In this document: piece by piece, positions 1-64,000 of the stretch
Numbering within the stretch: the first letter of the stretch is position 1
Layout of the letters: every line of letters starts with the position of its first letter
DNA from: Jutongia hominis
GTDB taxonomy: Bacteria; Bacillota; Clostridia; Lachnospirales; Lachnospiraceae
Assembly: GCF_014384965.1 (NCBI RefSeq)
Contig: NZ_JACRSW010000015.1
Coordinates: forward strand, 33,183 to 97,182
Length of the DNA: 64,000 bases
Reading direction: 5' to 3'
Position numbers and translations under genes: made by a program
The notes under the pieces: generated by a model
Told to the model about the DNA's origin: nothing
Databases searched by the model: none
The model's input: only the letters and a program-made list of their open reading frames with translations

Positions 1-2
1 TC

Positions 3-755
3 GGTATTGAACGAAGTGTTGAGGTAATGGAACGCATTATGTGTGGCAGTGAAGAATCACCAAAGCCTCCATGTATCATTTATTGCCGTGAGATCTGGAT
101 CGAAGATGAGATCGTCGAACTGGCGAACAAATACAATGTACCGCTTTTGAGAAGCCGTAAAGCAACTTCTCCGTTTATGGCAGAACTGATCCGCTGGCTG
201 AATACAGAACTTGCACCAAGATGTTCGGTACATGGTGTATTGGTTGATATCTATGGTGAAGGTGTTCTGATCATGGGTGAAAGCGGTATCGGTAAATCAG
301 AAGTCGCATTAGAGCTGATCCATCGCGGTCATCGTCTGGTATCGGATGATGTTGTTGAGATCAAGAGAGTCAGCGACAGTTCTTTGATCGGAAGTGCACC
401 GGATATCACAAGACATTTTATTGAATTACGAGGTATCGGTATTATTGATGCCAAGACATTGTTTGGTGTAGAAAGTGTAAAGGATGAGCAGGAGATCAAT
501 CTGGTCATTAAACTGGAAGAATATGACAAAGAGCAGGAATATGACAGATTAGGACTGGAAGAGCAGTATATTGAATTCTTAGGCAATCAGGTCGTATGTC
601 ATTCGATTCCGGTTCGTCCGGGACGAAATATCGCAGTTATCTGTGAATCGGCAGCAGTCAATCACAGACAGAAAAACATGGGATATAATGCAGCATTGGA
701 ACTTTATAACCGTGTTACGAGCAATTTGCAGGAGAAAAGGTCTGAAAAGGAGTAA
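3..755 (+). CDS. hprK: HPr kinase/phosphorylase, 5' end outside window
   Basis: HprK phosphorylates and dephosphorylates Ser46 of HPr and so controls carbon catabolite repression in Firmicutes. The reading frame is open from base 3, so the gene enters from the left. The first ATG (base 27) is internal: the family is about 310 residues and only about 250 are visible. The Walker A/P-loop GESGIGKS lies near bases 276-299. It is followed by the capping segment LVSDDVV and the HprK signature IELRGIGIIDAKTLFG. The C-terminal helices reach the stop at 755. The next gene starts 9 bases on, so co-transcription is likely. Family assignment is certain; only the true start is missing. Confidence 0.95.
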   Translation, partial: GIERSVEVMERIMCGSEESPKPPCIIYCREIWIEDEIVELANKYNVPLLRSRKATSPFMAELIRWLNTELAPRCSVHGVLVDIYGEGVLIMGESGIGKSEVALELIHRGHRLVSDDVVEIKRVSDSSLIGSAPDITRHFIELRGIGIIDAKTLFGVESVKDEQEINLVIKLEEYDKEQEYDRLGLEEQYIEFLGNQVVCHSIPVRPGRNIAVICESAAVNHRQKNMGYNAALELYNRVTSNLQEKRSEKE

Positions 756-764
756 GGGAAGCAT

Positions 765-1907
765 ATGTTATTTATAAAATCGGATGAATTGAAAACAGGG
801 ATGCGCCTGGCAAAGCCCATTTATAATAAAAATGGTGTTATGCTGTATGAACGTAATTCGAAACTGACCAGACAGGGGATTGTCAGCATTCAGAACTTTG
901 GATTGATCGGTGTCTATATTCTTGAGCCTGCAGAGCCGGTTCCGCCAATGAGTGAAGATGATATTGAGTTTGAGCGTTTTCAGGCAATGGCGATCTTTAC
1001 AATACGTGATATCCTTGATGATGTGGCAGCACAGAAAGAACCAAAGGGGATGTATCCTTTTGCGAATCAGGTGATCAAGAAATACGGTTCTTTATATCAC
1101 AAGATTAATTTTGTACAAAACTTACGCAGTACAGAAGATTATGTTTATAAACATGCATTGAACACAGCTATTTTATGTGCATTGATCTCGAAAAAGATGG
1201 AACTTGATTTTAAAGCACAGCTTGATGTGGTCGTTGGAGGTATTCTTCATGATATCGGTGAACTTATGATGCCGCTTGCACTGCGCAAGATCAAGAAAGA
1301 AGAGAGGTCAGAGGAGGATGAAAAGAAGATCAATACCTATTATTATGCAGGATATCAGTTGATCAACAAAGATTATGAGCTGGATGCAGGGGTAAAGAGA
1401 ACAACAACACTTGCGATGCGTGATCTGTATCAGATTGGAGATGCAGATGTTATTCAAAATACCAAAAAGATCAATGAGGTAGAAATCTTAAAAGTAGCTT
1501 CCGTATTTGATACGATGACAGCGATGAAGTTTGAAGAAGAACCGATGTCAGAGATTACGGCACTTCGTTACCTTTTAGACGGAGCAAACGGATACGATCA
1601 GCTCGTTGTGCAGGCGTTGGTCGACAGCATTAATGTGTTGCAGCCGGGTGTCTGTGTTGATCTGAGCAATGGAGACAAAGGTCTGGTAATTACAGAAAAT
1701 CCGACCGATATCTTACATCCGTTTGTATTATCATTCCGTGACAACCAGATCTTAAATCTTGCAGACAGTTCGGTTGCCAGTGGAGTACATATTGTAGATA
1801 TCATGAAAACAATGGATAACCGTCATATTGTCGATCATGAAGCTTTAGCAAAGTATAAAGGTGAAACCGTACATTTAGGTGAAGCCCGTACTAATAAACA
1901 TTATTAG
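765..1907 (+). CDS. HD-GYP-like protein with degenerate GYP half
   Basis: This 380-residue cytosolic protein resembles HD-GYP cyclic-di-GMP phosphodiesterases. The N-terminal ~60 residues match the short DUF3391-like lead-in (KSDELKTGMRLAKPIY). The HD pair is kept in GGILHDIGELMMP near residue 163. The downstream histidines and the HHExxDGxGYP motif are not: the corresponding stretch reads TTTLAMRDLYQIGD. The later 'vaDvyDAltS' helix survives as VASVFDTMTAM. Seen: HD kept, GYP lost. Inferred: it may bind c-di-GMP or signal without full hydrolytic activity. It follows hprK closely, probably in the same transcript, with a purine-rich GGGAAG stretch before the ATG. Confidence 0.75.
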   Translation: MLFIKSDELKTGMRLAKPIYNKNGVMLYERNSKLTRQGIVSIQNFGLIGVYILEPAEPVPPMSEDDIEFERFQAMAIFTIRDILDDVAAQKEPKGMYPFANQVIKKYGSLYHKINFVQNLRSTEDYVYKHALNTAILCALISKKMELDFKAQLDVVVGGILHDIGELMMPLALRKIKKEERSEEDEKKINTYYYAGYQLINKDYELDAGVKRTTTLAMRDLYQIGDADVIQNTKKINEVEILKVASVFDTMTAMKFEEEPMSEITALRYLLDGANGYDQLVVQALVDSINVLQPGVCVDLSNGDKGLVITENPTDILHPFVLSFRDNQILNLADSSVASGVHIVDIMKTMDNRHIVDHEALAKYKGETVHLGEARTNKHY

Positions 1908-2030
1908 TGACCTGGTATAAAAGCAGCACTACAAAGTATAAACACAAGAAACAGTAGTGCCGGACAGAAACGGCATGGTACATAACCGGAACACGGTATG
2001 ACGAAACAGTTAGCAGAATGGAGAACGAAG

Positions 2031-2594
2031 ATGTATATCATAGTGGGACTTGGAAACCCGGAAAGTAAATACAATGGAACAAGACACAATATTGGTTTTT
2101 CTGCGATCACAGCGTTAGCAGATGCAAACAACATTTCACTGGATATGAAGAAGCACAAAGCACTTTGCGGCAAAGGTGTGATTGCCGGTCAAAAGGTGCT
2201 TTTGGCAGAACCATTGACCTATATGAACCTGAGTGGGGAAAGTGTCAGAGAGTTGGTTGATTATTATAAGGTCGATCCGACCGATGAGTTGATCATTATT
2301 TATGATGATATCAATCTGGCTCCGGGAAAGCTTCGTATCAGAGAAAAAGGAAGTGCAGGCGGTCACAATGGGATCAAGAATATCATTGCACATCTGGGAA
2401 GTCAGGAATTTCCGAGGATCCGCATCGGTGTGGGAGAGAAGCCAAAAGGCTGGGATCTTGCCGATTATGTTCTGGGGCGTTTCGCCAAAGAAGAAGAACC
2501 GGTGATCCGGGAAGCATTAGAAAAAGTAGTACAGGCGTGTGAAGTCATGATCACGGAGGATACCCGTACCGCCATGAACCGGTTTAACGGATAA
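2031..2594 (+). CDS. pth: peptidyl-tRNA hydrolase
   Basis: Pth releases peptides from prematurely dropped peptidyl-tRNA and recycles the tRNA. The protein starts MYIIVGLGNPE, the family's typical N-terminus. It has the catalytic His in GTRHNIGF, the MNLSG loop and GGHNGIKNI. I chose ATG 2031 rather than the in-frame ATG at 1998, because the upstream 11 residues are not family-like and a GGAG Shine-Dalgarno sits about 8 bases before 2031. Length (187 aa) is normal. It is 11 bases from mfd, the usual Firmicutes pairing. Confidence 0.95.
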   Translation: MYIIVGLGNPESKYNGTRHNIGFSAITALADANNISLDMKKHKALCGKGVIAGQKVLLAEPLTYMNLSGESVRELVDYYKVDPTDELIIIYDDINLAPGKLRIREKGSAGGHNGIKNIIAHLGSQEFPRIRIGVGEKPKGWDLADYVLGRFAKEEEPVIREALEKVVQACEVMITEDTRTAMNRFNG

Positions 2595-2605
2595 AGAGGG
2601 GAAAA

Positions 2606-5600
2606 ATGAAAACGTTATTACAGCCTTTACAGGAGATAAATGCATATAGCAGTGCCAAAGAATGCATAGACAGAGAACGTCTGCCTATGCATATTTCAGG
2701 TTGCATGGATTCGCAAAAGGCACATTTTATTTACGGACTGTCAAAAGAAAAAGGATGGTCTGTTATTGTCGTGCAAAATGAGATCAAAGCCAGAGAAATG
2801 CTTGAAGACTATAAGATGTTTGATAAAAATGTATTGTATTTTCCGGCAAAGGATGTGATCTTTTACAGTGCCGATGTACATGGAAATGCAATCACGGTCG
2901 AACGTCTGAAAGCGATACAGGCACTTTTGGCACAGGAAAATGGAACGATCATCACAACAATGGATGCTGGAATGGAGCATCTTTTCGACCTATCGGTTTA
3001 TCAGAGAGCCATGCAATTTGTGACGGAAGGCGATACGATGGATCTTGAAAATTTTATTGTCCGAATGATCGACATGGGATACAAAAGGCAAAGTCAGGTC
3101 GAAAATCCCGGTGATTTTTCTGTGCGTGGTGGGATTGCGGATATTTTCCCAATTACGGCAGACTGTCCTTATCGTGTAGAACTTTGGGGAGATGAGATTG
3201 ACACGATCCGTTCGTTTGATGTCGAAAGCCAGCGTTCGATCGAAAGGATCGAGAGCCTTATGATCTTTCCGGCTTCTGAATTTATTGTGACAAAAGCACA
3301 GATCACAGAAGCATTTGCAGCAATGAAAAAGGATCAGAAAAAGAATATCGAGCATTTTCGACAAGAGAAAAACCATGAAGCCGTCAACCGATGCAATGAG
3401 ATGATCAAAGCGTTAGAAGAAGAGTACCGGGAATATGGACAAAGAGATGGCTTAGAAAGCTTTGTTCCGTATTTTTCAATCGGACAGGGCAGTTTCTTTG
3501 ATTACTTTGATCGTCAAAATACACTGTTCTTTGTTGATGATGTACAACTTTGCATGGAGAAAGCAGAAGCAATTGAAACGGAATTTCGTGAGAGTATGGA
3601 AGGCAGACTTGAAAAGGGATATATCCTGCCAAAGCAGATGGAACTGTTATATAGTGCAGAGTCGGCACTTGCTATGTTAGAACAAAAAAGAACAATTTAT
3701 CTGACCATGTTAGACACACTGCCAAAGAAGATCAAAGTCAATGAAAGTTATGCATTGCATGTACAGACGATCGGTTCTTATAATAAACATTATGATCTTT
3801 TGATCGAAGATCTGAAAAAATGGAGTGAGACCGGTTATCGTGTTGTCGTTCTTTCGGCTTCCAGAACGCGTGCGGAGCGTATGAGCCGTGACCTGAATGC
3901 AGAGGGAGTGGCATCTTTTTACCGGGAAACACTGGATACGACCTTGTCGGCAGGACAGATCATGGTATCGTATGGATATCTGCGCAAAGGTTTTATTTAT
4001 TCGACAGCAAAATTTGTTATCGTAACAGAAGGAGATGTCTTTGGCGCAAAGACCAGAACGAAGAGAAAACGCCAGAAAAAATATGACGGCAAAGTGATCC
4101 AGAGTTTCCATGATCTCAACATTGGTGATTATGTCGTACACGAGAATCATGGACTGGGCATTTACAAAGGAATTGAAAAAGTACAGGTTGACCGTGTGGC
4201 GAAAGATTTTATTAAGATCGAATATGGAGATGGCGGTAATTTGTATGTTCCGGTATCTGGTTTGAATGTGTTACAGAAGTTTGCAAGCCAGAGTGCGAAA
4301 AAGCCTAAACTAAACAAGTTAAATTCAAACGAATGGAAAAAGACAAAGTCGCGTGTGCGCACCGCAGTACAGGAGATCGCCAAAGACCTGGTGCTTTTGT
4401 ATGCCAAGCGACAACAGATGCAGGGTTATGCGTTTAGTCAGGATACACCGATGCAAAATGAGTTTGAAGAACTTTTTCCATATGAAGAGACACAGGATCA
4501 GTTAAAAGCGATCGAAGATACCAAACGGGATATGGAAAGCACGAAGATCATGGATCGCCTGATCTGTGGTGATGTCGGTTATGGCAAGACAGAGATTGCG
4601 CTGCGAGCTGCGTTCAAAGCAGTCAATGACAGCAAGCAGGTCGCTTTTTTGGTTCCGACAACGATCCTTGCACAGCAGCATTACAACACCTTTATGGAAC
4701 GACTCGGTGATTTCCCGATCACTGTGGAGATGCTGTCACGTTTCCGTACACCGGCACAGCAAAAGAAAGCATTGGAAAGACTCAAAAACGGAGAAGTCGA
4801 CATTATCATCGGAACACATCGGCTTTTGTCAAAAGATGTTACATTTAAAAATCTCGGACTTTTGATCGTGGATGAGGAACAGCGTTTTGGTGTGACGCAC
4901 AAAGAAAGAATCAAGCAGATGAAAGGAAATGTCGATGTTTTGACATTGAGTGCGACACCGATTCCGCGTACTTTGCATATGAGTCTGGTCGGTATTCGTG
5001 ATATGAGTGTATTGGAAGAACCGCCGATCGATCGTCTGCCGATCCAGACATTTGTTATGGAGCATAATGAAGAGATCATTCGTGAAGCAATCAATCGTGA
5101 ATTAGCCAGAGGCGGTCAGGTATATTATGTATATAACCGTGTCAGAAATATTGACGAAGTAACAGCAGAGATCATGAAAATGGTACCAGATGCTAATGTA
5201 GCGTTTGCACATGGTCAGATGAGTGAGAGAGAACTCGAAAATATTATGATGGCATTTATCAATGGTGAAATTGATGTGCTTGTCGCAACGACGATCATTG
5301 AAACCGGTCTGGATATTTCGAATGTTAATACGATCATTATAGATGACGCGGACCGGATGGGATTGTCACAGTTATACCAGCTTCGCGGACGCGTAGGACG
5401 ATCGAACCGTACTTCATATGCATTTTTGATGTATAAAAGAGATAAAGCACTCAAAGAAGTCGCACAAAAGAGACTTGCAGCGATCCGTGAGTACACCGAG
5501 CTTGGTTCGGGTATTAAGATTGCCATGCGTGATCTGGAGATACGAGGAGCAGGCAATCTGCTTGGGGAAGCACAGTCCGGTCATATGGAAGCAGTTGGTT

Positions 5601-6202
5601 ATGACCTGTATTGTAAAATGTTAAATGATGCAGTCCGTCGTCTGAAAGGTGATCCGACGATTGAAGAAGAATTTGAGACAGAGATCGATATTCAGGTAGA
5701 AGCTCTGATCCCGGCTAAATATATACCGAGCGAATATCAGAAGTTAGATATGTATAAAAAGATCGCAGAGATACAGAATGAAGAAGATTATCGTGATATG
5801 CAGGAAGAACTGATCGACCGTTTCGGTGATATTCCGAAAGTGACACAGAACCTGTTATATATTGCAAGGATCAAAGCAAAAGCACATCAGACAGGGATTG
5901 AGCAGATTATACAAAAGCCAAATGGAATCCGGTTCTTTTTGCATGAAAGCCGTGTTGTGGATGGGCAGAAAGCAGCAAAGATGTTAAAAAGCTACAAAGA
6001 AAAGCTGCGCTATATGCCATCCGAAAAGCCGTATTTTATTTATCTGATCGACCAGAATCAAAAGAAAATGCCACGGACTACCCGATATACATCGGGGGTG
6101 GCAAAAGTGCAAAAAGTAAAAGTTAACACAACGCAGGAACTTTTTGATATGATAGAGAAAGTTATAGAAGACATAGGAGGAATTTATGAGAAGAACGAAT
6201 AG
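2606..6202 (+). CDS. mfd: transcription-repair coupling factor
   Basis: Mfd displaces RNA polymerase stalled at DNA lesions and recruits UvrA. At 1198 residues it is full length. The UvrB-like N-terminal modules are followed by the RNA-polymerase-interacting (CarD-type) domain near residue 505 (GDYVVHENHGLGIYKGI). The RecG-like motor has Walker A GDVGYGKTE near residue 652, VDEEQRFG (motif II) and LSATPIPRTL (motif III). The C-terminal TRCF/D7 domain lies beyond. The start has an AGGGG site six bases upstream. The stop overlaps the next gene by 17 bases, so translation is probably coupled. No anomaly seen. Confidence 0.97.
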   Translation: MKTLLQPLQEINAYSSAKECIDRERLPMHISGCMDSQKAHFIYGLSKEKGWSVIVVQNEIKAREMLEDYKMFDKNVLYFPAKDVIFYSADVHGNAITVERLKAIQALLAQENGTIITTMDAGMEHLFDLSVYQRAMQFVTEGDTMDLENFIVRMIDMGYKRQSQVENPGDFSVRGGIADIFPITADCPYRVELWGDEIDTIRSFDVESQRSIERIESLMIFPASEFIVTKAQITEAFAAMKKDQKKNIEHFRQEKNHEAVNRCNEMIKALEEEYREYGQRDGLESFVPYFSIGQGSFFDYFDRQNTLFFVDDVQLCMEKAEAIETEFRESMEGRLEKGYILPKQMELLYSAESALAMLEQKRTIYLTMLDTLPKKIKVNESYALHVQTIGSYNKHYDLLIEDLKKWSETGYRVVVLSASRTRAERMSRDLNAEGVASFYRETLDTTLSAGQIMVSYGYLRKGFIYSTAKFVIVTEGDVFGAKTRTKRKRQKKYDGKVIQSFHDLNIGDYVVHENHGLGIYKGIEKVQVDRVAKDFIKIEYGDGGNLYVPVSGLNVLQKFASQSAKKPKLNKLNSNEWKKTKSRVRTAVQEIAKDLVLLYAKRQQMQGYAFSQDTPMQNEFEELFPYEETQDQLKAIEDTKRDMESTKIMDRLICGDVGYGKTEIALRAAFKAVNDSKQVAFLVPTTILAQQHYNTFMERLGDFPITVEMLSRFRTPAQQKKALERLKNGEVDIIIGTHRLLSKDVTFKNLGLLIVDEEQRFGVTHKERIKQMKGNVDVLTLSATPIPRTLHMSLVGIRDMSVLEEPPIDRLPIQTFVMEHNEEIIREAINRELARGGQVYYVYNRVRNIDEVTAEIMKMVPDANVAFAHGQMSERELENIMMAFINGEIDVLVATTIIETGLDISNVNTIIIDDADRMGLSQLYQLRGRVGRSNRTSYAFLMYKRDKALKEVAQKRLAAIREYTELGSGIKIAMRDLEIRGAGNLLGEAQSGHMEAVGYDLYCKMLNDAVRRLKGDPTIEEEFETEIDIQVEALIPAKYIPSEYQKLDMYKKIAEIQNEEDYRDMQEELIDRFGDIPKVTQNLLYIARIKAKAHQTGIEQIIQKPNGIRFFLHESRVVDGQKAAKMLKSYKEKLRYMPSEKPYFIYLIDQNQKKMPRTTRYTSGVAKVQKVKVNTTQELFDMIEKVIEDIGGIYEKNE

Positions 6203-7196
6203 AATAGTCGCGTTGCTTTTAGCAGGCGTTATGGTGGCAGGAAGTATCACAGGATGTAGCGGCTCAATAAAAAAGAAGAGCGCAAAGTTAGAAAAAGGAG
6301 ATATTACGGATAGCTCCATTGTGATCACAGTAGGAGATCAGGGGATCAAGTACAGCGAAGTGAAAAATTATTGTTATTTTTTAAAGAACCAGTATGAAGG
6401 CAGTTTTGGAGAGAAAATCTGGTCATATTCCGTTGGAAAAGATACAACGATCGGAGATGAGGCGAAGGAAGAAGTTATTAATATGGTTACACAGCTCAAA
6501 GTGATCAAAGCAGCAGCCGAAGAACAGAAAGTCAAGCTGACTAATGATGAAAAAGACGAAGCAGTCCAAAAAGCCGAAGAGATGATCCAGACCGCAACAC
6601 AGCAGGATAAACAGGAATACTATCTCTCTGTACAGAGCTTATCGGACATTTATGAAGAAAATGCACTGGCAGATAAGATGTTTTATGTTGCAACAGATGA
6701 TGTGGATAATAATATTTCCGATGAAGAAGCAAAGCAGATCAAGATCCAGTATCTTGAAGTGATCACAAATGGTACCAATGCATCAGGTAAAAAAGTGGAG
6801 TTGAATGAAAAGGAAAAAGTTACGGCGTTAAAGAGAGTACAACAGTTAAAAACACAGCTTACACAGGCAGACGATTTTCTGACTTTTGCGAAAGCTAATA
6901 CCGATGCAGCAGATGCAGAGCTTACGATCGGAAGAGATACGACGAAGCTTTCGAAAGAAGCCATCGATGCAGCTTTTGCATTGGAAAAAGGACAGATGAG
7001 TGATGTGATCACAGGTTCCGATGGATATTATATTATCAAATGTATCGAAAATAATGATACCGATGATACGCAGGCAAAGAAAGAAGAGATTATTGCCTCA
7101 CGACAAACAAAAATGTTTAAGAAAAAATATGCACAATGGCTTAAAAATTATGATATAAAAATAAGCCAAGCATTTTGGAAAGTTTTACAAATCTAA
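6186..7196 (+). CDS. parvulin-type peptidyl-prolyl isomerase lipoprotein (PrsA/SurA-like)
   Basis: This is a likely extracytoplasmic folding factor anchored to the membrane. It has a basic N-terminus, a hydrophobic stretch and a lipobox ending SITGC, giving a lipid-modified Cys near residue 24. The middle is helical and charged, as in SurA/PrsA chaperone arms. Residues about 180-290 resemble a PpiC domain (EEAKQIKIQYLEV, FALEKGQMSDVI, GYYIIKCIEN). AGGAGG lies five bases before the ATG, inside mfd. Order pth-mfd-prsA is common in Clostridia. The client proteins are unknown. Confidence 0.85.
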   Translation: MRRTNRIVALLLAGVMVAGSITGCSGSIKKKSAKLEKGDITDSSIVITVGDQGIKYSEVKNYCYFLKNQYEGSFGEKIWSYSVGKDTTIGDEAKEEVINMVTQLKVIKAAAEEQKVKLTNDEKDEAVQKAEEMIQTATQQDKQEYYLSVQSLSDIYEENALADKMFYVATDDVDNNISDEEAKQIKIQYLEVITNGTNASGKKVELNEKEKVTALKRVQQLKTQLTQADDFLTFAKANTDAADAELTIGRDTTKLSKEAIDAAFALEKGQMSDVITGSDGYYIIKCIENNDTDDTQAKKEEIIASRQTKMFKKKYAQWLKNYDIKISQAFWKVLQI

Positions 7197-7244
7197 ATTT
7201 TTTCTAATAAAGACAGTTGTTGGAGAAATTATTGGTATTATAAG

Positions 7245-7273
7245 TTTACAGCTATTAGGAGATTTGTTATACT
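7245..7273 (+). promoter_or_regulatory. sigma-A-type promoter upstream of cheX
   Basis: TTTACA (7245-7250) and TATACT (7268-7273) are separated by 17 bp. This is a near-consensus vegetative promoter with a start predicted near 7280. A terminator-like hairpin lies about 50 bases farther on, before cheX. Confidence 0.6.
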
Positions 7274-7330
7274 ATTATGGTATCTGCGTATAGACAAAAG
7301 AAAAGAAACATGTGGATATATATCATAGTG

Positions 7331-7375
7331 AAGCAGTAAAAATCGGCTGCAAAGTCTTTTATACTGCTTTTTGCG
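7331..7375 (+). terminator. intrinsic terminator or attenuator before cheX
   Basis: AAGCAGTAAAA pairs with TTTTATACTGCTT, followed by a short T-run. It could end the mfd-prsA transcript. It also lies downstream of the 7245-7273 promoter, so it could terminate a short RNA or attenuate cheX. Confidence 0.6.
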
Positions 7376-7420
7376 TTAGAATGCATGAATGTAAATGTAC
7401 TGGGAAGGGAAGGTGATATC

Positions 7421-7873
7421 GTGAAGGCGGAACATATCAACCCATTCATAATATCAGTCTGTAAAGTGATGAAGGATATGTGTATGTTGGATCTTAAAAT
7501 AGGTAAACCGTCCATGTCGAATGGATCATATCCTGCGGAGACATCGATCATTAAGCTTGGCATTGTAGGAAACCTCGAGGGCGAAGTTGTTTTGAATATT
7601 GATCATCCAACCGCATTACAGATTGTATCAAAAATGATGATGGGGCCGGTAGAAACGATTGATGCGTTAGGACAGAGTGCGATATCAGAACTTGGTAATA
7701 TGGTAGCCGGCAATGCGGCAACTGTATTTGCAAACAGTAATATTATGATAGACATTACACCGCCAAGTTATTATGCGGGAGCAGATTACAAGGCAACTGT
7801 ACCGGAGTGGTTTAGTATTCCGTTCAGCTCGGATGCAGGCAATCTCTCTATTGATATTTATATCAAAGAATAA
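7421..7873 (+). CDS. cheX: CheX-family chemotaxis phosphatase
   Basis: CheX dephosphorylates CheY-P. The 150-residue protein has the CheC/CheX/FliY phosphatase signature in ISELGNMVAGN, with the catalytic Glu-x-x-Asn (ELGN). A preceding segment, GVVLNI/GEVVLNI type, forms the family's beta core. I prefer the GTG at 7421, because GGAAGGTGAT lies just upstream and the product then starts VKAEHINPFI like known CheX. ATG 7385, in frame, would add 12 residues. No other chemotaxis or flagellar gene is in the window, so it may serve a distant cluster or another receiver protein. Confidence 0.85.
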   Translation: MKAEHINPFIISVCKVMKDMCMLDLKIGKPSMSNGSYPAETSIIKLGIVGNLEGEVVLNIDHPTALQIVSKMMMGPVETIDALGQSAISELGNMVAGNAATVFANSNIMIDITPPSYYAGADYKATVPEWFSIPFSSDAGNLSIDIYIKE

Positions 7874-8004
7874 CAAAGTAACAAGTGCAAAGTCATCGCC
7901 TTGCACGCTGGAAATGGTGAAAGCAGATCTTGTTATAATACAAATACGAGAGGAGACAGTTTCCGGTTTATTAAAAAGGCGTGTTAAGTATAGAAGAAAC
8001 GATT

Positions 8005-8032
8005 GGGCAAAACTTTAGTTTTGCCCTTTTTT
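8005..8032 (+). terminator. intrinsic terminator
   Basis: Perfect 9-bp stem GGGCAAAAC/GTTTTGCCC with loop TTTA and six T's. A TATAAT box at 7934-7939 lies about 65 bp upstream. The hairpin may therefore end cheX readthrough or a short separate RNA of roughly 85 nt. Confidence 0.85.
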
Positions 8033-8070
8033 GAAAGAGTCATATAAGCATTAGAGAAAGGAAGAAAGCT

Positions 8071-8802
8071 ATGGCAACCTATAAAAGATATCGAAAAGAA
8101 GATCAGGTATCCTATTCTTTAGGCATCACTTTGACTTTTGAATTGCTCAAATTCAAGAAAGAAAGTGTAACAAGGGTATTTATTCATTCAGGAATGAAAA
8201 AAGGGGATACACTTGATAAGCTGACCTTGCTTTGCAAAGAAGCTAACGTGGAAATGGTCTATACGGATAAGATCTTTCATGTATTGTCGCAGAAAGAAAA
8301 CTGTTATGTGATCGGCGAATTCCATAAGTTTACATCAAAACTTTCAACACAGAGAAACCATATCGTGCTTGTCAATCCATCCAATGCAGGTAACATGGGA
8401 ACGATCATGCGAAGTGCATTAGGTTTTGGAATGAACCAGATGGCGATTATCCGCCCGGCTGTTGATGCATTTGATCCGAAAGTCGTCAGAGCATCTATGG
8501 GAGCGATATTTTCAACCGATTTTGTATATTTTGATTCATTTGAAGAATACCAAAAGGTGTATGGTGAAAGAGAATTATATCCATTTATGCTGGATGCGAA
8601 GTGCAGCTTGCATGATGTCCGCCCGAAAGGACGTTTCTCATTGATCTTTGGTAATGAAGCAACAGGACTTCCTGCAGAATTTTCAAAGATCGGACAAAGC
8701 GTGATCATTCCACATTCAAATCGGATTGACAGCTTGAATCTTCCGATCGCGGCAAGCATTGCGATGTATGAGGCAACCAAAAAAACTATATTAGAAATTT
8801 GA
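8071..8802 (+). CDS. SpoU/TrmH-family RNA 2'-O-methyltransferase
   Basis: A SPOUT methylase that moves a methyl group from SAM to a ribose 2'-OH of rRNA or tRNA; the exact target is unknown. Family motifs in order are NPSNAGNMGTIMRSALGFG (motif 1, with the conserved Asn and Arg), LIFGNEATGLP (motif 2) and IPHSNRIDSLNLPIAASIAMYE (motif 3), the knotted SAM site. At 243 residues it is typical. GAAAGGAAG precedes the ATG. Its last codons and stop (LEI-TGA) lie inside a 24-bp sequence repeated at 9086-9109, so the gene end borders a repeat element. Confidence 0.9.
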   Translation: MATYKRYRKEDQVSYSLGITLTFELLKFKKESVTRVFIHSGMKKGDTLDKLTLLCKEANVEMVYTDKIFHVLSQKENCYVIGEFHKFTSKLSTQRNHIVLVNPSNAGNMGTIMRSALGFGMNQMAIIRPAVDAFDPKVVRASMGAIFSTDFVYFDSFEEYQKVYGERELYPFMLDAKCSLHDVRPKGRFSLIFGNEATGLPAEFSKIGQSVIIPHSNRIDSLNLPIAASIAMYEATKKTILEI

Positions 8803-9109
8803 CAAGTTTGATATATCATGAATTCGCAATGCAAGAGAGCTAGTTTTAAACTCACAAATACGCTCCTGCGGAGCTTTCCATTCTGCTACGCAGAATAATT
8901 TGTTCGTTAATTCGCCCAGAAAAGCAAATGCCGGCTTTGCCGTCGCTTGCTTTTCTCATTGGCTCATTATATCATGAATTCGCAATGCAAGAGAGCTTGC
9001 TTTCTTGCACCGAATTCATGAACGACAAAATCGTGAAGCACAGAGTGCGGCAAGTGCGAAGCACTTGGATTTTGGAGTTAATTACTAGAAATTTGACAAG
9101 TTTGATATA
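8792..9109 (+). repeat. hairpin-rich intergenic repeat bounded by 24-bp direct repeats
   Basis: Identical 24-bp copies lie at 8792-8815 and 9086-9109. Each contains TTGACAAGTTTG, and the first includes the stop codon of the RNA methylase. Inside, a 30-bp sequence is repeated at 8812-8841 and 8968-8997. The interval is a string of hairpins: GCTCC/GGAGC, ATTCTGC/GCAGAAT, AGAAAAGCAA/TTGCTTTTCT (with inner CGGC/GCCG), a ~20-bp stem from CATGAATTCG to CGAATTCATG (8974-9022), and AAGTGC/GCACTT. No convincing ORF is present. The layout suggests a small non-autonomous element or a structured RNA. Confidence 0.75.
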
Positions 9110-9120
9110 CTATATATATG
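9093..9120 (+). promoter_or_regulatory. possible promoter for the COG0523 pair
   Basis: TTGACA (9093-9098) sits in the right-hand copy of the 24-bp repeat. A TATATG box at 9115-9120 follows at 16 bp. The repeat itself may therefore supply the -35 for the next gene. Confidence 0.45.
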
Positions 9121-9160
9121 CAGAAAATAATTAAAATGATCATAGAAAGGAAGAAAAACA

Positions 9161-10330
9161 ATGGCAAAAATTGATATTATTTCAGGTTTTTTAGGAGCAG
9201 GAAAGACAACTTTGATCAAAAAGTTAATTGCAGAGGCTTTTCCGGGAGAGAAACTTGTGCTGATAGAGAATGAATTTGGTGAGATCGGTATTGATGGCGG
9301 ATTTTTGAAAGAAGCAGGTATTCAGATCACAGAAATGAATTCCGGCTGTATTTGCTGTTCTTTAGTCGGTGATTTTGGCAAAGCATTAAAAGAAGTTTTG
9401 GAAAAATACACACCAGACAGAGTAATCATTGAGCCATCAGGTGTCGGTAAACTTTCTGATGTCGTAAAAGCAGTACAGGATATCGGTGATTCTGTAGTGA
9501 TCAACAGTACCGCAACTGTTGTAGATGCATCAAAGTGCAAAATGTATATGAAGAATTATGGTGAGTTTTATAACAACCAGATCGAATATGCCGGAACGGT
9601 TATTTTAAGTCGTACACAGAATATCTCAGAAGAAAAGCTTGAAACCGTTTTGAAAATGATACGTGAAAAGAATGATGAAGCATCTGTGATCACAACTCCG
9701 TGGGATCAGATCAATGGTAAGAATATCTTAGAAGCCATGGAAAAGATCAATTCGTTAGAAAAAGAACTTGTAGATGAGCATGAACATCATCACCATCATC
9801 ATGATGGTGATAAATGCTGCTGTGGACATGACCACGACCATGAGCACCATCACGATGAAGAATGCGGACATGATCATCATGACCATGAGCACCATCACGA
9901 TGAAGAATGTGGATGCGGACATGACCATCACGACCATGAGCACCATCACGATGAAGAATGCGGATGCGGACATGATCATCATGACCATGAGCACCATCAC
10001 GATGGAGAATGCGGATGCGGACATCATCATGAACATGGACATCATCATGCAGATGATGTATTTACGAGCATGGGAATTGAGACGGCTCACAAATTCACTG
10101 AAGACGAGCTGTCTGCGATCATTGATCAGTTAGCAAAAGACAAGAAGTTTGGCGAAGTACTACGTGCGAAAGGAATCGTGCCGGCAGCAGAGGGAGAGTG
10201 GTTCCATTTTGATCTTGTCCCGGAAGAGACAGAAGTACGTCGTGGTGCGGCAGACTTTACAGGACGAGTTTGTGTGATCGGTTCTAATCTGGAAGAAGAT
10301 AAGATCAAGGAATTATTTAAAGTATCATAA
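9161..10330 (+). CDS. COG0523 (CobW/ZNG-like) metallochaperone GTPase with His-rich repeat
   Basis: A G3E-family GTPase, probably delivering a metal such as zinc, cobalt or nickel to client proteins. Walker A is SGFLGAGKTTLI (residues 8-19). The ENEFGEIGIDGG switch region and the metal-binding CxCC of NSGCICCSL follow, then EPSGVGKL. The usual NKxD guanine-specificity motif reads SRTQ. Residues about 208-300 are a Histidine/Asp/Glu/Cys tract built of four units of 14-17 residues (HHDHEHHHDEECGCG type). The C-terminal CobW_C domain (EGEWFHFDLVPEE) follows. AAAGGAAG precedes the ATG. The next gene is a second COG0523 GTPase. Metal identity is inferred only. Confidence 0.88.
   Translation: MAKIDIISGFLGAGKTTLIKKLIAEAFPGEKLVLIENEFGEIGIDGGFLKEAGIQITEMNSGCICCSLVGDFGKALKEVLEKYTPDRVIIEPSGVGKLSDVVKAVQDIGDSVVINSTATVVDASKCKMYMKNYGEFYNNQIEYAGTVILSRTQNISEEKLETVLKMIREKNDEASVITTPWDQINGKNILEAMEKINSLEKELVDEHEHHHHHHDGDKCCCGHDHDHEHHHDEECGHDHHDHEHHHDEECGCGHDHHDHEHHHDEECGCGHDHHDHEHHHDGECGCGHHHEHGHHHADDVFTSMGIETAHKFTEDELSAIIDQLAKDKKFGEVLRAKGIVPAAEGEWFHFDLVPEETEVRRGAADFTGRVCVIGSNLEEDKIKELFKVS
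9824..10018 (+). repeat. in-frame tandem repeat encoding the His-rich tract
   Basis: Four tandem units, each starting GGACAT: one of 42 bp (9824-9865) and three of 51 bp (9866-9916, 9917-9967, 9968-10018). They are near-identical, so copy number could vary between strains. Confidence 0.9.
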
Positions 10331-10384
10331 TAAATGACCAAAGACAGCTTTTTAGCTGTAACAGAAATGGAAATGAGGTTATCT

Positions 10385-11359
10385 ATGTTTGGAAAGAAAA
10401 AAGAAGAAATGATGGTATATGTCATCATGGGATTTTTAGAGGCAGGAAAGACCAGCCTGATCCGTGACCTTTTGACGGATGATATGTTTGATGATAAAGC
10501 CAAGACATTGATCCTTGCGTGTGAAGAAGGCGAGGAAGAGTATGAAAGTGCGATGTTAGAGAAAACAAAAGCGGCCTGCGAGTATATCGAAGACGAGGAA
10601 AGCTTCAATGGCAAAGTAGTCGAGAAGTTTTTGAAAAAACATCGCCCGGACCGGATCATTATTGAATACAATGGAATGTGGCCGACAAAGCATATCCCGG
10701 AAATGTATGACGAGTTAGAAGAAATCTGCTTTGACAGAGAAGTTATCTTTCAGACGATTGATGTAGCAAATGATGAGACATTCCAGATGTATATGAAGAA
10801 TATGCCATCTATGATGGTAGATCAGTTCAGAATGGCAGAAATGATCATTATCAATCGCTGTACACTTCAGACAAATAAAAATGCGATCCGTGGAAGCATA
10901 AAAGCGGTCAATCCAAGAGCACAGATCGTATATGAGTCAGAAGACGATGCATTCTATGAGATGAAAGATGAAATGCCATTTGATATCAATGCAGATATTA
11001 TTGATATTTCGGAAGATGATTTTGGTATCTGGTATATTGATATGTTAGATCATCCTGAAACTTACACCGGCAAGACCATGCGTGTGTCCGGTATGATCCA
11101 GAAGCCACCGGGACTTCCAGGCGGCTTTGCGGTCTTTGGACGTATGGCAATGACATGTTGTGCGGATGATGTGCAATATATGGGATTTTTGTGTAAAGCC
11201 GATGACTGGGCACCATATAAGAACCAGGAATATGTAACCGTAGTTGCAAGACTCGAATTCAAATATATGAAAGAATATGGTGAAGAAGGACCGGTCTTTT
11301 ATGCGGAATCGGTTGAGAAGGCGCAGAAACCAAAAGAAGAACTGGTATACTTTAATTAA
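10385..11359 (+). CDS. COG0523 GTPase fused to a DUF1980/TIGR03943-like C-terminal domain
   Basis: A second G3E-type GTPase of 324 residues. Walker A is GFLEAGKTSLI. The CxCC metal motif of typical COG0523 proteins is absent (LILACEEGEEE instead), and the specificity motif appears as INRC. From about residue 215 the sequence (TYTGKTMRVSGMIQK..., then MTCCADDVQYMGFLC) resembles DUF1980 of YcgQ-type proteins. In other Firmicutes those proteins work with zinc-responsive COG0523 and permease genes. ATG 10385 has GAGGTT six bases upstream; an in-frame ATG at 10334 is less convincing. It lies 54 bases after the His-rich partner, so the two are probably one operon. Confidence 0.78.
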   Translation: MFGKKKEEMMVYVIMGFLEAGKTSLIRDLLTDDMFDDKAKTLILACEEGEEEYESAMLEKTKAACEYIEDEESFNGKVVEKFLKKHRPDRIIIEYNGMWPTKHIPEMYDELEEICFDREVIFQTIDVANDETFQMYMKNMPSMMVDQFRMAEMIIINRCTLQTNKNAIRGSIKAVNPRAQIVYESEDDAFYEMKDEMPFDINADIIDISEDDFGIWYIDMLDHPETYTGKTMRVSGMIQKPPGLPGGFAVFGRMAMTCCADDVQYMGFLCKADDWAPYKNQEYVTVVARLEFKYMKEYGEEGPVFYAESVEKAQKPKEELVYFN

Positions 11360-11373
11360 TAATGAATAATAGG

Positions 11374-11422
11374 AACACTGCTAAAAGCCTGTACAGATAA
11401 CAGCCTTTTGGCAGTGTTTTTT
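11374..11422 (+). terminator. intrinsic terminator after the COG0523 pair
   Basis: A long imperfect stem, AACACTGCTAAAAG against CTTTTGGCAGTGTT, with a T-run. Confidence 0.85.
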
Positions 11423-11425
11423 GCT

Positions 11426-11653
11426 GAACTAAGAAAATGTCCGGTCAAGTCAACAAGAGATGAGAATTAAGAAAATGTCCGGGCAAGTCAGCAAGAGTTG
11501 AGAATTAAGAAAATGTCCGGGCAAGGCAGTAAGAGATGAGAATTAAGAAAATGTCCGGGCAAGGCAGTAAGAGATGAGAATTAAGAAAATGTCCGGGCAA
11601 GACAGCAAGAGTTGAGAACTTAGAAAATGTTCGCATAGGACAGCGAGAAATGA
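11426..11653. repeat. tandem array of six 38-bp units
   Basis: Six head-to-tail 38-bp units with no spacers start at 11426 and every 38 bp after. Each reads GAATTAAGAAAATGTCCGGG, then CAAG-CAG-AAGAG-TGA. Units 3 and 4 are nearly identical and the outer units diverge. The array fills the gap between a + strand terminator and the 3' end of a minus-strand gene. Confidence 0.95.
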
Positions 11654-11663
11654 GAATATACGA

Positions 11664-12707
11664 TCAGGGGGAAGCCAGCTGTAAAAGGGATCGGATCAGG
11701 ACTAAGGATAACGGACCGAGTAAGATCCCGCCGATACCAAAAAGCTCAATTCCGATAAAGATTGCAGCTAACATGACAAAAGCATTCAGATGCATACCAT
11801 CTCCAAGCAGTCTGGCTTCTAAAATCTCACGGATCAGTAAGGTGATAATGTAGGCAGTAAAAAGAATGGATGCATTCAGATATTCTTTTGAAAGGAATAG
11901 GAAAAAGCCCCATGGCAGCAGGAACATACCGCTTCCAAGAACAGGAAAAGCATCTAAAACAGCGATCGCAACGCCAAGCAGCAGAAAGTATGGGTTGTGT
12001 ATCAGGAAAAAAGCAAGAGAGCAGACGATACCATTTAACAGAAGAATGATCCCTTCGGTTTTCAGGTAAGTAAGTCCGCTCTCTTTTACGTTTGTCAGTA
12101 CAAAATGAACCGGAGTAAAATAGCGGCTTTTTCGAAACATATCATGTAAAGGTTTCATTTCCCGTACCAGAATGATCATCGAAACGCATACAATGATAAG
12201 AAAAGCAAATATATGAAACGATTGCGACAGCATATAATAGAGGCATTTCCATATGTTGTTATTCATAAATTTTGTTGTGTTTTTTCCGATTAAAGCCATT
12301 TGCTCGTATAAAAAAGTCTTTGCCGTGCCAAAATGTAAGTTGAAATGATGATCAATGCAGCGGCCAAAAGAAGCACAACGTGTTTCAAAAAAGGAAACTG
12401 CAGTCTGATGATAAACAGGTATATTGGTGAACAACAACCGGATCTGTGTATATAACTTGTAAATAACCGCACCAAAGAAAGCACTGATTCCACCAAAAAA
12501 GAGGATAAGTGTACCATAATGTGAAAAGAAACGCGGAAATTTGCATACATTGTGCAAATATTCCATGACAGGCCAGAGCATACGCATCAAAATATAAGCA
12601 AGCAAAAAAGGGAAGAGATAAGGCAGAAGAAATGTCATAAAAAGGTATACGGCAACTGAGATGCCAACCGTTATCATAAAATGACGAAAAAGAGATGTAG
12701 TATGCAT
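11664..12707 (-). CDS. AI-2E-family (YtvI-like) membrane protein
   Basis: A 347-residue polytopic membrane protein of the AI-2E transporter superfamily (PF01594), resembling the YtvI sporulation membrane protein. Hydrophobic segments fill residues 10-35 and 65-85, with several more in the C-terminal half. The characteristic end is GIELFGIGGILLGPLSLVLIRSLL. GAGGTCATT precedes the start. The substrate is unknown: most members of this family are not AI-2 exporters. Its 3' end abuts the 38-bp tandem array. A second, longer paralogue lies at 29221-30567. Confidence 0.8.
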   Translation of the reverse strand: MHTTSLFRHFMITVGISVAVYLFMTFLLPYLFPFLLAYILMRMLWPVMEYLHNVCKFPRFFSHYGTLILFFGGISAFFGAVIYKLYTQIRLLFTNIPVYHQTAVSFFETRCASFGRCIDHHFNLHFGTAKTFLYEQMALIGKNTTKFMNNNIWKCLYYMLSQSFHIFAFLIIVCVSMIILVREMKPLHDMFRKSRYFTPVHFVLTNVKESGLTYLKTEGIILLLNGIVCSLAFFLIHNPYFLLLGVAIAVLDAFPVLGSGMFLLPWGFFLFLSKEYLNASILFTAYIITLLIREILEARLLGDGMHLNAFVMLAAIFIGIELFGIGGILLGPLSLVLIRSLLQLASP

Positions 12708-13043
12708 AATGACCTCATTTCCTGTTGCGGATTAACAAAATGCTTCTTTTTTTAGTATGTAATCTTTTGGGGTTCATTATGTAATAGAGAAGCTGGAAAT
12801 AGATAACAGAAAAATAAAAAAGAGACGATTCTTATCAACATATTTTGTTCTACAGTTCCAAAAAAGACAATATAAAAGGACCGCCGGGGAAGCGATCCTA
12901 ATAAGGAGAAGGTATGAAAAAAATTTAAGCACTTATCAAATGTTTTCTTCATCTGATAAATTCATTATATAGAGCAAATGTGAACTCTCAATGATACACT
13001 TATGAAGAAAATGTAAACGATTTACGTTTATTTGTGAACGATA
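12708..13043. other. 336-base intergenic stretch
   Basis: This is an AT-rich gap upstream of the AI-2E gene and downstream of the response regulator, both on the minus strand. It should hold the promoter of the former and the terminator of the latter. I see only weak hairpins (around 13015-13035) and no credible gene. Confidence 0.4.
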
Positions 13044-13733
13044 TCACACCTTAAAGCGGTATCCAACACCCCAGATAGTTTCAATGTATTGAGGCTTCGA
13101 TGTTGTTTTTTCAATTTTTTCACGGATCTTTTTGATATGAACCGTAACCGTTGCAATATCACCAACCGATTCCATTTCCCAGATCTCTTTGAAAAGTTCT
13201 TCTTTTGAGAATACATGGTTTGGATGTTCGGCAAGGAATGTCAGCAGATCAAACTCTTTTGTCGTAAAGATACGTTCCTCGTCATTCAGATAGACACGAC
13301 GGGCAGTTTTATCAATCTTTAAACCACGGATCTCGATGATCTCGTTTTCCTCTTTGCCGGAAGCTGTCAGTCTCTTATAACGTGCCATATGTGCCTTGAC
13401 ACGGGCAACCAACTCACTTGGGCTGAATGGTTTCGTAATATAATCGTCTGCACCAAGTCCAAGACCATGGATCTTATCAATATCATCCTTCTTGGCAGAC
13501 ACCATAATAATTGGTGTGTTTTTCTTATCGCGGATCAGTTTGCAGATCTCAAAGCCATCCATATTTGGAAGCATCAGATCCAGCAGGATCAGGTCAAAGT
13601 CCTCATTTAATGCAAGTTTGGAACCTTCCAGTCCGTCATTACAGATCGTAACTTCAAAGTTACTTAATTCTAAATAATCTTTTTCTAATTCAGCGATCGC
13701 TGTTTCATCCTCAATGATCAATATCTTGTTCAT
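13044..13733 (-). CDS. OmpR/PhoB-family response regulator
   Basis: The receiver domain has ILIIEDE, the phospho-acceptor Asp in LILLDLMLPNMDG, SAKKD and the ITKPF lysine. A winged-helix Trans_reg_C domain begins near residue 130 (FTTKEFDLLTFLAEHPNHVFSKEEL, GVGYRFKV end). ATG 13733 has GGAGGT four bases upstream; the in-frame GTG at 13739 overlaps that site and is less likely. The gene overlaps the 3' end of its kinase by 23 bases, indicating coupled translation. The gene order glycosyltransferase-kinase-regulator hints at control of envelope or exopolysaccharide functions. Confidence 0.93.
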   Translation of the reverse strand: MNKILIIEDETAIAELEKDYLELSNFEVTICNDGLEGSKLALNEDFDLILLDLMLPNMDGFEICKLIRDKKNTPIIMVSAKKDDIDKIHGLGLGADDYITKPFSPSELVARVKAHMARYKRLTASGKEENEIIEIRGLKIDKTARRVYLNDEERIFTTKEFDLLTFLAEHPNHVFSKEELFKEIWEMESVGDIATVTVHIKKIREKIEKTTSKPQYIETIWGVGYRFKV

Positions 13734-15300
13734 AGGCACCTCCGTTATTTTTTGTATCTTTCCTTAATGTAAAATAAAAGCAACTTCCGATTCCTTCTGT
13801 ACTGTCAACCCATACCTTTCCACCATGGTCGGAAATGATCATCTTAACGATGGCAAGTCCTAAACCACTGCCCCTTTTTGAAGAGTTGCGGGAAGTATCT
13901 GCACGAAAGAAACGGTCGAATATATGCGGTAAATCCTTTTTGGCTATGCCAAGTCCATTATCTTCAATCTGAATCTGTATATATTCAGGTCGTATGGTTG
14001 GGAATTTATCGGTTCCATCCTCATTTATCTGACGATAAAGAGGTTGTTTGCTGTTTTGCACAGGCACATCTTTAATATGGATCGTAATATGCCCATTTTC
14101 TTTTTTGCTGTATTTGACAGCATTGCTGATCAGGTTGTTGATCACACGTTTGAGCTGTTCGGGATCGGCAATGATCTGTGTATTCTTATCTGTATCGTTG
14201 ATGTAATCCAGATGGAAATTCTGCGATTCAAGGTCAAGAGAAAACTCATCAATGCAATCTGTAAAGTAGTTTTCCAGATTGACGGAAATAAAATTATACG
14301 GCAGAGAGTTTTGCTCTACTTTGGAATAGACCGACAACTCATCGATCAGATAAGTCATATCATTGGCTTTTGCGTAGATTGTCTGCAAATATTTCTTTTG
14401 CTTATCCGGTGTATCTGCGACACCATCCAGTATTCCTTCGGTATATCCTTTGATCGCAGTAATCGGTGTTTTAAGATCATGCGATATACTACTCATGATC
14501 TCGCGGGTATTATCTTCAGACTGGATTCCTTTGTTGACGATCTCTTTTAAATGGATACGCATCTGTTCAAGGTCTTTACGAAGCTGACCAATCTCATCCT
14601 GCGATGTGACCGGAACCGGATCTTCAAGATTACCAAGCCCAATCTGGGCGGTTGCGAGCCGCAGCAGTTCAATCGGGCGTAAGATACTTTGCTGGATCCA
14701 GATGGTTGTAAACGTTGTTGTAATCAGCATGATCAGCAGAAAAGCAAGGCAGATCTGTTTGAAGAAATGGTGAAGCCAGTTCTTCGTAACAGAACAGTCG
14801 GTAAGGAGTAATGCCCGCCCTTGCGCACCATCCGTAAAAGTAAAACGACACTCACGGATAATCTGACTGGAAGTTGTATCGGCTGATAGCCTGCCGGTAT
14901 TATTTGAAAAACTGACTGTATCTGTTCCGGCAAGTTCTTTGAATTGTTTTGTGTTGCCAATATAGTAAGGTGTTTCATTGTAAAGTACAACAAGACTTGT
15001 TTTGGCATTAATGAGATGCTGCTCTATATTTTTACAATCTTTTTTACCGATAGTAACGGTATCTGATGTATTTAAAATTTTCAAGACTGTATCATAGTCA
15101 TATTCTGTCAACTTTTGATAAAATGCCAGCGGATCGCGGATCAGCTCATAGCTTTGAAGCTTATGATCCGATAGACAGAATTCTTTTTCGAATGCAGTTG
15201 TCTGTTGTTTTAAAATAACAGTAATGCAAAGAAACATGATCACAATCGGAAATGTGGTTACAATCAGAAAGACCACAAGCAGTTTGCTGCGAATTTTCAT
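13711..15300 (-). CDS. sensor histidine kinase (HAMP, HisKA, HATPase)
   Basis: 529 residues. TM1 is at about 7-29. An extracellular sensor region of about 145 residues follows, then TM2 near 178-200 and HAMP (LRPIELLRLATAQIGLGNLEDPV). The H-box is SSISHDLKTPITAIKGYTEG, the N-box NLISNAVKYS, and the G boxes DNGLGIAKKD and GSGLGLAIVKMI. The sensed signal is unknown. The gene begins 14 bases after the undecaprenyl-phosphate sugar transferase and overlaps the response regulator, so the three form one minus-strand operon. Confidence 0.93.
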   Translation of the reverse strand: MKIRSKLLVVFLIVTTFPIVIMFLCITVILKQQTTAFEKEFCLSDHKLQSYELIRDPLAFYQKLTEYDYDTVLKILNTSDTVTIGKKDCKNIEQHLINAKTSLVVLYNETPYYIGNTKQFKELAGTDTVSFSNNTGRLSADTTSSQIIRECRFTFTDGAQGRALLLTDCSVTKNWLHHFFKQICLAFLLIMLITTTFTTIWIQQSILRPIELLRLATAQIGLGNLEDPVPVTSQDEIGQLRKDLEQMRIHLKEIVNKGIQSEDNTREIMSSISHDLKTPITAIKGYTEGILDGVADTPDKQKKYLQTIYAKANDMTYLIDELSVYSKVEQNSLPYNFISVNLENYFTDCIDEFSLDLESQNFHLDYINDTDKNTQIIADPEQLKRVINNLISNAVKYSKKENGHITIHIKDVPVQNSKQPLYRQINEDGTDKFPTIRPEYIQIQIEDNGLGIAKKDLPHIFDRFFRADTSRNSSKRGSGLGLAIVKMIISDHGGKVWVDSTEGIGSCFYFTLRKDTKNNGGAYEQDIDH

Positions 15301-15314
15301 ATATCTTCTCCGAT

Positions 15315-16745
15315 CTAATAAGCATTTTTATTTACTTTTCTGCCAAAGAAAGTCAGGAAAAGTATTTTAAAATCCAAAAACAATGTCCAGTTCTCTACAT
15401 AATAAAGGTCGCATTCAATTCGCTTTGTGATAGAAGTGTCTCCACGATAGCCATTGACCTGTGCCCAGCCTGTCATGCCGGGGCGAACCTGATGCTTGAT
15501 CATGTAACGAGGAATCTCTTCCTTAAAACGGTCTACGAAGAAAGGACGTTCCGGTCTTGGCCCGACCAGACTCATATCTCCTTTTAATACATTAAAAAGC
15601 TGTGGAAGTTCATCCATATTGGATTTACGCAGGAATCTTCCGATTGGTGTAATGCGTGGATCGTTCTGAGTTGTCCAGGCTTTCTTCTCTTCATTTTCCT
15701 TTTGCACACGCATTGATCGGAACTTGTACATATTGAATTCATGGTTATGCAAACCGATACGTGTCTGTTTAAAGATCAAAGGGCCGGGATCCGTGATCTT
15801 TAAGATACAGGCAATAATGAGCATCGGAATTCCAAAGATTATTATTGCTACTAATGAACCAAAGATATCAACGCATCGTTTAATCGTAGAGTTAAAGGAG
15901 CTGCTTAAAGGAACATGCCGTACATGGATGACAGGCAGTCCGTCAAGATCCTCTGTATAAGGTTTGGTAGGGATCACATGATTATAATCAGGAATAAACT
16001 TTGTATGCACACCGGATTTCTCACAGATCGAAACAATATGCTCCAGTTTTGAATATTCATTGATACTTAATGTGATCGCAATTTCATCATATTCATTTGT
16101 TGCTAAAAGGTCTGCCAGACGATTCGTTGATCCGATTACTTCAATATTACGGTAAGTCGTGCCGGTACCGGCATGATCATCCAGAATACCATGGATTTTA
16201 TATCCCCATTCAGGATGGGAACGCAGACGGTCGATATAACCCTGTGCAGTACGGCTGAAACCAACTAAAAGAATGTGTTTTAGATTTTTACCGGAGCGTC
16301 GCATTTGTTTTAAGATACGAAGAACGCAAAGCCGGAAGATATAATCTACGACTAAATTGGTTCCTGCAAAAATGATCAGAAATAATCGTGCGATATTTGG
16401 CTCTTTTAATAGGTAGAGAGCCGCAACACAATAAACAACGCCGAGGACATTTGCTTTGATCAATGCCCATAGTTCGGCACGTCTGCCGTTTGTACGCTTA
16501 GGATCGTACATCCCAAATAAACGATACATGACCAGATAACACGGGATGATCAATATGAGCATTCGCAGATAATCACCCCAGGGCCGCATATAGCCGATCG
16601 GTGGTGAAATGATATGATGCTTGATCAACGGGCTCCATGTATCATCAAATCGAAGATCGTAAGCAAGTAAAAAGGATGCTGCAATGATGACAGCATCAAT
16701 CACCAGTTGTAAAATATTTAACAGTTTTTGATTTTCTTTGATCAA
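15315..16745 (-). CDS. undecaprenyl-phosphate sugar phosphotransferase (priming glycosyltransferase)
   Basis: It transfers a sugar-1-phosphate to undecaprenyl phosphate, the first step in making exopolysaccharide or O-unit-like glycans (WcaJ/CpsE type). Four or five N-terminal membrane segments are followed by a CoA-binding-like/Rossmann region ([17 protein letters not shown]). The catalytic bac_transf domain has [47 protein letters not shown] and [18 protein letters not shown] 16745 is preferred because GAAGGTGA precedes it; a GTG at 16766 has no site. No other polysaccharide gene is adjacent, so it is an isolated primer linked to a two-component system. Confidence 0.9.
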
Positions 16746-16946
16746 TGTTTCACCTTCTCTTTTCACGTAGAATGATATTTGTTCTGCCGGATACCGGAAA
16801 AATCCCCCTCGAACTTAATATCATATTTTATAAAAAATGTGATAGCTTTCTTTCTGATTTCTATTCAATATAAAATTTATTTGAATATATTATATCGGTT
16901 TACGGAATAATTCGCAATATATTCTTTGATCTTTTAGGCTCTTTTA

Positions 16947-17470
16947 GGCATTTGCAAAACAAAATGCATCCCCCTGAAACCATCCTCCCAAACAAAATGG
17001 AATGCGTCATATTCGTGTTTTTGAATTGTGTTTCTATTTCTTTTAATTTTAGGACAGACGCGACAGCTGATTAGAATTTTTGATTTTTTATTCTTTTTTG
17101 CTGATTGGGCGCGGGTCATAACTATAGGGGCGACTCAGCCTGAGTAGCATTGTTGTTTGGGACACGCTCCCGCTTCGCAAAGCCACGTAGCGCACACATA
17201 GACTGCTAAAAAACAGCAGCCAAGTGGCGACGGTCTTTGAGATTCCCAAACAGCAATGTACATCAGGACTGGCCCTGCCCCCTATATCAGATGAGAGCGC
17301 CCATAATCAGGGCAAAAAAGAAAAAAATCTTAAAAATTCCTATCAGCTGAAACAGTGCGCTTAAAATTAAAAGAAATAGAAACACAATCTGATCCGTTAA
17401 GATGTGACGCATTTCCGGTTTTGTTTGGGAGGATGTTTGGCACAGTACAGGAATTTGTTTTGCGAATGCC
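16947..17470 (+). repeat. palindromic structured element, copy A
   Basis: About 524 bp. The terminal inverted repeats are GGCATTTGCAAAAC and GTTTTGCGAATGCC. The arms pair over about 150 bp each (CATCCTCCCAAACAAAA, ATGCGTCA, TTGTGTTTCTATTTC and CAGCTGAT all recur inverted). A 196-nt core at 17107-17302 starts GGGCGC and ends GCGCCC. The copy lies between the divergent genes 15315-16745 and 17711-19588. Copies B and C are at 24808 and 31383. No ORF is conserved among the copies. Confidence 0.9.
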
Positions 17471-17569
17471 GGCATGTTTTTATAAATGAGGAAATTTCAC
17501 AACTTATACACATTTCATTGTTACACTATCTAAGAAAGAAAATTCATTACTGTATATTGCCCTGAATAG

Positions 17570-17598
17570 TTGACTTTGCAACGGATAAGAGGTAATGT
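17570..17598 (+). promoter_or_regulatory. promoter for the HtrA-like gene
   Basis: TTGACT (17570-17575), a 17-bp spacer and TAATGT (17593-17598). A stem-loop in the leader (ATGCAAAA/TTTTGCAT, 17629-17650) follows. Confidence 0.55.
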
Positions 17599-17710
17599 AA
17601 CTGTAGTTTTAAGTCGCTTGTGCTTTATATGCAAAATATATTTTTTGCATGAACGGTTGCAAAAAGAATATAGGGCAGAGCAAAAACAGTAGAAATGGAG
17701 GTCTTACGCA

Positions 17711-19588
17711 ATGGATGAAAATAAAGAGGAAAAGAGTACGCAGTATACCGGCGAATATGGCAATTCGGTAGAAGGAAATTATCAGGAAGAAGGATCATCG
17801 GTGTATAGTTATTCTTATAATAATAAAAACAGCGAAACAACACATTCCGGTGATTATTACGAATCTAAGAACACAGCAGACAGCCAGAGCACGCAAAGTG
17901 CTGCAGGAAATGAGCAGGCAGGTTATCAGAAAAGTGGTTATAATCAGAGCAATAACGGACAGACAGGCTATCAGCAGGGTGGTTATAACCAGAGCAATAA
18001 CGGACAGACAGGCTATCAGCAGGGCGGTTATAACCAGAGCGGTAACGGACAGACAGGTTATCAGCAGGGTGGTTATAACCAGAGTGGCAACGGGCAGACA
18101 GGCTATCAGCAGAATGGGTATGATTCAAATGGAAACGGATCAGGTTACCGGCAGGGGAATTATTACCGGTCGGGCAATTTCCAGAACAACGAAAATCCGA
18201 AAAAACCAAAGAAAAATAGAAAGCCAAGAGAGAAAAAGCCGCTTACTTTTGGAAAAAAAGTCGGTCTTGTTGCGGCAGCAGCTGTTTTGTTTGGTTTAGT
18301 AGCCGGTATTTGTTTTAATGCAGTGAATTATGTATCAAACCGGGTTTTAGGTGATAACGGTTCGACTTCCGGTACTTCAATTGCTACTACTTCTACAGGA
18401 AATGTAGCAACAAACAGTGCAATTGGTACAAATGATGTATCAGCGATCACGGAACAGACGATGCCGGCAGTTGTAGCGATCACAAGTACAACAGAGGGAA
18501 CAGCCTATTATGATCTGTTTGGCCAGTATAACAAAGGACAGGATTCAACCAGTGCAGGTTCCGGTTTTATTGTAGGTCAGAATAAAAAAGAGCTTTTGAT
18601 CGCAACAAATAATCATGTAATTGATGGTGCCAAGACGATTTCTGTACAGTTTATTGATGGTGAAGTATATGAAGCAACAGAAAAAGGTGCGGATTCATCA
18701 AATGATCTTGCCGTTGTTGCTGTAAAGACTTCTAAAATGAAGAAATCAACGATGGACAAGATCAAGATTGCAGACCTCGGTTCCTCTGATGATATCAAGG
18801 TTGGTGAAATGGTTATTGCAATCGGTAATGCTCTCGGATATGGCCAGTCAGTTACCGTTGGATATATCAGTGCGAAAGACAGAGAGATTACGGAATCTTC
18901 TGAAACGAGTTCAAAAGAAAACAAGATCAAAGCAATTCAGACAGATGCAGCAATCAATCCGGGTAACAGCGGAGGAGCTTTGATCAATATGAAAGGACAG
19001 GTTGTCGGTATTAATTCTGCCAAGATCGCATCTTCTTCTGTAGAAGGTGTCGGTTATGCAATTCCGATCTCCGTTGCGACACCGATCATTGATGAATTAA
19101 TGAATCGTGAGACTTTGAACGATTCACAGAAAGGATATCTCGGAATTACAGGAAGTACCGTATCAGAAGCTGCTACAGCTTATAATGTACCATATGGTGT
19201 TTATGTTAAGGAAGTTGCCAAGGGAGGAGCAGCAGACAAGGGTGGAATCAAAGCCAACGATGTCATTACAGCTGTAAATAAGATGGAAGTCACAACGATG
19301 GAAAGTCTTCAGGAAAAGGTCAACAGCTATAAGAAGGGTACAGAGATCACGATCACCTTACAGCGAAGTAACAACGGAAAATATACGGAAAAGAAAGTAA
19401 AAGTTACTTTGCAGGGAAAAGAATCTTTAGACAGCTTGTCAACAGATGACAGTTCAAGTGCTGATAATTCACAGGATAGTCAGAATAATAACGGTCAGAA
19501 TGGATACAACCGGAATAATGGTCAGGACAATGACCAGAATGATGGTAACTCAGATAGCGGAAGTCTATGGGATCAGTTCTTTAACTAA
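17711..19588 (+). CDS. HtrA/DegP-like membrane-anchored serine protease with Q/N/G repeats
   Basis: A 625-residue surface protease for protein quality control. Residues 1-180 are predicted cytosolic and low complexity, with four 15-residue repeats (GYNQSNNGQTGYQQ type, residues 75-134) and a Lys-rich stop. One membrane helix spans about 183-204. The trypsin-like domain has His302 (NNHVID), Asp332 (SSNDLAVV) and Ser420 (NPGNSGGAL). A PDZ domain occupies about 470-560 (GYLGITG...GIKANDVITAV). The tail is N/Q/D/S-rich and ends SLWDQFFN. AATGGAGG precedes the ATG. The catalytic triad is intact. The long repetitive N-terminus is unusual compared with B. subtilis HtrA. Confidence 0.93.
   Translation: MDENKEEKSTQYTGEYGNSVEGNYQEEGSSVYSYSYNNKNSETTHSGDYYESKNTADSQSTQSAAGNEQAGYQKSGYNQSNNGQTGYQQGGYNQSNNGQTGYQQGGYNQSGNGQTGYQQGGYNQSGNGQTGYQQNGYDSNGNGSGYRQGNYYRSGNFQNNENPKKPKKNRKPREKKPLTFGKKVGLVAAAAVLFGLVAGICFNAVNYVSNRVLGDNGSTSGTSIATTSTGNVATNSAIGTNDVSAITEQTMPAVVAITSTTEGTAYYDLFGQYNKGQDSTSAGSGFIVGQNKKELLIATNNHVIDGAKTISVQFIDGEVYEATEKGADSSNDLAVVAVKTSKMKKSTMDKIKIADLGSSDDIKVGEMVIAIGNALGYGQSVTVGYISAKDREITESSETSSKENKIKAIQTDAAINPGNSGGALINMKGQVVGINSAKIASSSVEGVGYAIPISVATPIIDELMNRETLNDSQKGYLGITGSTVSEAATAYNVPYGVYVKEVAKGGAADKGGIKANDVITAVNKMEVTTMESLQEKVNSYKKGTEITITLQRSNNGKYTEKKVKVTLQGKESLDSLSTDDSSSADNSQDSQNNNGQNGYNRNNGQDNDQNDGNSDSGSLWDQFFN
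17933..18112 (+). repeat. 4 x 45-bp in-frame tandem repeat in the protease gene
   Basis: Four contiguous 45-bp units encode the Q/N/G/Y repeats (residues 75-134). They differ by a few substitutions only. Confidence 0.9.
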
Positions 19589-19694
19589 TCAAATCAAAAG
19601 ATCAGAATGTCGAAAAGATTGAGAGATCTTTGACAGAATCGAGAGTTTTTTGTCAGAAAACGAACTTTTTGCTGACTTGAATCGTAAGATAACA

Positions 19695-19731
19695 AATAGA
19701 GCATCGGAAAAATCTTCCGATGCTCTTATTT
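19695..19731 (+). terminator. intrinsic terminator after the HtrA-like gene
   Basis: Stem GAGCATCGGAA/TTCCGATGCTC extended by A/T pairs, followed by TTATTT. It may act in both directions. Confidence 0.8.
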
Positions 19732-19755
19732 GTAGATACTTTATGTTGTAGTTAT

Positions 19756-19927
19756 AAATTTATCTTTTGCAATTTTGTTGATGTACTCCGGTTCCTGTAA
19801 ATTTATTTTTTACAATTCTGTTGATGTACTCCGGTTCCTGTAAATTTATTTTTTACAATTCTGTTGATGTACACTGTTTCTTGCAAATTTATCTTTTAGA
19901 ATATTACTGTTGCAATCTGGCACTTGC
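19756..19927. repeat. 4 x 43-bp tandem repeat
   Basis: Units start at 19756, 19799, 19842 and 19885. The pattern is AAATTTATTTTTTACAATTC, then TGTTGATGTACTCCGGTTCCTGT. Units 1-3 are close copies and unit 4 is degenerate. The array lies between the convergent HtrA-like and TSCPD genes, with no ORF. Confidence 0.9.
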
Positions 19928-19968
19928 AATATTTTTGTAAATATGTTTCAAGATAGTACTTTGGATAT

Positions 19969-20232
19969 TTATGCGTTGTTTTTTTCTGCTTCATATGCTT
20001 CGCGGACAGCATGTGAAAGCTGGTCTACACAGGAAGTACCACGCATACCGCATTGAATGCCTTTTAAGCGGTCTTCAATCTGTGTGACGGTCAGGCCGTC
20101 AACCAATGAGGCAACGCCTTGTGTATTACCATTACATCCACCTGTAAATGCTACATTTGTAATGACATCGCCATTGATATCAAAATCAATCTGGCTGGAA
20201 CAGGTTCCTCTTGTTTTATAAGAATATCTCAT
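19969..20232 (-). CDS. TSCPD-domain protein (TIGR03905-like)
   Basis: An 87-residue protein with four cysteines in RGTC, GGC, GIQC and TSC contexts. This is the pattern of the small TSCPD family related to the C-terminal zinc-binding part of some class II ribonucleotide reductases. The free-standing protein has no established function; metal binding by the four Cys is inferred. ATG 20232 has GGGAGG seven bases upstream. The in-frame ATG five codons earlier overlaps that site and is rejected. Confidence 0.85.
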   Translation of the reverse strand: MRYSYKTRGTCSSQIDFDINGDVITNVAFTGGCNGNTQGVASLVDGLTVTQIEDRLKGIQCGMRGTSCVDQLSHAVREAYEAEKNNA

Positions 20233-20401
20233 AATAAATCCTCCCATTTTTGTATAAATTCTTCTTTAACGTTTTTTTATTGTTTCATATTATATTACTA
20301 AAGTTCTGTATAAGTGATCCGGCTAAACTTTATTTTGCTTTGTACATGATCTGTTTTATGCTGTGCGATGTGTGTTGTGTCACATATCGCCTGTTTGGAA
20401 A

Positions 20402-21160
20402 TTATGCAGAGGGGTGTCTTTTTAAAAGTTCATCGACAGCCGTTTTCATCACCTCGCCGATACTATCGTGAATGACAAGGTCTGCTTTTGAGTCAGCTGA
20501 AGTTGTACTTTTATTGATCAGGACAAGATGTTTTCCGTGAAAATAATCGATCAGACCGGCTGCCGGGTAGACAACTAAAGAAGTGCCGCCGATGATCAGT
20601 GTGTCAGCATGGCTGATCGCCTGAATGGTATTTTCAATTGTTTGTTCGTCAAGACTTTCCTCGTAAAGAACGACATCCGGTTTAACACGTCCGCCACAGA
20701 CAGGGCAGACCGGGATATCCTTGGAAGCAAGTACGAATTTCTCATCATAAAATGCATGACAATCCATACAATAGTTTCGAAGAACAGAACCATGTAATTC
20801 ATAAACTGTTTTGGAACCGGCTGCCTGATGCAGACCGTCAATATTTTGTGTAGCGATCGCTTTCAATTTTCCGAGCTTTTCAAGCTGTGCTAAAGCGATA
20901 TGGCAGCCGTTCGGTTTGGCATCCGGATAGATCAGATTCTTTTTATAAAATGAAAAAAAATCGTCTGGGTAACGCATGAAAAAGGTATGAGATACCAACT
21001 GCTCCGGTGTAAAATTTTGTCCGAGTTTCCGGCTGTATAAACCATTAGAACTTCTAAAATCCGGGATGCCGCTTTCACAGCTGCAGCCTGCGCCGCCAAA
21101 GAATACAATGTTGTCGCTTTGATCCAATATATCCGTTAATTGTAACCATTCTGCTTTCAA
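20402..21160 (-). CDS. Sir2-family NAD-dependent protein deacylase
   Basis: A sirtuin of 252 residues. The NAD-binding signature is GGAGCSCESGIPDFRS (usually GAGxSxxSGIPDFR). The catalytic His lies in the TQNIDGLH/ELHGS region. A zinc finger is formed by CMDC and CPVC. GTSLVVYPAAGLI completes the cofactor pocket. It removes acyl groups from lysines using NAD and so links metabolism to protein activity. It follows the AbrB gene on the minus strand, separated by a terminator, so it is probably transcribed on its own. Confidence 0.92.
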   Translation of the reverse strand: MKAEWLQLTDILDQSDNIVFFGGAGCSCESGIPDFRSSNGLYSRKLGQNFTPEQLVSHTFFMRYPDDFFSFYKKNLIYPDAKPNGCHIALAQLEKLGKLKAIATQNIDGLHQAAGSKTVYELHGSVLRNYCMDCHAFYDEKFVLASKDIPVCPVCGGRVKPDVVLYEESLDEQTIENTIQAISHADTLIIGGTSLVVYPAAGLIDYFHGKHLVLINKSTTSADSKADLVIHDSIGEVMKTAVDELLKRHPSA

Positions 21161-21174
21161 AATAACCCCTCCCT

Positions 21175-21225
21175 GTAAAAATAAGGCTGAATCCCGATCA
21201 TGATCTGATCAGAATTCAACCTTAT
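21175..21225 (-). terminator. terminator of the AbrB-family gene
   Basis: Read on the minus strand, ATAAGGTTGAAT pairs with ATTCAGCCTTAT and is followed by TTTTTA. Confidence 0.75.
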
Positions 21226-21238
21226 GTAATCTAAAAAA

Positions 21239-21496
21239 TTATTTTGTAATACCAGCAATCTTTGCAAGTTCTTCAATAGACTTCTTAGATACTTTAAGAC
21301 CATGATATTCGATCAGGTCATCGGTTTCGCCGGTGAAAATGTCTTCCGGCTGGTATTTCTTTAATACGATACGATCATCATCCACAATGATCTCTAATGG
21401 TGCTCGATCTAAAATTCCCATAGAACGACGTAACTCTATTGGTAAAGTGATTCTGCCTAACTCATCTAGCTTTCTTACAATTCCGGTACTTACCAT
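21239..21496 (-). CDS. AbrB/SpoVT-family transition-state regulator
   Basis: An 85-residue DNA-binding protein. The swapped-hairpin AbrB domain is clear: STGIVRKLDELGRITLPIELRRSMGI, then PLEIIVDDDRIVLKKY. The C-terminal half would make the dimerisation segment. GAGGAG lies eight bases before ATG 21496. An upstream in-frame start would add 30 residues absent from the family. Such proteins regulate post-exponential genes in Firmicutes. Targets here are unknown. Confidence 0.92.
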   Translation of the reverse strand: MVSTGIVRKLDELGRITLPIELRRSMGILDRAPLEIIVDDDRIVLKKYQPEDIFTGETDDLIEYHGLKVSKKSIEELAKIAGITK

Positions 21497-21738
21497 AATT
21501 AAATCTCCTCTCAGGTCAAAAATAATAATGTCTTGAAAAATAGTACGAAATACATCTGTAAGCGTAGAAACAGTACAATTTTTCAAGTGTTACTTTATCA
21601 TATTGCTTTTCGTTTCGCAATGAGCGTATGGGTAAAATTTGTAAATTTATCATTTTTTAAGAAAGTATTATTTTATTTCAACGTGTTTTTTTAGAAAAAG
21701 AATAGAAAAGAAGAGGGAAAAATGGAGAAAATAGGATA

Positions 21739-21767
21739 TTGACGTATATTTTTTAAAACTATATAAT
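21739..21767 (+). promoter_or_regulatory. near-consensus promoter
   Basis: TTGACG (21739-21744), a 17-bp spacer and TATAAT (21762-21767). It should drive the orphan gene at 21869 and perhaps the transglycosylase. Confidence 0.7.
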
Positions 21768-21868
21768 AAAAAGATAGGAATGTTGCGTCGTATTTTTGCA
21801 GGATGACAAGACAGACAGTATCTGTACGTCGACATATGAATGAATATATAAAAAGAAAAGAGAATGTT

Positions 21869-22261
21869 ATGGTCAAACAGGGACAGAATGCTAAGACGAT
21901 TTCCTGTATCAAAGCAGATACAAAAGAACCGGTTGCCGGCAGAAACGGACATTATAAAAGAGTGCCGGTGGATACTATACTTTTGCGGGAAATGGATTAT
22001 AAAAAGGAACAAAAAGCAGCCATCCATTTTGCAAAATATCTGAATGTACAGAAAGCAGTAAGCACAGAGACCAAATACCGGAAAGTAAAAAAGATATCCG
22101 GTCAGGAGACTGCATATCAGCCGATAAAGAAAATATCCGGTCAGGAGACTGCATATCAGCCGATAAAGAAAATATCCGGTCAGGAAATTGCTGATCAAAA
22201 GATAATAGACATACAGAAGAATAGAGAGATGACACTTGGCAGTCTCTTTTCGAACAAATAA
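21869..22261 (+). CDS. unrecognised Lys-rich protein with a 13-residue repeat
   Basis: I do not recognise this protein. It is basic and hydrophilic, with no signal peptide or membrane segment. Near the C-terminus it has three tandem copies of KKISGQETAYQPI (the last diverged). The end is MTLGSLFSNK. ATG 21869 gives 130 residues; in-frame ATGs at 21803 and 21836 are possible and none has a strong ribosome site. A good promoter lies upstream and a transglycosylase gene 100 bases downstream. Reality as a gene is supported by the in-frame repeat and the promoter, not by homology. Confidence 0.5.
   Translation: MVKQGQNAKTISCIKADTKEPVAGRNGHYKRVPVDTILLREMDYKKEQKAAIHFAKYLNVQKAVSTETKYRKVKKISGQETAYQPIKKISGQETAYQPIKKISGQEIADQKIIDIQKNREMTLGSLFSNK
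22088..22204 (+). repeat. 3 x 39-bp in-frame tandem repeat
   Basis: Three 39-bp units; the first two are almost identical and the third has drifted. The length is a multiple of three, so the repeat is read through in the + strand gene. Confidence 0.9.
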
Positions 22262-22361
22262 AAGAATTGCAAAAGTTTATATGCAATGAAAATTCAGGAA
22301 GAATCTGTCAAAGAAGATAACGGAAAATAAGCTCACAGAAGGAAACAAAGGAGGGAATGTC

Positions 22362-23066
22362 ATGGTAGAAAGTATTTCTTATTTAAATATCAAGCCGTAT
22401 GAGACATATACAGATGGAAAAGCACGCCAGACAACTCTTACCAGTTTTGAAAATGTACTCCATAAAGAGGAAAAAGGAACCGTCGCTTCAAAAGAGCAGA
22501 CGGATACAGAGAAGACAGACACAGACAAAACAGCGAAAATCGATGACAGCGCAAAGCAGGTTGTTTTTGTGAATCCTGCGAATGGTCAGAAAGTGATTTA
22601 TGAAGATGTTGCAAAGGAAGCAAAAAAAACAGCAGCTTCATCTAATACTACGACAGCAGATTCGATGAAAACGACAAAATACGATTCGATCTTTAAAAAA
22701 GCGGCAAAGAAATATAATGTATCGGAAAGCCTGTTAAAAGGCATTGCAAAAGCAGAGTCAAACTTTAATGCAAAAGATGTATCAAGCTCGGGTGCAATGG
22801 GCGTAATGCAATTAATGCCGGAGACAGCAAAAGGTCTTGGTGTATCGAATCCTTATGATCCGGAAGAAAATATTATGGGTGGGGCAAAATGCATCGCACA
22901 AAAGATCAAGGAATTTAATGGAGATATCCGCTTAGCATTGGCTGCGTACAATGCAGGAAGCGGTGCCGTAAAGCGAAACGGTGGTATCCCTTCTTATTGT
23001 AAATCATACGTTTCTAAAGTATTAAGTTATAAGAAGGCATTTGAGACTGCAAAATCTGCATCATAA
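22362..23066 (+). CDS. SLT-type lytic transglycosylase without an obvious signal peptide
   Basis: A peptidoglycan-cleaving muramidase fold. The C-terminal ~125 residues form the SLT domain: catalytic Glu in LLKGIAKAESNFN, then SSSGAMGVMQLMPETAKGLGV, NIMGGAKC and LALAAYNAGSGAV. Residues 1-110 are polar and low complexity (Thr/Lys/Asp rich), without a hydrophobic export signal. Secretion, if it happens, must therefore use another route, for example flagellar-type export. AAGGAGGG precedes the ATG. It is convergent with the NarL-type regulator, 15 bases away. Confidence 0.88.
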   Translation: MVESISYLNIKPYETYTDGKARQTTLTSFENVLHKEEKGTVASKEQTDTEKTDTDKTAKIDDSAKQVVFVNPANGQKVIYEDVAKEAKKTAASSNTTTADSMKTTKYDSIFKKAAKKYNVSESLLKGIAKAESNFNAKDVSSSGAMGVMQLMPETAKGLGVSNPYDPEENIMGGAKCIAQKIKEFNGDIRLALAAYNAGSGAVKRNGGIPSYCKSYVSKVLSYKKAFETAKSAS

Positions 23067-23081
23067 AAAGTTCGTACATAA

Positions 23082-23705
23082 TTATATATGCTGGTAATAA
23101 AAGACAGCAAGCTGTGTGCGGTCACGCAGTTCTAATTTTTCTAATATATGACTCAGATAGTTGCGGACAGTTCCTTCACTTAGAAAGAGCTGAGCCGCAA
23201 TTTCTTTATTGCTGAGTCCGTCAGCAATCAATTCAATGATCTGTAATTCCTTTTTGGAAATAGCATATGCAGAATAATCAAAAGAAGATTTTTGTTGTAA
23301 AAAGTCAGGCAGCTTGGAGATTACTTCTGTTCCAAAGACACTCTGACCGCTTTTGACGGCTTTTAAAGCAGGATAAATGCTGTTATAATCCTGCTTTAAT
23401 AAGTAACCTTTCGCACCGATCTGTAATGCTTTGATAATATATTCATCATCATTAAAAGTAGTCAGAAGAAGTATTTTGGCATCTTTGTCCTGTTTTAAGA
23501 TTTCTTCGGTGGCTTGTAATCCATCAACTTCTTTCATCTGAATATCGGTTAATAAAATATCGGGATGGTATTTGAGGTAAAGAGCAATAGCATCTTTGCC
23601 ATCCTGTCCGATTGCTGCAACTTCAATATCGTCATTGCTTTCTAAAATTGTTTTTAATGCTGTCGTTACAAGAATATCATCATCTACGATCACGATCTGT
23701 ATCAT
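23082..23705 (-). CDS. NarL/LuxR-family response regulator (LnrK/YfiK-like)
   Basis: A receiver (QIVIVDDDILVTTAL, Asp in PDILLTDIQM, LLLTTF, KGYLLK) plus a LuxR helix-turn-helix (SKKELQIIELIADGLSNKEIAAQLFLSEGTVRNYLSHILEKL). 207 residues from ATG 23705, which has GGAGG seven bases upstream. It overlaps its kinase by 26 bases. By position it pairs with the divergent ABC exporter at 25702-28954. The inverted repeat TGTCACA-N7-TGTGACA in that promoter region is a plausible binding site. Confidence 0.93.
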   Translation of the reverse strand: MIQIVIVDDDILVTTALKTILESNDDIEVAAIGQDGKDAIALYLKYHPDILLTDIQMKEVDGLQATEEILKQDKDAKILLLTTFNDDEYIIKALQIGAKGYLLKQDYNSIYPALKAVKSGQSVFGTEVISKLPDFLQQKSSFDYSAYAISKKELQIIELIADGLSNKEIAAQLFLSEGTVRNYLSHILEKLELRDRTQLAVFYYQHI

Positions 23706-24783
23706 TTTTTTCCTCCTTTTTCGGTATTGAAATGAAAATGCGAAAACCATTCCTGGCAGTAATCTGTATCATACCATTGGCATTTTGTACCCGTTCCTGC
23801 ATATTGATCATACCGATTCCGGAAGTGTGGTCAGACCATTTTTGTACATTTTCACTGCTTCCGTTATCCTGTGTGATCAACTGATAGAAAGCCGGATGTT
23901 CCCGCAATGAGATATCAATACGGGTTGCATTGCTGTGTTTGGCGGTGTTTGTAAGAGCTTCCTTTACGATCGACAGAAATGTATAGCGGATATTGGCAGG
24001 CAGCTCCGATTCGATATCATATTTCAAATTTACTTTACAAAAAGTATAATTCTGAATCAGACTATGTAAGCTTTTTTGCAAATCAATCGAGTTGTCATGC
24101 AGGTTATGTACACTCGATCGGATATTATCCATTGTCTGCGTTAATGTATCTTCTAAAAGAGTCAGGGAATCCGTTATCTTCTGATCCTGATTTATCGTTT
24201 TGACCGCACCAAGCAGCAGAATCGCTCTGGTCAGCATATGCCCGACGTTATCATGGATCTCGCGGGCAATGCGGTTTCGCTCCTGCAAGGTGGCATTATG
24301 GATCTCATAATTCTGATTTTTAAGCAAAGTCTGGTTTCGCTCTCTTAAAAGAATATCGTGCTCAGTTGTATCGTCGCGAAGAGAAAAGTATTGCTGTTGT
24401 AATCCTTCGAGTTTTCTTATCAATATAGCGATCCAGAAAGCGGTTCCGTTTTGTAAAAGGGAAAGAAACAGCAGGAGAGAATCGGCATGGAACTGATACA
24501 GAATACCGATTGCAAGGAGTGGCAGAGGGACAAAGCACTTTTTATATGTAATGGAAAATGTCAGCATAGGAAAAAAGATGACGAATTCTTTTTGAAATAA
24601 TGCCAAAACAGCATAAAGAGCAAACAGCAGCAGGAAAACATTTGTCTGATTAAAAAAATAAGATAACGACAATACAAAAAGGGAACAAAGCATAGCGATT
24701 ATGGCAATGTTGTTGCTGCATATCTGAAAAAACATTGTACAGCAAAAGCAAAAAAGCAGAAAATGACTAATAAAAATGCGCAA
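23680..24783 (-). CDS. NarL-type sensor histidine kinase (LnrJ/YfiJ-like)
   Basis: 367 residues. The N-terminal ~125 residues contain about five hydrophobic helices with little extracytoplasmic sequence, typical of membrane-embedded sensors. HisKA_3 is LQERNRIAREIHDNVGHMLTRA with the phospho-accepting His. HATPase motifs are EALTNTAKHSNA and SGIGMINMQERV. The start is TTG 24783, supported by GAGGAGG eight bases before it. With its regulator and the divergent ABC-2 transporter it matches the layout of systems that sense membrane-active compounds, such as linearmycin in B. subtilis. Confidence 0.9.
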   Translation of the reverse strand: MRIFISHFLLFCFCCTMFFQICSNNIAIIAMLCSLFVLSLSYFFNQTNVFLLLFALYAVLALFQKEFVIFFPMLTFSITYKKCFVPLPLLAIGILYQFHADSLLLFLSLLQNGTAFWIAILIRKLEGLQQQYFSLRDDTTEHDILLRERNQTLLKNQNYEIHNATLQERNRIAREIHDNVGHMLTRAILLLGAVKTINQDQKITDSLTLLEDTLTQTMDNIRSSVHNLHDNSIDLQKSLHSLIQNYTFCKVNLKYDIESELPANIRYTFLSIVKEALTNTAKHSNATRIDISLREHPAFYQLITQDNGSSENVQKWSDHTSGIGMINMQERVQNANGMIQITARNGFRIFISIPKKEEKNDTDRDRR

Positions 24784-24807
24784 TGCAACCCCTCCTCATA
24801 TCTTAAG

Positions 24808-25364
24808 TTCCACAAACATTTGCAAAACATACCACCGTACTGTGATGACCATCCTCACAACAAAGAAATGAGATGCGTCATATTAGTAGATTTCATTTGT
24901 GTTTCTATTTCTTTTTTATTTTTTGGATAGACACGACGGCTGATTAGAATTTCTGATTTTTTAAGCTTTTTTGCTTATTGGGCGCGGTTCATAACTATAG
25001 GGGCGACTCAGCCTGAGTAGCATTGCTGTTTGGGACACGCTCCCGCTTCGCAAAGCCACGTAGCACACACATAGCACTGCAAAAAGCAAATGCTCTTTTT
25101 GCAGCGCAAGTGGCGACGGGCTTTGAGATTCCCAAACAGCAATGTACATCAGACAGGTCCTGCCCCTATATCAGATGAGAGCGCCCATAATCAAAAGCAA
25201 AAAAGCAAAAAATCCCAGAAATTCTTATCAGGCGAAACAGTGCTTCAAAAAATAAAAAGAAATAGAAACACAATTCGGACTCTAAGGATATGACGCATTG
25301 TAATATTTGCAAGTGTGAGGATGGTCTCAATGCAATATAGTGTGTTTTGCAAATGTCTTTGGAA
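24808..25364 (+). repeat. palindromic structured element, copy B
   Basis: About 557 bp. The ends TTCCACAAACATTTGCAAAA and TTTTGCAAATGTCTTTGGAA are inverted repeats. The 207-nt core spans 24980-25186. Relative to copies A and C the apical hairpin is longer, CTGCAAAAAG/CTTTTTGCAG instead of CTGCT/AGCAG, with pairing kept. It lies between the divergent genes 23680-24783 and 25702-26631, leaving their promoters outside it. Confidence 0.9.
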
Positions 25365-25505
25365 TTTCAGCTTATCATGTGGGGGACGTGTCTGTCAATT
25401 ATTTGAAATGCCGGCTGTAGATAGGAGATATGCATAGAAATGATTGTAGGGAATGTCAGGATACAGGAATTGTATAGAGGGAAGGGGTGCCAGGCGGTGA
25501 CTTTA

Positions 25506-25533
25506 TGACATTTGTCACATGGAAGTTGTGACA
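25506..25533 (+). promoter_or_regulatory. candidate operator upstream of the ABC exporter
   Basis: A perfect inverted repeat TGTCACA-N7-TGTGACA (25513-25519, 25527-25533) overlaps a smaller palindrome TGACATTTGTCA (25506-25517). A TATAAT box at 25565-25570 has no good -35, which suits activation by a bound regulator. The adjacent NarL-type response regulator is the obvious candidate. Confidence 0.6.
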
Positions 25534-25701
25534 CTTAGAACTATTTTTATATGATACAAGACGATATAATAAAGGTGTCATAAAGAAAAACGCATGCTGG
25601 TAAGTGAAATACAAGCCGGAAGTGCAAAAAGAACAAAGTATACCGGCAAGTGGAATAAAAGACCAAAGTATCACAACATCATGGAAGGAATGAGTGCAAA
25701 T

Positions 25702-26631
25702 ATGATAAAAATTGAGAATTTAGTAAAGCGATATGGCAATCTGGTTGCCTTAGATCATCTGGATCTTGAGATTGCAAAGGGAGAAATCTTTGGACTGCTA
25801 GGTCCGAACGGATGTGGGAAAACAACAGCGATCGGCTGCATTCTTGCACTTTTAAGATATGACAAAGGTGAAATTACGATCTGTAGTGAAAAGATGACAC
25901 CCGAAAGTTATGATCTGAAAAGAAAGATTGGCATTGTGCCACAGGAAGTTGCCGTTTTTGATCAGCTTACGGTACAGGAAAATATTGATTATTTCTGTGG
26001 TTTGTATTTGCCAGACAGAAAAAAGAGGAAAGAATATGTTGAAGATGCGATCACATTTGTTGGATTAAATGATTACAAAAAAATGTATCCGAAGCAATTA
26101 TCGGGCGGACTGCTGCGAAGATTAAATATTGCCTGTGGTATTGCACACAAGCCGGAGATCATTTTTATGGATGAGCCGACAGTGGCAGTCGATCCGCAGA
26201 GCCGTAATCATATATTAGAAGGAATCCGCAAATTGAATCAGACAGGAGCAACGATCATTTACACTTCACATTATATGGAAGAAGTAGAGCAGATCTGCAC
26301 ACAGATTGCCATTTTAGATCATGGACAATGCATCGCAAAAGGAACCAAAGAAGAGTTAAAACAAATGATCCGAACAGGCGAAAAGATTACTGTAGAAGAA
26401 GCTGCCCTAAGCGATCAGCAGCTTGAGCATATCAGACAGATGGAGCAGGTTTATGCAGTGGATTATCAGGAACAGGTTCTTTTAGTACGATTTGATGGAA
26501 CGGATCATAATATTGTAAAACTTTTGCAATATCTACAAGAGCAAACGATTTGCTTTGGCAGAGTGTACTCAGAACTGCCTACATTAAATGATGTATTCTT
26601 AGAAATTACAGGGAAGAGCTTACGTGATTAA
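25702..26631 (+). CDS. ABC transporter ATP-binding protein (LnrL/YfiL-like)
   Basis: The ATPase subunit of an ABC-2-type exporter. Walker A is GPNGCGKTT, the Q-loop QEVAVFD, the signature LSGGLLRRL (LSGGQ variant), Walker B IIFMDEPTVAVD and the H-loop TSHYMEE. The C-terminal ~90 residues resemble DUF4162-type tails of drug and bacteriocin exporters. ATG 25702 (MIKIENLVKRYGN) fits the family start. In-frame ATGs at 25690 and 25681 exist, and GGAAGGA is better spaced for neither. Two permease genes follow directly, forming a three-gene operon. Confidence 0.92.
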   Translation: MIKIENLVKRYGNLVALDHLDLEIAKGEIFGLLGPNGCGKTTAIGCILALLRYDKGEITICSEKMTPESYDLKRKIGIVPQEVAVFDQLTVQENIDYFCGLYLPDRKKRKEYVEDAITFVGLNDYKKMYPKQLSGGLLRRLNIACGIAHKPEIIFMDEPTVAVDPQSRNHILEGIRKLNQTGATIIYTSHYMEEVEQICTQIAILDHGQCIAKGTKEELKQMIRTGEKITVEEAALSDQQLEHIRQMEQVYAVDYQEQVLLVRFDGTDHNIVKLLQYLQEQTICFGRVYSELPTLNDVFLEITGKSLRD

Positions 26632-26688
26632 AGGACATACATAGAAAAGCAGATAATAGAAATTATCAGGAAAAAGGAGAACGATAGA

Positions 26689-27816
26689 ATGATTAAATAT
26701 AGTCTTTTACGTATATTGCGTGACCGGGTGACTATTTTTTGGGCATTGTGCTTTCCATTTATTCTCGCAACTCTTTTTGAAGTATCTTTTGGTCATATGA
26801 ACGACAGTTTAGACCAGATACAGACAGCGGTTGTAGTCAAAAGAGATGGGCAGACGGCACAGACGTTTCAAAAATTTTTAAAAGAGGTACAAAAAGAAGA
26901 TAATGATCTGCTCGCTGTTTCTACAATGGATCAAAAAGAAGCCGATCGGAAATTAAAGTCAGAAAAGATTGCCGGATATTATCTGTTAGGAGAAGATGTC
27001 AGCCTGACGGTAGCAGGAAATGGCGTGCCGGAAAGTGTTTTACAATCTTTGATGGAAAGCTATGACAGCCAGGCAGCGTATTTGAAAACAATCCTTAAAG
27101 AAAAACCGCAACAGCTTGCTGCCGTCACGCAGAAGATTGGAAAAAATGTACTAAAAAGTGCAACGGTAAAAGAAGTGACGCTGAGTGGTAAGAAAGTGGA
27201 TGGAATGATTCAGTATTTCTTTTCTGCGGTGGCAATGGCATGTATGTTTGGATGCTTTTTAGGCATGGAGGCAGCCATTCGTTTGCAAGCCAATGTAAAA
27301 GCAGTTGCGGCAAGACGCTGTGTGAGCAGTACGTCCAAAATGAAAATGGCATTGGCTGATATTGCAATGGTGATCTTAGTTGATTATGTTTTTGTCGTAT
27401 TGTTTCTTGTCTATCTGGTCTTTGGTTTAAAGAAAGATTTTGGAAACAATCCTGCACCGATCCTTTTGATCACATTTGCCGGCTGTCTGATCGGAGCTTC
27501 CATGGGACTTTTGGTTGGCAGTATCGGAAAATGGGGTGAAGATGTCAAAGTAGCGATCATTCTTTCGGTCAGCCTTGGCACTACATTCTTATCCGGTCTT
27601 ATGGTAAGCGGAATCAAAGGACTGATCGAAAAATATTGTCCGATCCTTAACCGGATCAACCCGTCAGCCCTGATCACCGATGCGTTGTACAGCGTTGCGG
27701 TATATCCTGATGTGGCACGTTACCGTCAGGATGTTGCAATCATGCTTCTAATGGGAGCTTTATGTATTGCTATAGTATTCTTTTTGACAAGGAGGGTTCG
27801 CTATGACAGTATTTAA
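26689..27816 (+). CDS. ABC-2-type permease (LnrM-like)
   Basis: 375 residues. One N-terminal helix (IFWALCFPFILATLFE) is followed by an extracytoplasmic domain of about 140 residues, then five to six C-terminal helices, the ABC2_membrane_3 layout. AAAGGAG precedes the ATG. It overlaps the second permease by 14 bases. Length and arrangement match LnrM/YfiM. The cargo is unknown; lipid-targeting antibiotics are suggested only by the Lnr comparison. Confidence 0.87.
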   Translation: MIKYSLLRILRDRVTIFWALCFPFILATLFEVSFGHMNDSLDQIQTAVVVKRDGQTAQTFQKFLKEVQKEDNDLLAVSTMDQKEADRKLKSEKIAGYYLLGEDVSLTVAGNGVPESVLQSLMESYDSQAAYLKTILKEKPQQLAAVTQKIGKNVLKSATVKEVTLSGKKVDGMIQYFFSAVAMACMFGCFLGMEAAIRLQANVKAVAARRCVSSTSKMKMALADIAMVILVDYVFVVLFLVYLVFGLKKDFGNNPAPILLITFAGCLIGASMGLLVGSIGKWGEDVKVAIILSVSLGTTFLSGLMVSGIKGLIEKYCPILNRINPSALITDALYSVAVYPDVARYRQDVAIMLLMGALCIAIVFFLTRRVRYDSI

Positions 27817-28954
27817 AGGTTATATGCTGCTTGCTAAGAGAAATATCAAAGGGATCATAGTTTATTTTACTATATTTACCGGGATCGCTGTTGCAATGGG
27901 AATGTCAAGGAACGGAAAGTTTAGCTCATTTACGGCAACGAAGCTGAATATTGCAGTTGTAGATTGCGATCGGAGCGAATGTTCTGAGGAAGTAGTACGT
28001 TTCTTAAAAAAGAACCATCATGTAACAGAAGCGTCCTATGATCCGTCTGCCTTGCAAGAAAGGCTTTATTATGAGGATGTCAAACTTGTTGTGTGTATAC
28101 AAAAAGGATTTGAGAAAGATACACTGTCAGGAAAAGGTGGCGGGATCGAATATACACAAAATCCCGGAGAATATAATGGAATGTATGTGGAAGCACAATT
28201 AAATCGTCTGGTGCAGAACATGAAGCAATATTATGATGCCGGATACAGCGTTTCAGAAAGTTATGACAAAGTCGCAAAACAGCCGCAAAGCAAAGTTCAT
28301 ATGGAAAATATCAATGGAAATGGAGGGCAGGAAGCTGGTTATGTCGGGTTCTTCCGCTTTTATCCATATCTGATGTTAGCCGTCTTATGTACGATTTTGG
28401 GGACATTGCTGGTAGAATTTCGCAACAAAAATGTGAAAATGCGCCTGAATGCATCGAGTGTCAGCTTATTTTCACAAAATATAACATCTATTTTTGTGTT
28501 TTTAATGATCGGTTGTATACTTTATGCTGTTACAATGCTTTTGGCATTTGCAATACATGGCAGGAAACTTGTGACAGCACCAAATCTCTGGTATTATTTT
28601 TTGAACAGTTTTCTTGTTATGCTGATATCATTAGCTATTTCTTTTCTTGTCGGGTTGTTTGTCAAAAACCGACAGCAGGTATCGATCATTGTGACACCGA
28701 TTTCTCTGGCGTTTTGTTTCTTATGCGGTGTCTTTGTACCGATACAATATATGCCGGATGGGATCGTGCATATTGCAAGATTTCTACCAATCTACTGGTT
28801 TGAAACTGTCAATGATCTGCTTGCAAAACATGCAGATATTAGTGGTCATATTCAGAGTCAGATCCTTCGTGGTATGGGTATGGAGCTGTTGTTTTTCATT
28901 GTTTTGATCAGTTGCAGCATGGCAGTTGCAAAATACCAGCAGCAGGAAGGATAG
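27803..28954 (+). CDS. ABC-2-type permease (LnrN-like)
   Basis: 383 residues with the same topology as its partner: helix near 15-32, a large outer domain, and helices from about 185 on, including an FRFYPYLMLAVLC start and CGVFVPIQYMPDGIVHIARFLP near the end. The ribosome site AAGGAGG lies inside the preceding gene. The two permeases probably form a heterodimer with two copies of the upstream ATPase. Confidence 0.87.
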   Translation: MTVFKGYMLLAKRNIKGIIVYFTIFTGIAVAMGMSRNGKFSSFTATKLNIAVVDCDRSECSEEVVRFLKKNHHVTEASYDPSALQERLYYEDVKLVVCIQKGFEKDTLSGKGGGIEYTQNPGEYNGMYVEAQLNRLVQNMKQYYDAGYSVSESYDKVAKQPQSKVHMENINGNGGQEAGYVGFFRFYPYLMLAVLCTILGTLLVEFRNKNVKMRLNASSVSLFSQNITSIFVFLMIGCILYAVTMLLAFAIHGRKLVTAPNLWYYFLNSFLVMLISLAISFLVGLFVKNRQQVSIIVTPISLAFCFLCGVFVPIQYMPDGIVHIARFLPIYWFETVNDLLAKHADISGHIQSQILRGMGMELLFFIVLISCSMAVAKYQQQEG

Positions 28955-28976
28955 TGATAGAAAATCCTAAGGGGAA

Positions 28977-29028
28977 CATTCATAAACTGTTTAGCCGGTA
29001 TATACAGGAAGAACAGTTTATGAAATGC
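28977..29028. repeat. inverted repeat downstream of the exporter
   Basis: CATTCATAAACTGTT at the left pairs with AACAGTTTATGAAATG at the right around a 21-base loop. No T-run follows. Confidence 0.6.
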
Positions 29029-29092
29029 TGAAGAATAGAAAAATCCGGAAAGATGTCCGGCTGACAGATTGCGATAAGTAAAATACATTTTG

Positions 29093-29120
29093 AAAAAGTC
29101 TATTTTGAATAGACTTTTTT
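29093..29120 (+). terminator. intrinsic terminator of the ABC exporter operon
   Basis: Stem AAAAAGTCTATT/AATAGACTTTTT with a 3-base loop and T-run. Confidence 0.85.
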
Positions 29121-29220
29121 GTTTGTAATCGCTATAATAGGTGCAAGTATTAAAAGGATGTTTGTATTCTGATGGAAAATAACATAGCAGATATATTTGC
29201 TTTATCGGATGGAGGGAAAA

Positions 29221-30567
29221 TTGTTGGAAGATAAAAAGAAATATCAGGATCATGCAGGATCGGAGACTGTAAAAGATTCCCAAAAAGACCGGGAAAAAGA
29301 TTTGCAGGATCAGAATAAAAAACAGAACGCAAAAGGCACACAAGAGAAGAGTGCTGCTTCTAAGTCGGGAAGTGAAGCAAAGGCAGGCAAAAAGATCCGC
29401 TGGATCACGATCAATGAAAAATATATGTCAGTCTGTCGTTATGTACTTTTTGTGCTTTTTATTGCAATAGTAGTATATATGCTGGTATCGCATTGGAGTG
29501 CGACAACGGCATTTATTTCTAATCTGTTAAAAGTGTTGTCTCCGTTTATATTGGGTTTGCTGATCGCATACTTTTTATTGCCGATCGTGGTCAGGACAGA
29601 TGGTTTGTTACAAAAGATCACGAAAGGCAGAAAACCAAAACTTACCAAAGTACTTGCGATGCTGATTTCTTATATTTTGGTGCTTGGTTTTATTGCGGTT
29701 ACATTCGTTTTTGTTATTCCTCAAATGGGACAAAGTATTCAGGAATTAACCAATAAGGTTCCGGGAATGTATCAGACCGTCACGGCAGAACTGGTGCATT
29801 TGCAGGAACGCTATCCGGATCTGGACACAGAGTTGATCGAGGAGCAGTTACAAAATATTGTTCCGAATCTGATCAAGCTGGGAACAAACTTAGTCAGCAA
29901 TGCAATTCCTATGCTGTATTCGGTATCGGTATCGATTGTCAAATGGCTGATCAATCTATTGCTTGGTATTGTGATTTCAATTTATATGATCTATAGCAAG
30001 GATATGTTCCGTTATGAGGCAAAAAGAGTTGTTTATGCGATCTTTCCGGAAGAAAAGGGAGATGTTCTTTGTAAGACCTGCCGTGAATGCAATGGAATCT
30101 TTAGTGCGTTTTTGATCAGTAAGGCGATCGATTCGCTGATCATTGGCTGTATCTGCTGTGTTGCAATGAATCTGTTACATCTGCCATATGCGGTATTGTT
30201 AAGCGTTATCGTAGGCATTACAAATATGATTCCTTATTTTGGACCGTTTATCGGAGCGGTTCCCGGTGTATTGATCTATCTTTGTACAAACTGGGAGTAT
30301 GCGATCATCTTTGCAGTCATGATTTTTATTTTACAACAGTTTGATGGTATTATTCTCGGACCGAGACTGCTTGGTCAGTCAACCGGTCTGAGTCCGATAT
30401 GGGTTATTTTTGCGATTACGGTAGGCGGTGCTTATTTTGGTGTGATCGGTATGTTTATCGGAGTTCCGGTTGTGGCTGTTATTGCATATCTTTGTAATAC
30501 ATTCTTAAATAGCAGGCTGAAAGGAAAGCATGTGAAAGCCTTAAAAGAATTTGATGAAGAACCATAA
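29221..30567 (+). CDS. AI-2E-family membrane protein with charged N-terminal tail
   Basis: About 448 residues. The first ~60 are Lys/Asp/Gln-rich and presumably cytosolic. Two helices follow (VLFVLFIAIVVYMLVS, LSPFILGLLIAYFLLPI), then a helical hairpin domain and five or more C-terminal helices. The PF01594 family core is NMIPYFGPFIGAVPG and ILGPRLLGQSTGLSP. TTG 29221 (or 29224) is preferred because GGAGGG lies just upstream; ATG 29197 would have no site. Transport substrate unknown. It is a longer paralogue of the protein at 11664-12707. Confidence 0.85.
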   Translation: MLEDKKKYQDHAGSETVKDSQKDREKDLQDQNKKQNAKGTQEKSAASKSGSEAKAGKKIRWITINEKYMSVCRYVLFVLFIAIVVYMLVSHWSATTAFISNLLKVLSPFILGLLIAYFLLPIVVRTDGLLQKITKGRKPKLTKVLAMLISYILVLGFIAVTFVFVIPQMGQSIQELTNKVPGMYQTVTAELVHLQERYPDLDTELIEEQLQNIVPNLIKLGTNLVSNAIPMLYSVSVSIVKWLINLLLGIVISIYMIYSKDMFRYEAKRVVYAIFPEEKGDVLCKTCRECNGIFSAFLISKAIDSLIIGCICCVAMNLLHLPYAVLLSVIVGITNMIPYFGPFIGAVPGVLIYLCTNWEYAIIFAVMIFILQQFDGIILGPRLLGQSTGLSPIWVIFAITVGGAYFGVIGMFIGVPVVAVIAYLCNTFLNSRLKGKHVKALKEFDEEP

Positions 30568-30673
30568 TCAATAGAAAGTTAATCGAAAAGATAGAAAGTC
30601 TGAAAAAGGTTAGATATATAACAGGCAGTACAAAAAGCCGGACATATAACAGGCAGTATAAAAAAGTAGAATT

Positions 30674-30711
30674 AAAAAACGGAAATAACAGACCGGTTAC
30701 TTCCGTTTTTT
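30674..30711. terminator. bidirectional terminator
   Basis: AAAAAACGGAA(A)TAAC and GTTACTTCCGTTTTTT form a stem with A/T runs on both sides, between convergent genes. Confidence 0.85.
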
Positions 30712-30713
30712 GT

Positions 30714-31376
30714 CTATCGATGTGCTACAAAGCGGCAGATCGGCTTTCCTTCTGCGTAGAATTTCTGTTCGTACTCCGTCATGACATTATTTGGGGCGGG
30801 ACCGTCTTTGTGCAGATCAAAAGAAACTTCATCCTTGATCCAGTTCATGGCGTTCAGTTCTTCTAAAGAAAAATCAAACAAAGGTCGGTTATCGGTTTTG
30901 AACTGTACATATCCGTCTTTTGTTAAGATCTTGTCATAACGTTCCAAAAAGCAGCGTGAAGTCAATCTTCTTTTTGAATGACGATCCTTTGGCCATGGAT
31001 CCGAAAAGTTCAGATAGATCTTTGAAATCTCGTCCGGTGCAAAGTAGGAAGTGATGTCTTCTGCATCCATTCGCATAAAACGGAGATTTTCTAATTCAAG
31101 ATCAGCTCTTTTATCTAAGGCACGAACCAGAACACTCGAATATTTCTCGATTCCGATATAATTTATATCAGGATTTTCTTTTGCCATCTGTGTGATAAAC
31201 TGTCCCTTTCCCATACCAATCTCAATATGGATCGGATGATCATTGTTGAAAAAATTCTGATTCCATAATCCCTTGAAATCTTCTCCGTTTTCACCATCAG
31301 TCTGTATTGTAAAAGCGTCATTTAGGATGCGTTCCTGCGATCCCGGTACATTTCTAAGTCTCATGAAAAACCTCAT
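30714..31376 (-). CDS. trmB: tRNA (guanine-N7-)-methyltransferase
   Basis: Makes m7G46 in tRNA using SAM. The 220-residue protein starts MRLRNVPGSQERI after four optional residues. It has the SAM site HIEIGMGKGQFI, NYIGIEKYSSVLVRAL, LRFMRMDAED and the hallmark NFSDPWPKDRHSKRRLT. The end is KFYAEGKPICRF. Full length, with no anomaly. Its 5' flank is occupied within seven bases by element copy C, so its promoter must lie in or beyond the repeat. Confidence 0.95.
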   Translation of the reverse strand: MRFFMRLRNVPGSQERILNDAFTIQTDGENGEDFKGLWNQNFFNNDHPIHIEIGMGKGQFITQMAKENPDINYIGIEKYSSVLVRALDKRADLELENLRFMRMDAEDITSYFAPDEISKIYLNFSDPWPKDRHSKRRLTSRCFLERYDKILTKDGYVQFKTDNRPLFDFSLEELNAMNWIKDEVSFDLHKDGPAPNNVMTEYEQKFYAEGKPICRFVAHR

Positions 31377-31382
31377 TTCTAT

Positions 31383-31908
31383 TCAGCCATTTGTAAAATA
31401 CACTCTTGTACTGTGATGACCATCCGCATGGCAAAAATGAAATGTATCATATTCATGTTCTTGATTTGTGTTTTAAGTTTCTTTTAATTTTTTGAATAGA
31501 CACGACAGCTGATTAGAATTTTTGATTTTTTATTCTTTTTTGCTGATTGGGCGCAGGTCATAACTATAGGGGCGACTCAGTCTGAGTAGCATTGCTGTTT
31601 GGGACACGCTTTCGCTTCGCAAAGCCACGTAGCGCACACATAGTCTGCTAAAAAACAGCAGCCAAGTGGCGACGGGCTTAGAGATTCCCAAACAGCAATG
31701 TACATCAGAACTGGCCTTGCCCCTATATCAGATGAGAGCGCCCATAATCATGGCAAAAAAGAAAAAATCTTAAAAATTCTTATCAGGTGAAACAGTGCTT
31801 CAAAAAATATAAGAAACTTAAAACACAGTGTAATCTTTTAAGATATGATGTATTTCCGTATTTTTCCATACTGGTGGTTTCGGAAAAGACTTTTTTGCAA
31901 ATGTCTGA
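31383..31908 (+). repeat. palindromic structured element, copy C
   Basis: About 526 bp. The ends are TCAGCCATTTGTAAAA and TTTTTTGCAAATGTCTGA. The 195-nt core at 31549-31743 differs from copy A at about a dozen positions. Both arms carry TTTTAAGTTTC where copies A and B carry TTTCTATTTC, so the two arms changed together. It lies between divergent trmB and argC. Confidence 0.9.
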
Positions 31909-32025
31909 TTATTTTTATTTTATTTATGGTGATGCAGTCTTTATAGTATCAAAAAAATGTATTTGCGTAAAGCAGTTATCCGTTTGTCTGCTATATGGCG
32001 GCAAAGCAGACGCACATTTGAAATC

Positions 32026-32053
32026 TTTACACACTTACAGTTTGTGTTATAAT
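32026..32053 (+). promoter_or_regulatory. argC promoter
   Basis: TTTACA (32026-32031), a 16-bp spacer and TATAAT (32048-32053). It sits about 120 bp beyond the end of element C. No clear ARG box was seen. Confidence 0.65.
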
Positions 32054-32188
32054 AGAGAGACATCAAAAGCGAACACAGATGTGCAGATATTTATTCGTGA
32101 TGCAAAGCTGTTCTGTCAGGTTGACGTGATTTCAAAAGACAGATACAAAATAAATGATCTGTTTCACAATAGAAAAGAGGATGAATTT

Positions 32189-33136
32189 ATGAAAACAAAA
32201 GTATTTATTGATGGTAGTGCAGGAACAACAGGACTTAGAATTGATGAGCGTTTTGCAAATCGTGATGATGTAGAGATCTTGAAGATCGATCCTGAGAAGA
32301 GAAAAGATGTTGAAGAGAGAAAGAAGATGATCAACGCATCGGATATCACTTTTTTGTGTCTGCCGGATGCTGCCTCAAGAGAGTCGGTTTCTCTTGTAGA
32401 AAATGATCAGGTATGTATTATAGATACGTCTACAGCCCATCGTACAGAAGCAGGATGGGCATATGGATTTCCAGAATTATCAAAAGAACATCGCGAAAAG
32501 ATCAAAACAGGAAAAAGGATCGCTGTACCGGGCTGCCATGCGACAGGCTTTATTTCCGTTGTCTATCCGTTAGTTGCAAATGGCATTTTGCCAAAAGATT
32601 ATCCGGTCAGCAGCTTTTCGCTGTCGGGTTATAGCGGAGCAGGCAAGAATACGATCGCGGCATATCAGAGTTTAGATCGTCCGGAAGCCTTTTCATCAGG
32701 AAGAGAATATGCTCTGACACAGCAGCATAAACATCTAAAGGAAATGAAAGCGATCACCGGAATTGACAGACTGCCGCTGTTTTCACCGATCATAGACGAC
32801 TATTATAGTGGTATGGTAGTATCTGTGCCATTATATACCGATATGCTGAAAGCAGGAAGTACTGTTGAATCTGTTCGTGACTGCCTGGCAAAGCATTATG
32901 AAGGAGAGCCGTTTATACAGGTCTGCCCGCTTGACAATGAAGTGTCCGAAAGCGGTTTCCTACCGGGCAATGGTTTATCAGGCTGGGATGGCCTGAAGAT
33001 TTATGTAACAGGAAATGAGGATCGCATTGTAGTGTCTTCACAATTTGACAATCTCGGAAAAGGTGCATCCGGTGCAGCGATCCAGTGTATGAACATTGTA
33101 CTCGGATATGATGAAAGCAAGGGATTAAACCTTTAA
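32189..33136 (+). CDS. argC: N-acetyl-gamma-glutamyl-phosphate reductase (type 2)
   Basis: Catalyses the NADPH-dependent reduction step of arginine synthesis. 315 residues. The Rossmann start is KVFIDGSAGTTGLRI, the active-site Cys lies in VPGCHATGF, and SLSGYSGAGK and GNEDRIVVSSQFDNLGKGASGAAIQ end the fold. The short length and GSAGTTGL are typical of the type 2 subfamily. ATG 32189 has GAGGATG upstream. The reading frame stays open for 134 codons before it, through the right arm of element C, but that part is not ArgC. No other arg gene is adjacent. Confidence 0.93.
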   Translation: MKTKVFIDGSAGTTGLRIDERFANRDDVEILKIDPEKRKDVEERKKMINASDITFLCLPDAASRESVSLVENDQVCIIDTSTAHRTEAGWAYGFPELSKEHREKIKTGKRIAVPGCHATGFISVVYPLVANGILPKDYPVSSFSLSGYSGAGKNTIAAYQSLDRPEAFSSGREYALTQQHKHLKEMKAITGIDRLPLFSPIIDDYYSGMVVSVPLYTDMLKAGSTVESVRDCLAKHYEGEPFIQVCPLDNEVSESGFLPGNGLSGWDGLKIYVTGNEDRIVVSSQFDNLGKGASGAAIQCMNIVLGYDESKGLNL

Positions 33137-33165
33137 AAGAAAATAAGTAAGACGGAGGGAATAGA

Positions 33166-34398
33166 ATGGGTAAAAAATGTAGAAAATGGATTATTTGGTG
33201 CGCACTTTTGATTCTAGGCATTACAATGCCATTATCGGCGACAACAGCTCAGGCAGCACAGACAGAGCAGGGATCATGGCTGAATGATACATGGTCTTCC
33301 CTTTTAGGGTATAATTATAGTACGACAAGCAGCCCTTCACCTACTGCCGGTATGAACACAACGCAGGAAACACCATATGATTCTATCGTAAGTGCAAATA
33401 TTTCGGGATATACAGCGACCTCTCTGAGTCTGGAATGGATCAGCCTTGGTAATGGAAACGGATACCATATCTATCGGAAAAGCAGCTATGATAAAGAGTA
33501 TACATTACTTGGAACAGTTGCCAATAAACAGGGCAGCTTATTAACCTATAAAGATACTTCCTTCCAAAGGGGTATTTCTTACAGCTATAAGATTGCGGCA
33601 TATCGAACCGATGCAGCGACCGGATCACAAAGTGACACGACCTCTGTTACTTTGACAAAGAAAGTTGCATTGCCAAGAGTCAGCTTTATTTCCGTAAAAA
33701 GAAACGGTACAAATGCTAAGTTAAAATGGAAAAAAGTCAATGGAATTTCCGGTTATGAGATATATCGTAAGAATAGTGGAAGTTCTTTTAAGAAGGCAAA
33801 AACGGTCAGTAATCCATCTGCATTGACATGGACTTCTAAGAAAGTTTCTAAAAAGAAAACAACAAAATATAAGGTTCGTGCTTTTGTTATCTATAACGGT
33901 AAAAAAGTATACGGTAATTTCAGTGATGTTTTACAGACATATAGTGCAAGTCAGAATTCATTAGCCAAGAGGATCCGTTCGTTACAAAAGAAATTTCCAA
34001 ATGGAAAGTATTGGAATCATGCCGGCAAAAGTTCTTATAACAGTTCTACGATCACGAGTCGTCCATGTGATCATAGTATCGGAAATGGTCTGACGACCTG
34101 CAATCATTACAATTGTCCAAATGGAATTTTAGGATACCAATGTTATGGCTTTGCATGGAAAATGAGTGATCTTTTATATGGAAGAAGTGCTAAGATCAAG
34201 AATTTTACAAGTTATGCAAAATGCAAACCGGGTGATGTAGTCCGTTATAGCGGTCATTCTGTGATCATCACCGAAAAGCATGGCGGTTATGTTGTGGTCG
34301 GAGAATGTAATTATGGAAATACCTGTTTGATCAAATGGGGACGCAAAGTGAGCAGTGCCGAACTTGCAGGGGCTGTTTACAGCAGAAGATATCGCTAG
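33166..34398 (+). CDS. secreted protein, two Fn3-like domains and a cysteine-peptidase-like C-terminus
   Basis: 410 residues. A signal peptide (MGKKCRKWIIWCALLILGITMPLSA) is cut near AQA. Two fibronectin-III-like modules occupy about 75-165 and 168-262 (ISGYTATSLSLEW..., VSGYEIYRK pattern). The C-terminal ~140 residues have Cys in LGYQCYGFAWKMSD and His in YSGHSVIITEKHGGYVVVGECNYG, the order found in NlpC/P60 or CHAP-type amidases. Cell-wall hydrolysis is therefore plausible but unproven. GACGGAGG precedes the ATG. Confidence 0.72.
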   Translation: MGKKCRKWIIWCALLILGITMPLSATTAQAAQTEQGSWLNDTWSSLLGYNYSTTSSPSPTAGMNTTQETPYDSIVSANISGYTATSLSLEWISLGNGNGYHIYRKSSYDKEYTLLGTVANKQGSLLTYKDTSFQRGISYSYKIAAYRTDAATGSQSDTTSVTLTKKVALPRVSFISVKRNGTNAKLKWKKVNGISGYEIYRKNSGSSFKKAKTVSNPSALTWTSKKVSKKKTTKYKVRAFVIYNGKKVYGNFSDVLQTYSASQNSLAKRIRSLQKKFPNGKYWNHAGKSSYNSSTITSRPCDHSIGNGLTTCNHYNCPNGILGYQCYGFAWKMSDLLYGRSAKIKNFTSYAKCKPGDVVRYSGHSVIITEKHGGYVVVGECNYGNTCLIKWGRKVSSAELAGAVYSRRYR

Positions 34399-34561
34399 TA
34401 AGGGAAAAAGCATGCAATAAGAAAGATATTGTCAGCAGGCAAGAAAGCATGCAGCACGCTTAATACTATAAATATAAGATAATGTTAAGGTTTGTACTAC
34501 ATCTAAATAAGACTGCTATGCTATGATAATAATTACAGAACAAACGGAAATGAGGATTATT

Positions 34562-35386
34562 ATGGAGAAAGCATGGACGAGAAGAGAATTAAAAGAGAAA
34601 AGCAAAACCATACTTGGAATGCAATATTGGCGTATGGTTTTGGTTGCTTTTATTGTATCTGTTCTGTGTAGTGGAAGCTTTGTGACAGATAGTGTACCTT
34701 CTATGCTAAGTGACCAGTCAACAGAATTGATACAGACTCATGTGATGCAGCAGGATTCTGCATCACAGAAAACAGAGGTAGTAAAAAAAGGAAAACAAAA
34801 GCTAAAGGATTTTAAGAACAGCAAAGAATTTCAAAAAACATTTCCTGCTATTGTGATTTCTTTTATAGCCGTTATAGTGATGGGAATGATCGTAGTTGGA
34901 TTTACAATTTTGATCATTGTTTTTGTATGCAATCCTTTTTCGGTCGGAGCAGCACGCTTTATGAGCATGGGATTTGAGAAAAAGCCAAAGTTTAAAGAAT
35001 TGTTCTTTGCATTTGAACACGAATACCGCAATGTCGTTGATACGATGTTCTTTCGGAGTCTGTATACATTTTTGTGGTCACTTCTTTTTATCATACCGGG
35101 AATCGTTAAGAAGTATGAGTATCGTATGGTGCCTTATATTCTTGCACAGACACCGGATATGAACAAAAAACAGGCATTGGCACTTAGCAGTCAGATGATG
35201 CACGGTCAGAAATGGAATGCATTTGTGCTGGATCTTTCTTTTCTTGGATGGCGTATTTTGAGTGGTATTACACTTGGGCTGGTTGGTACATTTTATGCTT
35301 CTCCTTATATTCATCTGACAAATGCATCGTTGTACCGTACATTACAGGGATTGGACGAGCAATACGGTAACATTTATATTGGCTGA
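34562..35386 (+). CDS. DUF975 family membrane protein
   Basis: 274 residues. The start MEKAWTRRELKEKSKTILGMQYWRM is the DUF975 hallmark. About five helices follow, with FIIPGIVKKYEYRMVPYILAQTPDM and ALALSSQMMHGQKW in between, both conserved in this family. Function is unknown. ATG 34562 has GAGGAT seven bases upstream; an earlier in-frame ATG at 34523 is rejected. It precedes a VanRS-like two-component pair. Confidence 0.88.
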   Translation: MEKAWTRRELKEKSKTILGMQYWRMVLVAFIVSVLCSGSFVTDSVPSMLSDQSTELIQTHVMQQDSASQKTEVVKKGKQKLKDFKNSKEFQKTFPAIVISFIAVIVMGMIVVGFTILIIVFVCNPFSVGAARFMSMGFEKKPKFKELFFAFEHEYRNVVDTMFFRSLYTFLWSLLFIIPGIVKKYEYRMVPYILAQTPDMNKKQALALSSQMMHGQKWNAFVLDLSFLGWRILSGITLGLVGTFYASPYIHLTNASLYRTLQGLDEQYGNIYIG

Positions 35387-35459
35387 AAATAATAAGATAA
35401 TGATGTTATAGCATATAATGAGTGGTAATATAGAGAACGCGATAAGGGGGTAAATGGTA

Positions 35460-36155
35460 ATGGGATATCGCATTATTGTTGCGGATGATGAAGCAGAGAT
35501 CAGGGAATTGTTTCGTTTGTATCTGGAAAAAGAAGGATATGAAGTGTTAGAGGCAGCAGATGGGGAAGAAGCATTGGATCTGCTGGCTAAGGAAAAAGAT
35601 ATTGCTATGCTGATTTTGGATATCATGATGCCCAAGAAAGACGGATTTCATGTTTTAAAAGAGATTCGTGAACAAAGAAATCTTCCGGTTATCATTTTAT
35701 CAGCAAAGACAACAGATAATGATAAAATTTTAGGGCTTGATCTTGGTGCGGATGATTATATCGGCAAACCGTTTAATCCGTTAGAAGCGGTGGCAAGGAT
35801 CAACTCGAACATCCGCCGTTTTTATTCACTTGGTGCAAATGATTCCAAAGCTGCTAAGAAAATATTAAAAGTAAAAGATCTGACGTTGGATTTAGATAGC
35901 TGTATTTTACGCAGGGGTGAAGAAGTGATTGAATTGTCATCGACAGAATATCGTCTGATGGAGCTTTTTATGAGCAATCCGGGTAAGATTTATACCAAGC
36001 AGCAGATTTACGAATATGGCTGGCAGGAAGAATATTTTATTGCAGATAACAATATTATGGTATGTATCAGTAAATTACGAGCAAAGCTGTCAGAGGATGG
36101 GAACCGTTATATCCGTACCGTGCGTGGTCTTGGATATCGTTTTGAAGAGGAATGA
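35460..36155 (+). CDS. VanR-like OmpR-family response regulator
   Basis: 231 residues. The receiver has IIVADDEAEIRELF, Asp in MLILDIMMPKKDG, LSAKTTD and IGKPFNP. The winged helix is LSSTEYRLMELFMSNPGKIYTKQQIYEYGW and ends RTVRGLGYRFEE. AAGGGGGT is about 8 bases before ATG 35460; ATG 35454 is too close to it. The stop overlaps a possible kinase start (ATGA), so the pair is translationally coupled. The signal is unknown. Confidence 0.93.
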   Translation: MGYRIIVADDEAEIRELFRLYLEKEGYEVLEAADGEEALDLLAKEKDIAMLILDIMMPKKDGFHVLKEIREQRNLPVIILSAKTTDNDKILGLDLGADDYIGKPFNPLEAVARINSNIRRFYSLGANDSKAAKKILKVKDLTLDLDSCILRRGEEVIELSSTEYRLMELFMSNPGKIYTKQQIYEYGWQEEYFIADNNIMVCISKLRAKLSEDGNRYIRTVRGLGYRFEEE

Positions 36156-36163
36156 GGAAAGAG

Positions 36164-37348
36164 ATGAACGGAAAAAAACAGATAGACACTTATATTATAC
36201 GAAATTTTTTACTGGTGGTTCTGGGAATTGCGATATGTGAGATTTTCGTTAATATCATATATTCATATATGGTATTTCCTTTTTTACGGAATGAAGTCGG
36301 TGGACCGGTTTTTGAGCAATTTGGTCAAGGTGGATATGGATCCAGTGTGGTCTATTCCGCCTTTTTTTGGCTGGTAATGGGAATAGTGATGTCTCTGTTG
36401 CCATCCTGGTTTTCCAATACTTTCTATCATTATCTTGGAAGTGGTTTTGAAGTTTATCTTCCGGCACAATATAATCTTGATCTGCATAGTATGTCTGATG
36501 GTATGCTTTTGTACTATGTAGGCTGTCTTGTAATCTTGATCCTGCTTGTGGTAGTTGCTGTCCTTCCTTATATTATAGGCGGGTATGTCTTTACAAGATT
36601 GATCCATGATGAATTGCATTATTTTAAAAATATAGAAAAAGAAAAACATATGGAATATGAAAGAAAAAGAAGTTTGATGCTTTCTGATATTGCACACGAT
36701 CTGAAAACACCGATAACGACAATTTCCGGGTATGCACAGGCACTTCGCGATGATGTTGTTGAGGATGAACAGAAGAAAAAACAATATTTGGATGCAATCT
36801 GTCAGAAGTCAAAAAGAATGGACGATCTGATCGGGCTTTTTTTCGAATATGTTAAGATAGATTCCGAAGGATTTTCTTTACACAAAGAAAAAATAGATCT
36901 TGCAGAGCTTTTTCGTGAAAATATAGCGTTATTTTATTCTGATTTTGAGAGAAAAGGGATTGGAGTAGAACTCGATATCCCGGAAGAATCCGTTATCTGG
37001 GAGTTAGACCGCATTCAGTTTTCAAGAGCGTTGTCTAATCTGATCGTTAACGAACTGCGTCATGTTGAAAAAGGAAAATCCATATTGATGAAAATGCAAT
37101 GTGATGAGGAGCAGGAGGAAGTCCGGATCGTACTTGGAGATACCGGAGAGCAGATTGAAGACAGTGTGGCACAGCACATTTTTGAACCGTTTGTGATGGG
37201 AGACAGTTCAAGAAATTCCAAAGGCGGCAGTGGTCTTGGCCTTAGTATTGCTTCTAAGATCGTAAAAATGCATGGTGCCGTTTTATATCTGGATCGAAAC
37301 AGTACAAAAGACTATACGAAAGCATTTGTGATCGTATTAAGGAAATGA
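36164..37348 (+). CDS. sensor histidine kinase, VanS-like
   Basis: About 394 residues. Helices are at about 10-35 and 60-85, and a third (LYYVGCLVILILLVVVAVLPYIIGGYVF) leads straight into a short linker. The H-box is LMLSDIAHDLKTPITTISGYAQAL, the N-box LSNLIVNELRHVEKG, and the G-boxes LGDTGEQIEDS and GGSGLGLSIASKI. ATG 36164 has GAGGAAAG at good distance. ATG 36152, which overlaps the regulator stop by 4 bases, is an alternative. The N-box Asn-x-x-x-His reads NELRH, a mild deviation. Confidence 0.9.
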   Translation: MNGKKQIDTYIIRNFLLVVLGIAICEIFVNIIYSYMVFPFLRNEVGGPVFEQFGQGGYGSSVVYSAFFWLVMGIVMSLLPSWFSNTFYHYLGSGFEVYLPAQYNLDLHSMSDGMLLYYVGCLVILILLVVVAVLPYIIGGYVFTRLIHDELHYFKNIEKEKHMEYERKRSLMLSDIAHDLKTPITTISGYAQALRDDVVEDEQKKKQYLDAICQKSKRMDDLIGLFFEYVKIDSEGFSLHKEKIDLAELFRENIALFYSDFERKGIGVELDIPEESVIWELDRIQFSRALSNLIVNELRHVEKGKSILMKMQCDEEQEEVRIVLGDTGEQIEDSVAQHIFEPFVMGDSSRNSKGGSGLGLSIASKIVKMHGAVLYLDRNSTKDYTKAFVIVLRK

Positions 37349-37507
37349 CCTGAAAGACCGGGTAGCTTGTCATGGATCAAAAAAGAGAAAAAACGATTAG
37401 ATTTGACAGAATGCCAAAAGATAGGTATAGTAAAACTTTAGTATTGGTTTTGAAGCAGAAAACAGTCAGAAAAGACAGTTTTTGCAATAGTACATGGAGG
37501 AAGACAG

Positions 37508-38689
37508 ATGTCGGAAGAAAAGCTTATCACCGATCCGGAAAGACAGGAAAAAGTATATCGTGATGCCTGTGGTCTTTTGGATTCGTTCACATATATCATA
37601 CGTTTTGAACGGAAAGTGACTGTATTAAAAAATGCGGCAAGAAAATTTCGAAAATTAGGTGATTATAAAGATAGCCGGGAAAAGGCAGCGTTCAGTCAGA
37701 AACTGGCTGAACAGGAAGAGAAAAAGGGAAGTAAGGCTTCTTTTGAAAAGGCATTAGAGAAAGAAAAGAGTGCAAAAGTCAAAAGTGATTATGTCGATAC
37801 GATAGAAGAATTTAAGAGAACTTCTAAGAATGAGGAATATAAAGAAGAAGGAAAAAAGCACATTACGCATTGTAAAGAGCAGATCATAAAAATTGAAAAT
37901 AAGGCAGCGGCAAAACGTCGTTTGATCGTGCTTGGTATTCTGGCGGTCTTAGCTGTGATCTTTTGGAGAACGCCGGGATGTCCGTATGTAAAAGGTATGG
38001 TTCACCAACAGATGGGACAATATCGTAAAGCATTGGTAAATTATGAGCAGGCGGGACATCTTCCGGGCGTAACGGGTCACAAAAATGCGTGCTATTATGC
38101 ATTGGCACAGGATGCTTTAAAGCAGGGAAAAGAAAAAAAAGCCTTGAAACTGTTAAAAAAGACCGTTGATAGCGATAAAGCAGAAGCGCAGGAATGGAAG
38201 CTGGAGTGTAAGCTGATCAAAGAAACACAGGTTGGAAAACGTGTGATCTTTGGTGACGGAAGATGGACAATAGCTGCAAAAGAAGGTAACAAAGTACTGC
38301 TTGTCTATACAAAAGTCAGTAAAAAAAGCATTTATGCAAGAACACAGGATGTTACATGGCGTGACTCAGAAGTATTTAAATGGCTGAATACAAAATTTGC
38401 ACCTGTGAAATTTTCAGAAGAAGAATTAAATGTGATCTGTGAACAATATACCGGAAAGAAAGCAAGCGGTACATTGACGCAGGAAAAGGTATTTGTATTA
38501 AGTGAACAGGAGTATTTGCAATATCGTAAAGCAGTAATTCCATCGGATGAAAATTACTGGCTGCGTGACGAACCTTTGACAAAAATGCAGGCTTCTTATG
38601 TTTCGGCGGATGGTGACGTAAAAAAGACATATGTGAATGATACAGTATGTCATATACGTCCTGCGGTATGGGTTTCTTTAAAAGAATAA
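37508..38689 (+). CDS. single-pass membrane protein with DUF6273-like C-terminal domain
   Basis: 393 residues of unknown function. Residues 1-135 are charged, Lys/Glu-rich and probably helical, with a TPR-like spacing (FRKLGDYKDSREKAAFSQ). One membrane helix is at about 140-157 (LIVLGILAVLAVIFW). A second tetratricopeptide-like stretch follows (QYRKALVNYEQAGHLPG). The last ~150 residues (VIFGDGRWTIAAKEGNKVLLV, SEVFKWLNTKF, KVFVLSEQEYLQYRK, HIRPAVWVSLKE) match DUF6273. GGAGG precedes the ATG. It follows a two-component pair, possibly as a target. Confidence 0.75.
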   Translation: MSEEKLITDPERQEKVYRDACGLLDSFTYIIRFERKVTVLKNAARKFRKLGDYKDSREKAAFSQKLAEQEEKKGSKASFEKALEKEKSAKVKSDYVDTIEEFKRTSKNEEYKEEGKKHITHCKEQIIKIENKAAAKRRLIVLGILAVLAVIFWRTPGCPYVKGMVHQQMGQYRKALVNYEQAGHLPGVTGHKNACYYALAQDALKQGKEKKALKLLKKTVDSDKAEAQEWKLECKLIKETQVGKRVIFGDGRWTIAAKEGNKVLLVYTKVSKKSIYARTQDVTWRDSEVFKWLNTKFAPVKFSEEELNVICEQYTGKKASGTLTQEKVFVLSEQEYLQYRKAVIPSDENYWLRDEPLTKMQASYVSADGDVKKTYVNDTVCHIRPAVWVSLKE

Positions 38690-38701
38690 GGATTTTTATG
38701 C

Positions 38702-38730
38702 AAAGGCAACGTATTGGCGTTGCCTTTCTT
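38702..38730 (+). terminator. terminator after the DUF6273 gene
   Basis: AAAGGCAACG/CGTTGCCTTT stem with a short T-rich tail. A diverged copy of the sequence (GTAACGCATCGGCGTCGC) recurs at 38772 before the next gene. Confidence 0.7.
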
Positions 38731-38816
38731 GAGGAACAGGAAATGAATCATAAAGCAGTGTGATATACATGGTAACGCATCGGCGTCGCACTTTTTTGAA
38801 AACAGGAGGTTATGGA

Positions 38817-40439
38817 ATGATGAATCGAAAAAAATGGATCACATGGGTGATAATATGGAGCTGCGTGATTAGTATGCTGCTTGGAAATGCCAATGTCAGT
38901 GCACAAGAGACGCATCCTTCTTTTCCGTTTACTGTGTCCGATGCACAGTCTATGGTATACAGTCAGTTATATTCTGTTGCAATGACAGCAACGTCAGGTG
39001 CTCTCTATACATTTGATACATCTGCGACAGAGGCGGATTATCAATTAAAATTCTTTGTAAATGCCGGAACTTCTTTTCATGCACAGATTTATGATGCATC
39101 CGGTGTATGCAGACTTGACCGGATTTTTACAAATGCGCAATATGCCCGTTTTTCCCTGACACAGAGTACCACGTATTATCTGTATATCAATGGGGAGATT
39201 GGAACAGCAGGTGAAGTATTGCTATCAAAGGTAGCGGATGATTTTGGAGATACGATGCAATCAGCCTTTGCAATGTCTTTTAATCAGGAATATGCAGTAA
39301 GTACAGAAATTGCAAATGACGAGGATTATTTATGTTTTACACCGAATGGCGATGACGCATCGTATGTTTTATGCATAGAACCGATCATCGGAACAACAGC
39401 GCAATATGAAGTCTGGGCGGCCGGACAGCGAATTGATCCATATTGCGGAACGATCGGAACAGGAAAAATTGCTTTTGAACTTTCTATGCGTGCAGGACAA
39501 AGTTACTATTTAAAGATTACTTCGACGCAACAGGGACATCAGGTGATTGTATCTGTATTAAAAAATATTCGTAATTATGAAGTCCGCTATCATTTAAATG
39601 GTGGCAATAATGTTTCCGGAAACCGGACGGTATTTGCTGCGACTGATAGCTGGAAATTGCAAAATCCGACACGACAAGGCTACACTTTCGGGGGCTGGTA
39701 TCTGACACCGAAGATGACAGGACGTGTCTATAATATGAGCGGTGCCGGCAGAAAAAGTGTAGACTTATATGCCAAATGGAATGCGGTCCGTATTACAAAA
39801 GGTTCAACTGTGAAGGTACAAAAAAAGAAAAAGAGTATGAAAATTTCTTTTGGAAAAATAGCCGGGGCATCCCGCTACCGGTTGCAAGTCAGTACTAATG
39901 CAAAATATCAGAAAGCAAAAACATATACCTTAAAAACAACATCGAAATCAATATCCCGTAATACAAAATCTAATTATTATATTCGCGTCTGTGGCTACAA
40001 TATTGATTCAACAGGCACAAAAATTTACGGAGGTTATTCTACTACAAAGAAAGTAACTGCTGATAAAACGAAGAAAAAGAGCACAAAGAAAGCAAGCAAG
40101 AAGAAGTCAAGGTCTAAAAAGAAGAAAACAAGCAAGAAGAAGTCAAGTTCTAAAAAGAAGAAAGCAAGCAAGAAGAAGTCAAGCTCTAAAAAGAAGAAAG
40201 CAAGCAAGAAGAAGTCAAGCTCTAAAAAGAAGAAAGCAAGCAAGAAGAAGTCGAGTTCTAAAAAGAAGAAAGCAAGTAAAAAAACAAGTGCGAAAAGGTC
40301 AATTGCAAAGAAGACAAGCAAGAAAACCGCAAGTAAAAAGAAATCGACAGCAAAAAAGACAAGCAGTGCAAACAAGAAAAAAGCAAATACAAAAAAGTCC
40401 GTTTCAAAGAAGACAAATAGTATAAGCAAGAAAAAATAA
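38817..40439 (+). CDS. secreted protein with InlB/Flg_new repeat and Lys-Ser-rich tail
   Basis: 540 residues. A signal peptide (NRKKWITWVIIWSCVISMLLG, cut near NVSA) leads. A beta-rich N-terminal region of about 230 residues resembles pre-peptidase-type domains. A single Listeria-Bacteroides (Flg_new) repeat follows (YEVRYHLNGGN...RQGYTFGGWYL...VDLYAKWN), then an Fn3-like stretch (GASRYRLQVSTN). The last ~125 residues are almost only Lys, Ser, Ala and Thr, including five 12-residue units (ASKKKSSSKKKK). The tail may bind anionic wall polymers. AGGAGGT lies six bases before ATG 38817. Confidence 0.78.
   Translation: MMNRKKWITWVIIWSCVISMLLGNANVSAQETHPSFPFTVSDAQSMVYSQLYSVAMTATSGALYTFDTSATEADYQLKFFVNAGTSFHAQIYDASGVCRLDRIFTNAQYARFSLTQSTTYYLYINGEIGTAGEVLLSKVADDFGDTMQSAFAMSFNQEYAVSTEIANDEDYLCFTPNGDDASYVLCIEPIIGTTAQYEVWAAGQRIDPYCGTIGTGKIAFELSMRAGQSYYLKITSTQQGHQVIVSVLKNIRNYEVRYHLNGGNNVSGNRTVFAATDSWKLQNPTRQGYTFGGWYLTPKMTGRVYNMSGAGRKSVDLYAKWNAVRITKGSTVKVQKKKKSMKISFGKIAGASRYRLQVSTNAKYQKAKTYTLKTTSKSISRNTKSNYYIRVCGYNIDSTGTKIYGGYSTTKKVTADKTKKKSTKKASKKKSRSKKKKTSKKKSSSKKKKASKKKSSSKKKKASKKKSSSKKKKASKKKSSSKKKKASKKTSAKRSIAKKTSKKTASKKKSTAKKTSSANKKKANTKKSVSKKTNSISKKK
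40092..40271 (+). repeat. 5 x 36-bp in-frame tandem repeat (Lys/Ser tail)
   Basis: Five 36-bp units of the pattern GCAAGCAAGAAGAAGTCAAG, then CTCTAAAAAGAAGAAA. They are near-identical, with a few substitutions. Confidence 0.9.
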
Positions 40440-40491
40440 GCACAAAGAAATCAACAGCATAAAAGACTATCACGAAAAAAAAACCTTTTCG

Positions 40492-40543
40492 CAGCAATGC
40501 ATGGGCATACAGTAAACGTTTGCTTATACATTGCTGTTTTTTT
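40492..40543 (+). terminator. intrinsic terminator of the Lys-tail gene
   Basis: CAGCAATG...CATTGCTG outer stem, imperfect inner pairing, seven T's. Confidence 0.75.
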
Positions 40544-40609
40544 CGTTGGGAGGAATGAAAATTCCTTGATCGACAGGTTTTCTTTTCCTTGATCGACAGG
40601 CTTCTTTTC

Positions 40610-40638
40610 TTGACAATTCTATAGGAATCAAGTACATT
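40610..40638 (+). promoter_or_regulatory. glmS promoter
   Basis: TTGACA (40610-40615), a 17-bp spacer and TACATT (40633-40638). A second TTGACA at 40651-40656 with CATAAT at 40676-40681 (19-bp spacer) would start transcription within about ten bases of the ribozyme cleavage site. Confidence 0.55.
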
Positions 40639-40689
40639 AATCATGGTACATTGACAATAAAATATGGTGTTCTGTCATAATAGGATAAA

Positions 40690-40885
40690 AATAGCGCCAG
40701 GTACCTTTTACATTGGTCGATAGGAGTAAAAGGTTGACGAGGAAAAGGGTGATCGAAAATTCGGCGGATGCCCTTTCGTAGTTCCCGCTGCGGATATATT
40801 GGCAAATATGCAGGTAACTGCAAAACAAATTCAATATAACGGGAAAACGGTTGGCAGTACGTGCAGATAAAGAGCGAAATCACGT
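40690..40885 (+). ncRNA. glmS ribozyme: glmS ribozyme/riboswitch
   Basis: A glucosamine-6-phosphate-activated self-cleaving RNA in the glmS leader. Conserved blocks are the cleavage-site sequence AGCGCC (cut between A40693 and G40694), GGTTGACGAGG (40732 on), GTGATCGAAAATTCGGCGG and the P3/P4 segments beyond. Feedback: when GlcN6P is abundant the leader cuts itself and the mRNA is degraded. The 3' limit is approximate. Confidence 0.92.
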
Positions 40886-41025
40886 TTTACCAACAGATCA
40901 CAAAGAAACAAAAGTGATCGTGAAAACAAGAAAAATAAAAAGCATATGCTATAGAAAGAGTAGTGACAGTAAAAGAAAGATATTTTATTTCTCAAAAAGA
41001 CTGTCACAAAAGAGAGGAAATAATT

Positions 41026-42846
41026 ATGTGTGGAATTGTTGGATATAATGGAAAAAATTCTGTTACGGATCTGCTTTTAGATTCGTTGGAATTATTAGAA
41101 TATCGTGGATACGACAGTGCCGGACTTGCTACAATGAATGCTAATACCGGTAAAGTAAAGCTGCGTAAATGCGCAGGACGTGTAAAAGATCTGCGTAAGA
41201 TCTGTGCGAAAGATAAGAAGATCTCAACTTGCGGAATCGGTCATACACGCTGGGCAACACATGGTGGAGTGAGTGATCTGAATGCACATCCGCATCGCGT
41301 CGGTGATGTGCTTTTAGTACACAATGGTATCGTAGAGAATTATGAAGAATTAAAAGATCATTTCATGCTTCACAAAGATCTGAAATCACAGACAGATACA
41401 GAAGTAGTTGCGGCTGTATTGAATCGTTTCTATCAGGGGGATCCGCATGAAGCGATCCGTAAGACGGTAAAATATTTAAAAGGAACTTTTGCACTTGTGA
41501 TCATGTTTACCGATCAGCCGGATGTCATCTATGCGATCCGTAATGTAAGCCCGATCGTGGCAGCTTACAATGACAATGGAACAATGCTTGCATCAGATGT
41601 TGTTGCTTTGGGTGCGACAGCAGACAAATATATGGTTGTTCCTGAATATGTTATTATGGAACTTCACAAAGATGAAATTAAATTATTTGACCTGAATGAT
41701 AAGCCGGTAGAAGCAGATATGATCGACATTGACTGGGATACAACCAGAGGTGGCAAAGGAAAATATCCATTTTATATGGAAAAAGAGATCATGGAGCAGC
41801 CGGATGCATTAAGGGCGACGATGCAAAGCCGTGTGGTAAATGGCAAGATCGATCTGTCAGCCGATGGTGTGCCGGATGAAATCTTAAAAGACTGTGAAAG
41901 AGTATGTGTAGTTGCCTGCGGAACTGCAATGCATGCAGGTCTTGTGGCAAAAGCATTGGTACAGTCAAAGCTTGGTATGCATATGAATGTAGAATATGCA
42001 TCGGAATTTATGTACTCAGATCCTGTTATTGACGAAAAGACTTTAGTGCTTGCAATATCACAGTCAGGTGAAACGATCGATACATTAGAAGCATTAAAAT
42101 ATGCGAGAAAGAAAGGTGCTAAGAGCGTTGCGGTTATCAATGTTAAAGGCTCTTCGATCGCACGCGAAAGCGATTATGTTATGTATACGGTTGCAGGACC
42201 GGAGATTGCAGTAGCCAGTACAAAAGCATATACAACGCAGTTAATGGCATTGTTCCTTTTAGTCGGACGTATGGCAAAAGTACGTGGGATCTTTGATGAT
42301 GCTACAGAGAAAGCATATTTAGACAGCTTAACAAAAGCACCGGATAAGATGCAGGAAGTTCTTGACCAAAAGCATGACATTCATAAGATCGCAAGAGAAA
42401 TGTTAGACGCGAAAGATGCATTTATGATCGGAAGAGGCTTAGACTATTCGATCTTATTAGAGGGTGCGTTGAAGTTAAAAGAAATTTCTTATATTCATAC
42501 CGAAGCGTATGCATCAGGAGAATTAAAGCATGGAACCATTGCTCTGATCACTGAGAATACGCCGGTTGTTGCAACTGTGACACAGTCAAAGTTAAAAGAA
42601 AAGGAACTTTCTAATATCCGCGAAGTGCAGTCAAGAGGCGCAAGCGTGGTTGTCTTTGTGAAAGAAGACTTTGATCTGGCAGATGCAGAATACGCAGATG
42701 TTTTTGAACTTCCGGCTATGGAAGATGAGTTTATGGTATTTCCGGCATCAGCAGCCTTACAACTTTTGGCATATTATGTATCTATGGATAAAGGATTGGA
42801 TGTTGATAAGCCAAGAAACTTAGCGAAAGTAGTAACAGTAGAATAA
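41026..42846 (+). CDS. glmS: glutamine-fructose-6-phosphate aminotransferase (isomerizing)
   Basis: Makes glucosamine-6-phosphate from fructose-6-phosphate and glutamine, the first step to UDP-GlcNAc. 606 residues. Cys2 is the nucleophile of the N-terminal glutaminase (MCGIVGY). TRWATHG and HNGIVENY complete that site. Two SIS domains follow (ACGTAMHAG..., SQSGETIDTLEAL, and GRGLDYSILLEGALKLKEISYIHTEAY), with the family ending KPRNLAKVVTVE. GAGGAAA precedes ATG 41026. Expression is controlled by the upstream ribozyme. Confidence 0.97.
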   Translation: MCGIVGYNGKNSVTDLLLDSLELLEYRGYDSAGLATMNANTGKVKLRKCAGRVKDLRKICAKDKKISTCGIGHTRWATHGGVSDLNAHPHRVGDVLLVHNGIVENYEELKDHFMLHKDLKSQTDTEVVAAVLNRFYQGDPHEAIRKTVKYLKGTFALVIMFTDQPDVIYAIRNVSPIVAAYNDNGTMLASDVVALGATADKYMVVPEYVIMELHKDEIKLFDLNDKPVEADMIDIDWDTTRGGKGKYPFYMEKEIMEQPDALRATMQSRVVNGKIDLSADGVPDEILKDCERVCVVACGTAMHAGLVAKALVQSKLGMHMNVEYASEFMYSDPVIDEKTLVLAISQSGETIDTLEALKYARKKGAKSVAVINVKGSSIARESDYVMYTVAGPEIAVASTKAYTTQLMALFLLVGRMAKVRGIFDDATEKAYLDSLTKAPDKMQEVLDQKHDIHKIAREMLDAKDAFMIGRGLDYSILLEGALKLKEISYIHTEAYASGELKHGTIALITENTPVVATVTQSKLKEKELSNIREVQSRGASVVVFVKEDFDLADAEYADVFELPAMEDEFMVFPASAALQLLAYYVSMDKGLDVDKPRNLAKVVTVE

Positions 42847-42892
42847 AGTGTAGAGATCAAAACAGTACAGAACACCATTTATGTATGTACCG

Positions 42893-42923
42893 TGGCACTC
42901 TCTTTTTAGAGAGTGCTATCTTT
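42893..42923 (+). terminator. intrinsic terminator of glmS
   Basis: GCACTCTC/GAGAGTGC stem with loop TTTTTA and a weak T-rich tail. Confidence 0.7.
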
Positions 42924-42972
42924 GTAATAAAGGCAATGTGCAAAAAAGAAAAATAACAGAAATTGTGTAATG

Positions 42973-43128
42973 ACAATAGCAAAAAAGAAAAATAGCAGAA
43001 ATGCACAATAACAAGAGCAAAATAGAAAAATAGCAGAAATGCACAATAACAACAAGAAAAAGAAAAAGCGTAATAACAATAGCAAAATAGAAAAATAGCA
43101 GAAATGCACAACAATAACAGTAAGAAAT
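42973..43128. repeat. A-rich degenerate tandem repeat
   Basis: Three irregular copies of AGCAAAATAGAAAAATAGCA followed by GAAATGCACAATAACAA lie just upstream of the DUF1292 gene. They produce long open frames on the minus strand that look spurious. Confidence 0.75.
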
Positions 43129-43154
43129 AAAGAATGAAAAGCAGGAGGACAAGC

Positions 43155-43454
43155 ATGGCAGAGAAGAAATATGAATTTGAAGAAACAATGGTCACATTAG
43201 TAGATGAAGATGGAAAAGAAAAACCGTTTTATGTGGATGAGATGTATATGGTAAAGGATCAGATGTATGCAGCATTGATTCCCGGTGATGTGGAGAATGT
43301 GACAGAATATTATGTTTTCCGTGTCAAAGATCTTGGCAATGACGATTTTGAATTAGAAGATATTGACGATGAAGAAGAATATGATGCGGCAGCGGATGCT
43401 TATGAAGAGTGTCTGGATACACGACTTTGGAATCGTACACTGGAAAATGAATAA
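43155..43454 (+). CDS. DUF1292 family protein
   Basis: A 99-residue acidic protein. The pattern ETMVTLVDEDGKEKPFYVDEMY, then YAALIP, TEYYVFRVKD and FELEDIDDEEEYD is the DUF1292 signature, common in Clostridia. The function is unknown. GGAGGA precedes ATG 43155. The strongly acidic centre is normal for the family. Confidence 0.88.
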   Translation: MAEKKYEFEETMVTLVDEDGKEKPFYVDEMYMVKDQMYAALIPGDVENVTEYYVFRVKDLGNDDFELEDIDDEEEYDAAADAYEECLDTRLWNRTLENE

Positions 43455-43481
43455 CAGATGAATAATTATACAAAAAAGTTG

Positions 43482-43509
43482 TTGACAAATCCGAGTGGAA
43501 GAGTATACT
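43482..43509 (+). promoter_or_regulatory. trp operon promoter
   Basis: TTGACA (43482-43487), a 16-bp spacer and TATACT (43504-43509). Transcription should start near 43516 and run into the T-box. Confidence 0.8.
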
Positions 43510-43515
43510 TAATAA

Positions 43516-43826
43516 TAACAAATTAAATATTGTTATTGAAACCGTTGAAGTGGAGATAAAAGTAAAAGATGCGCTTAAAGAGAGTGGGGGATGGTGAGAA
43601 CCCTGTAGAGATGCAGTTTACTAAATGGACCACTGAGGGCATGGTCAAAAAGTCACAGACTTGAGTATTCCATGACGTAGGGCATACGTTAGTTGCCGGA
43701 AATATGATAGTATTTCGCTAAGAGTGTGGAAGTATACCACGAAGCAAGGTGGCACCGCGGATAATAGATAAGATTAACCGTCCTTGACTGATATTAGTTT
43801 ATTAATGTCAGTCAGGGACTTTTTTG
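43516..43826 (+). promoter_or_regulatory. T-box: tryptophan T-box leader
   Basis: This leader reads tRNA charging. The T-box sequence AAGGTGGCACCGCGG lies at 43746-43760. Stem I carries GGTGAGAACC and a specifier region with TGG at 43626-43628 followed by ACC, consistent with tRNA-Trp. The competing terminator is GTCCTTGACTGA...TCAGTCAGGGAC (43780-43819) plus T-run. Uncharged tRNA-Trp should stabilise the antiterminator and switch on trpEGDCBA. Confidence 0.95.
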
Positions 43827-43986
43827 TTTGATCAAAAAGGAATTTGTTTATAGCCATACATCTTGCAATGTGTTGACGTTACATTTTTATAACATGAAAA
43901 GGAAAAAGTGGAAGCAATACTCTGGCGGCAAAGCAGCAAAGCGGCAGATTGTTTTTACGATCAGAAGCCGGGAATGGAGGATGAAT

Positions 43987-45441
43987 ATGACATTCGAAGA
44001 GACAAAAAAGGCAGCACAAGGGTATCAGGTCGTACCTGTATATAAAAAGATCATGTCAGACATCAAAACACCGATGGAAGTGTTAAGGATCTTAAAAGGT
44101 GTCAGTAGTCATTGCTATATGTTAGAAAGTGTAGAGAACCAGGAGACATGGGGCAGATATACATTCTTAGGATATGATCCTAAGCTGGAGATCACTTGTA
44201 CGAACGGACAAATGACCATACGAAATGGCAAATGCGAAACGCTTCCGGTAGCACATCCCGGAGAAAAGATCAAAGAAATCTTAAAAGCGTATGACAGTCC
44301 AAAGATAGAAGGACTTCCTACTTTTACAGGTGGTCTGGTCGGTTATTTTTCGTATGATTACGTCAAGTACAGTGAGCCAAAGTTAAATCTGGATGCAGAT
44401 GACGAAGAAGGTTTCAAAGATGTGGATCTGATGCTTTTTGATAAAGTCATTGCGTTTGACAACATGCACCAGATGATCTATATCATTGCAAATGCAAGAG
44501 TAGAAAATCTCGAAGAAGAATACGAAAGATGCTTAAATGAGATCGATCAGATCATTGCATTGATCCGTACCGGGAAAGAAATATCAATCGTACCCGGAAA
44601 GATCACATCGGAGTTTCGTCCGCTGTTTTCTAAAGAAGAGTATTGCAAGATGGTAGAAAAAGCAAAGCATTATATTTATGAAGGTGATATTTTTCAGGTT
44701 GTTTTGTCAAACAGACTTGAAGCCGATTATGAAGGCAGCCTTCTGAATGCATATCGCAGACTAAGAACGATCAATCCATCACCATATATGTTTTATTTCA
44801 GCAGCGATGATATCGAAGTTGCAGGAGCTTCACCGGAGACATTGGTTAAGTTAGATAAAGGTACCCTGCATACCTTCCCGCTTGCAGGAACAAGACCAAG
44901 AGGCAAGACAGCCGCAGAAGATCAGAAACTGGAAGAAGAACTTCTTGCCGATGAAAAAGAACGTTCCGAACACAATATGCTGGTGGACCTCGGAAGAAAT
45001 GATATCGGAAAGGTTAGCCGGTTTGGAAGCGTGGAAGTGGAGCATTATATGGATATTTTAAAATATTCCCATGTAATGCATATCGGATCTACCGTCAAAG
45101 GAATGATCCGGGAAGATAAATGCAGTCTGGATGCCGTGGATGCGGTACTTCCGGCAGGAACATTATCCGGTGCACCAAAGATCCGTGCAATGGAGATCAT
45201 CAACGAGTTAGAGAATAATAAGCGTGGTATTTATGGCGGAGCGATCGGATATATTGACTTTACCGGAAACCTTGATACCTGCATTGCGATCCGTACCGCA
45301 TTTAAGAAAAACGGAAAAGTCTTTGTTCGTTCCGGTGCCGGAATCGTAGCAGACAGCGTTCCCGAAAAGGAATATCAGGAATGTATCAACAAAGCAAAAG
45401 CAGTTATGAATGCTGTTAAAGAAGGTCAGGAGGAGATGTAA
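43987..45441 (+). CDS. trpE: anthranilate synthase component I
   Basis: Converts chorismate to anthranilate using ammonia from TrpG. 484 residues. The N-terminal regulatory lobe contains LESVENQETWGRYTFLG, with the feedback-site Ser in ESV. The chorismate-binding core has IFQVVLSNRLE, GASPETL, LAGTRPRG, ERSEHNMLVDLGRNDIGKV and VLPAGTLSGAPKIRAMEII. ATG 43987 is placed with GGAGG six bases upstream. The frame is open back to 43828, but that part overlaps leader sequence. The stop TAA is followed at once by the trpG ATG. Confidence 0.96.
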   Translation: MTFEETKKAAQGYQVVPVYKKIMSDIKTPMEVLRILKGVSSHCYMLESVENQETWGRYTFLGYDPKLEITCTNGQMTIRNGKCETLPVAHPGEKIKEILKAYDSPKIEGLPTFTGGLVGYFSYDYVKYSEPKLNLDADDEEGFKDVDLMLFDKVIAFDNMHQMIYIIANARVENLEEEYERCLNEIDQIIALIRTGKEISIVPGKITSEFRPLFSKEEYCKMVEKAKHYIYEGDIFQVVLSNRLEADYEGSLLNAYRRLRTINPSPYMFYFSSDDIEVAGASPETLVKLDKGTLHTFPLAGTRPRGKTAAEDQKLEEELLADEKERSEHNMLVDLGRNDIGKVSRFGSVEVEHYMDILKYSHVMHIGSTVKGMIREDKCSLDAVDAVLPAGTLSGAPKIRAMEIINELENNKRGIYGGAIGYIDFTGNLDTCIAIRTAFKKNGKVFVRSGAGIVADSVPEKEYQECINKAKAVMNAVKEGQEEM

Positions 45442-46008
45442 ATGATAATTCTAATTGATAATTATGATAGTTTTTCTTATAACCTGTACCAGTTGATCGG
45501 CAGTATCAACCCGGATATCAAAGTCATCCGAAATGATGAATATACCGTAGAAGAGATTGAGAAAATGCAGCCATCCCATATTATCATTTCTCCGGGACCG
45601 GGAAAACCAAAAGATGCCGGAATGTGTGAAGAAGCCATTGCTTATTTCAAAGGAAAAGTTCCGATCCTCGGAGTATGCTTAGGACATCAGGCAATCTGCG
45701 AAGTCTTTGGTGCAACGGTTTCTTATGCAAAGGAATTGATGCATGGCAAGATGTCTGTTGTGACAGTAGATAATCAATGCAAACTTTTTGAACATACCAA
45801 ACATTGCACGCAGGTGGCAAGATATCATTCGCTGATCGCATTAAAAGATACGATTCCGGGTTGTTTACAGGTAACAGCTGTTACCGAGGACGGCGAGATC
45901 ATGGCAGTCAGACATAAAGAATATGAAATATACGGTGTACAGTTTCATCCGGAATCCATCCTGACACCGGAAGGCAAAAAGATGGTAGAAAGTTTTCTGG
46001 AACAATAG
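45442..46008 (+). CDS. trpG: anthranilate synthase component II (glutamine amidotransferase)
   Basis: Supplies ammonia from glutamine to TrpE. 188 residues. Class I amidotransferase triad: Cys in LGVCLGHQAI, and His/Glu in VQFHPESIL. The N-terminal IILIDNYDSFSYNL is typical of TrpG/PabA. Dual use with PabB is possible in this family, but the position next to trpE argues for tryptophan. The start directly abuts the trpE stop. Confidence 0.95.
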   Translation: MIILIDNYDSFSYNLYQLIGSINPDIKVIRNDEYTVEEIEKMQPSHIIISPGPGKPKDAGMCEEAIAYFKGKVPILGVCLGHQAICEVFGATVSYAKELMHGKMSVVTVDNQCKLFEHTKHCTQVARYHSLIALKDTIPGCLQVTAVTEDGEIMAVRHKEYEIYGVQFHPESILTPEGKKMVESFLEQ

Positions 46009-46122
46009 TAAAAAAAGAAAATAAACATAAACGATTGGAAAAATCCATCATTAGAAAATACTGTCAGATAATGTATCAAAAACAAGCCGGAGAGCGGCTT
46101 ATCAGAAAGAGAGGACGACAAT

Positions 46123-47130
46123 ATGATCAAAGAAGCAATTAAAGAATTAGTAAATGGAAAAGATCTCGATAGTGTTACAATGGAAAGTGTTATGGAAGAA
46201 ATCATGACAGGAGAAGCAACAGACGCACAGAAGGCTTCCTTTTTGACTGCCTTAGCTGTCAAAGGCGAAACGATCGACGAGATTACGGCAGCCGCAAAAG
46301 TTATGAGAGCACACTGTACCGAATTTCATAATGATAAAGATGTGTTAGAGATTGTCGGAACCGGTGGAGATGGTTCGAATACATTTAATATTTCAACACT
46401 TGCTTCGATCGTAACATCGGCAGCAGGATATCCGGTGGCAAAGCATGGTAACCGCGCAGCATCCAGTAAATGTGGCACAGCAGATTGTCTGGAAGCCTTG
46501 GGAGTAAAGATTGATGCAGATGTTGCTAAGAGTGAAAAACTGTTAAATGAGATCAATATCTGCTTTCTGTTTGCACAGAAGTACCATACGGCAATGCGTT
46601 TTGTCGGTGCAGTCCGTAAGGAGATGGGAATCCGTACCATGTTTAATGTATTAGGTCCGATTTCCAATCCGGCAGGAGCAACACAGATGCTTCTTGGTGT
46701 GTATGAAGAAAAGCTGGTAGAACCGCTTGCTCATGTACTTAGCAATCTTGGTGTAAAACGTGCTATGGTCGTATATGGAACAGACGGAATGGATGAGATC
46801 TCATTGAGCGCACCAACGAAAGTATGTGAAGTAAAAGACGGCAATTTCCGGTCTTATGAGATCACACCGGAGCAGTTTGGCTTAAAAACATGCGAAAAGA
46901 GCGAGTTGATCGGTGGTGATCCAAAAGAAAATGCACAGATCGCATTAGATATCTTAGGTGGCAAAGAGGATGCTAAGTTTGATGCCGTCTTATTAAATGC
47001 CGGAGCAGCTATCTATATTGCTGATGGAACGATCACGATCGAAGAAGGTATTAAAAAAGCAAAAGAAGTTCTCTTAAATGGCGAAGCCAAAGCACAGCTT
47101 GAGCGTTTCATTGCCGGCACACAGGCATAA
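46123..47130 (+). CDS. trpD: anthranilate phosphoribosyltransferase
   Basis: Joins anthranilate to PRPP. 335 residues. The PRPP-binding [15 protein letters not shown] is followed by [41 protein letters not shown] and a C-terminal [19 protein letters not shown] precedes the ATG. It is not fused to TrpG, from which a 114-base gap separates it. Confidence 0.96.
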
Positions 47131-47267
47131 AAAACTGTTATGGCAGGCGATATTTAGGCTTTCGCTGTGATGTTTTTGCTGTGTGAAACGTTAAGCACAG
47201 GACGAAAAGAGAAGAAAGGAGAACAATCCATTCTTTTGTAAAAAGGTTGATTGGATAAAAGAAAAGT

Positions 47268-48068
47268 ATGAATATTTTAGAAGAAATCGCACAAAAGACA
47301 AAAGAACGAATCGAAGCAAAGAAAAAAGAACTCCCTTTGGAAGTGTTAAAAGAAAAAGCACAGAAAATGGATGCAAATACAGGTTTTCCATTTGAAAAAG
47401 CATTAAAAAAAGAGGGTGTTTCCTTTATCTGTGAAGTAAAAAAAGCTTCACCGTCAAAAGGTATCATTGCAAAAGATTTTCCATATGTAGAGATTGCAAA
47501 GGCTTATGAAAAAGAAGGTGCGAGTGCGATATCCGTATTGACAGAACCATATTATTTTCAGGGAGCAGACCGTTTTTTAGAAGAGATTCATCAGGAAGTG
47601 TCCATTCCATTGCTTCGTAAGGATTTTACAGTAGATGCGTATATGATCTATGAAGCAAAGGTGATCGGAGCATCAGCCGTTCTTTTGATCTGTGCACTCT
47701 TAGATGATCAAAAGTTAAGCGAATATCTTGCTTTGGCTGAAAGCCTCGGACTCAGTGCTTTGGTAGAAGCACACGATGAAGAAGAAGTTAAAAGAGCAAT
47801 GCAGGCAAAAGCGAGAGTGATCGGTGTTAATAACCGTGATCTGAAAACATTTACGGTAGATATTCATAATAGTATGCGTTTGCGTGAACTTGTTCCTGAG
47901 GATATTCTTTTTGTATCAGAAAGCGGTATCAGAACCAATGAAGATATACAGGCACTTGCAGCAAAGCAGGTTGATGCTGTGTTAGTCGGAGAGACAATGA
48001 TGCGTGCATCAAAAGATGCAAATGCTTTACAGAGTATGATACAGGCAGGTAAAATAAAAGTAAGATAG
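47268..48068 (+). CDS. trpC: indole-3-glycerol phosphate synthase
   Basis: Closes the indole ring. A 266-residue TIM barrel with [13 protein letters not shown] (phosphate/active-site Lys), [45 protein letters not shown] and [11 protein letters not shown]. The length rules out a TrpC-TrpF fusion, and the next gene is trpB, so the usual trpF position is empty. Confidence 0.96.
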
Positions 48069-48096
48069 GTTGCATAAGCAAAGGAAAGAGGTAAAT

Positions 48097-49281
48097 ATGA
48101 GTAAAGGAAGATTTGGAAAACACGGTGGACAATATATCCCCGAAACATTGATGAATGAGATACATAAATTAGAAGACGCTTACGAGCATTATAAAAATGA
48201 TCCTGAATTCATACAGGAATTAGATACATTAAACCGTGAATATGCCGGAAGACCATCTCTTTTGTATTATGCAGAAAAGATGACAAAAGCACTTGGCGGT
48301 GCAAAGATCTATTTTAAAAGAGAAGATTTAAACCATACCGGTTCACATAAGATCAACAATGTACTTGGTCAGGCGCTTCTTGCTAAGAAAATGGGCAAGA
48401 CCAGACTGATCGCAGAGACCGGAGCCGGACAGCATGGTGTTGCAACCGCAACCGCAGCCGCACTCTTTGGTATGGAATGTGAGATCTTCATGGGAAAAGA
48501 AGACACAATCCGTCAGGCATTAAATGTATATCGTATGGAACTGCTTGGAGCGAAAGTGCATGCAGTGGAAAGCGGTACAAAGACATTAAAAGATGCGGTC
48601 AATGCCTGTATGCAGGAATGGACGGCAAGAGTCGATGATACTTTATATGTACTTGGTTCTGTTATGGGACCGCATCCGTTCCCGACGATCGTAAGAGATT
48701 TTCAAAGTGTGATCAGTAAGGAATCCAGAGCACAGATCTTAGAAAAAGAAGGCAGACTGCCTGACGTTGTCATGGCTTGTGTCGGTGGTGGAAGCAATGC
48801 CATGGGATCCTTCTATGAATATATCAATGATAAAGATGTCAAGCTGATCGGATGTGAAGCAGCAGGACATGGTGTGGATACCGATAAGACAGCCGCAACG
48901 ATGGCAGTCGGTTCAGAAGGCGTCTTTCATGGTATGAAATCATATTTCTGTCAGAACGAATATGGTCAGATCGCCCCGGTTTATTCGATCTCGGCCGGAC
49001 TTGATTATCCGGGTGTCGGACCGGAGCATGCTTATCTGAAAGATATCGGAAGAGCAGAATATGTACCGGTTACCGATGAGGAAGCAGTAGAAGCATTTGA
49101 ATATATTGCAAAAGAAGAAGGAATCATTGCCGCGATCGAAAGTTCTCATGCCGTTGCCCATCTGTTAAAGATCGCACCAAAGATGAGAAAAGACCAGATC
49201 ATCATTTGTACCTTATCAGGACGTGGGGACAAAGACGTAGCTGCAATAGCAAGATATAGGGGGATTGATTTACATGAGTAG
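48097..49281 (+). CDS. trpB: tryptophan synthase beta subunit
   Basis: Condenses indole with serine using PLP. 394 residues starting [18 protein letters not shown]. The PLP Lys lies in [15 protein letters not shown], then [20 protein letters not shown] and [17 protein letters not shown], ending [16 protein letters not shown] precedes ATG 48097; nine upstream in-frame residues are not family-like. It is the standard TrpB1 type and pairs with the overlapping trpA. Confidence 0.97.
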
Positions 49282-50059
49282 AATAAAAAATGCATTTGAT
49301 CATAAGAAAGCGTTTATCGGATTTTTGACAGCAGGAGATCCGACTTTGGATAAAACAGAAGAATTTGTAATGGAAATGGTAGATGCAGGGGCAGGCCTGA
49401 TCGAGCTCGGTATTCCGTTTACCGATCCGATCGCAGACGGTCCTGTGATCCAGGAAGCGAATATCAGAGCATTAGAAGCCGGCTGTACAACCGATAAAAT
49501 TTTTGATATGGTAGCTTCTCTTCGCAAGAAGACCGATGTTCCAATCGTATTTTTAGGATATTTGAATACAATGTTTGTGTATGGCTATGAAAAGTTTTGC
49601 AAACGCTGTCAGGAATGTGGCGTAGACGGTCTGATCGTGCCGGATCTTCCTTACGAAGAAAAAGGCGAGTTAGTACCGATCGCAAAAGCACATGGTGTAG
49701 ACGTGATCACAATGATCGCACCGACATCGAAGCAGCGTATTGAAATGCTTGCAAAAGAAGCAACCGGATTTATCTATGTCGTATCTTCTATGGGTGTTAC
49801 CGGAGCAAGAAGCGAGATCAAGACCGATCTGGCTGAAATCGTGGAAGTTATCCGTGGTGTGACCGATACGCCTGTTGCGATCGGATTTGGCATCAATACA
49901 AAAGAGCAGGTAGCAAAGTATAGTGCGGTCGCGGACGGTGCGATCGTAGGAAGTGCGATTGTAAAGATCATTGCACAGTATGGCGAAAATGCAGGCAAAA
50001 AGCTGCATGAATATGTAGAAGAAATGGTATCGGGATTGCAAAAAATAATGAATATGTAA
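49274..50059 (+). CDS. trpA: tryptophan synthase alpha subunit
   Basis: Splits indole-3-glycerol phosphate and channels indole to TrpB. A 261-residue TIM barrel: FLTAGDP, catalytic Glu in [18 protein letters not shown], catalytic Asp in [13 protein letters not shown], and [22 protein letters not shown] and VGSAIVKII. It overlaps trpB by 8 bases, as usual for this tightly coupled pair, and is the last gene of the operon. Confidence 0.96.
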
Positions 50060-50138
50060 GAAAAAATTAACGTGATTGTAAAAATTATGTGGTAGAGTTT
50101 TTTTAAATAAAAAGTCAGAATTTGGGGGAATAAAGATT

Positions 50139-50726
50139 ATGAAAAATTTAAAAAAGTTTTTAGCTGTTTTACTTGCGGCAGCGATGGTGACAGGATTTAG
50201 CGGCAGCGTATGCAGAGCAAAAACTAAGCCAGATATATATGGTGATCTGGTAAAGCAGTTAAAGAAGAATGAACAGTTTGCTGACGGAATATATACAGCA
50301 AAAATTCATGATGCTTCGGGCAATGATATTTTGCTGGTGACAGATGCAGTATGTAAAGTAGAGGGAAAAAATGCAGTATGGGCGGATGTATATCAGAATG
50401 TAAATGGAAAGGCAGAGCTTATAACAACGATTGTTTCGACAGGTTCAGGGTATCCGATTTGCAAAAAAGGTAATTATATTCTGAGTGGATTTCATCATAA
50501 AAGCATGCGCTATAAGATAGCAAGTAACAGAACAATTATGGAACAGATAAATGGTTTATATCTGGATAAAAAATATTGTACATATACAAAAAATATAATA
50601 AAATCCGGGAAAATGACCCAGTTAAAGAGAAAAAAGATAAAGGCAAAAGTAGCAGAAAAAATGGATTATTATATTGATAAAAATGGAAATATGAGAGGAA
50701 AACCGATAAAATTTTCAAGAAAATAG
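50139..50726 (+). CDS. small secreted protein of unknown function
   Basis: 195 residues; no family recognised. A signal peptide (MKNLKKFLAVLLAAAMVTGFSG) is likely cut near VCRA. The mature part is basic and predicted beta-rich (GIYTAKIHDASGNDILLVTDAV, AVWADVYQNVNGKAEL), with a Lys-rich C-terminus. GGGGGA lies about nine bases before the ATG. It follows trpA by 79 bases on the same strand. It might be cotranscribed, but nothing links it to tryptophan. Confidence 0.7.
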   Translation: MKNLKKFLAVLLAAAMVTGFSGSVCRAKTKPDIYGDLVKQLKKNEQFADGIYTAKIHDASGNDILLVTDAVCKVEGKNAVWADVYQNVNGKAELITTIVSTGSGYPICKKGNYILSGFHHKSMRYKIASNRTIMEQINGLYLDKKYCTYTKNIIKSGKMTQLKRKKIKAKVAEKMDYYIDKNGNMRGKPIKFSRK

Positions 50727-50830
50727 GGAATGAAAATTCAAAGTAAGGTGGGTTTTCAAGCGGTGTGTCAAAGCATTGTAAAACATATGCTTTTCGGTTA
50801 TACTCCCATCTTTGACAGTTGTAAGATGAC

Positions 50831-50880
50831 AAAACGGCTACAAACCCAGTAGATATGGGTGCTGTGGCCGTTTTTCTTTT
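50831..50880 (+). terminator. intrinsic terminator
   Basis: AAAACGGCTACA/TGTGGCCGTTTT outer stem with an inner ACCCA/TGGGT hairpin, then T-rich. It ends the trp/secreted-protein transcript. Confidence 0.85.
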
Positions 50881-50940
50881 CGGAAGGAACGATAAATATA
50901 TACATTTTTATTATTTTTACTGCTGTCAAACTCCCGCATT

Positions 50941-50988
50941 CACAAATTCTGCACAGGAAAACAAGCTTTCCTGTGTTGCGAATTTGTG
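50941..50988. repeat. long hairpin in the gap before the GGDEF gene
   Basis: CACAAATTC-CACAGGAAA pairs with TTTCCTGTG-GCGAATTTGTG, about 19 bp with a two-base internal loop. It lies in the 477-base gap 50727-51203. Confidence 0.7.
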
Positions 50989-51024
50989 ATTTTATACACA
51001 AAATGACTGCAAAATGTTAAAAAT

Positions 51025-51054
51025 TTGGCAAAAATGAATAATATATGCTATACT
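51025..51054 (+). promoter_or_regulatory. promoter for the GGDEF/EAL cluster
   Basis: TTGGCA (51025-51030), an 18-bp spacer and TATACT (51049-51054). The leader then holds a 12-bp hairpin, GACATAGGATTT/AAATCCTACGTC (51112-51142). It does not match the c-di-GMP riboswitches I know. Confidence 0.55.
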
Positions 51055-51203
51055 GAAAAGGTGAGATATTGATACGTGAAAATATAATTGCAGTTTTGGG
51101 GAATTCTGCAAGACATAGGATTTATTTTGGAAATCCTACGTCAAAATGAAATAACAGTACTAAGGAGAAAAACTGTAATAAAAAGGAAAAGGATGGAGCA
51201 TAT

Positions 51204-53075
51204 ATGAAAAAAATTTTAAAATGCACTTTCAGAGATTTGATCATTTTGATCTGTATTCTGATTTTTTCAGCGTTTGTTCTAATGGCAGCAGTTGGGGATG
51301 CATTGGATGGTTCCGCTAAAATAACACAAAACGATCTGACAAATAATGCAGAAATGTATTCGCAGCAGTTAGATAGCTTGATCACGGATAAGATGGATTA
51401 TGCCAGACAGCTTGCGATCAATTTTGCAAAAGTTGGATTAAATAATACTGCCGATAAAAATACGATCAACCAGATCATGACAACACAAAAAGATGTGTAT
51501 GACAGTATAAGTGTTTTAAATATGAATGGGGGCACGATCTATGGTGATGCACTTATTATTGATCTTACAAAAGAGGAGATTTATGACAAGGTAGTTTATC
51601 AGCAGGAGACACAGCTATATGATCAGCTGATCTATCTGCCGTTAGGGGATCCGGCAATTTTGATCTGCACACCGATCTGCAAGAATAAAGAAACGATCGG
51701 TGTATTGCTTTGCTGTATAAAGATCAGCAAGATCAACGCAATCATGGATCAATGGGGATATTCTAAAAATGGATGCTGTACGGCGATTTCTGAAAATGGG
51801 CGTTATATGACCGGAGGAAAGCAATTTAGCCATTTTCTGAAAGGGGAAGCAAATAATTTTTATACTTATATGCACAATGCGTCTATATTAAGTTCCAGTG
51901 GTAACAATGCATCGGTAGAAGAGGCAATCGTTAAAAATCAGACGGTATCACTAAAATATCGTTATAACGGACAGAAATATTTTGGAGTGATCTGTGCAAG
52001 CACACAGGGAGATTTTTATTATGTCTTTATGTCGGCAACAACCTCAGTCAATGCAGATCATTTTAAGCTGAGCCAGGGAACTGTTCTATTGTTGTGTGTT
52101 ACAGGAGTAATATGGATCGTGTGGATGAGCTATATGGTGATCTGTGCCGGAAAACAGCGTCGTGAACATGAAGTGTTAGAATTGTTTGCATTGGTGAATA
52201 AATGTGAGAAAGCATTATTATTTGATTTCCAGCAGGCACCGAAAAGATTGCGTTTTATCGGCGATTCCATGGCAATGTTCGGTATGGAGTTAAAGCCTTT
52301 TTATGGGGAAGCCGTTTATGACATTTACAACTATGTGCATAAGGATGATAAATCAATACGAGGCAGACTGCATCGGTTTATTGATGGTACGGAAACTGAC
52401 TTTAATGCAGAGATCCGTATCCGGGATGTCAATGACCAGTATGCATGGTATCGTATCACAGGTACTTTAGTGCAGGATAACCGGTATGGCTTGAATCAGC
52501 GTTTTGTTGGTAAGATCGAATGTGCAGATCAGCAGATCACAGAAGAGAGAAACTTAATGCAGAGAGCGGAAAACGATCTTTTAACAGGTGTTTTGAATAA
52601 AAAGACAATGGAAGAAAAGGTAACAGAATGCCTGAAAGACATTAAAGGCGGTTATCATTATATTTTCTTTATGGTTGATCTTGATAACTTTAAAAATGTA
52701 AATGATAATCTCGGTCATATCTCAGGAGATCAGGCGATCAAAGATACTGCGGATTGTCTGGTAAAGATCTTCCCGAAAGACGCTTTTGTCGGAAGACTGG
52801 GTGGTGATGAGTTCGCAGTCTGTGCTGCCTATGATGCCTTTGATAAAGAAAGTCTGATCAGTTTTATAGAAAAGAAAGCAAATAAGATATGTGAAGCAAA
52901 CCGCAGAGTCTACCAGAATAATGACAAAGAGGTTCATATATCAAGTAGTGTCGGCATTGCTGTTGCACCGGATTTCACAGATAACTTTGAGATGTTGTAT
53001 GGTATGGCCGACAGAGCATTGTATTGTTCTAAGAATGGTGGCAAAAACCGTTATACAATATATCGCAAATTATAA
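51204..53075 (+). CDS. membrane diguanylate cyclase
   Basis: 623 residues, predicted to make c-di-GMP. A helix at about 8-30, an extracytoplasmic Cache-like sensor to about 285, and a second helix (VLLLCVTGVIWIVWMSYMVICAG). A PAS-like region follows (FMGEAVYDIYNYVHKDD..., QYAWYRITGTLVQD). The GGDEF domain occupies about 450-620: LTGVLNKKTMEEKV, DLDNFKNVNDNLGH and an intact RLGGDEF signature. The inhibitory RxxD site is not evident just upstream (PKDA). It opens a run of three c-di-GMP-type genes. Confidence 0.9.
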   Translation: MKKILKCTFRDLIILICILIFSAFVLMAAVGDALDGSAKITQNDLTNNAEMYSQQLDSLITDKMDYARQLAINFAKVGLNNTADKNTINQIMTTQKDVYDSISVLNMNGGTIYGDALIIDLTKEEIYDKVVYQQETQLYDQLIYLPLGDPAILICTPICKNKETIGVLLCCIKISKINAIMDQWGYSKNGCCTAISENGRYMTGGKQFSHFLKGEANNFYTYMHNASILSSSGNNASVEEAIVKNQTVSLKYRYNGQKYFGVICASTQGDFYYVFMSATTSVNADHFKLSQGTVLLLCVTGVIWIVWMSYMVICAGKQRREHEVLELFALVNKCEKALLFDFQQAPKRLRFIGDSMAMFGMELKPFYGEAVYDIYNYVHKDDKSIRGRLHRFIDGTETDFNAEIRIRDVNDQYAWYRITGTLVQDNRYGLNQRFVGKIECADQQITEERNLMQRAENDLLTGVLNKKTMEEKVTECLKDIKGGYHYIFFMVDLDNFKNVNDNLGHISGDQAIKDTADCLVKIFPKDAFVGRLGGDEFAVCAAYDAFDKESLISFIEKKANKICEANRRVYQNNDKEVHISSSVGIAVAPDFTDNFEMLYGMADRALYCSKNGGKNRYTIYRKL

Positions 53076-53137
53076 AAAATGGATGTAGAATGTTTTAACG
53101 CATACGCGAAAAGTAAAGAATAGAAATGGGGTTCAAT

Positions 53138-55051
53138 ATGAATTTACCGTATGAAGTAACGGCAGCAGGAATGCTCATTATAACTTTGATCTTTTATAAT
53201 TATAAGAACTGGCTGGATCTTCGTAAAAATAGAATTTTTCGGGATATCTTACTGGCAGGAAGTATCTTTCTGGCAGTAGACAGTTTTGTTGAATATCTGG
53301 CAGGTCTTTCCTTGCAATCCGGCAATATATTTTATTGCATATCAGATGTAGTGAAAAATTTTTTCGGAGCACTGATCTTTTATCTTTTTTTGCTGTACGA
53401 TCTTGCAGTTGTACGCAGAATGCGTGTACAGTATTTGTGGCGTTTGAAATTGTTATCTGCCATGATTATCGTGGTATCTATAGCAAGGGCAGTGCTTTCG
53501 GTAATGGTTTGTCTGGTCGATGAGTCAGCGGTGTATATTCATGCATATAAAACAATATATTATATCCAGCATGGATTGTTTTTACTCTGTATGTTGACAG
53601 GATTATGGTATTTGCTGACTTGCACCAGGATATTACGAAAGACAGAGCGGCGTGTTTTTTTCTGGTGCCATATAGGGATTATAGCAGCAGATATACTGGT
53701 AGCAACAGGATATTGTAACAGTGGTGTGCTATCCTATACACTGGCATTCATATCCATTGTATATTATATGTTGTTACATAATATTGACCAATATCGTTTT
53801 CGTTCCAGTGGGTGTTTTGGGCGTGACGGGTTTAATCTGGTTGTGAAAGAAAAGGCACATTATAAAGAAAACTTTGCCTGTCTTGGAATTTGTATCAGCA
53901 ATACGGAAAGTATTACGAATTTCTGTACGCAGGAAGAAATCAAAAAGCTGCACCATGATTTTGGAAAGCTTCTGAATCAGGTATGTAATCGCCGTGGGGT
54001 TTATCATAAGCATTCATTTGAATATGTCATCATGACAAAAAATATTGCAGCTGCTGAAAAATATCATAAAATATTGCGACAGGTTATTCCGTCTTATGTT
54101 CGTATGAATGATAAAAATATATCATTAGTATGTGGCTTCTATGTGCTTGATTTTGCAGACGCTTCTTTTATCAGCAGGGACTTTAACCGTATTCAGCACA
54201 GCTTAAGAAAGCTTGCACAGGAACAGCAAAACAGGGATGTTTTGGTTCGTTATCAGGGAGAAAGACAAAAAGAGATCCAGCAGGATCTGGAGGCATTATC
54301 CGTGATCAACAACAAAATTGCAAACCATAAATACAGGATCAATATACTGCCGATCCAGTCGACAGATGCGGAAGGAAGGATTTCCTATGAATTACTTCCG
54401 GATGAACAGTTACCGGATGGTACACCAATTTCACAGGAAAAGATCTGGGAGATCATGCAGGAAGTTGGCTATAGCCGGGATGTTAATTTCCGTTTTTTTG
54501 ACAGTTGCTGCCAATACATCAAAGACAAGAAACTTTTAGATAAAAATATGGATCGCATCCATATTAATCTTGCTCCGTTTAAGCTTTCAGGAATAGATGC
54601 GGCAAAGCAGTTTGTAAAGATCATTGAAAAATATGAAATTCCGTTTGACAAGCTTTGTCTGGAAATTACGATCGATCAGACGGTGCGGTACGAATCGTTG
54701 CGTGAGGGGATGATGTACTTGAAAAAGTTTGGTGTTTCTCTTTTGTTTGATCAGTTTGGCGTGAGTGTCTGTAATTTAAAACAGGCATTAAATCTGCCGT
54801 TTGATGCTGTTAAGATCAACCATTATATTGTATGTACCTATTGTGACGGACGCAGCAAACAACTCAAATATATGATCAATATGCTGCTTGCAAACGGATG
54901 GCGTATTTATCTTGATGGTGTTAATAGCGAGACGCAGCTTAGCATCTTATGCGATTTGGATATTTCTTATATCCAGGGAAATTTAGTATCAGCTGTATTG
55001 CAAAATGATAAATCCGATATTTTATTTGCGCAGTTAGGAGGTAGAGAATGA
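53138..55051 (+). CDS. membrane protein with degenerate GGDEF and degenerate EAL domains
   Basis: About 637 residues. Six or seven N-terminal helices (to about 215) are followed by a GGDEF-like region with no recognisable GGDEF motif and a C-terminal EAL fold. The EAL motif reads ELL. The metal-binding DDFG is DQFG, the VKID motif is VKIN, and AEGVE is LDGVN. INLAPFKL and LEIT are kept. Several metal ligands are lost, so hydrolysis is unlikely; a c-di-GMP receptor or partner role is inferred. The start is ATG 53138 (GGGGTT upstream) or 53126. Overlaps the next gene by 4 bases. Confidence 0.82.
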   Translation: MNLPYEVTAAGMLIITLIFYNYKNWLDLRKNRIFRDILLAGSIFLAVDSFVEYLAGLSLQSGNIFYCISDVVKNFFGALIFYLFLLYDLAVVRRMRVQYLWRLKLLSAMIIVVSIARAVLSVMVCLVDESAVYIHAYKTIYYIQHGLFLLCMLTGLWYLLTCTRILRKTERRVFFWCHIGIIAADILVATGYCNSGVLSYTLAFISIVYYMLLHNIDQYRFRSSGCFGRDGFNLVVKEKAHYKENFACLGICISNTESITNFCTQEEIKKLHHDFGKLLNQVCNRRGVYHKHSFEYVIMTKNIAAAEKYHKILRQVIPSYVRMNDKNISLVCGFYVLDFADASFISRDFNRIQHSLRKLAQEQQNRDVLVRYQGERQKEIQQDLEALSVINNKIANHKYRINILPIQSTDAEGRISYELLPDEQLPDGTPISQEKIWEIMQEVGYSRDVNFRFFDSCCQYIKDKKLLDKNMDRIHINLAPFKLSGIDAAKQFVKIIEKYEIPFDKLCLEITIDQTVRYESLREGMMYLKKFGVSLLFDQFGVSVCNLKQALNLPFDAVKINHYIVCTYCDGRSKQLKYMINMLLANGWRIYLDGVNSETQLSILCDLDISYIQGNLVSAVLQNDKSDILFAQLGGRE

Positions 55052-56958
55052 TCAATGAAGTACATTTTGAAATTGCATCCGCTGCATTTCTGGCATTATT
55101 ATTTTTTACTGACTTATTCAAAAGACAGCTTCCTATTAAAAAAGTGATCACTTTTCAGGTATTGCTTTGTGTGATGATGTTATGTAGTTTTTCAACAGCG
55201 GATTATATTCTTACGATGCGGTACAGTACATCTGTTCTGCTGAATACAACTATTTATACCGGTACAATGATCATTGGACTTTTTTGTGTCATGGCAACAC
55301 ATTGGCATGTGATGTCTCTGACATACCGGCTTGACCGAAAGACATTGCGTGTAAAGATTGATCTTTGTCTTTTTGGGATTATGATTCTGATCATTGCTTT
55401 GTCACCATGGACACATTGGTATTATACAATCTCATTGCAAGGGGAATATCATAAGACGATCATTGCCTATCTGATGATAGCTGTGTTATGTATTTATCTG
55501 ATTACAGATTTGATCTATTTATGGTATGGGGCAAGAGAGTATTCATTGCGGAGAAAATTAATGTGCAGTTGTATGCTGGTATGTTTCCTGACGGTTGCAT
55601 TCCGAGATGTATCTAACAGCCAGAGTTATATTTTTTGTAATGTATTTGTCGTGCTTTTTCTATACGTCTATTATCTTTCTTTGCAGAGTCCGGATTTTTA
55701 TGTGGATAATGTAACCGGAAGTTTTAACCGGAATGGCTTTGAAGAAAGTTTATATGAACGTATCGCATATCATGTGCCGACAGCGTGTTTTATGGTGCGT
55801 GTCAGAAATTTTGGTGCAATGGCAAGTGTATATGGTGATGAAGTTTTACTGAAAGTGCAAAAGCTGATCCTGGAATTGATCGAAAAAAAATGTCATGCAG
55901 ATGTTATTTTTCATGTCGGATCATCTTCTTTTGCAATATTACTTGATACGAAAGAACAGGTAGAAGAGTTATATGATTATCTGAAAGAAAATCTGCTGAA
56001 AGTCTGGATCATCGATGATGAGATTATTAACCATGAGTACAGTTTTTATCAGGTACTTTATCCGGAAGATGAGATTGGATTTGATGAGATCATGCAAAGA
56101 ATTCATTATGCACGATCAGACCATGAAGGACATCATAAGCCGGGTGAGCTGATCCATCTTGGCAAGACGGCGATCCAGGATATTACAAGAGCTAAAGAAG
56201 TGGCGCATCTTGTGGAAGAAGCAATTATGGATAACAGCATTGAGATTAATTTACAGCCAATATATTCGTTTAGCAGGAATATGATCACATCGGTTGAAGT
56301 GCTGGCACGTTTAAAAGACCATGAGAAGAATTATATCAATCCGGAATATTTTATTCATATTGCGGAGGAAAACCATTCCATTATTGCCCTGGGAGAACAG
56401 ATCTTCCGTAAGGCATGTATCTTTGCAAGCCAGTATCATATTTTTGATTATGGTATTGAAGAAATGAATATCAACTTGTCGCCGGTACAATGCCGTTATG
56501 ATAATCTGATCGAACGGTTTGTTGAGATTGCCAAGGAATATGATATTCCAATGGATCATATTCATCTGGAGATCACCGAAAGCGAATTTACGGACAAAGA
56601 AGCCGTAGACAGAACATTGCATCGTTTTAGTGAAAAAGGAGTTAAAGTTGCATTAGATGATTTTGGAACCGGCTTTTCAACAATAGCAAATATTTTGGAA
56701 CTTCCGGTCGACTATGTAAAGATTGATAAAAGTCTGGTATGGTCATATGCAACCGGAAAGAACCAGTTTCTTAATGATATGATGCCGATGATCAAAGCAG
56801 AAGGTAAGAAGATCATTGCCGAAGGAATTGAGTCTGAAGAGCAAATGGATATTATCCGGAAACTTAACGGTGATTATCTGCAGGGATATTATTTCTCAAA
56901 ACCACTAAAAGAGAGCGAATTTGTGCGTTATATAAAAAAATATAATGGATTTCGTTAA
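55048..56958 (+). CDS. membrane GGDEF(degenerate)-EAL c-di-GMP phosphodiesterase
   Basis: 636 residues. About seven N-terminal helices (to about 215), like its neighbour. The cyclase-like domain (DNVTGSFNRNGFEESL) has GSSSF in place of GGDEF and should be inactive. The EAL domain is intact where it matters: VEVLARL (EVL for EAL), MNINLSPVQ, HLEITES, LDDFGTGFS, VKIDKSL, AEGIES and QGYYFSKP. It is therefore predicted to degrade c-di-GMP. It is coupled by an ATGA overlap to the degenerate protein upstream, suggesting joint assembly. Confidence 0.9.
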   Translation: MINEVHFEIASAAFLALLFFTDLFKRQLPIKKVITFQVLLCVMMLCSFSTADYILTMRYSTSVLLNTTIYTGTMIIGLFCVMATHWHVMSLTYRLDRKTLRVKIDLCLFGIMILIIALSPWTHWYYTISLQGEYHKTIIAYLMIAVLCIYLITDLIYLWYGAREYSLRRKLMCSCMLVCFLTVAFRDVSNSQSYIFCNVFVVLFLYVYYLSLQSPDFYVDNVTGSFNRNGFEESLYERIAYHVPTACFMVRVRNFGAMASVYGDEVLLKVQKLILELIEKKCHADVIFHVGSSSFAILLDTKEQVEELYDYLKENLLKVWIIDDEIINHEYSFYQVLYPEDEIGFDEIMQRIHYARSDHEGHHKPGELIHLGKTAIQDITRAKEVAHLVEEAIMDNSIEINLQPIYSFSRNMITSVEVLARLKDHEKNYINPEYFIHIAEENHSIIALGEQIFRKACIFASQYHIFDYGIEEMNINLSPVQCRYDNLIERFVEIAKEYDIPMDHIHLEITESEFTDKEAVDRTLHRFSEKGVKVALDDFGTGFSTIANILELPVDYVKIDKSLVWSYATGKNQFLNDMMPMIKAEGKKIIAEGIESEEQMDIIRKLNGDYLQGYYFSKPLKESEFVRYIKKYNGFR

Positions 56959-57018
56959 TCTTAGGTAGAAAAGAAAAAAGACTTGTATTATACTAGAATA
57001 AAGAGAAATGAAGAGATG

Positions 57019-57056
57019 CACCCCGTGAACAAATTTTCACAGGGTGTTCTTCTGTT
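57019..57056 (+). terminator. intrinsic terminator of the GGDEF/EAL cluster
   Basis: CACCCCGTGAA/TTCACAGGGTG stem followed by TTCTTCT. It separates the cluster from rhaB. Confidence 0.75.
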
Positions 57057-57074
57057 AGAGAAAGGTGAAAAGAC

Positions 57075-58529
57075 ATGACAGAAAAAAATGTATTGGCATT
57101 TGATCTGGGTGCAAGCAGTGGAAGAGGGATGCTGGCATCTTTTGACGGAAAAAAGATCAATTTAAAAGAGATTCATCGTTTCCCTCATAACTTCAGTGTG
57201 TTAAACGGACATGCGTATTGGAACATATTAAGTCTGATGGATGAGATGAAAAAGGGATTAAGCTTATGTAAAAGCGAGATCAGCGGCGTTGGCTTTGATA
57301 CATGGGGAGTAGACTGTGGTTTCCTTTCCAAAGAGGGAGAGTTACTTGGAATTCCCGGCAGTTATCGTGACAGTGCTCTGGAAGATCAGAATATGAAGGA
57401 AGCGTTAGAGTTACTCGGAGGCGAAGAAAAAGCATTTGCCCATACAGGCATTGCCAGTCTGGCATACAATACCATATATAAGATTTATTATATGCAAAAG
57501 ACAATGCCTTCTTTGATGGAGAGTGCCAATAAGATGCTTTTGATGCCAAATCTGATCGAGTATCTTTTCTCTGGCGTGATGCATACGGAATACTCGATCG
57601 CATCAACGACGCAGCTGTATGACATGAAAGAGAAGAAATGGTCTGCTTATATGATTAATCAGCTTCGTATACCAAAAGAAATGTTTACAACGGTTGATCT
57701 TGCCGGAAAAGATTTGGGTCTACTTCGTTCTGATGTGGCAGCCGAAGTAGGACAAAAGTCCCTTCATATCATTTCCGCTCCGGGACATGATACGGCATGT
57801 GCAGTAGCAGCCGTTCCGGCAAAGGAAGAAGAATATACTTTCCTTTCAAGCGGTACATGGTCTTTGCTTGGAATCTCTTCTAAAAAGATGTTAGAGGGAG
57901 AGTCGATCGTAAAAAACAAGATTTCAAATGAAGGTACTGCAGATGGAGGGTATCGTCCGACTGTTAATATCATAGGTCTTTGGATCACACAGGAGATCCG
58001 TCGTAACTTTGCATCACAGGGCAGAGATTACAGTTTTGTGCAAATGGCAGAACTTGCATCAAAGGAAAAGCCTTTGCAAAGCTTTATCTGCCCGGATGAC
58101 TTTATGCAGCCCGGAGATTATATCACAAAGATTCGGGAATACTGTAAGCAGACAGGACAGCCTGTTCCGATGACAGACGGGGCTTTGGTGCGGTGTATCT
58201 TAGAGAGTCTGGCATTGAAGTATCGCCAGGTATATGATACTCTTAAACCATATATTCACTGGGAAGAAAAGCTATATATTGTTGGTGGAGGAAGCCAGAA
58301 TGAGCTTTTGAATCAGTTTACGGCAAATGCACTTGGCATTCCGGTGATCACCGGTGCAAGTGAAGCGACAGCCGTTGGAAATGTCATGTCACAGATGAAA
58401 GCACTCGGTCTGTATCATACCAGAGAAGAGAAGTGTGAAATCTTAGATCATTCTTTTGGCACGAAGGTATATGAACCGAAAGAAAAAGAAGCATGGCAGG
58501 AAGCATATGCACGTTTTTGCAAATTATAG
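57075..58529 (+). CDS. rhaB: rhamnulokinase
   Basis: Phosphorylates L-rhamnulose in rhamnose breakdown. 484-residue FGGY kinase: AFDLGASSGRGML (phosphate 1), FDTWGVDCGFL, PNLIEYLFSG, APGHDTACAVAAVP, FLSSGTWSLLGI and VGGGSQNELLNQFTANALGIPV. No rhaA, rhaD or transporter is nearby, so it is either an isolated member of a scattered pathway or a kinase with a different sugar. GAAAGGTG precedes the ATG. It is followed 18 bases later by the M16C protease gene, so readthrough is likely. Confidence 0.9.
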   Translation: MTEKNVLAFDLGASSGRGMLASFDGKKINLKEIHRFPHNFSVLNGHAYWNILSLMDEMKKGLSLCKSEISGVGFDTWGVDCGFLSKEGELLGIPGSYRDSALEDQNMKEALELLGGEEKAFAHTGIASLAYNTIYKIYYMQKTMPSLMESANKMLLMPNLIEYLFSGVMHTEYSIASTTQLYDMKEKKWSAYMINQLRIPKEMFTTVDLAGKDLGLLRSDVAAEVGQKSLHIISAPGHDTACAVAAVPAKEEEYTFLSSGTWSLLGISSKKMLEGESIVKNKISNEGTADGGYRPTVNIIGLWITQEIRRNFASQGRDYSFVQMAELASKEKPLQSFICPDDFMQPGDYITKIREYCKQTGQPVPMTDGALVRCILESLALKYRQVYDTLKPYIHWEEKLYIVGGGSQNELLNQFTANALGIPVITGASEATAVGNVMSQMKALGLYHTREEKCEILDHSFGTKVYEPKEKEAWQEAYARFCKL

Positions 58530-58547
58530 AGTCACAGGAGGTTATAG

Positions 58548-61520
58548 ATGGCAGCAAGTATTAAAGATATCAAAGAAGTTCAGATTCCGCAGGAGTATGA
58601 GCTGATCAAGGCAGAATTTGTAGAGGAAGCAGACAGCTTTGTTCTGACACTTCGTCATAGAAAGAGTCAGGCGAGAGTTGTTGTATTTAGCAATGAAGAT
58701 GAAAACAAAGTATTTAATATCGGATTCCGTACACCGCCTAAAGATGCGAGTGGTGTGCCACATATTATAGAACATACCGTTTTATGCGGTTCGAAGAATT
58801 TTCCGGCAAAAGATCCTTTCGTAGAGCTGGTAAAAGGTTCTTTGAATACTTATCTGAATGCGACAACGTATCCTGATAAGACGATGTATCCGGTAGCAAG
58901 CTGTAATAAGAAAGATTTTCAAAATCTGATGCATGTCTACCTGGATGCTGTATTCTATCCGAATATTTACAAATACCAGGAGATCTTTAAGCAGGAAGGC
59001 TGGCATTATGAATTAGAAAAAGAAGAGGATGAGATCACATACAATGGTGTCGTTTATAACGAAATGAAAGGGGCATATTCTTCGGAAGAAAGTGTCTTAG
59101 AGCGTTTTGTGATGAACAGTCTTTTCCCTGACAATACCTATGGACAGGAGTCCGGTGGAGATCCACGCTTTATACCGGAACTGACATACGAAGAGTATCT
59201 GGATTTTCATAGAAAATATTATCATCCGTCAAACAGTTATATTTATATTTACGGTGATATGGATATTGAAGAAAGATTACAATTCCTCAATGATGAATAT
59301 TTGCAAAACTTCACAGCAATCACGGTAGATTCTGAAATTCCGTTGCAAAAGCCGTTTGATCAGGTCAAAGATTTAGAAAAGGAATATGCGGTTGCACAGG
59401 ATGCTGATTGTACAGAAAAGACATATTACGCTTTTGCAGCGGCAATGGATGTGACATTGGATCCTAAGGTTTGCAAAGCCTTTGAAATGCTTTCTTATGT
59501 GCTTGTCGATATGCCGGGAGCTCCGCTAAAGCAGGCTCTTTTAGATGCCGGTATCGGTTCGGACATTGATGTGGAATTTTGTGATATTTTAAGGCAGAGT
59601 TATTTTGCTATCACAACGAAAAATGCAAAAGCCGGACAAAAGACACAATTTGAAAAAGTGATTCGTGATACATTAGCTAAGATCGTAAAAGAAGGATTAG
59701 ATAAAAAAGCGTTGGAGGCAGCGATCAATGGTACCGAATTCAGAGAAAGAGAAGCGGACTTTGGTACATTCCCAAAAGGATTGTTATACAGCCTGAAAAT
59801 GTATCAGACATGGTTATATGATGATACAATGCCATATGCAGCATTGCAATACGAACCTTGTTATACATTTTTGCGCGAGCAGCTGGATACAGATTATTAT
59901 GAGCAGTTGATACAGAAGTATCTCCTTGATAATACGCATGCCGTTCTTGTTGAGATGAAACCAAATGCAGGACTGGCATTACAGGTGGAGCAGGAGACCA
60001 AGGATAAACTGAAAGCTTATAAAGAAAGTCTGTCAAGAGAAGAGATTGCACAGTTGATTCGGGAGACAATAGACTTAAAAGCCTATCAGGAAGAGCCGAC
60101 ACCAAAAGAAATCTTAGAAAAGATCCCGATGTTAAAGAGAGAGGATATAGATAAAAAAGTTGCACCGTTTTATCTTGATGAAAAAGAGATCGCCGGTGTA
60201 AAAGTCATGCATCATAATATCACAACAAATGATATTATTTATCTGCGACTGTTCTTTCATGCAGATGAGCTTGAGGAATATATGCCTCAGATGAGCTTTT
60301 TGACAACATTATTAGGCTATATGGATACGCAGCAGCACAGCTATACAGCGTTTGATACAGAAACAAACTTTTATACCGGTGGAATTGCAACAGACGTTGG
60401 AATTTATTGTAAATGCAATGATAAAAATGCTTATCAGATCAAGTTTGAAGCCCGTACAAAGGTACTTAGAAGTAAGATTTCGCAGGCTTTGGATCTGATG
60501 GCAGAAATGCTTTTTGAAACGCTATTTACTGATGAAAAACATTTGCGTGAAGTTGTTGCTGAGAGCAGATCACGCTTAAAAGTGCGTTTGATGTCAGCAG
60601 GACATCAGGCAGCAGCCGGAAGAGCAGCAGCACAGTTTTCAAAAAGCAGCTGGTTAAATGACAGAAGCGTAGGACTTGGTTATTATGATTATCTGGTACA
60701 GCTTGATGAACATTTTGACGAGGAAAAAGAGCGTCTGATCACCGGATGCAAAGCGATTCTTGCAAAAGCATTGCATAAACAGGATCTTTTGGTATCGATT
60801 ACCGGTAACCAAAAAGATTATGAAGCATTTGAAAATGAATTCGAAGGTTTCCTGAAAAGACTTCAAAATTTCGAACAGGATGAAGCAAGGACAGCAGAGG
60901 CAGACAGCCTTACAAAGTTAGAAACATTTGAACCAAAGCTTGGTGTGACACAGGAAGCGTTCTCTACACCGGCTGAGATTCAATATGTTGCAGTAGGCGG
61001 TGACTTCTCAGAGGTGGCACATAACTATGGCGCATTGCGTGTGGTACGTCATCTGTTAAACTTTGACTATCTTTGGAATGAAGTACGTGTCAAGGGTGGT
61101 GCTTATGGTGTATCGTGCCAGTTTAACCGGGTTGGCGAGGGTTATTTTGCTTCTTACAGAGATCCGAACTTGCAAGCTACGATCGATACGTATCGTAACG
61201 CAGCAGCTTATTTGGAAAATTATGATGCACAGGAAAGAGAAGTGACAAAGACGATCATCGGAACGATCAGCGGTATGGATACGCCATTGACACCGAATAT
61301 GAAAGGCCGTCGTTCAATCACAGCATATCTGACCGAACAGTCCATTGAAGAATTACAAAAAACAAGAGATCAGGTGCTTGCCTGCTCGATAGAAGATATT
61401 CGAAAACTTGCTACTGTAATCAAGGCTGTCACAGAAAGCGGAAGTGTATGTGTTATTGGAAATGAGCAGCATATTCAGGAAGAAAGCGGGATTTTTGAAA
61501 GTATCAAACCATTGTCATAA
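58548..61520 (+). CDS. M16C-family zinc metalloprotease (PreP-like)
   Basis: A 990-residue presequence-protease-type peptidase. The inverted zinc motif HIIEH is at residues 72-76, with the distal Glu in the VVYNEMKGAYSS region. GSLNTYLNATTYPDKTMYPVAS is the family hallmark. The C-terminal half carries the second clamp, including the Arg/Tyr site near VKGGAYGVSCQFNR. There is no signal peptide, so it degrades peptides in the cytosol. AGGAGG is well placed before the ATG. Full length, with no anomaly seen. Confidence 0.93.
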   Translation: MAASIKDIKEVQIPQEYELIKAEFVEEADSFVLTLRHRKSQARVVVFSNEDENKVFNIGFRTPPKDASGVPHIIEHTVLCGSKNFPAKDPFVELVKGSLNTYLNATTYPDKTMYPVASCNKKDFQNLMHVYLDAVFYPNIYKYQEIFKQEGWHYELEKEEDEITYNGVVYNEMKGAYSSEESVLERFVMNSLFPDNTYGQESGGDPRFIPELTYEEYLDFHRKYYHPSNSYIYIYGDMDIEERLQFLNDEYLQNFTAITVDSEIPLQKPFDQVKDLEKEYAVAQDADCTEKTYYAFAAAMDVTLDPKVCKAFEMLSYVLVDMPGAPLKQALLDAGIGSDIDVEFCDILRQSYFAITTKNAKAGQKTQFEKVIRDTLAKIVKEGLDKKALEAAINGTEFREREADFGTFPKGLLYSLKMYQTWLYDDTMPYAALQYEPCYTFLREQLDTDYYEQLIQKYLLDNTHAVLVEMKPNAGLALQVEQETKDKLKAYKESLSREEIAQLIRETIDLKAYQEEPTPKEILEKIPMLKREDIDKKVAPFYLDEKEIAGVKVMHHNITTNDIIYLRLFFHADELEEYMPQMSFLTTLLGYMDTQQHSYTAFDTETNFYTGGIATDVGIYCKCNDKNAYQIKFEARTKVLRSKISQALDLMAEMLFETLFTDEKHLREVVAESRSRLKVRLMSAGHQAAAGRAAAQFSKSSWLNDRSVGLGYYDYLVQLDEHFDEEKERLITGCKAILAKALHKQDLLVSITGNQKDYEAFENEFEGFLKRLQNFEQDEARTAEADSLTKLETFEPKLGVTQEAFSTPAEIQYVAVGGDFSEVAHNYGALRVVRHLLNFDYLWNEVRVKGGAYGVSCQFNRVGEGYFASYRDPNLQATIDTYRNAAAYLENYDAQEREVTKTIIGTISGMDTPLTPNMKGRRSITAYLTEQSIEELQKTRDQVLACSIEDIRKLATVIKAVTESGSVCVIGNEQHIQEESGIFESIKPLS

Positions 61521-61560
61521 GAAATAAAAAGAGGAATACAGACAGAAAGAGAGTGTGCAA

Positions 61561-62469
61561 ATGAAGAAATTTAAATCAGGTTTTGTAACATTGATCGGCC
61601 GTCCTAATGTTGGCAAGTCTACCTTGATGAATCATTTGATCGGTCAGAAGATCGCGATCACATCGAACAAGCCGCAGACAACCCGTAACCGGATCCAGAC
61701 CGTTTATACCGGTGAAGAAGGACAGATCATTTTTCTTGACACACCGGGTATCCATAAAGCCAAAAATAAGCTTGGGGAATATATGGTTTCAGTTGCGGAA
61801 CGTACTTTGCGTGAAGTAGATCTTGTGCTTTGGCTGGTAGAACCGACGACCTTTATCGGTGCCGGGGAACGCCACATTGCAGAACAGTTAAACAAGATTG
61901 ATACACCTGTGATCTTAGTGATCAATAAGATTGATACCGTCAGCAAAGCCGAAATCTTAAAATTCATTGATGCTTATAAAGACATTGTACCATTCAAAGA
62001 GATCATTCCGGTCTCTGCTTTAAAAGGTGAGAACACAGATGAGCTTTTGCATACAATGTTTGAATATCTGGAAGAAGGACCTTGCTACTATGATGAAGAT
62101 ACGATCACGGATCAGCCGGAAAGACAGATCGTGTCAGAATTGATCAGGGAGAAGGCACTTCGCAATCTGAGTGATGAGATTCCACATGGAATTGCTGTAG
62201 CGATCGATCAGATGAAGGAAAGAAAGAAGCAGGATATCATTGATATTGATGCAACGATCGTATGTGAAAGAGATTCCCACAAAGGGATCATTATCGGAAA
62301 GAAAGGTGCGATGCTTAAAAAGATCGGCTCGCAGGCAAGACATGATATTGAAAATCTGCTTGACTGTCAGGTGAATTTAAAACTTTGGGTAAAGGTCAAA
62401 AAAGACTGGCGCGACAGCGATTTTTTGATCAAGAACTTTGGATACCGTAAGAGCGATTATGATGAGTAA
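61561..62469 (+). CDS. era: GTPase Era
   Basis: Assists 16S rRNA maturation and 30S assembly. 302 residues. G1 GRPNVGKST, G2 NKPQTTRN, G3 DTPGIHKAKN and G4 NKID, followed by a KH domain (ERDSHKGIIIGKKGAMLKKIGSQAR). ATG 61561 gives the usual MKKFKSGFVTLIG start. GTG 61555 in frame is possible. The order era-yqzL-recO is conserved in Firmicutes. Confidence 0.97.
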   Translation: MKKFKSGFVTLIGRPNVGKSTLMNHLIGQKIAITSNKPQTTRNRIQTVYTGEEGQIIFLDTPGIHKAKNKLGEYMVSVAERTLREVDLVLWLVEPTTFIGAGERHIAEQLNKIDTPVILVINKIDTVSKAEILKFIDAYKDIVPFKEIIPVSALKGENTDELLHTMFEYLEEGPCYYDEDTITDQPERQIVSELIREKALRNLSDEIPHGIAVAIDQMKERKKQDIIDIDATIVCERDSHKGIIIGKKGAMLKKIGSQARHDIENLLDCQVNLKLWVKVKKDWRDSDFLIKNFGYRKSDYDE

Positions 62470-62650
62470 ACTCTTAGATATCCAAAAGATACCAAGTATA
62501 TAAATGCTTTTGAAATGCCATTCTAATCATAGATAGATTCATACAAAAAAAGTCGGGTTCGTGGATCGGAAGAGCTTTTTTGTGGAATCAGTCAAATGTT
62601 CTGGCAAAAGATATTTTTGACCAGAGAGAAGAAAGGGATGGCATAGGGAA

Positions 62651-62908
62651 ATGAACGAAGATAGTTTATGGAAGCAATTTGCCACTACAGGTAAAGTACA
62701 GGATTATTTATCATATTGCAAGGAAGAAAGAAAAAATCAGGGACACAACAGCACAGCAACGGAAGATAAAAAGCAAATACAGCATATGTGTGATCCACGG
62801 GTTGTGCAAAGAGTGTCCCGGATGAAAAGTGAAGGAAGTAACCATGAGAGAACCGGTAACAGTCACGGGGATGATATTAACAGCATCTCCGATCAAAGAG
62901 TACGATAG
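62651..62908 (+). CDS. YqzL-like small protein
   Basis: 85 residues. The N-terminal 30 (LWKQFATTGKVQDYLSYCKE) resemble B. subtilis YqzL, a ~47-residue protein encoded between era and recO (pattern W-F--TG-----YL). The remaining 50 residues are polar and without a recognised domain. Function unknown. The 3' end overlaps recO by 65 bases, a longer overlap than usual, so the C-terminal half may be under double constraint. Confidence 0.65.
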   Translation: MNEDSLWKQFATTGKVQDYLSYCKEERKNQGHNSTATEDKKQIQHMCDPRVVQRVSRMKSEGSNHERTGNSHGDDINSISDQRVR

Positions 62909-63587
62909 ACGTGTGGAAATCCTTACAAGAGAAAGAGGGAGGATATCGGCATTTGCACAGGGGGCGAGAAAAGCAAGCAGCACTCTGGCTGCCTGTACCA
63001 TCCCTTTTACTTTTGGAGAATTTTCACTTTACGAGGGAAGAAACTCTTATAATGTAAAGTCCGGTATCATACAAAAGTTTTTTGAAGATATTACCATTGA
63101 CTATGACATGACCTGCTATGCATCGTATTTTGCAGAAATGGCACAGCATTTTACAAGAGAAAACATGGAAGCTTCACAGGAATTATTACTTTTATATATG
63201 ACATTGATCGCTATGCAAAAAGGGAAAGTCTCTCTTCCTTTGGTTCGTGTGATCTACGAGATGCGTATGATGCAGATGCAGGGTCAGGGATTAGAACTTT
63301 TTGAATGTCTTTTCTGCCATAAGCCCGGAACGCACATGGTATATTTTTCGGCAGGAGGACTGGTCTGTGAGGAATGTGCGGCAAAGCAGGCGGATCTGAA
63401 ACGTGCTTACCCGGTAATTTTAACTCAGGACGCCTTGTATACCTTGCAATTTATTTTGACAGCTCCGTTAGAACGCTTATATTCTTTTATGGTGACAGAT
63501 GCTGTACAAAAAGAATTGACACGTTTTATGAAAGGATATCTTGGACGATATTTGCAACATGATTTTAAATCATTGCAATTTTTGTAA
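62844..63587 (+). CDS. recO: DNA repair protein RecO
   Basis: Helps RecR and RecA load onto SSB-coated DNA. 247 residues. An OB-fold N-terminus ([37 protein letters not shown]) precedes a helical domain with a zinc-binding Cys set (CLFCHKPG...GGLVCEECA). ATG 62844 has AAGGAAG upstream; an in-frame GTG at 62829 is an alternative. It is the last complete gene of the window. Confidence 0.94.
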   Translation: [247 protein letters not shown]

Positions 63588-63863
63588 GTTGTTCTTTTTA
63601 TATACACGATACACATTTCTACAAGAAAAAATATTGTAAAAATAACCCTTATTTGTTACAATAGACCAAAGCATAAATCTAATACTTTCTTTAATGCCAG
63701 AGCTTATCGGGCATTATCTTAATTTCTTATATTATCTTTAGAACTCTATGCTTTTCATTCACTATCAAAGCAGGAGTTTTAAGGCTCCTGTCACCAAGAC
63801 CGGGGAAACTGTCATTTTTTCAAAACCAGACAGATCATCTATCCGGCTGTAAAGGAGCGTATT
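63588..63863 (+). other. 276-base leader with hairpins before the Rpn-family gene
   Basis: It contains AATGCC/GGGCATT (about 63693-63716) and CAGGAG/CTCCTG (63771-63790) hairpins, and CTGTC/GACAG enclosing an ACCGGGGAAAC stretch. It is structured, but I could not match it to a riboswitch class. Confidence 0.4.
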
Positions 63864-64000
63864 ATGAAGAAACAACAGTTGAAGATGCAGCGAAACTACA
63901 AAGATACCGTTTTTAGAATGCTTTTTAATAACAAAGAGGCATTGCTTAGTCTATACAATGCGATCAACGGAACGCATTATGAGCGGACAGATGACTTAGA
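63864..64000 (+). CDS. Rpn-family PD-(D/E)XK nuclease / putative transposase, 3' end outside window
   Basis: The first 45 residues (MKKQQLKMQRNYKDTVFRML, then FNNKEALLSLYNAINGTHY) match the N-terminus of Rpn/PF12784-type proteins, which are often annotated as transposases and are abundant in Lachnospiraceae. AAAGGAG precedes the ATG. The catalytic residues lie beyond the window. Confidence 0.8.
   Translation, partial: MKKQQLKMQRNYKDTVFRMLFNNKEALLSLYNAINGTHYERTDDL

Follow-up and report, generated by a model that had tools for sequence, protein, structure and literature searches.

Giant palindromes in a Lachnospiraceae-type genome: probable MITE-like mobile DNA elements with a conserved structured tip

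Three giant palindromes, here called copies A, B and C, lie in the 64-kb stretch of DNA that we analysed as a whole (the window), and we consider it probable, at a rough estimate of 0.7, that they belong to a family of non-autonomous, MITE-like mobile DNA elements, which is dispersed in Lachnospiraceae-type genomes, carries a structured tip and keeps its pairing at the level of DNA. On this reading, an element would be built of ends that are the terminal inverted repeats of a DDE insertion sequence, in this case an IS1182-related one, which would supply the transposase in trans; of two long arms, free in sequence, in which complementarity would be kept, changes appearing mostly as a matching pair; and of a conserved tip of approximately 95 nt, which would stay constant while the arms change. 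Terminal repeats, target duplications and sites that are empty in related genomes all support movement of the family through DDE transposition; for the window copies themselves, mobility is assigned only by kinship with these relatives.

The window palindromes and their relatives

A preliminary description of the window, made from its sequence, had located the three copies correctly to within a few bases (Table 1) and had claimed that each folds end to end. This was borne out: the folding energies of A, B and C were -236.2, -254 and -205.5 kcal/mol, respectively (z -14.4 to -20.5), none of 100 dinucleotide shuffles of any copy folded as well, and the complementary strand of copy A, folded separately, gave a z of -14.5. 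The copies share 83-89% pairwise identity (over 427-458 aligned nt) and one orientation, each lies between divergent genes, their ends are variants of GGCATTTGCAAAAC, and their arms extend over 138-234 aligned bases (up to about 235 per arm).

Table 1. Positions, within the window, of the three palindromes and of their terminal repeats and tip modules. R1 is the covariance model of the tip described in the text.
Feature	Position	Strand	Remarks
Copy A, giant palindrome	16947-17470	+	Fold z -16.4; flanked by a wcaJ-like gene (15315-16766, -) and an htrA-like gene (17711-19588, +)
Copy A, left terminal repeat GGCATTTGCAAAAC	16947-16960	+	TA before it; 1 mismatch to GGC[AG]TTTGCGAAAC
Copy A, right terminal repeat GTTTTGCGAATGCC	17457-17470	-	
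Copy A, tip module	17155-17252	+	R1: 48 bits, E 6.1e-11
Copy B, giant palindrome	24808-25364	+	Fold z -20.5; inverted repeat traceable to 24802-25370
Copy B, flanking histidine kinase gene	23680-24783	-	
Copy B, flanking ABC ATPase gene	25594-26631	+	
Copy B, left terminal repeat AACATTTGCAAAAC	24815-24828	+	
Copy B, right terminal repeat GTTTTGCAAATGTC	25344-25357	-	
Copy B, tip module	25028-25138	+	R1: 35.8 bits, E 1.6e-7; apical hairpin longer than in A and C
Copy C, giant palindrome	31383-31908	+	Fold z -14.4; lies upstream of both trmB (30714-31364, -; about 20 bp away) and argC (+)
Copy C, left terminal repeat GCCATTTGTAAAAT	31386-31399	+	
Copy C, right terminal repeat TTTTTGCAAATGTC	31892-31905	-	
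Copy C, tip module	31597-31694	+	R1: 49 bits, E 3.3e-11

The paired differences between copies to which the same description had drawn attention, TTTCTATTTC / TTTTAAGTTTC and CATCCTCCC / CATCCTCAC, are both present, and the arms do match better within a copy than across copies: pairing of the left arm with its own right arm was 0.902 in A, 0.850 in B and 0.887 in C, compared with 0.813-0.861 for the right arms of the other copies, although this comparison is biased towards the own arm because the pairs were taken from each copy's own fold. Covariation within the window copies alone is modest. Across the three copies, 134 of the 207 pairs of copy A are invariant and 14 have changed on both sides with all copies paired, the rest being one-sided changes (13), broken pairs (35), double changes with one copy broken (6) and gapped pairs (5).

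Copy A had no match in phage and plasmid records, one relative element had none in phages, one tip had none in phages and plasmids, two tip patterns were absent from the viral contigs scanned, and an 18-base core from the window had no exact match in a genome-contig collection. Exact words from the window cores had one match each in viral contigs, which we judged to be due to chance. The family was detected only by a protein-anchored scan followed by BLAST of the relatives. With TrmB, whose gene adjoins copy C, as the anchor, we recovered 80 related loci, titled mostly as Lachnospiraceae or related genera, and one of these (L043, in genome G206) holds two further hairpins, which share the tip words and have terminal repeats of the same kind. 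BLAST of the core over the 195 relatives of the nearest genome, with three candidates scored per genome, gave seven weak matches, of which L083 and L085 are sited in hairpins of their own, L084 and L086 were dismissed on inspection, and the remaining L087-L089 were scanned for tip words only. A BLAST search with one copy gave 46 matches in G206 and 34 in G207. In the titles and abstract beginnings of the open-licence literature, we found no published description of this repeat family.

Elsewhere in the window lie a glmS ribozyme (40682-40848, 88 bits), which precedes the glmS gene at 40963, and tandem repeats at 11388-11691, 40050-40318, 9782-10075 and 17915-18139, with spacings of 36-51 bp, most of which are inside or overlap ORFs.

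Terminal repeats, target duplications and empty sites

The window-type end, GGC[AG]TTTGCGAAAC, also bounds an IS1182-related insertion sequence in relatives. The ends of this insertion sequence, GGC[AG]TTTGCGAAAC / GGTAATTGCGAAAC, are common to it and to the hairpins, as are duplications of approximately 14-16 bp, and the same type of terminal inverted repeat is seen on hairpins, on the window copies and on the insertion sequence copies L168, L223, L338 and L339. In G206, the window-type pattern had 17 matches, compared with 0 for the reversed control; 11 of these were at hairpins and one was at the insertion sequence. The insertion sequence is approximately 1.76 kb long and its transposase is 84% identical between G001, a relative of the window, and the hairpin-rich G206, where the transposase adjoins a window-type end. 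The 500-aa transposase of L168 matches DUF772, matches DDE_Tnp_1 weakly (22.3 against 23) and scores 84 bits against NF033551, for which the cut-off is 270; it is an IS1182 relative whose membership of the family is unconfirmed by the curated cut-off. An IS1182-related transposase was present in six of the 30 genomes tested, and only in G206 among the 11 of these 30 that were chosen for hairpins with window-type or similar ends, an end type confirmed for G206, G093 and G292 only, so the link between insertion sequence and hairpins rests on ends and duplications, not on co-occurrence.

Duplications of approximately 14-16 bp flank the insertion sequence copies L338 and L339, the tip-less MITEs L152 and L153, and the hairpins L239 (16 of 16 positions), L183, L225 and L094, and L043 has a duplication of 19 bp. 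A duplication score of at least 8 was reached by nine of 34 candidate pairs, compared with a mean of 0.55 (maximum 2) with shuffled flanks. A first blind scan had given duplications in eight of 94 cases, against 2, 0, 0 and 0 in the controls; three of the eight (L083, L189 and L202) look like inner palindrome words instead.

In one intergenic region of G206, two neighbouring hairpins are absent from the orthologous gap in all ten relatives that have both flanks (11 were examined, L299 having one flank only); this gap measures 57-245 bp in the relatives, compared with 576-702 in G206, and holds no match to the tip model in any of them. No target duplication was detectable at A, B or C. The window copies are approximately 520-560 nt long and their tips score 36-49 bits, compared with 194-234 nt for the relative elements measured and 108 bits for the best tip of the family; they are diverged, long-armed and apparently old members, for which class and end type are supported and recent movement is not. 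The same description had named a match to a known IS end as a finding that would speak against it. The IS1182-related terminal repeat is a match of this kind and accounts for the ends, leaving the conserved tip unexplained.

A second end type, GTAACAGTTCAG, exceeded its control pattern in G372 (81 compared with 16), G207 (56 compared with 20) and G219 (40 compared with 8), less so in G001 (21 compared with 10) and not in G433, G206, G003 and G474, all counts being among the matches listed. Of 14 elements with GTAACAGTTCAG ends in G372 and G219, eight are flanked by 8-bp duplications that have one mismatch or none, for each of which the chance expectation is approximately 0.0004. No autonomous partner for these ends was found. 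IS66 was absent from G372 and G219, and its candidature as their origin is unsupported; a 1.84-kb pair of GTAACAGTTCAG ends in G372 (L270), considered as an autonomous element, is really a hairpin copy into whose tip an IS4-like element has inserted, with a 9-bp duplication (L270:796-2638; 438-aa transposase, NF033592 at 164.6 bits). There may be a third end type, GGAAATCAATTTTCAG: one G372 copy that carries it (L217) is flanked by an exact duplication of 9 bp.

Several side observations concern the insertions and their surroundings. G003 contains a second non-coding element of approximately 238 bp, which is tip-less and has the same terminal repeats (L150, L151, L152, L153 and L156); six copies were seen to share their first 40 or so bases, and several G003 contigs terminate in this element or in others with the same ends. 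Two G372 contigs, C29 and C13 (L277 and L289), break off within an element, close to the tip of the palindrome, and in four more (C12, C21, C31 and C32) the end pattern lies 138-152 nt from the contig end, judged by position alone among the matches listed; short-read assemblies may break at the tip and undercount copies. The IS, MITE and hairpin insertions with GGCnTTTGCGAAAC-type ends (for example, L043, L097, L123, L152, L163 and L223) show a tendency to lie immediately upstream of Shine-Dalgarno sites. Of 64 outside flanks, each 35 nt long, 38 contain a Shine-Dalgarno-complement word, compared with nine of 61 control stretches farther out. By reading, copy B has such a word at 24790-24797, 17 nt outside its left end, and copy C has a weaker CCTC, 11 nt outside its end.

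The tip module and the nature of the pairing

The covariance model R1 was built from 27 tips of four genomes (G206, G207, G210 and G007), from which the window tips were excluded. Run over the 64-kb window up to an E-value of 10, it matched exactly three places, the centres of A, B and C, and it also matched L083 and L085, both of which are outside its building set. R1 matched 153 of the 397 genomes sampled from G206's family, presumably Lachnospiraceae to judge by the titles of the anchor loci, with up to ten candidates scored per genome, so that per-genome copy numbers are lower bounds, and in 11 of 391 genomes from the class, eight of which were already on the family list.

A wider alignment lacking covariation had been put forward as another finding that would count against the preliminary description, and the opposite was observed. 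In a MAFFT alignment of the 27 tips, 17 of the 27 pairs have changed on both sides and the covariation score was 0.385, compared with 0.132 for shuffled and at most 0.087 for slid alignments; when 113 distinct tips were fitted to the model, 25 of the 27 pairs had changed on both sides, and the score was 0.590, compared with 0.199 and at most 0.108, respectively. The tip, of approximately 95 nt, has an 11-nt bulge on one side, (A)CGCTYTCGCT, a second bulge of two bases, AR, a variable apical hairpin and an A.A mismatch within CTAAG/CTAAG. Among the 113 tips, the unpaired columns 11-14 and 17-20 (CGCT-YT-CGCT) are 97-100% conserved while the stems vary, and A38 (100%), A126 and A153 (98%) and A49 (91%) are similarly constant, values that are somewhat overstated, as motif words and R1, a model that favours the conserved bulge, were used to gather the tips.

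Strong covariation around near-invariant loop columns, together with fold z values of -14 to -20, is what a large structured non-coding RNA of the ROOL, GOLLD or OLE sort would display, the covariation then arising from a selected RNA fold, and the preliminary description had allowed for such an RNA. Our premise was that, were an RNA fold under selection, the transcribed strand would have more G.U pairs than A.C mismatches. When left arms were aligned with right arms in a strand-symmetric way, which gave a result for 79 of 121 motif hits (the other 42 were false motif hits, short arms or contig ends), there were 93 G.T and 101 A.C (p 0.62), alongside 3,960 Watson-Crick and 223 other combinations. 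The tip stems gave 67 G.T and 58 A.C, or 33 and 58 when a single pair, which is T.G in 34 of the 113 sequences, was left out. By comparison, RNase P RNA from 25 relatives' genomes, with the structure predicted by RNAalifold, gave 239 G.U and 18 A.C. The complement of RNase P, folded as RNA, still gave 316 compared with 48 (tips treated alike gave 67 and 59), from which it follows that the folding step itself picks G.U, and that the control indicates the size of the effect rather than providing a fully symmetric test. A tRNA control (39 G.U and 0 A.C) was put aside, since ARAGORN reported no mismatch whatever.

Two observations lean towards RNA, namely the T.G at that one tip pair and a set of eight G372 copies, aligned by RNA folding, with 24 G.T and 9 A.C, which points against the DNA reading; the same eight copies have 294 pairwise Watson-Crick double changes, compared with 192 one-sided ones, and 772 of their 810 cells are Watson-Crick. 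Nevertheless, the equal frequency of G.T and A.C in the arms, and the tip counts set against those of RNase P, disfavour a large non-coding RNA, and the pairing seems to be kept at the level of DNA. The family was not recognised in the preliminary description, and at the gathering score Rfam likewise offered only glmS over the whole window, with nothing over the palindromes; at a relaxed E-value, copy A and the loci of ten relatives gave merely sub-threshold matches over the hairpins. Nor did the tips have any clear orientation bias with respect to genes: of 52 with a neighbour on both sides (eight inside a called ORF and three with one neighbour were left out), both genes were opposite in 16, both the same in 14, divergent in 13 and convergent in nine. 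With copies sitting in target duplications and missing from related genomes as well, we regard the RNA explanation as very unlikely. Of what the preliminary description had proposed, a hairpin kept as a unit and a non-autonomous element are both supported, and the large non-coding RNA is not.

The family also recalls REP/REPIN-type palindromes, which are moved as single-stranded hairpins by a Y1 (RAYT) transposase: its hairpins are dispersed and lie mostly between genes, reach many copies per genome and have conserved bulges, with a conserved G-T/C-A-G/A tetranucleotide at the AR bulge. The tetranucleotide, however, is internal to the stem rather than an unpaired foot, and the DDE-type terminal repeats and the 8-bp and 14-16 bp target duplications are at odds with such a mechanism. 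Of the clusters shared among the 181 ORFs that surround tips, the largest had seven members, including the ABC ATPase of the window, and the others had two or three; ABC ATPases are a common protein family. We consider movement of this kind very unlikely. A replication-strand bias of the tips, assessed by GC skew, was not significant (66 compared with 47, p 0.09).

It is more difficult to set aside plain MITEs, that is, relics of insertion sequences formed by internal deletion, in which the tip would be merely inherited and have no function of its own. They would have IS-type ends with matching target duplications, as observed, and a tip-less MITE with the same ends exists in G003. The same tip, however, occurs in elements that differ in their ends and in the length of their duplications, which internal deletion of one insertion sequence does not predict, and deletion predicts neither the 97-100% conservation of the bulges, in tips collected with the tip model, nor the variability of arms and stems around them; we consider this explanation unlikely.

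For the mobile elements with a structured tip that we favour, we propose that the arms would be re-made complementary by fold-back copying, through either template switching or palindrome correction. Such copying has been described for quasipalindromes, and a case has been made that it gives rise to RNA hairpins and preserves them (PMC8794818). Because fold-back copying is expected to erase one-sided bulges, the near-invariant 11-nt and AR bulges point to selection on the tip; these bulges might escape homogenisation and be held by selection as single-stranded or cruciform DNA that is read by a putative factor. More tentatively, and in our view with the odds against it, the tip could be an autonomous recognition module riding on ends that are interchangeable and come from two or more unrelated DDE transposons, with arms renewed by fold-back synthesis, each cycle of which would rebuild a near-perfect palindrome, and with a reader, such as a single-strand DNA enzyme or a host factor for replication or repair, common to Lachnospiraceae. 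Were this true, the element would be a hitch-hiker of modular build, distinct from both plain MITEs and REPINs.

Covariation is usually taken as proof of a functional RNA, and here it occurs without the G.U signature and in a large natural data set, which bears on how well template switching and palindrome repair can mimic selection on RNA (compare PMC8794818). The analysis has also uncovered an abundant and so far unrecognised repeat family, with a conserved DNA hairpin, in a major family of gut bacteria.

Comparison with known systems

Like bacterial MITEs, the hairpins are short, non-coding, dispersed and mostly intergenic, have the terminal inverted repeats of an insertion sequence, are flanked by target duplications (in relatives, none having been found for the three window copies) and are absent from the corresponding sites of related genomes. 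They differ from bacterial MITEs in that the interior is a near-perfect palindrome with a structured tip that is shared across genomes and end types. The IS1182-related insertion sequences (NCBIfam NF033551; Pfam DUF772 and DDE_Tnp_1), by contrast, encode the transposase that the hairpins lack, and those copies that we read have no tip. With structured RNAs the hairpins share neither the tolerance of G.U over A.C, apart from the eight-copy subset, nor a match to an Rfam family at the gathering score.

The REP/REPIN-RAYT system and the GTAG/CGTC palindromes are, like the hairpins, high-copy and intergenic and have conserved unpaired bases, according to PMC3733652, where the CGTC class is reportedly without a dedicated transposase; neither Firmicutes nor Clostridi appears as a word in the main text of that article. 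REP and REPIN sequences are described there as 20-40 bp long with a tag unpaired at one end (PMC3733652), whereas the elements described here have DDE-type ends and carry their conserved bases at the tip. An unpaired GTAG (or CGTC) foot on a 20-40 nt hairpin was not seen in our family. The hairpin tips also resemble integron attC sites, in which a folded DNA strand has conserved extrahelical bases and a stem of free sequence; unlike attC sites, the hairpin elements have DDE-type ends.
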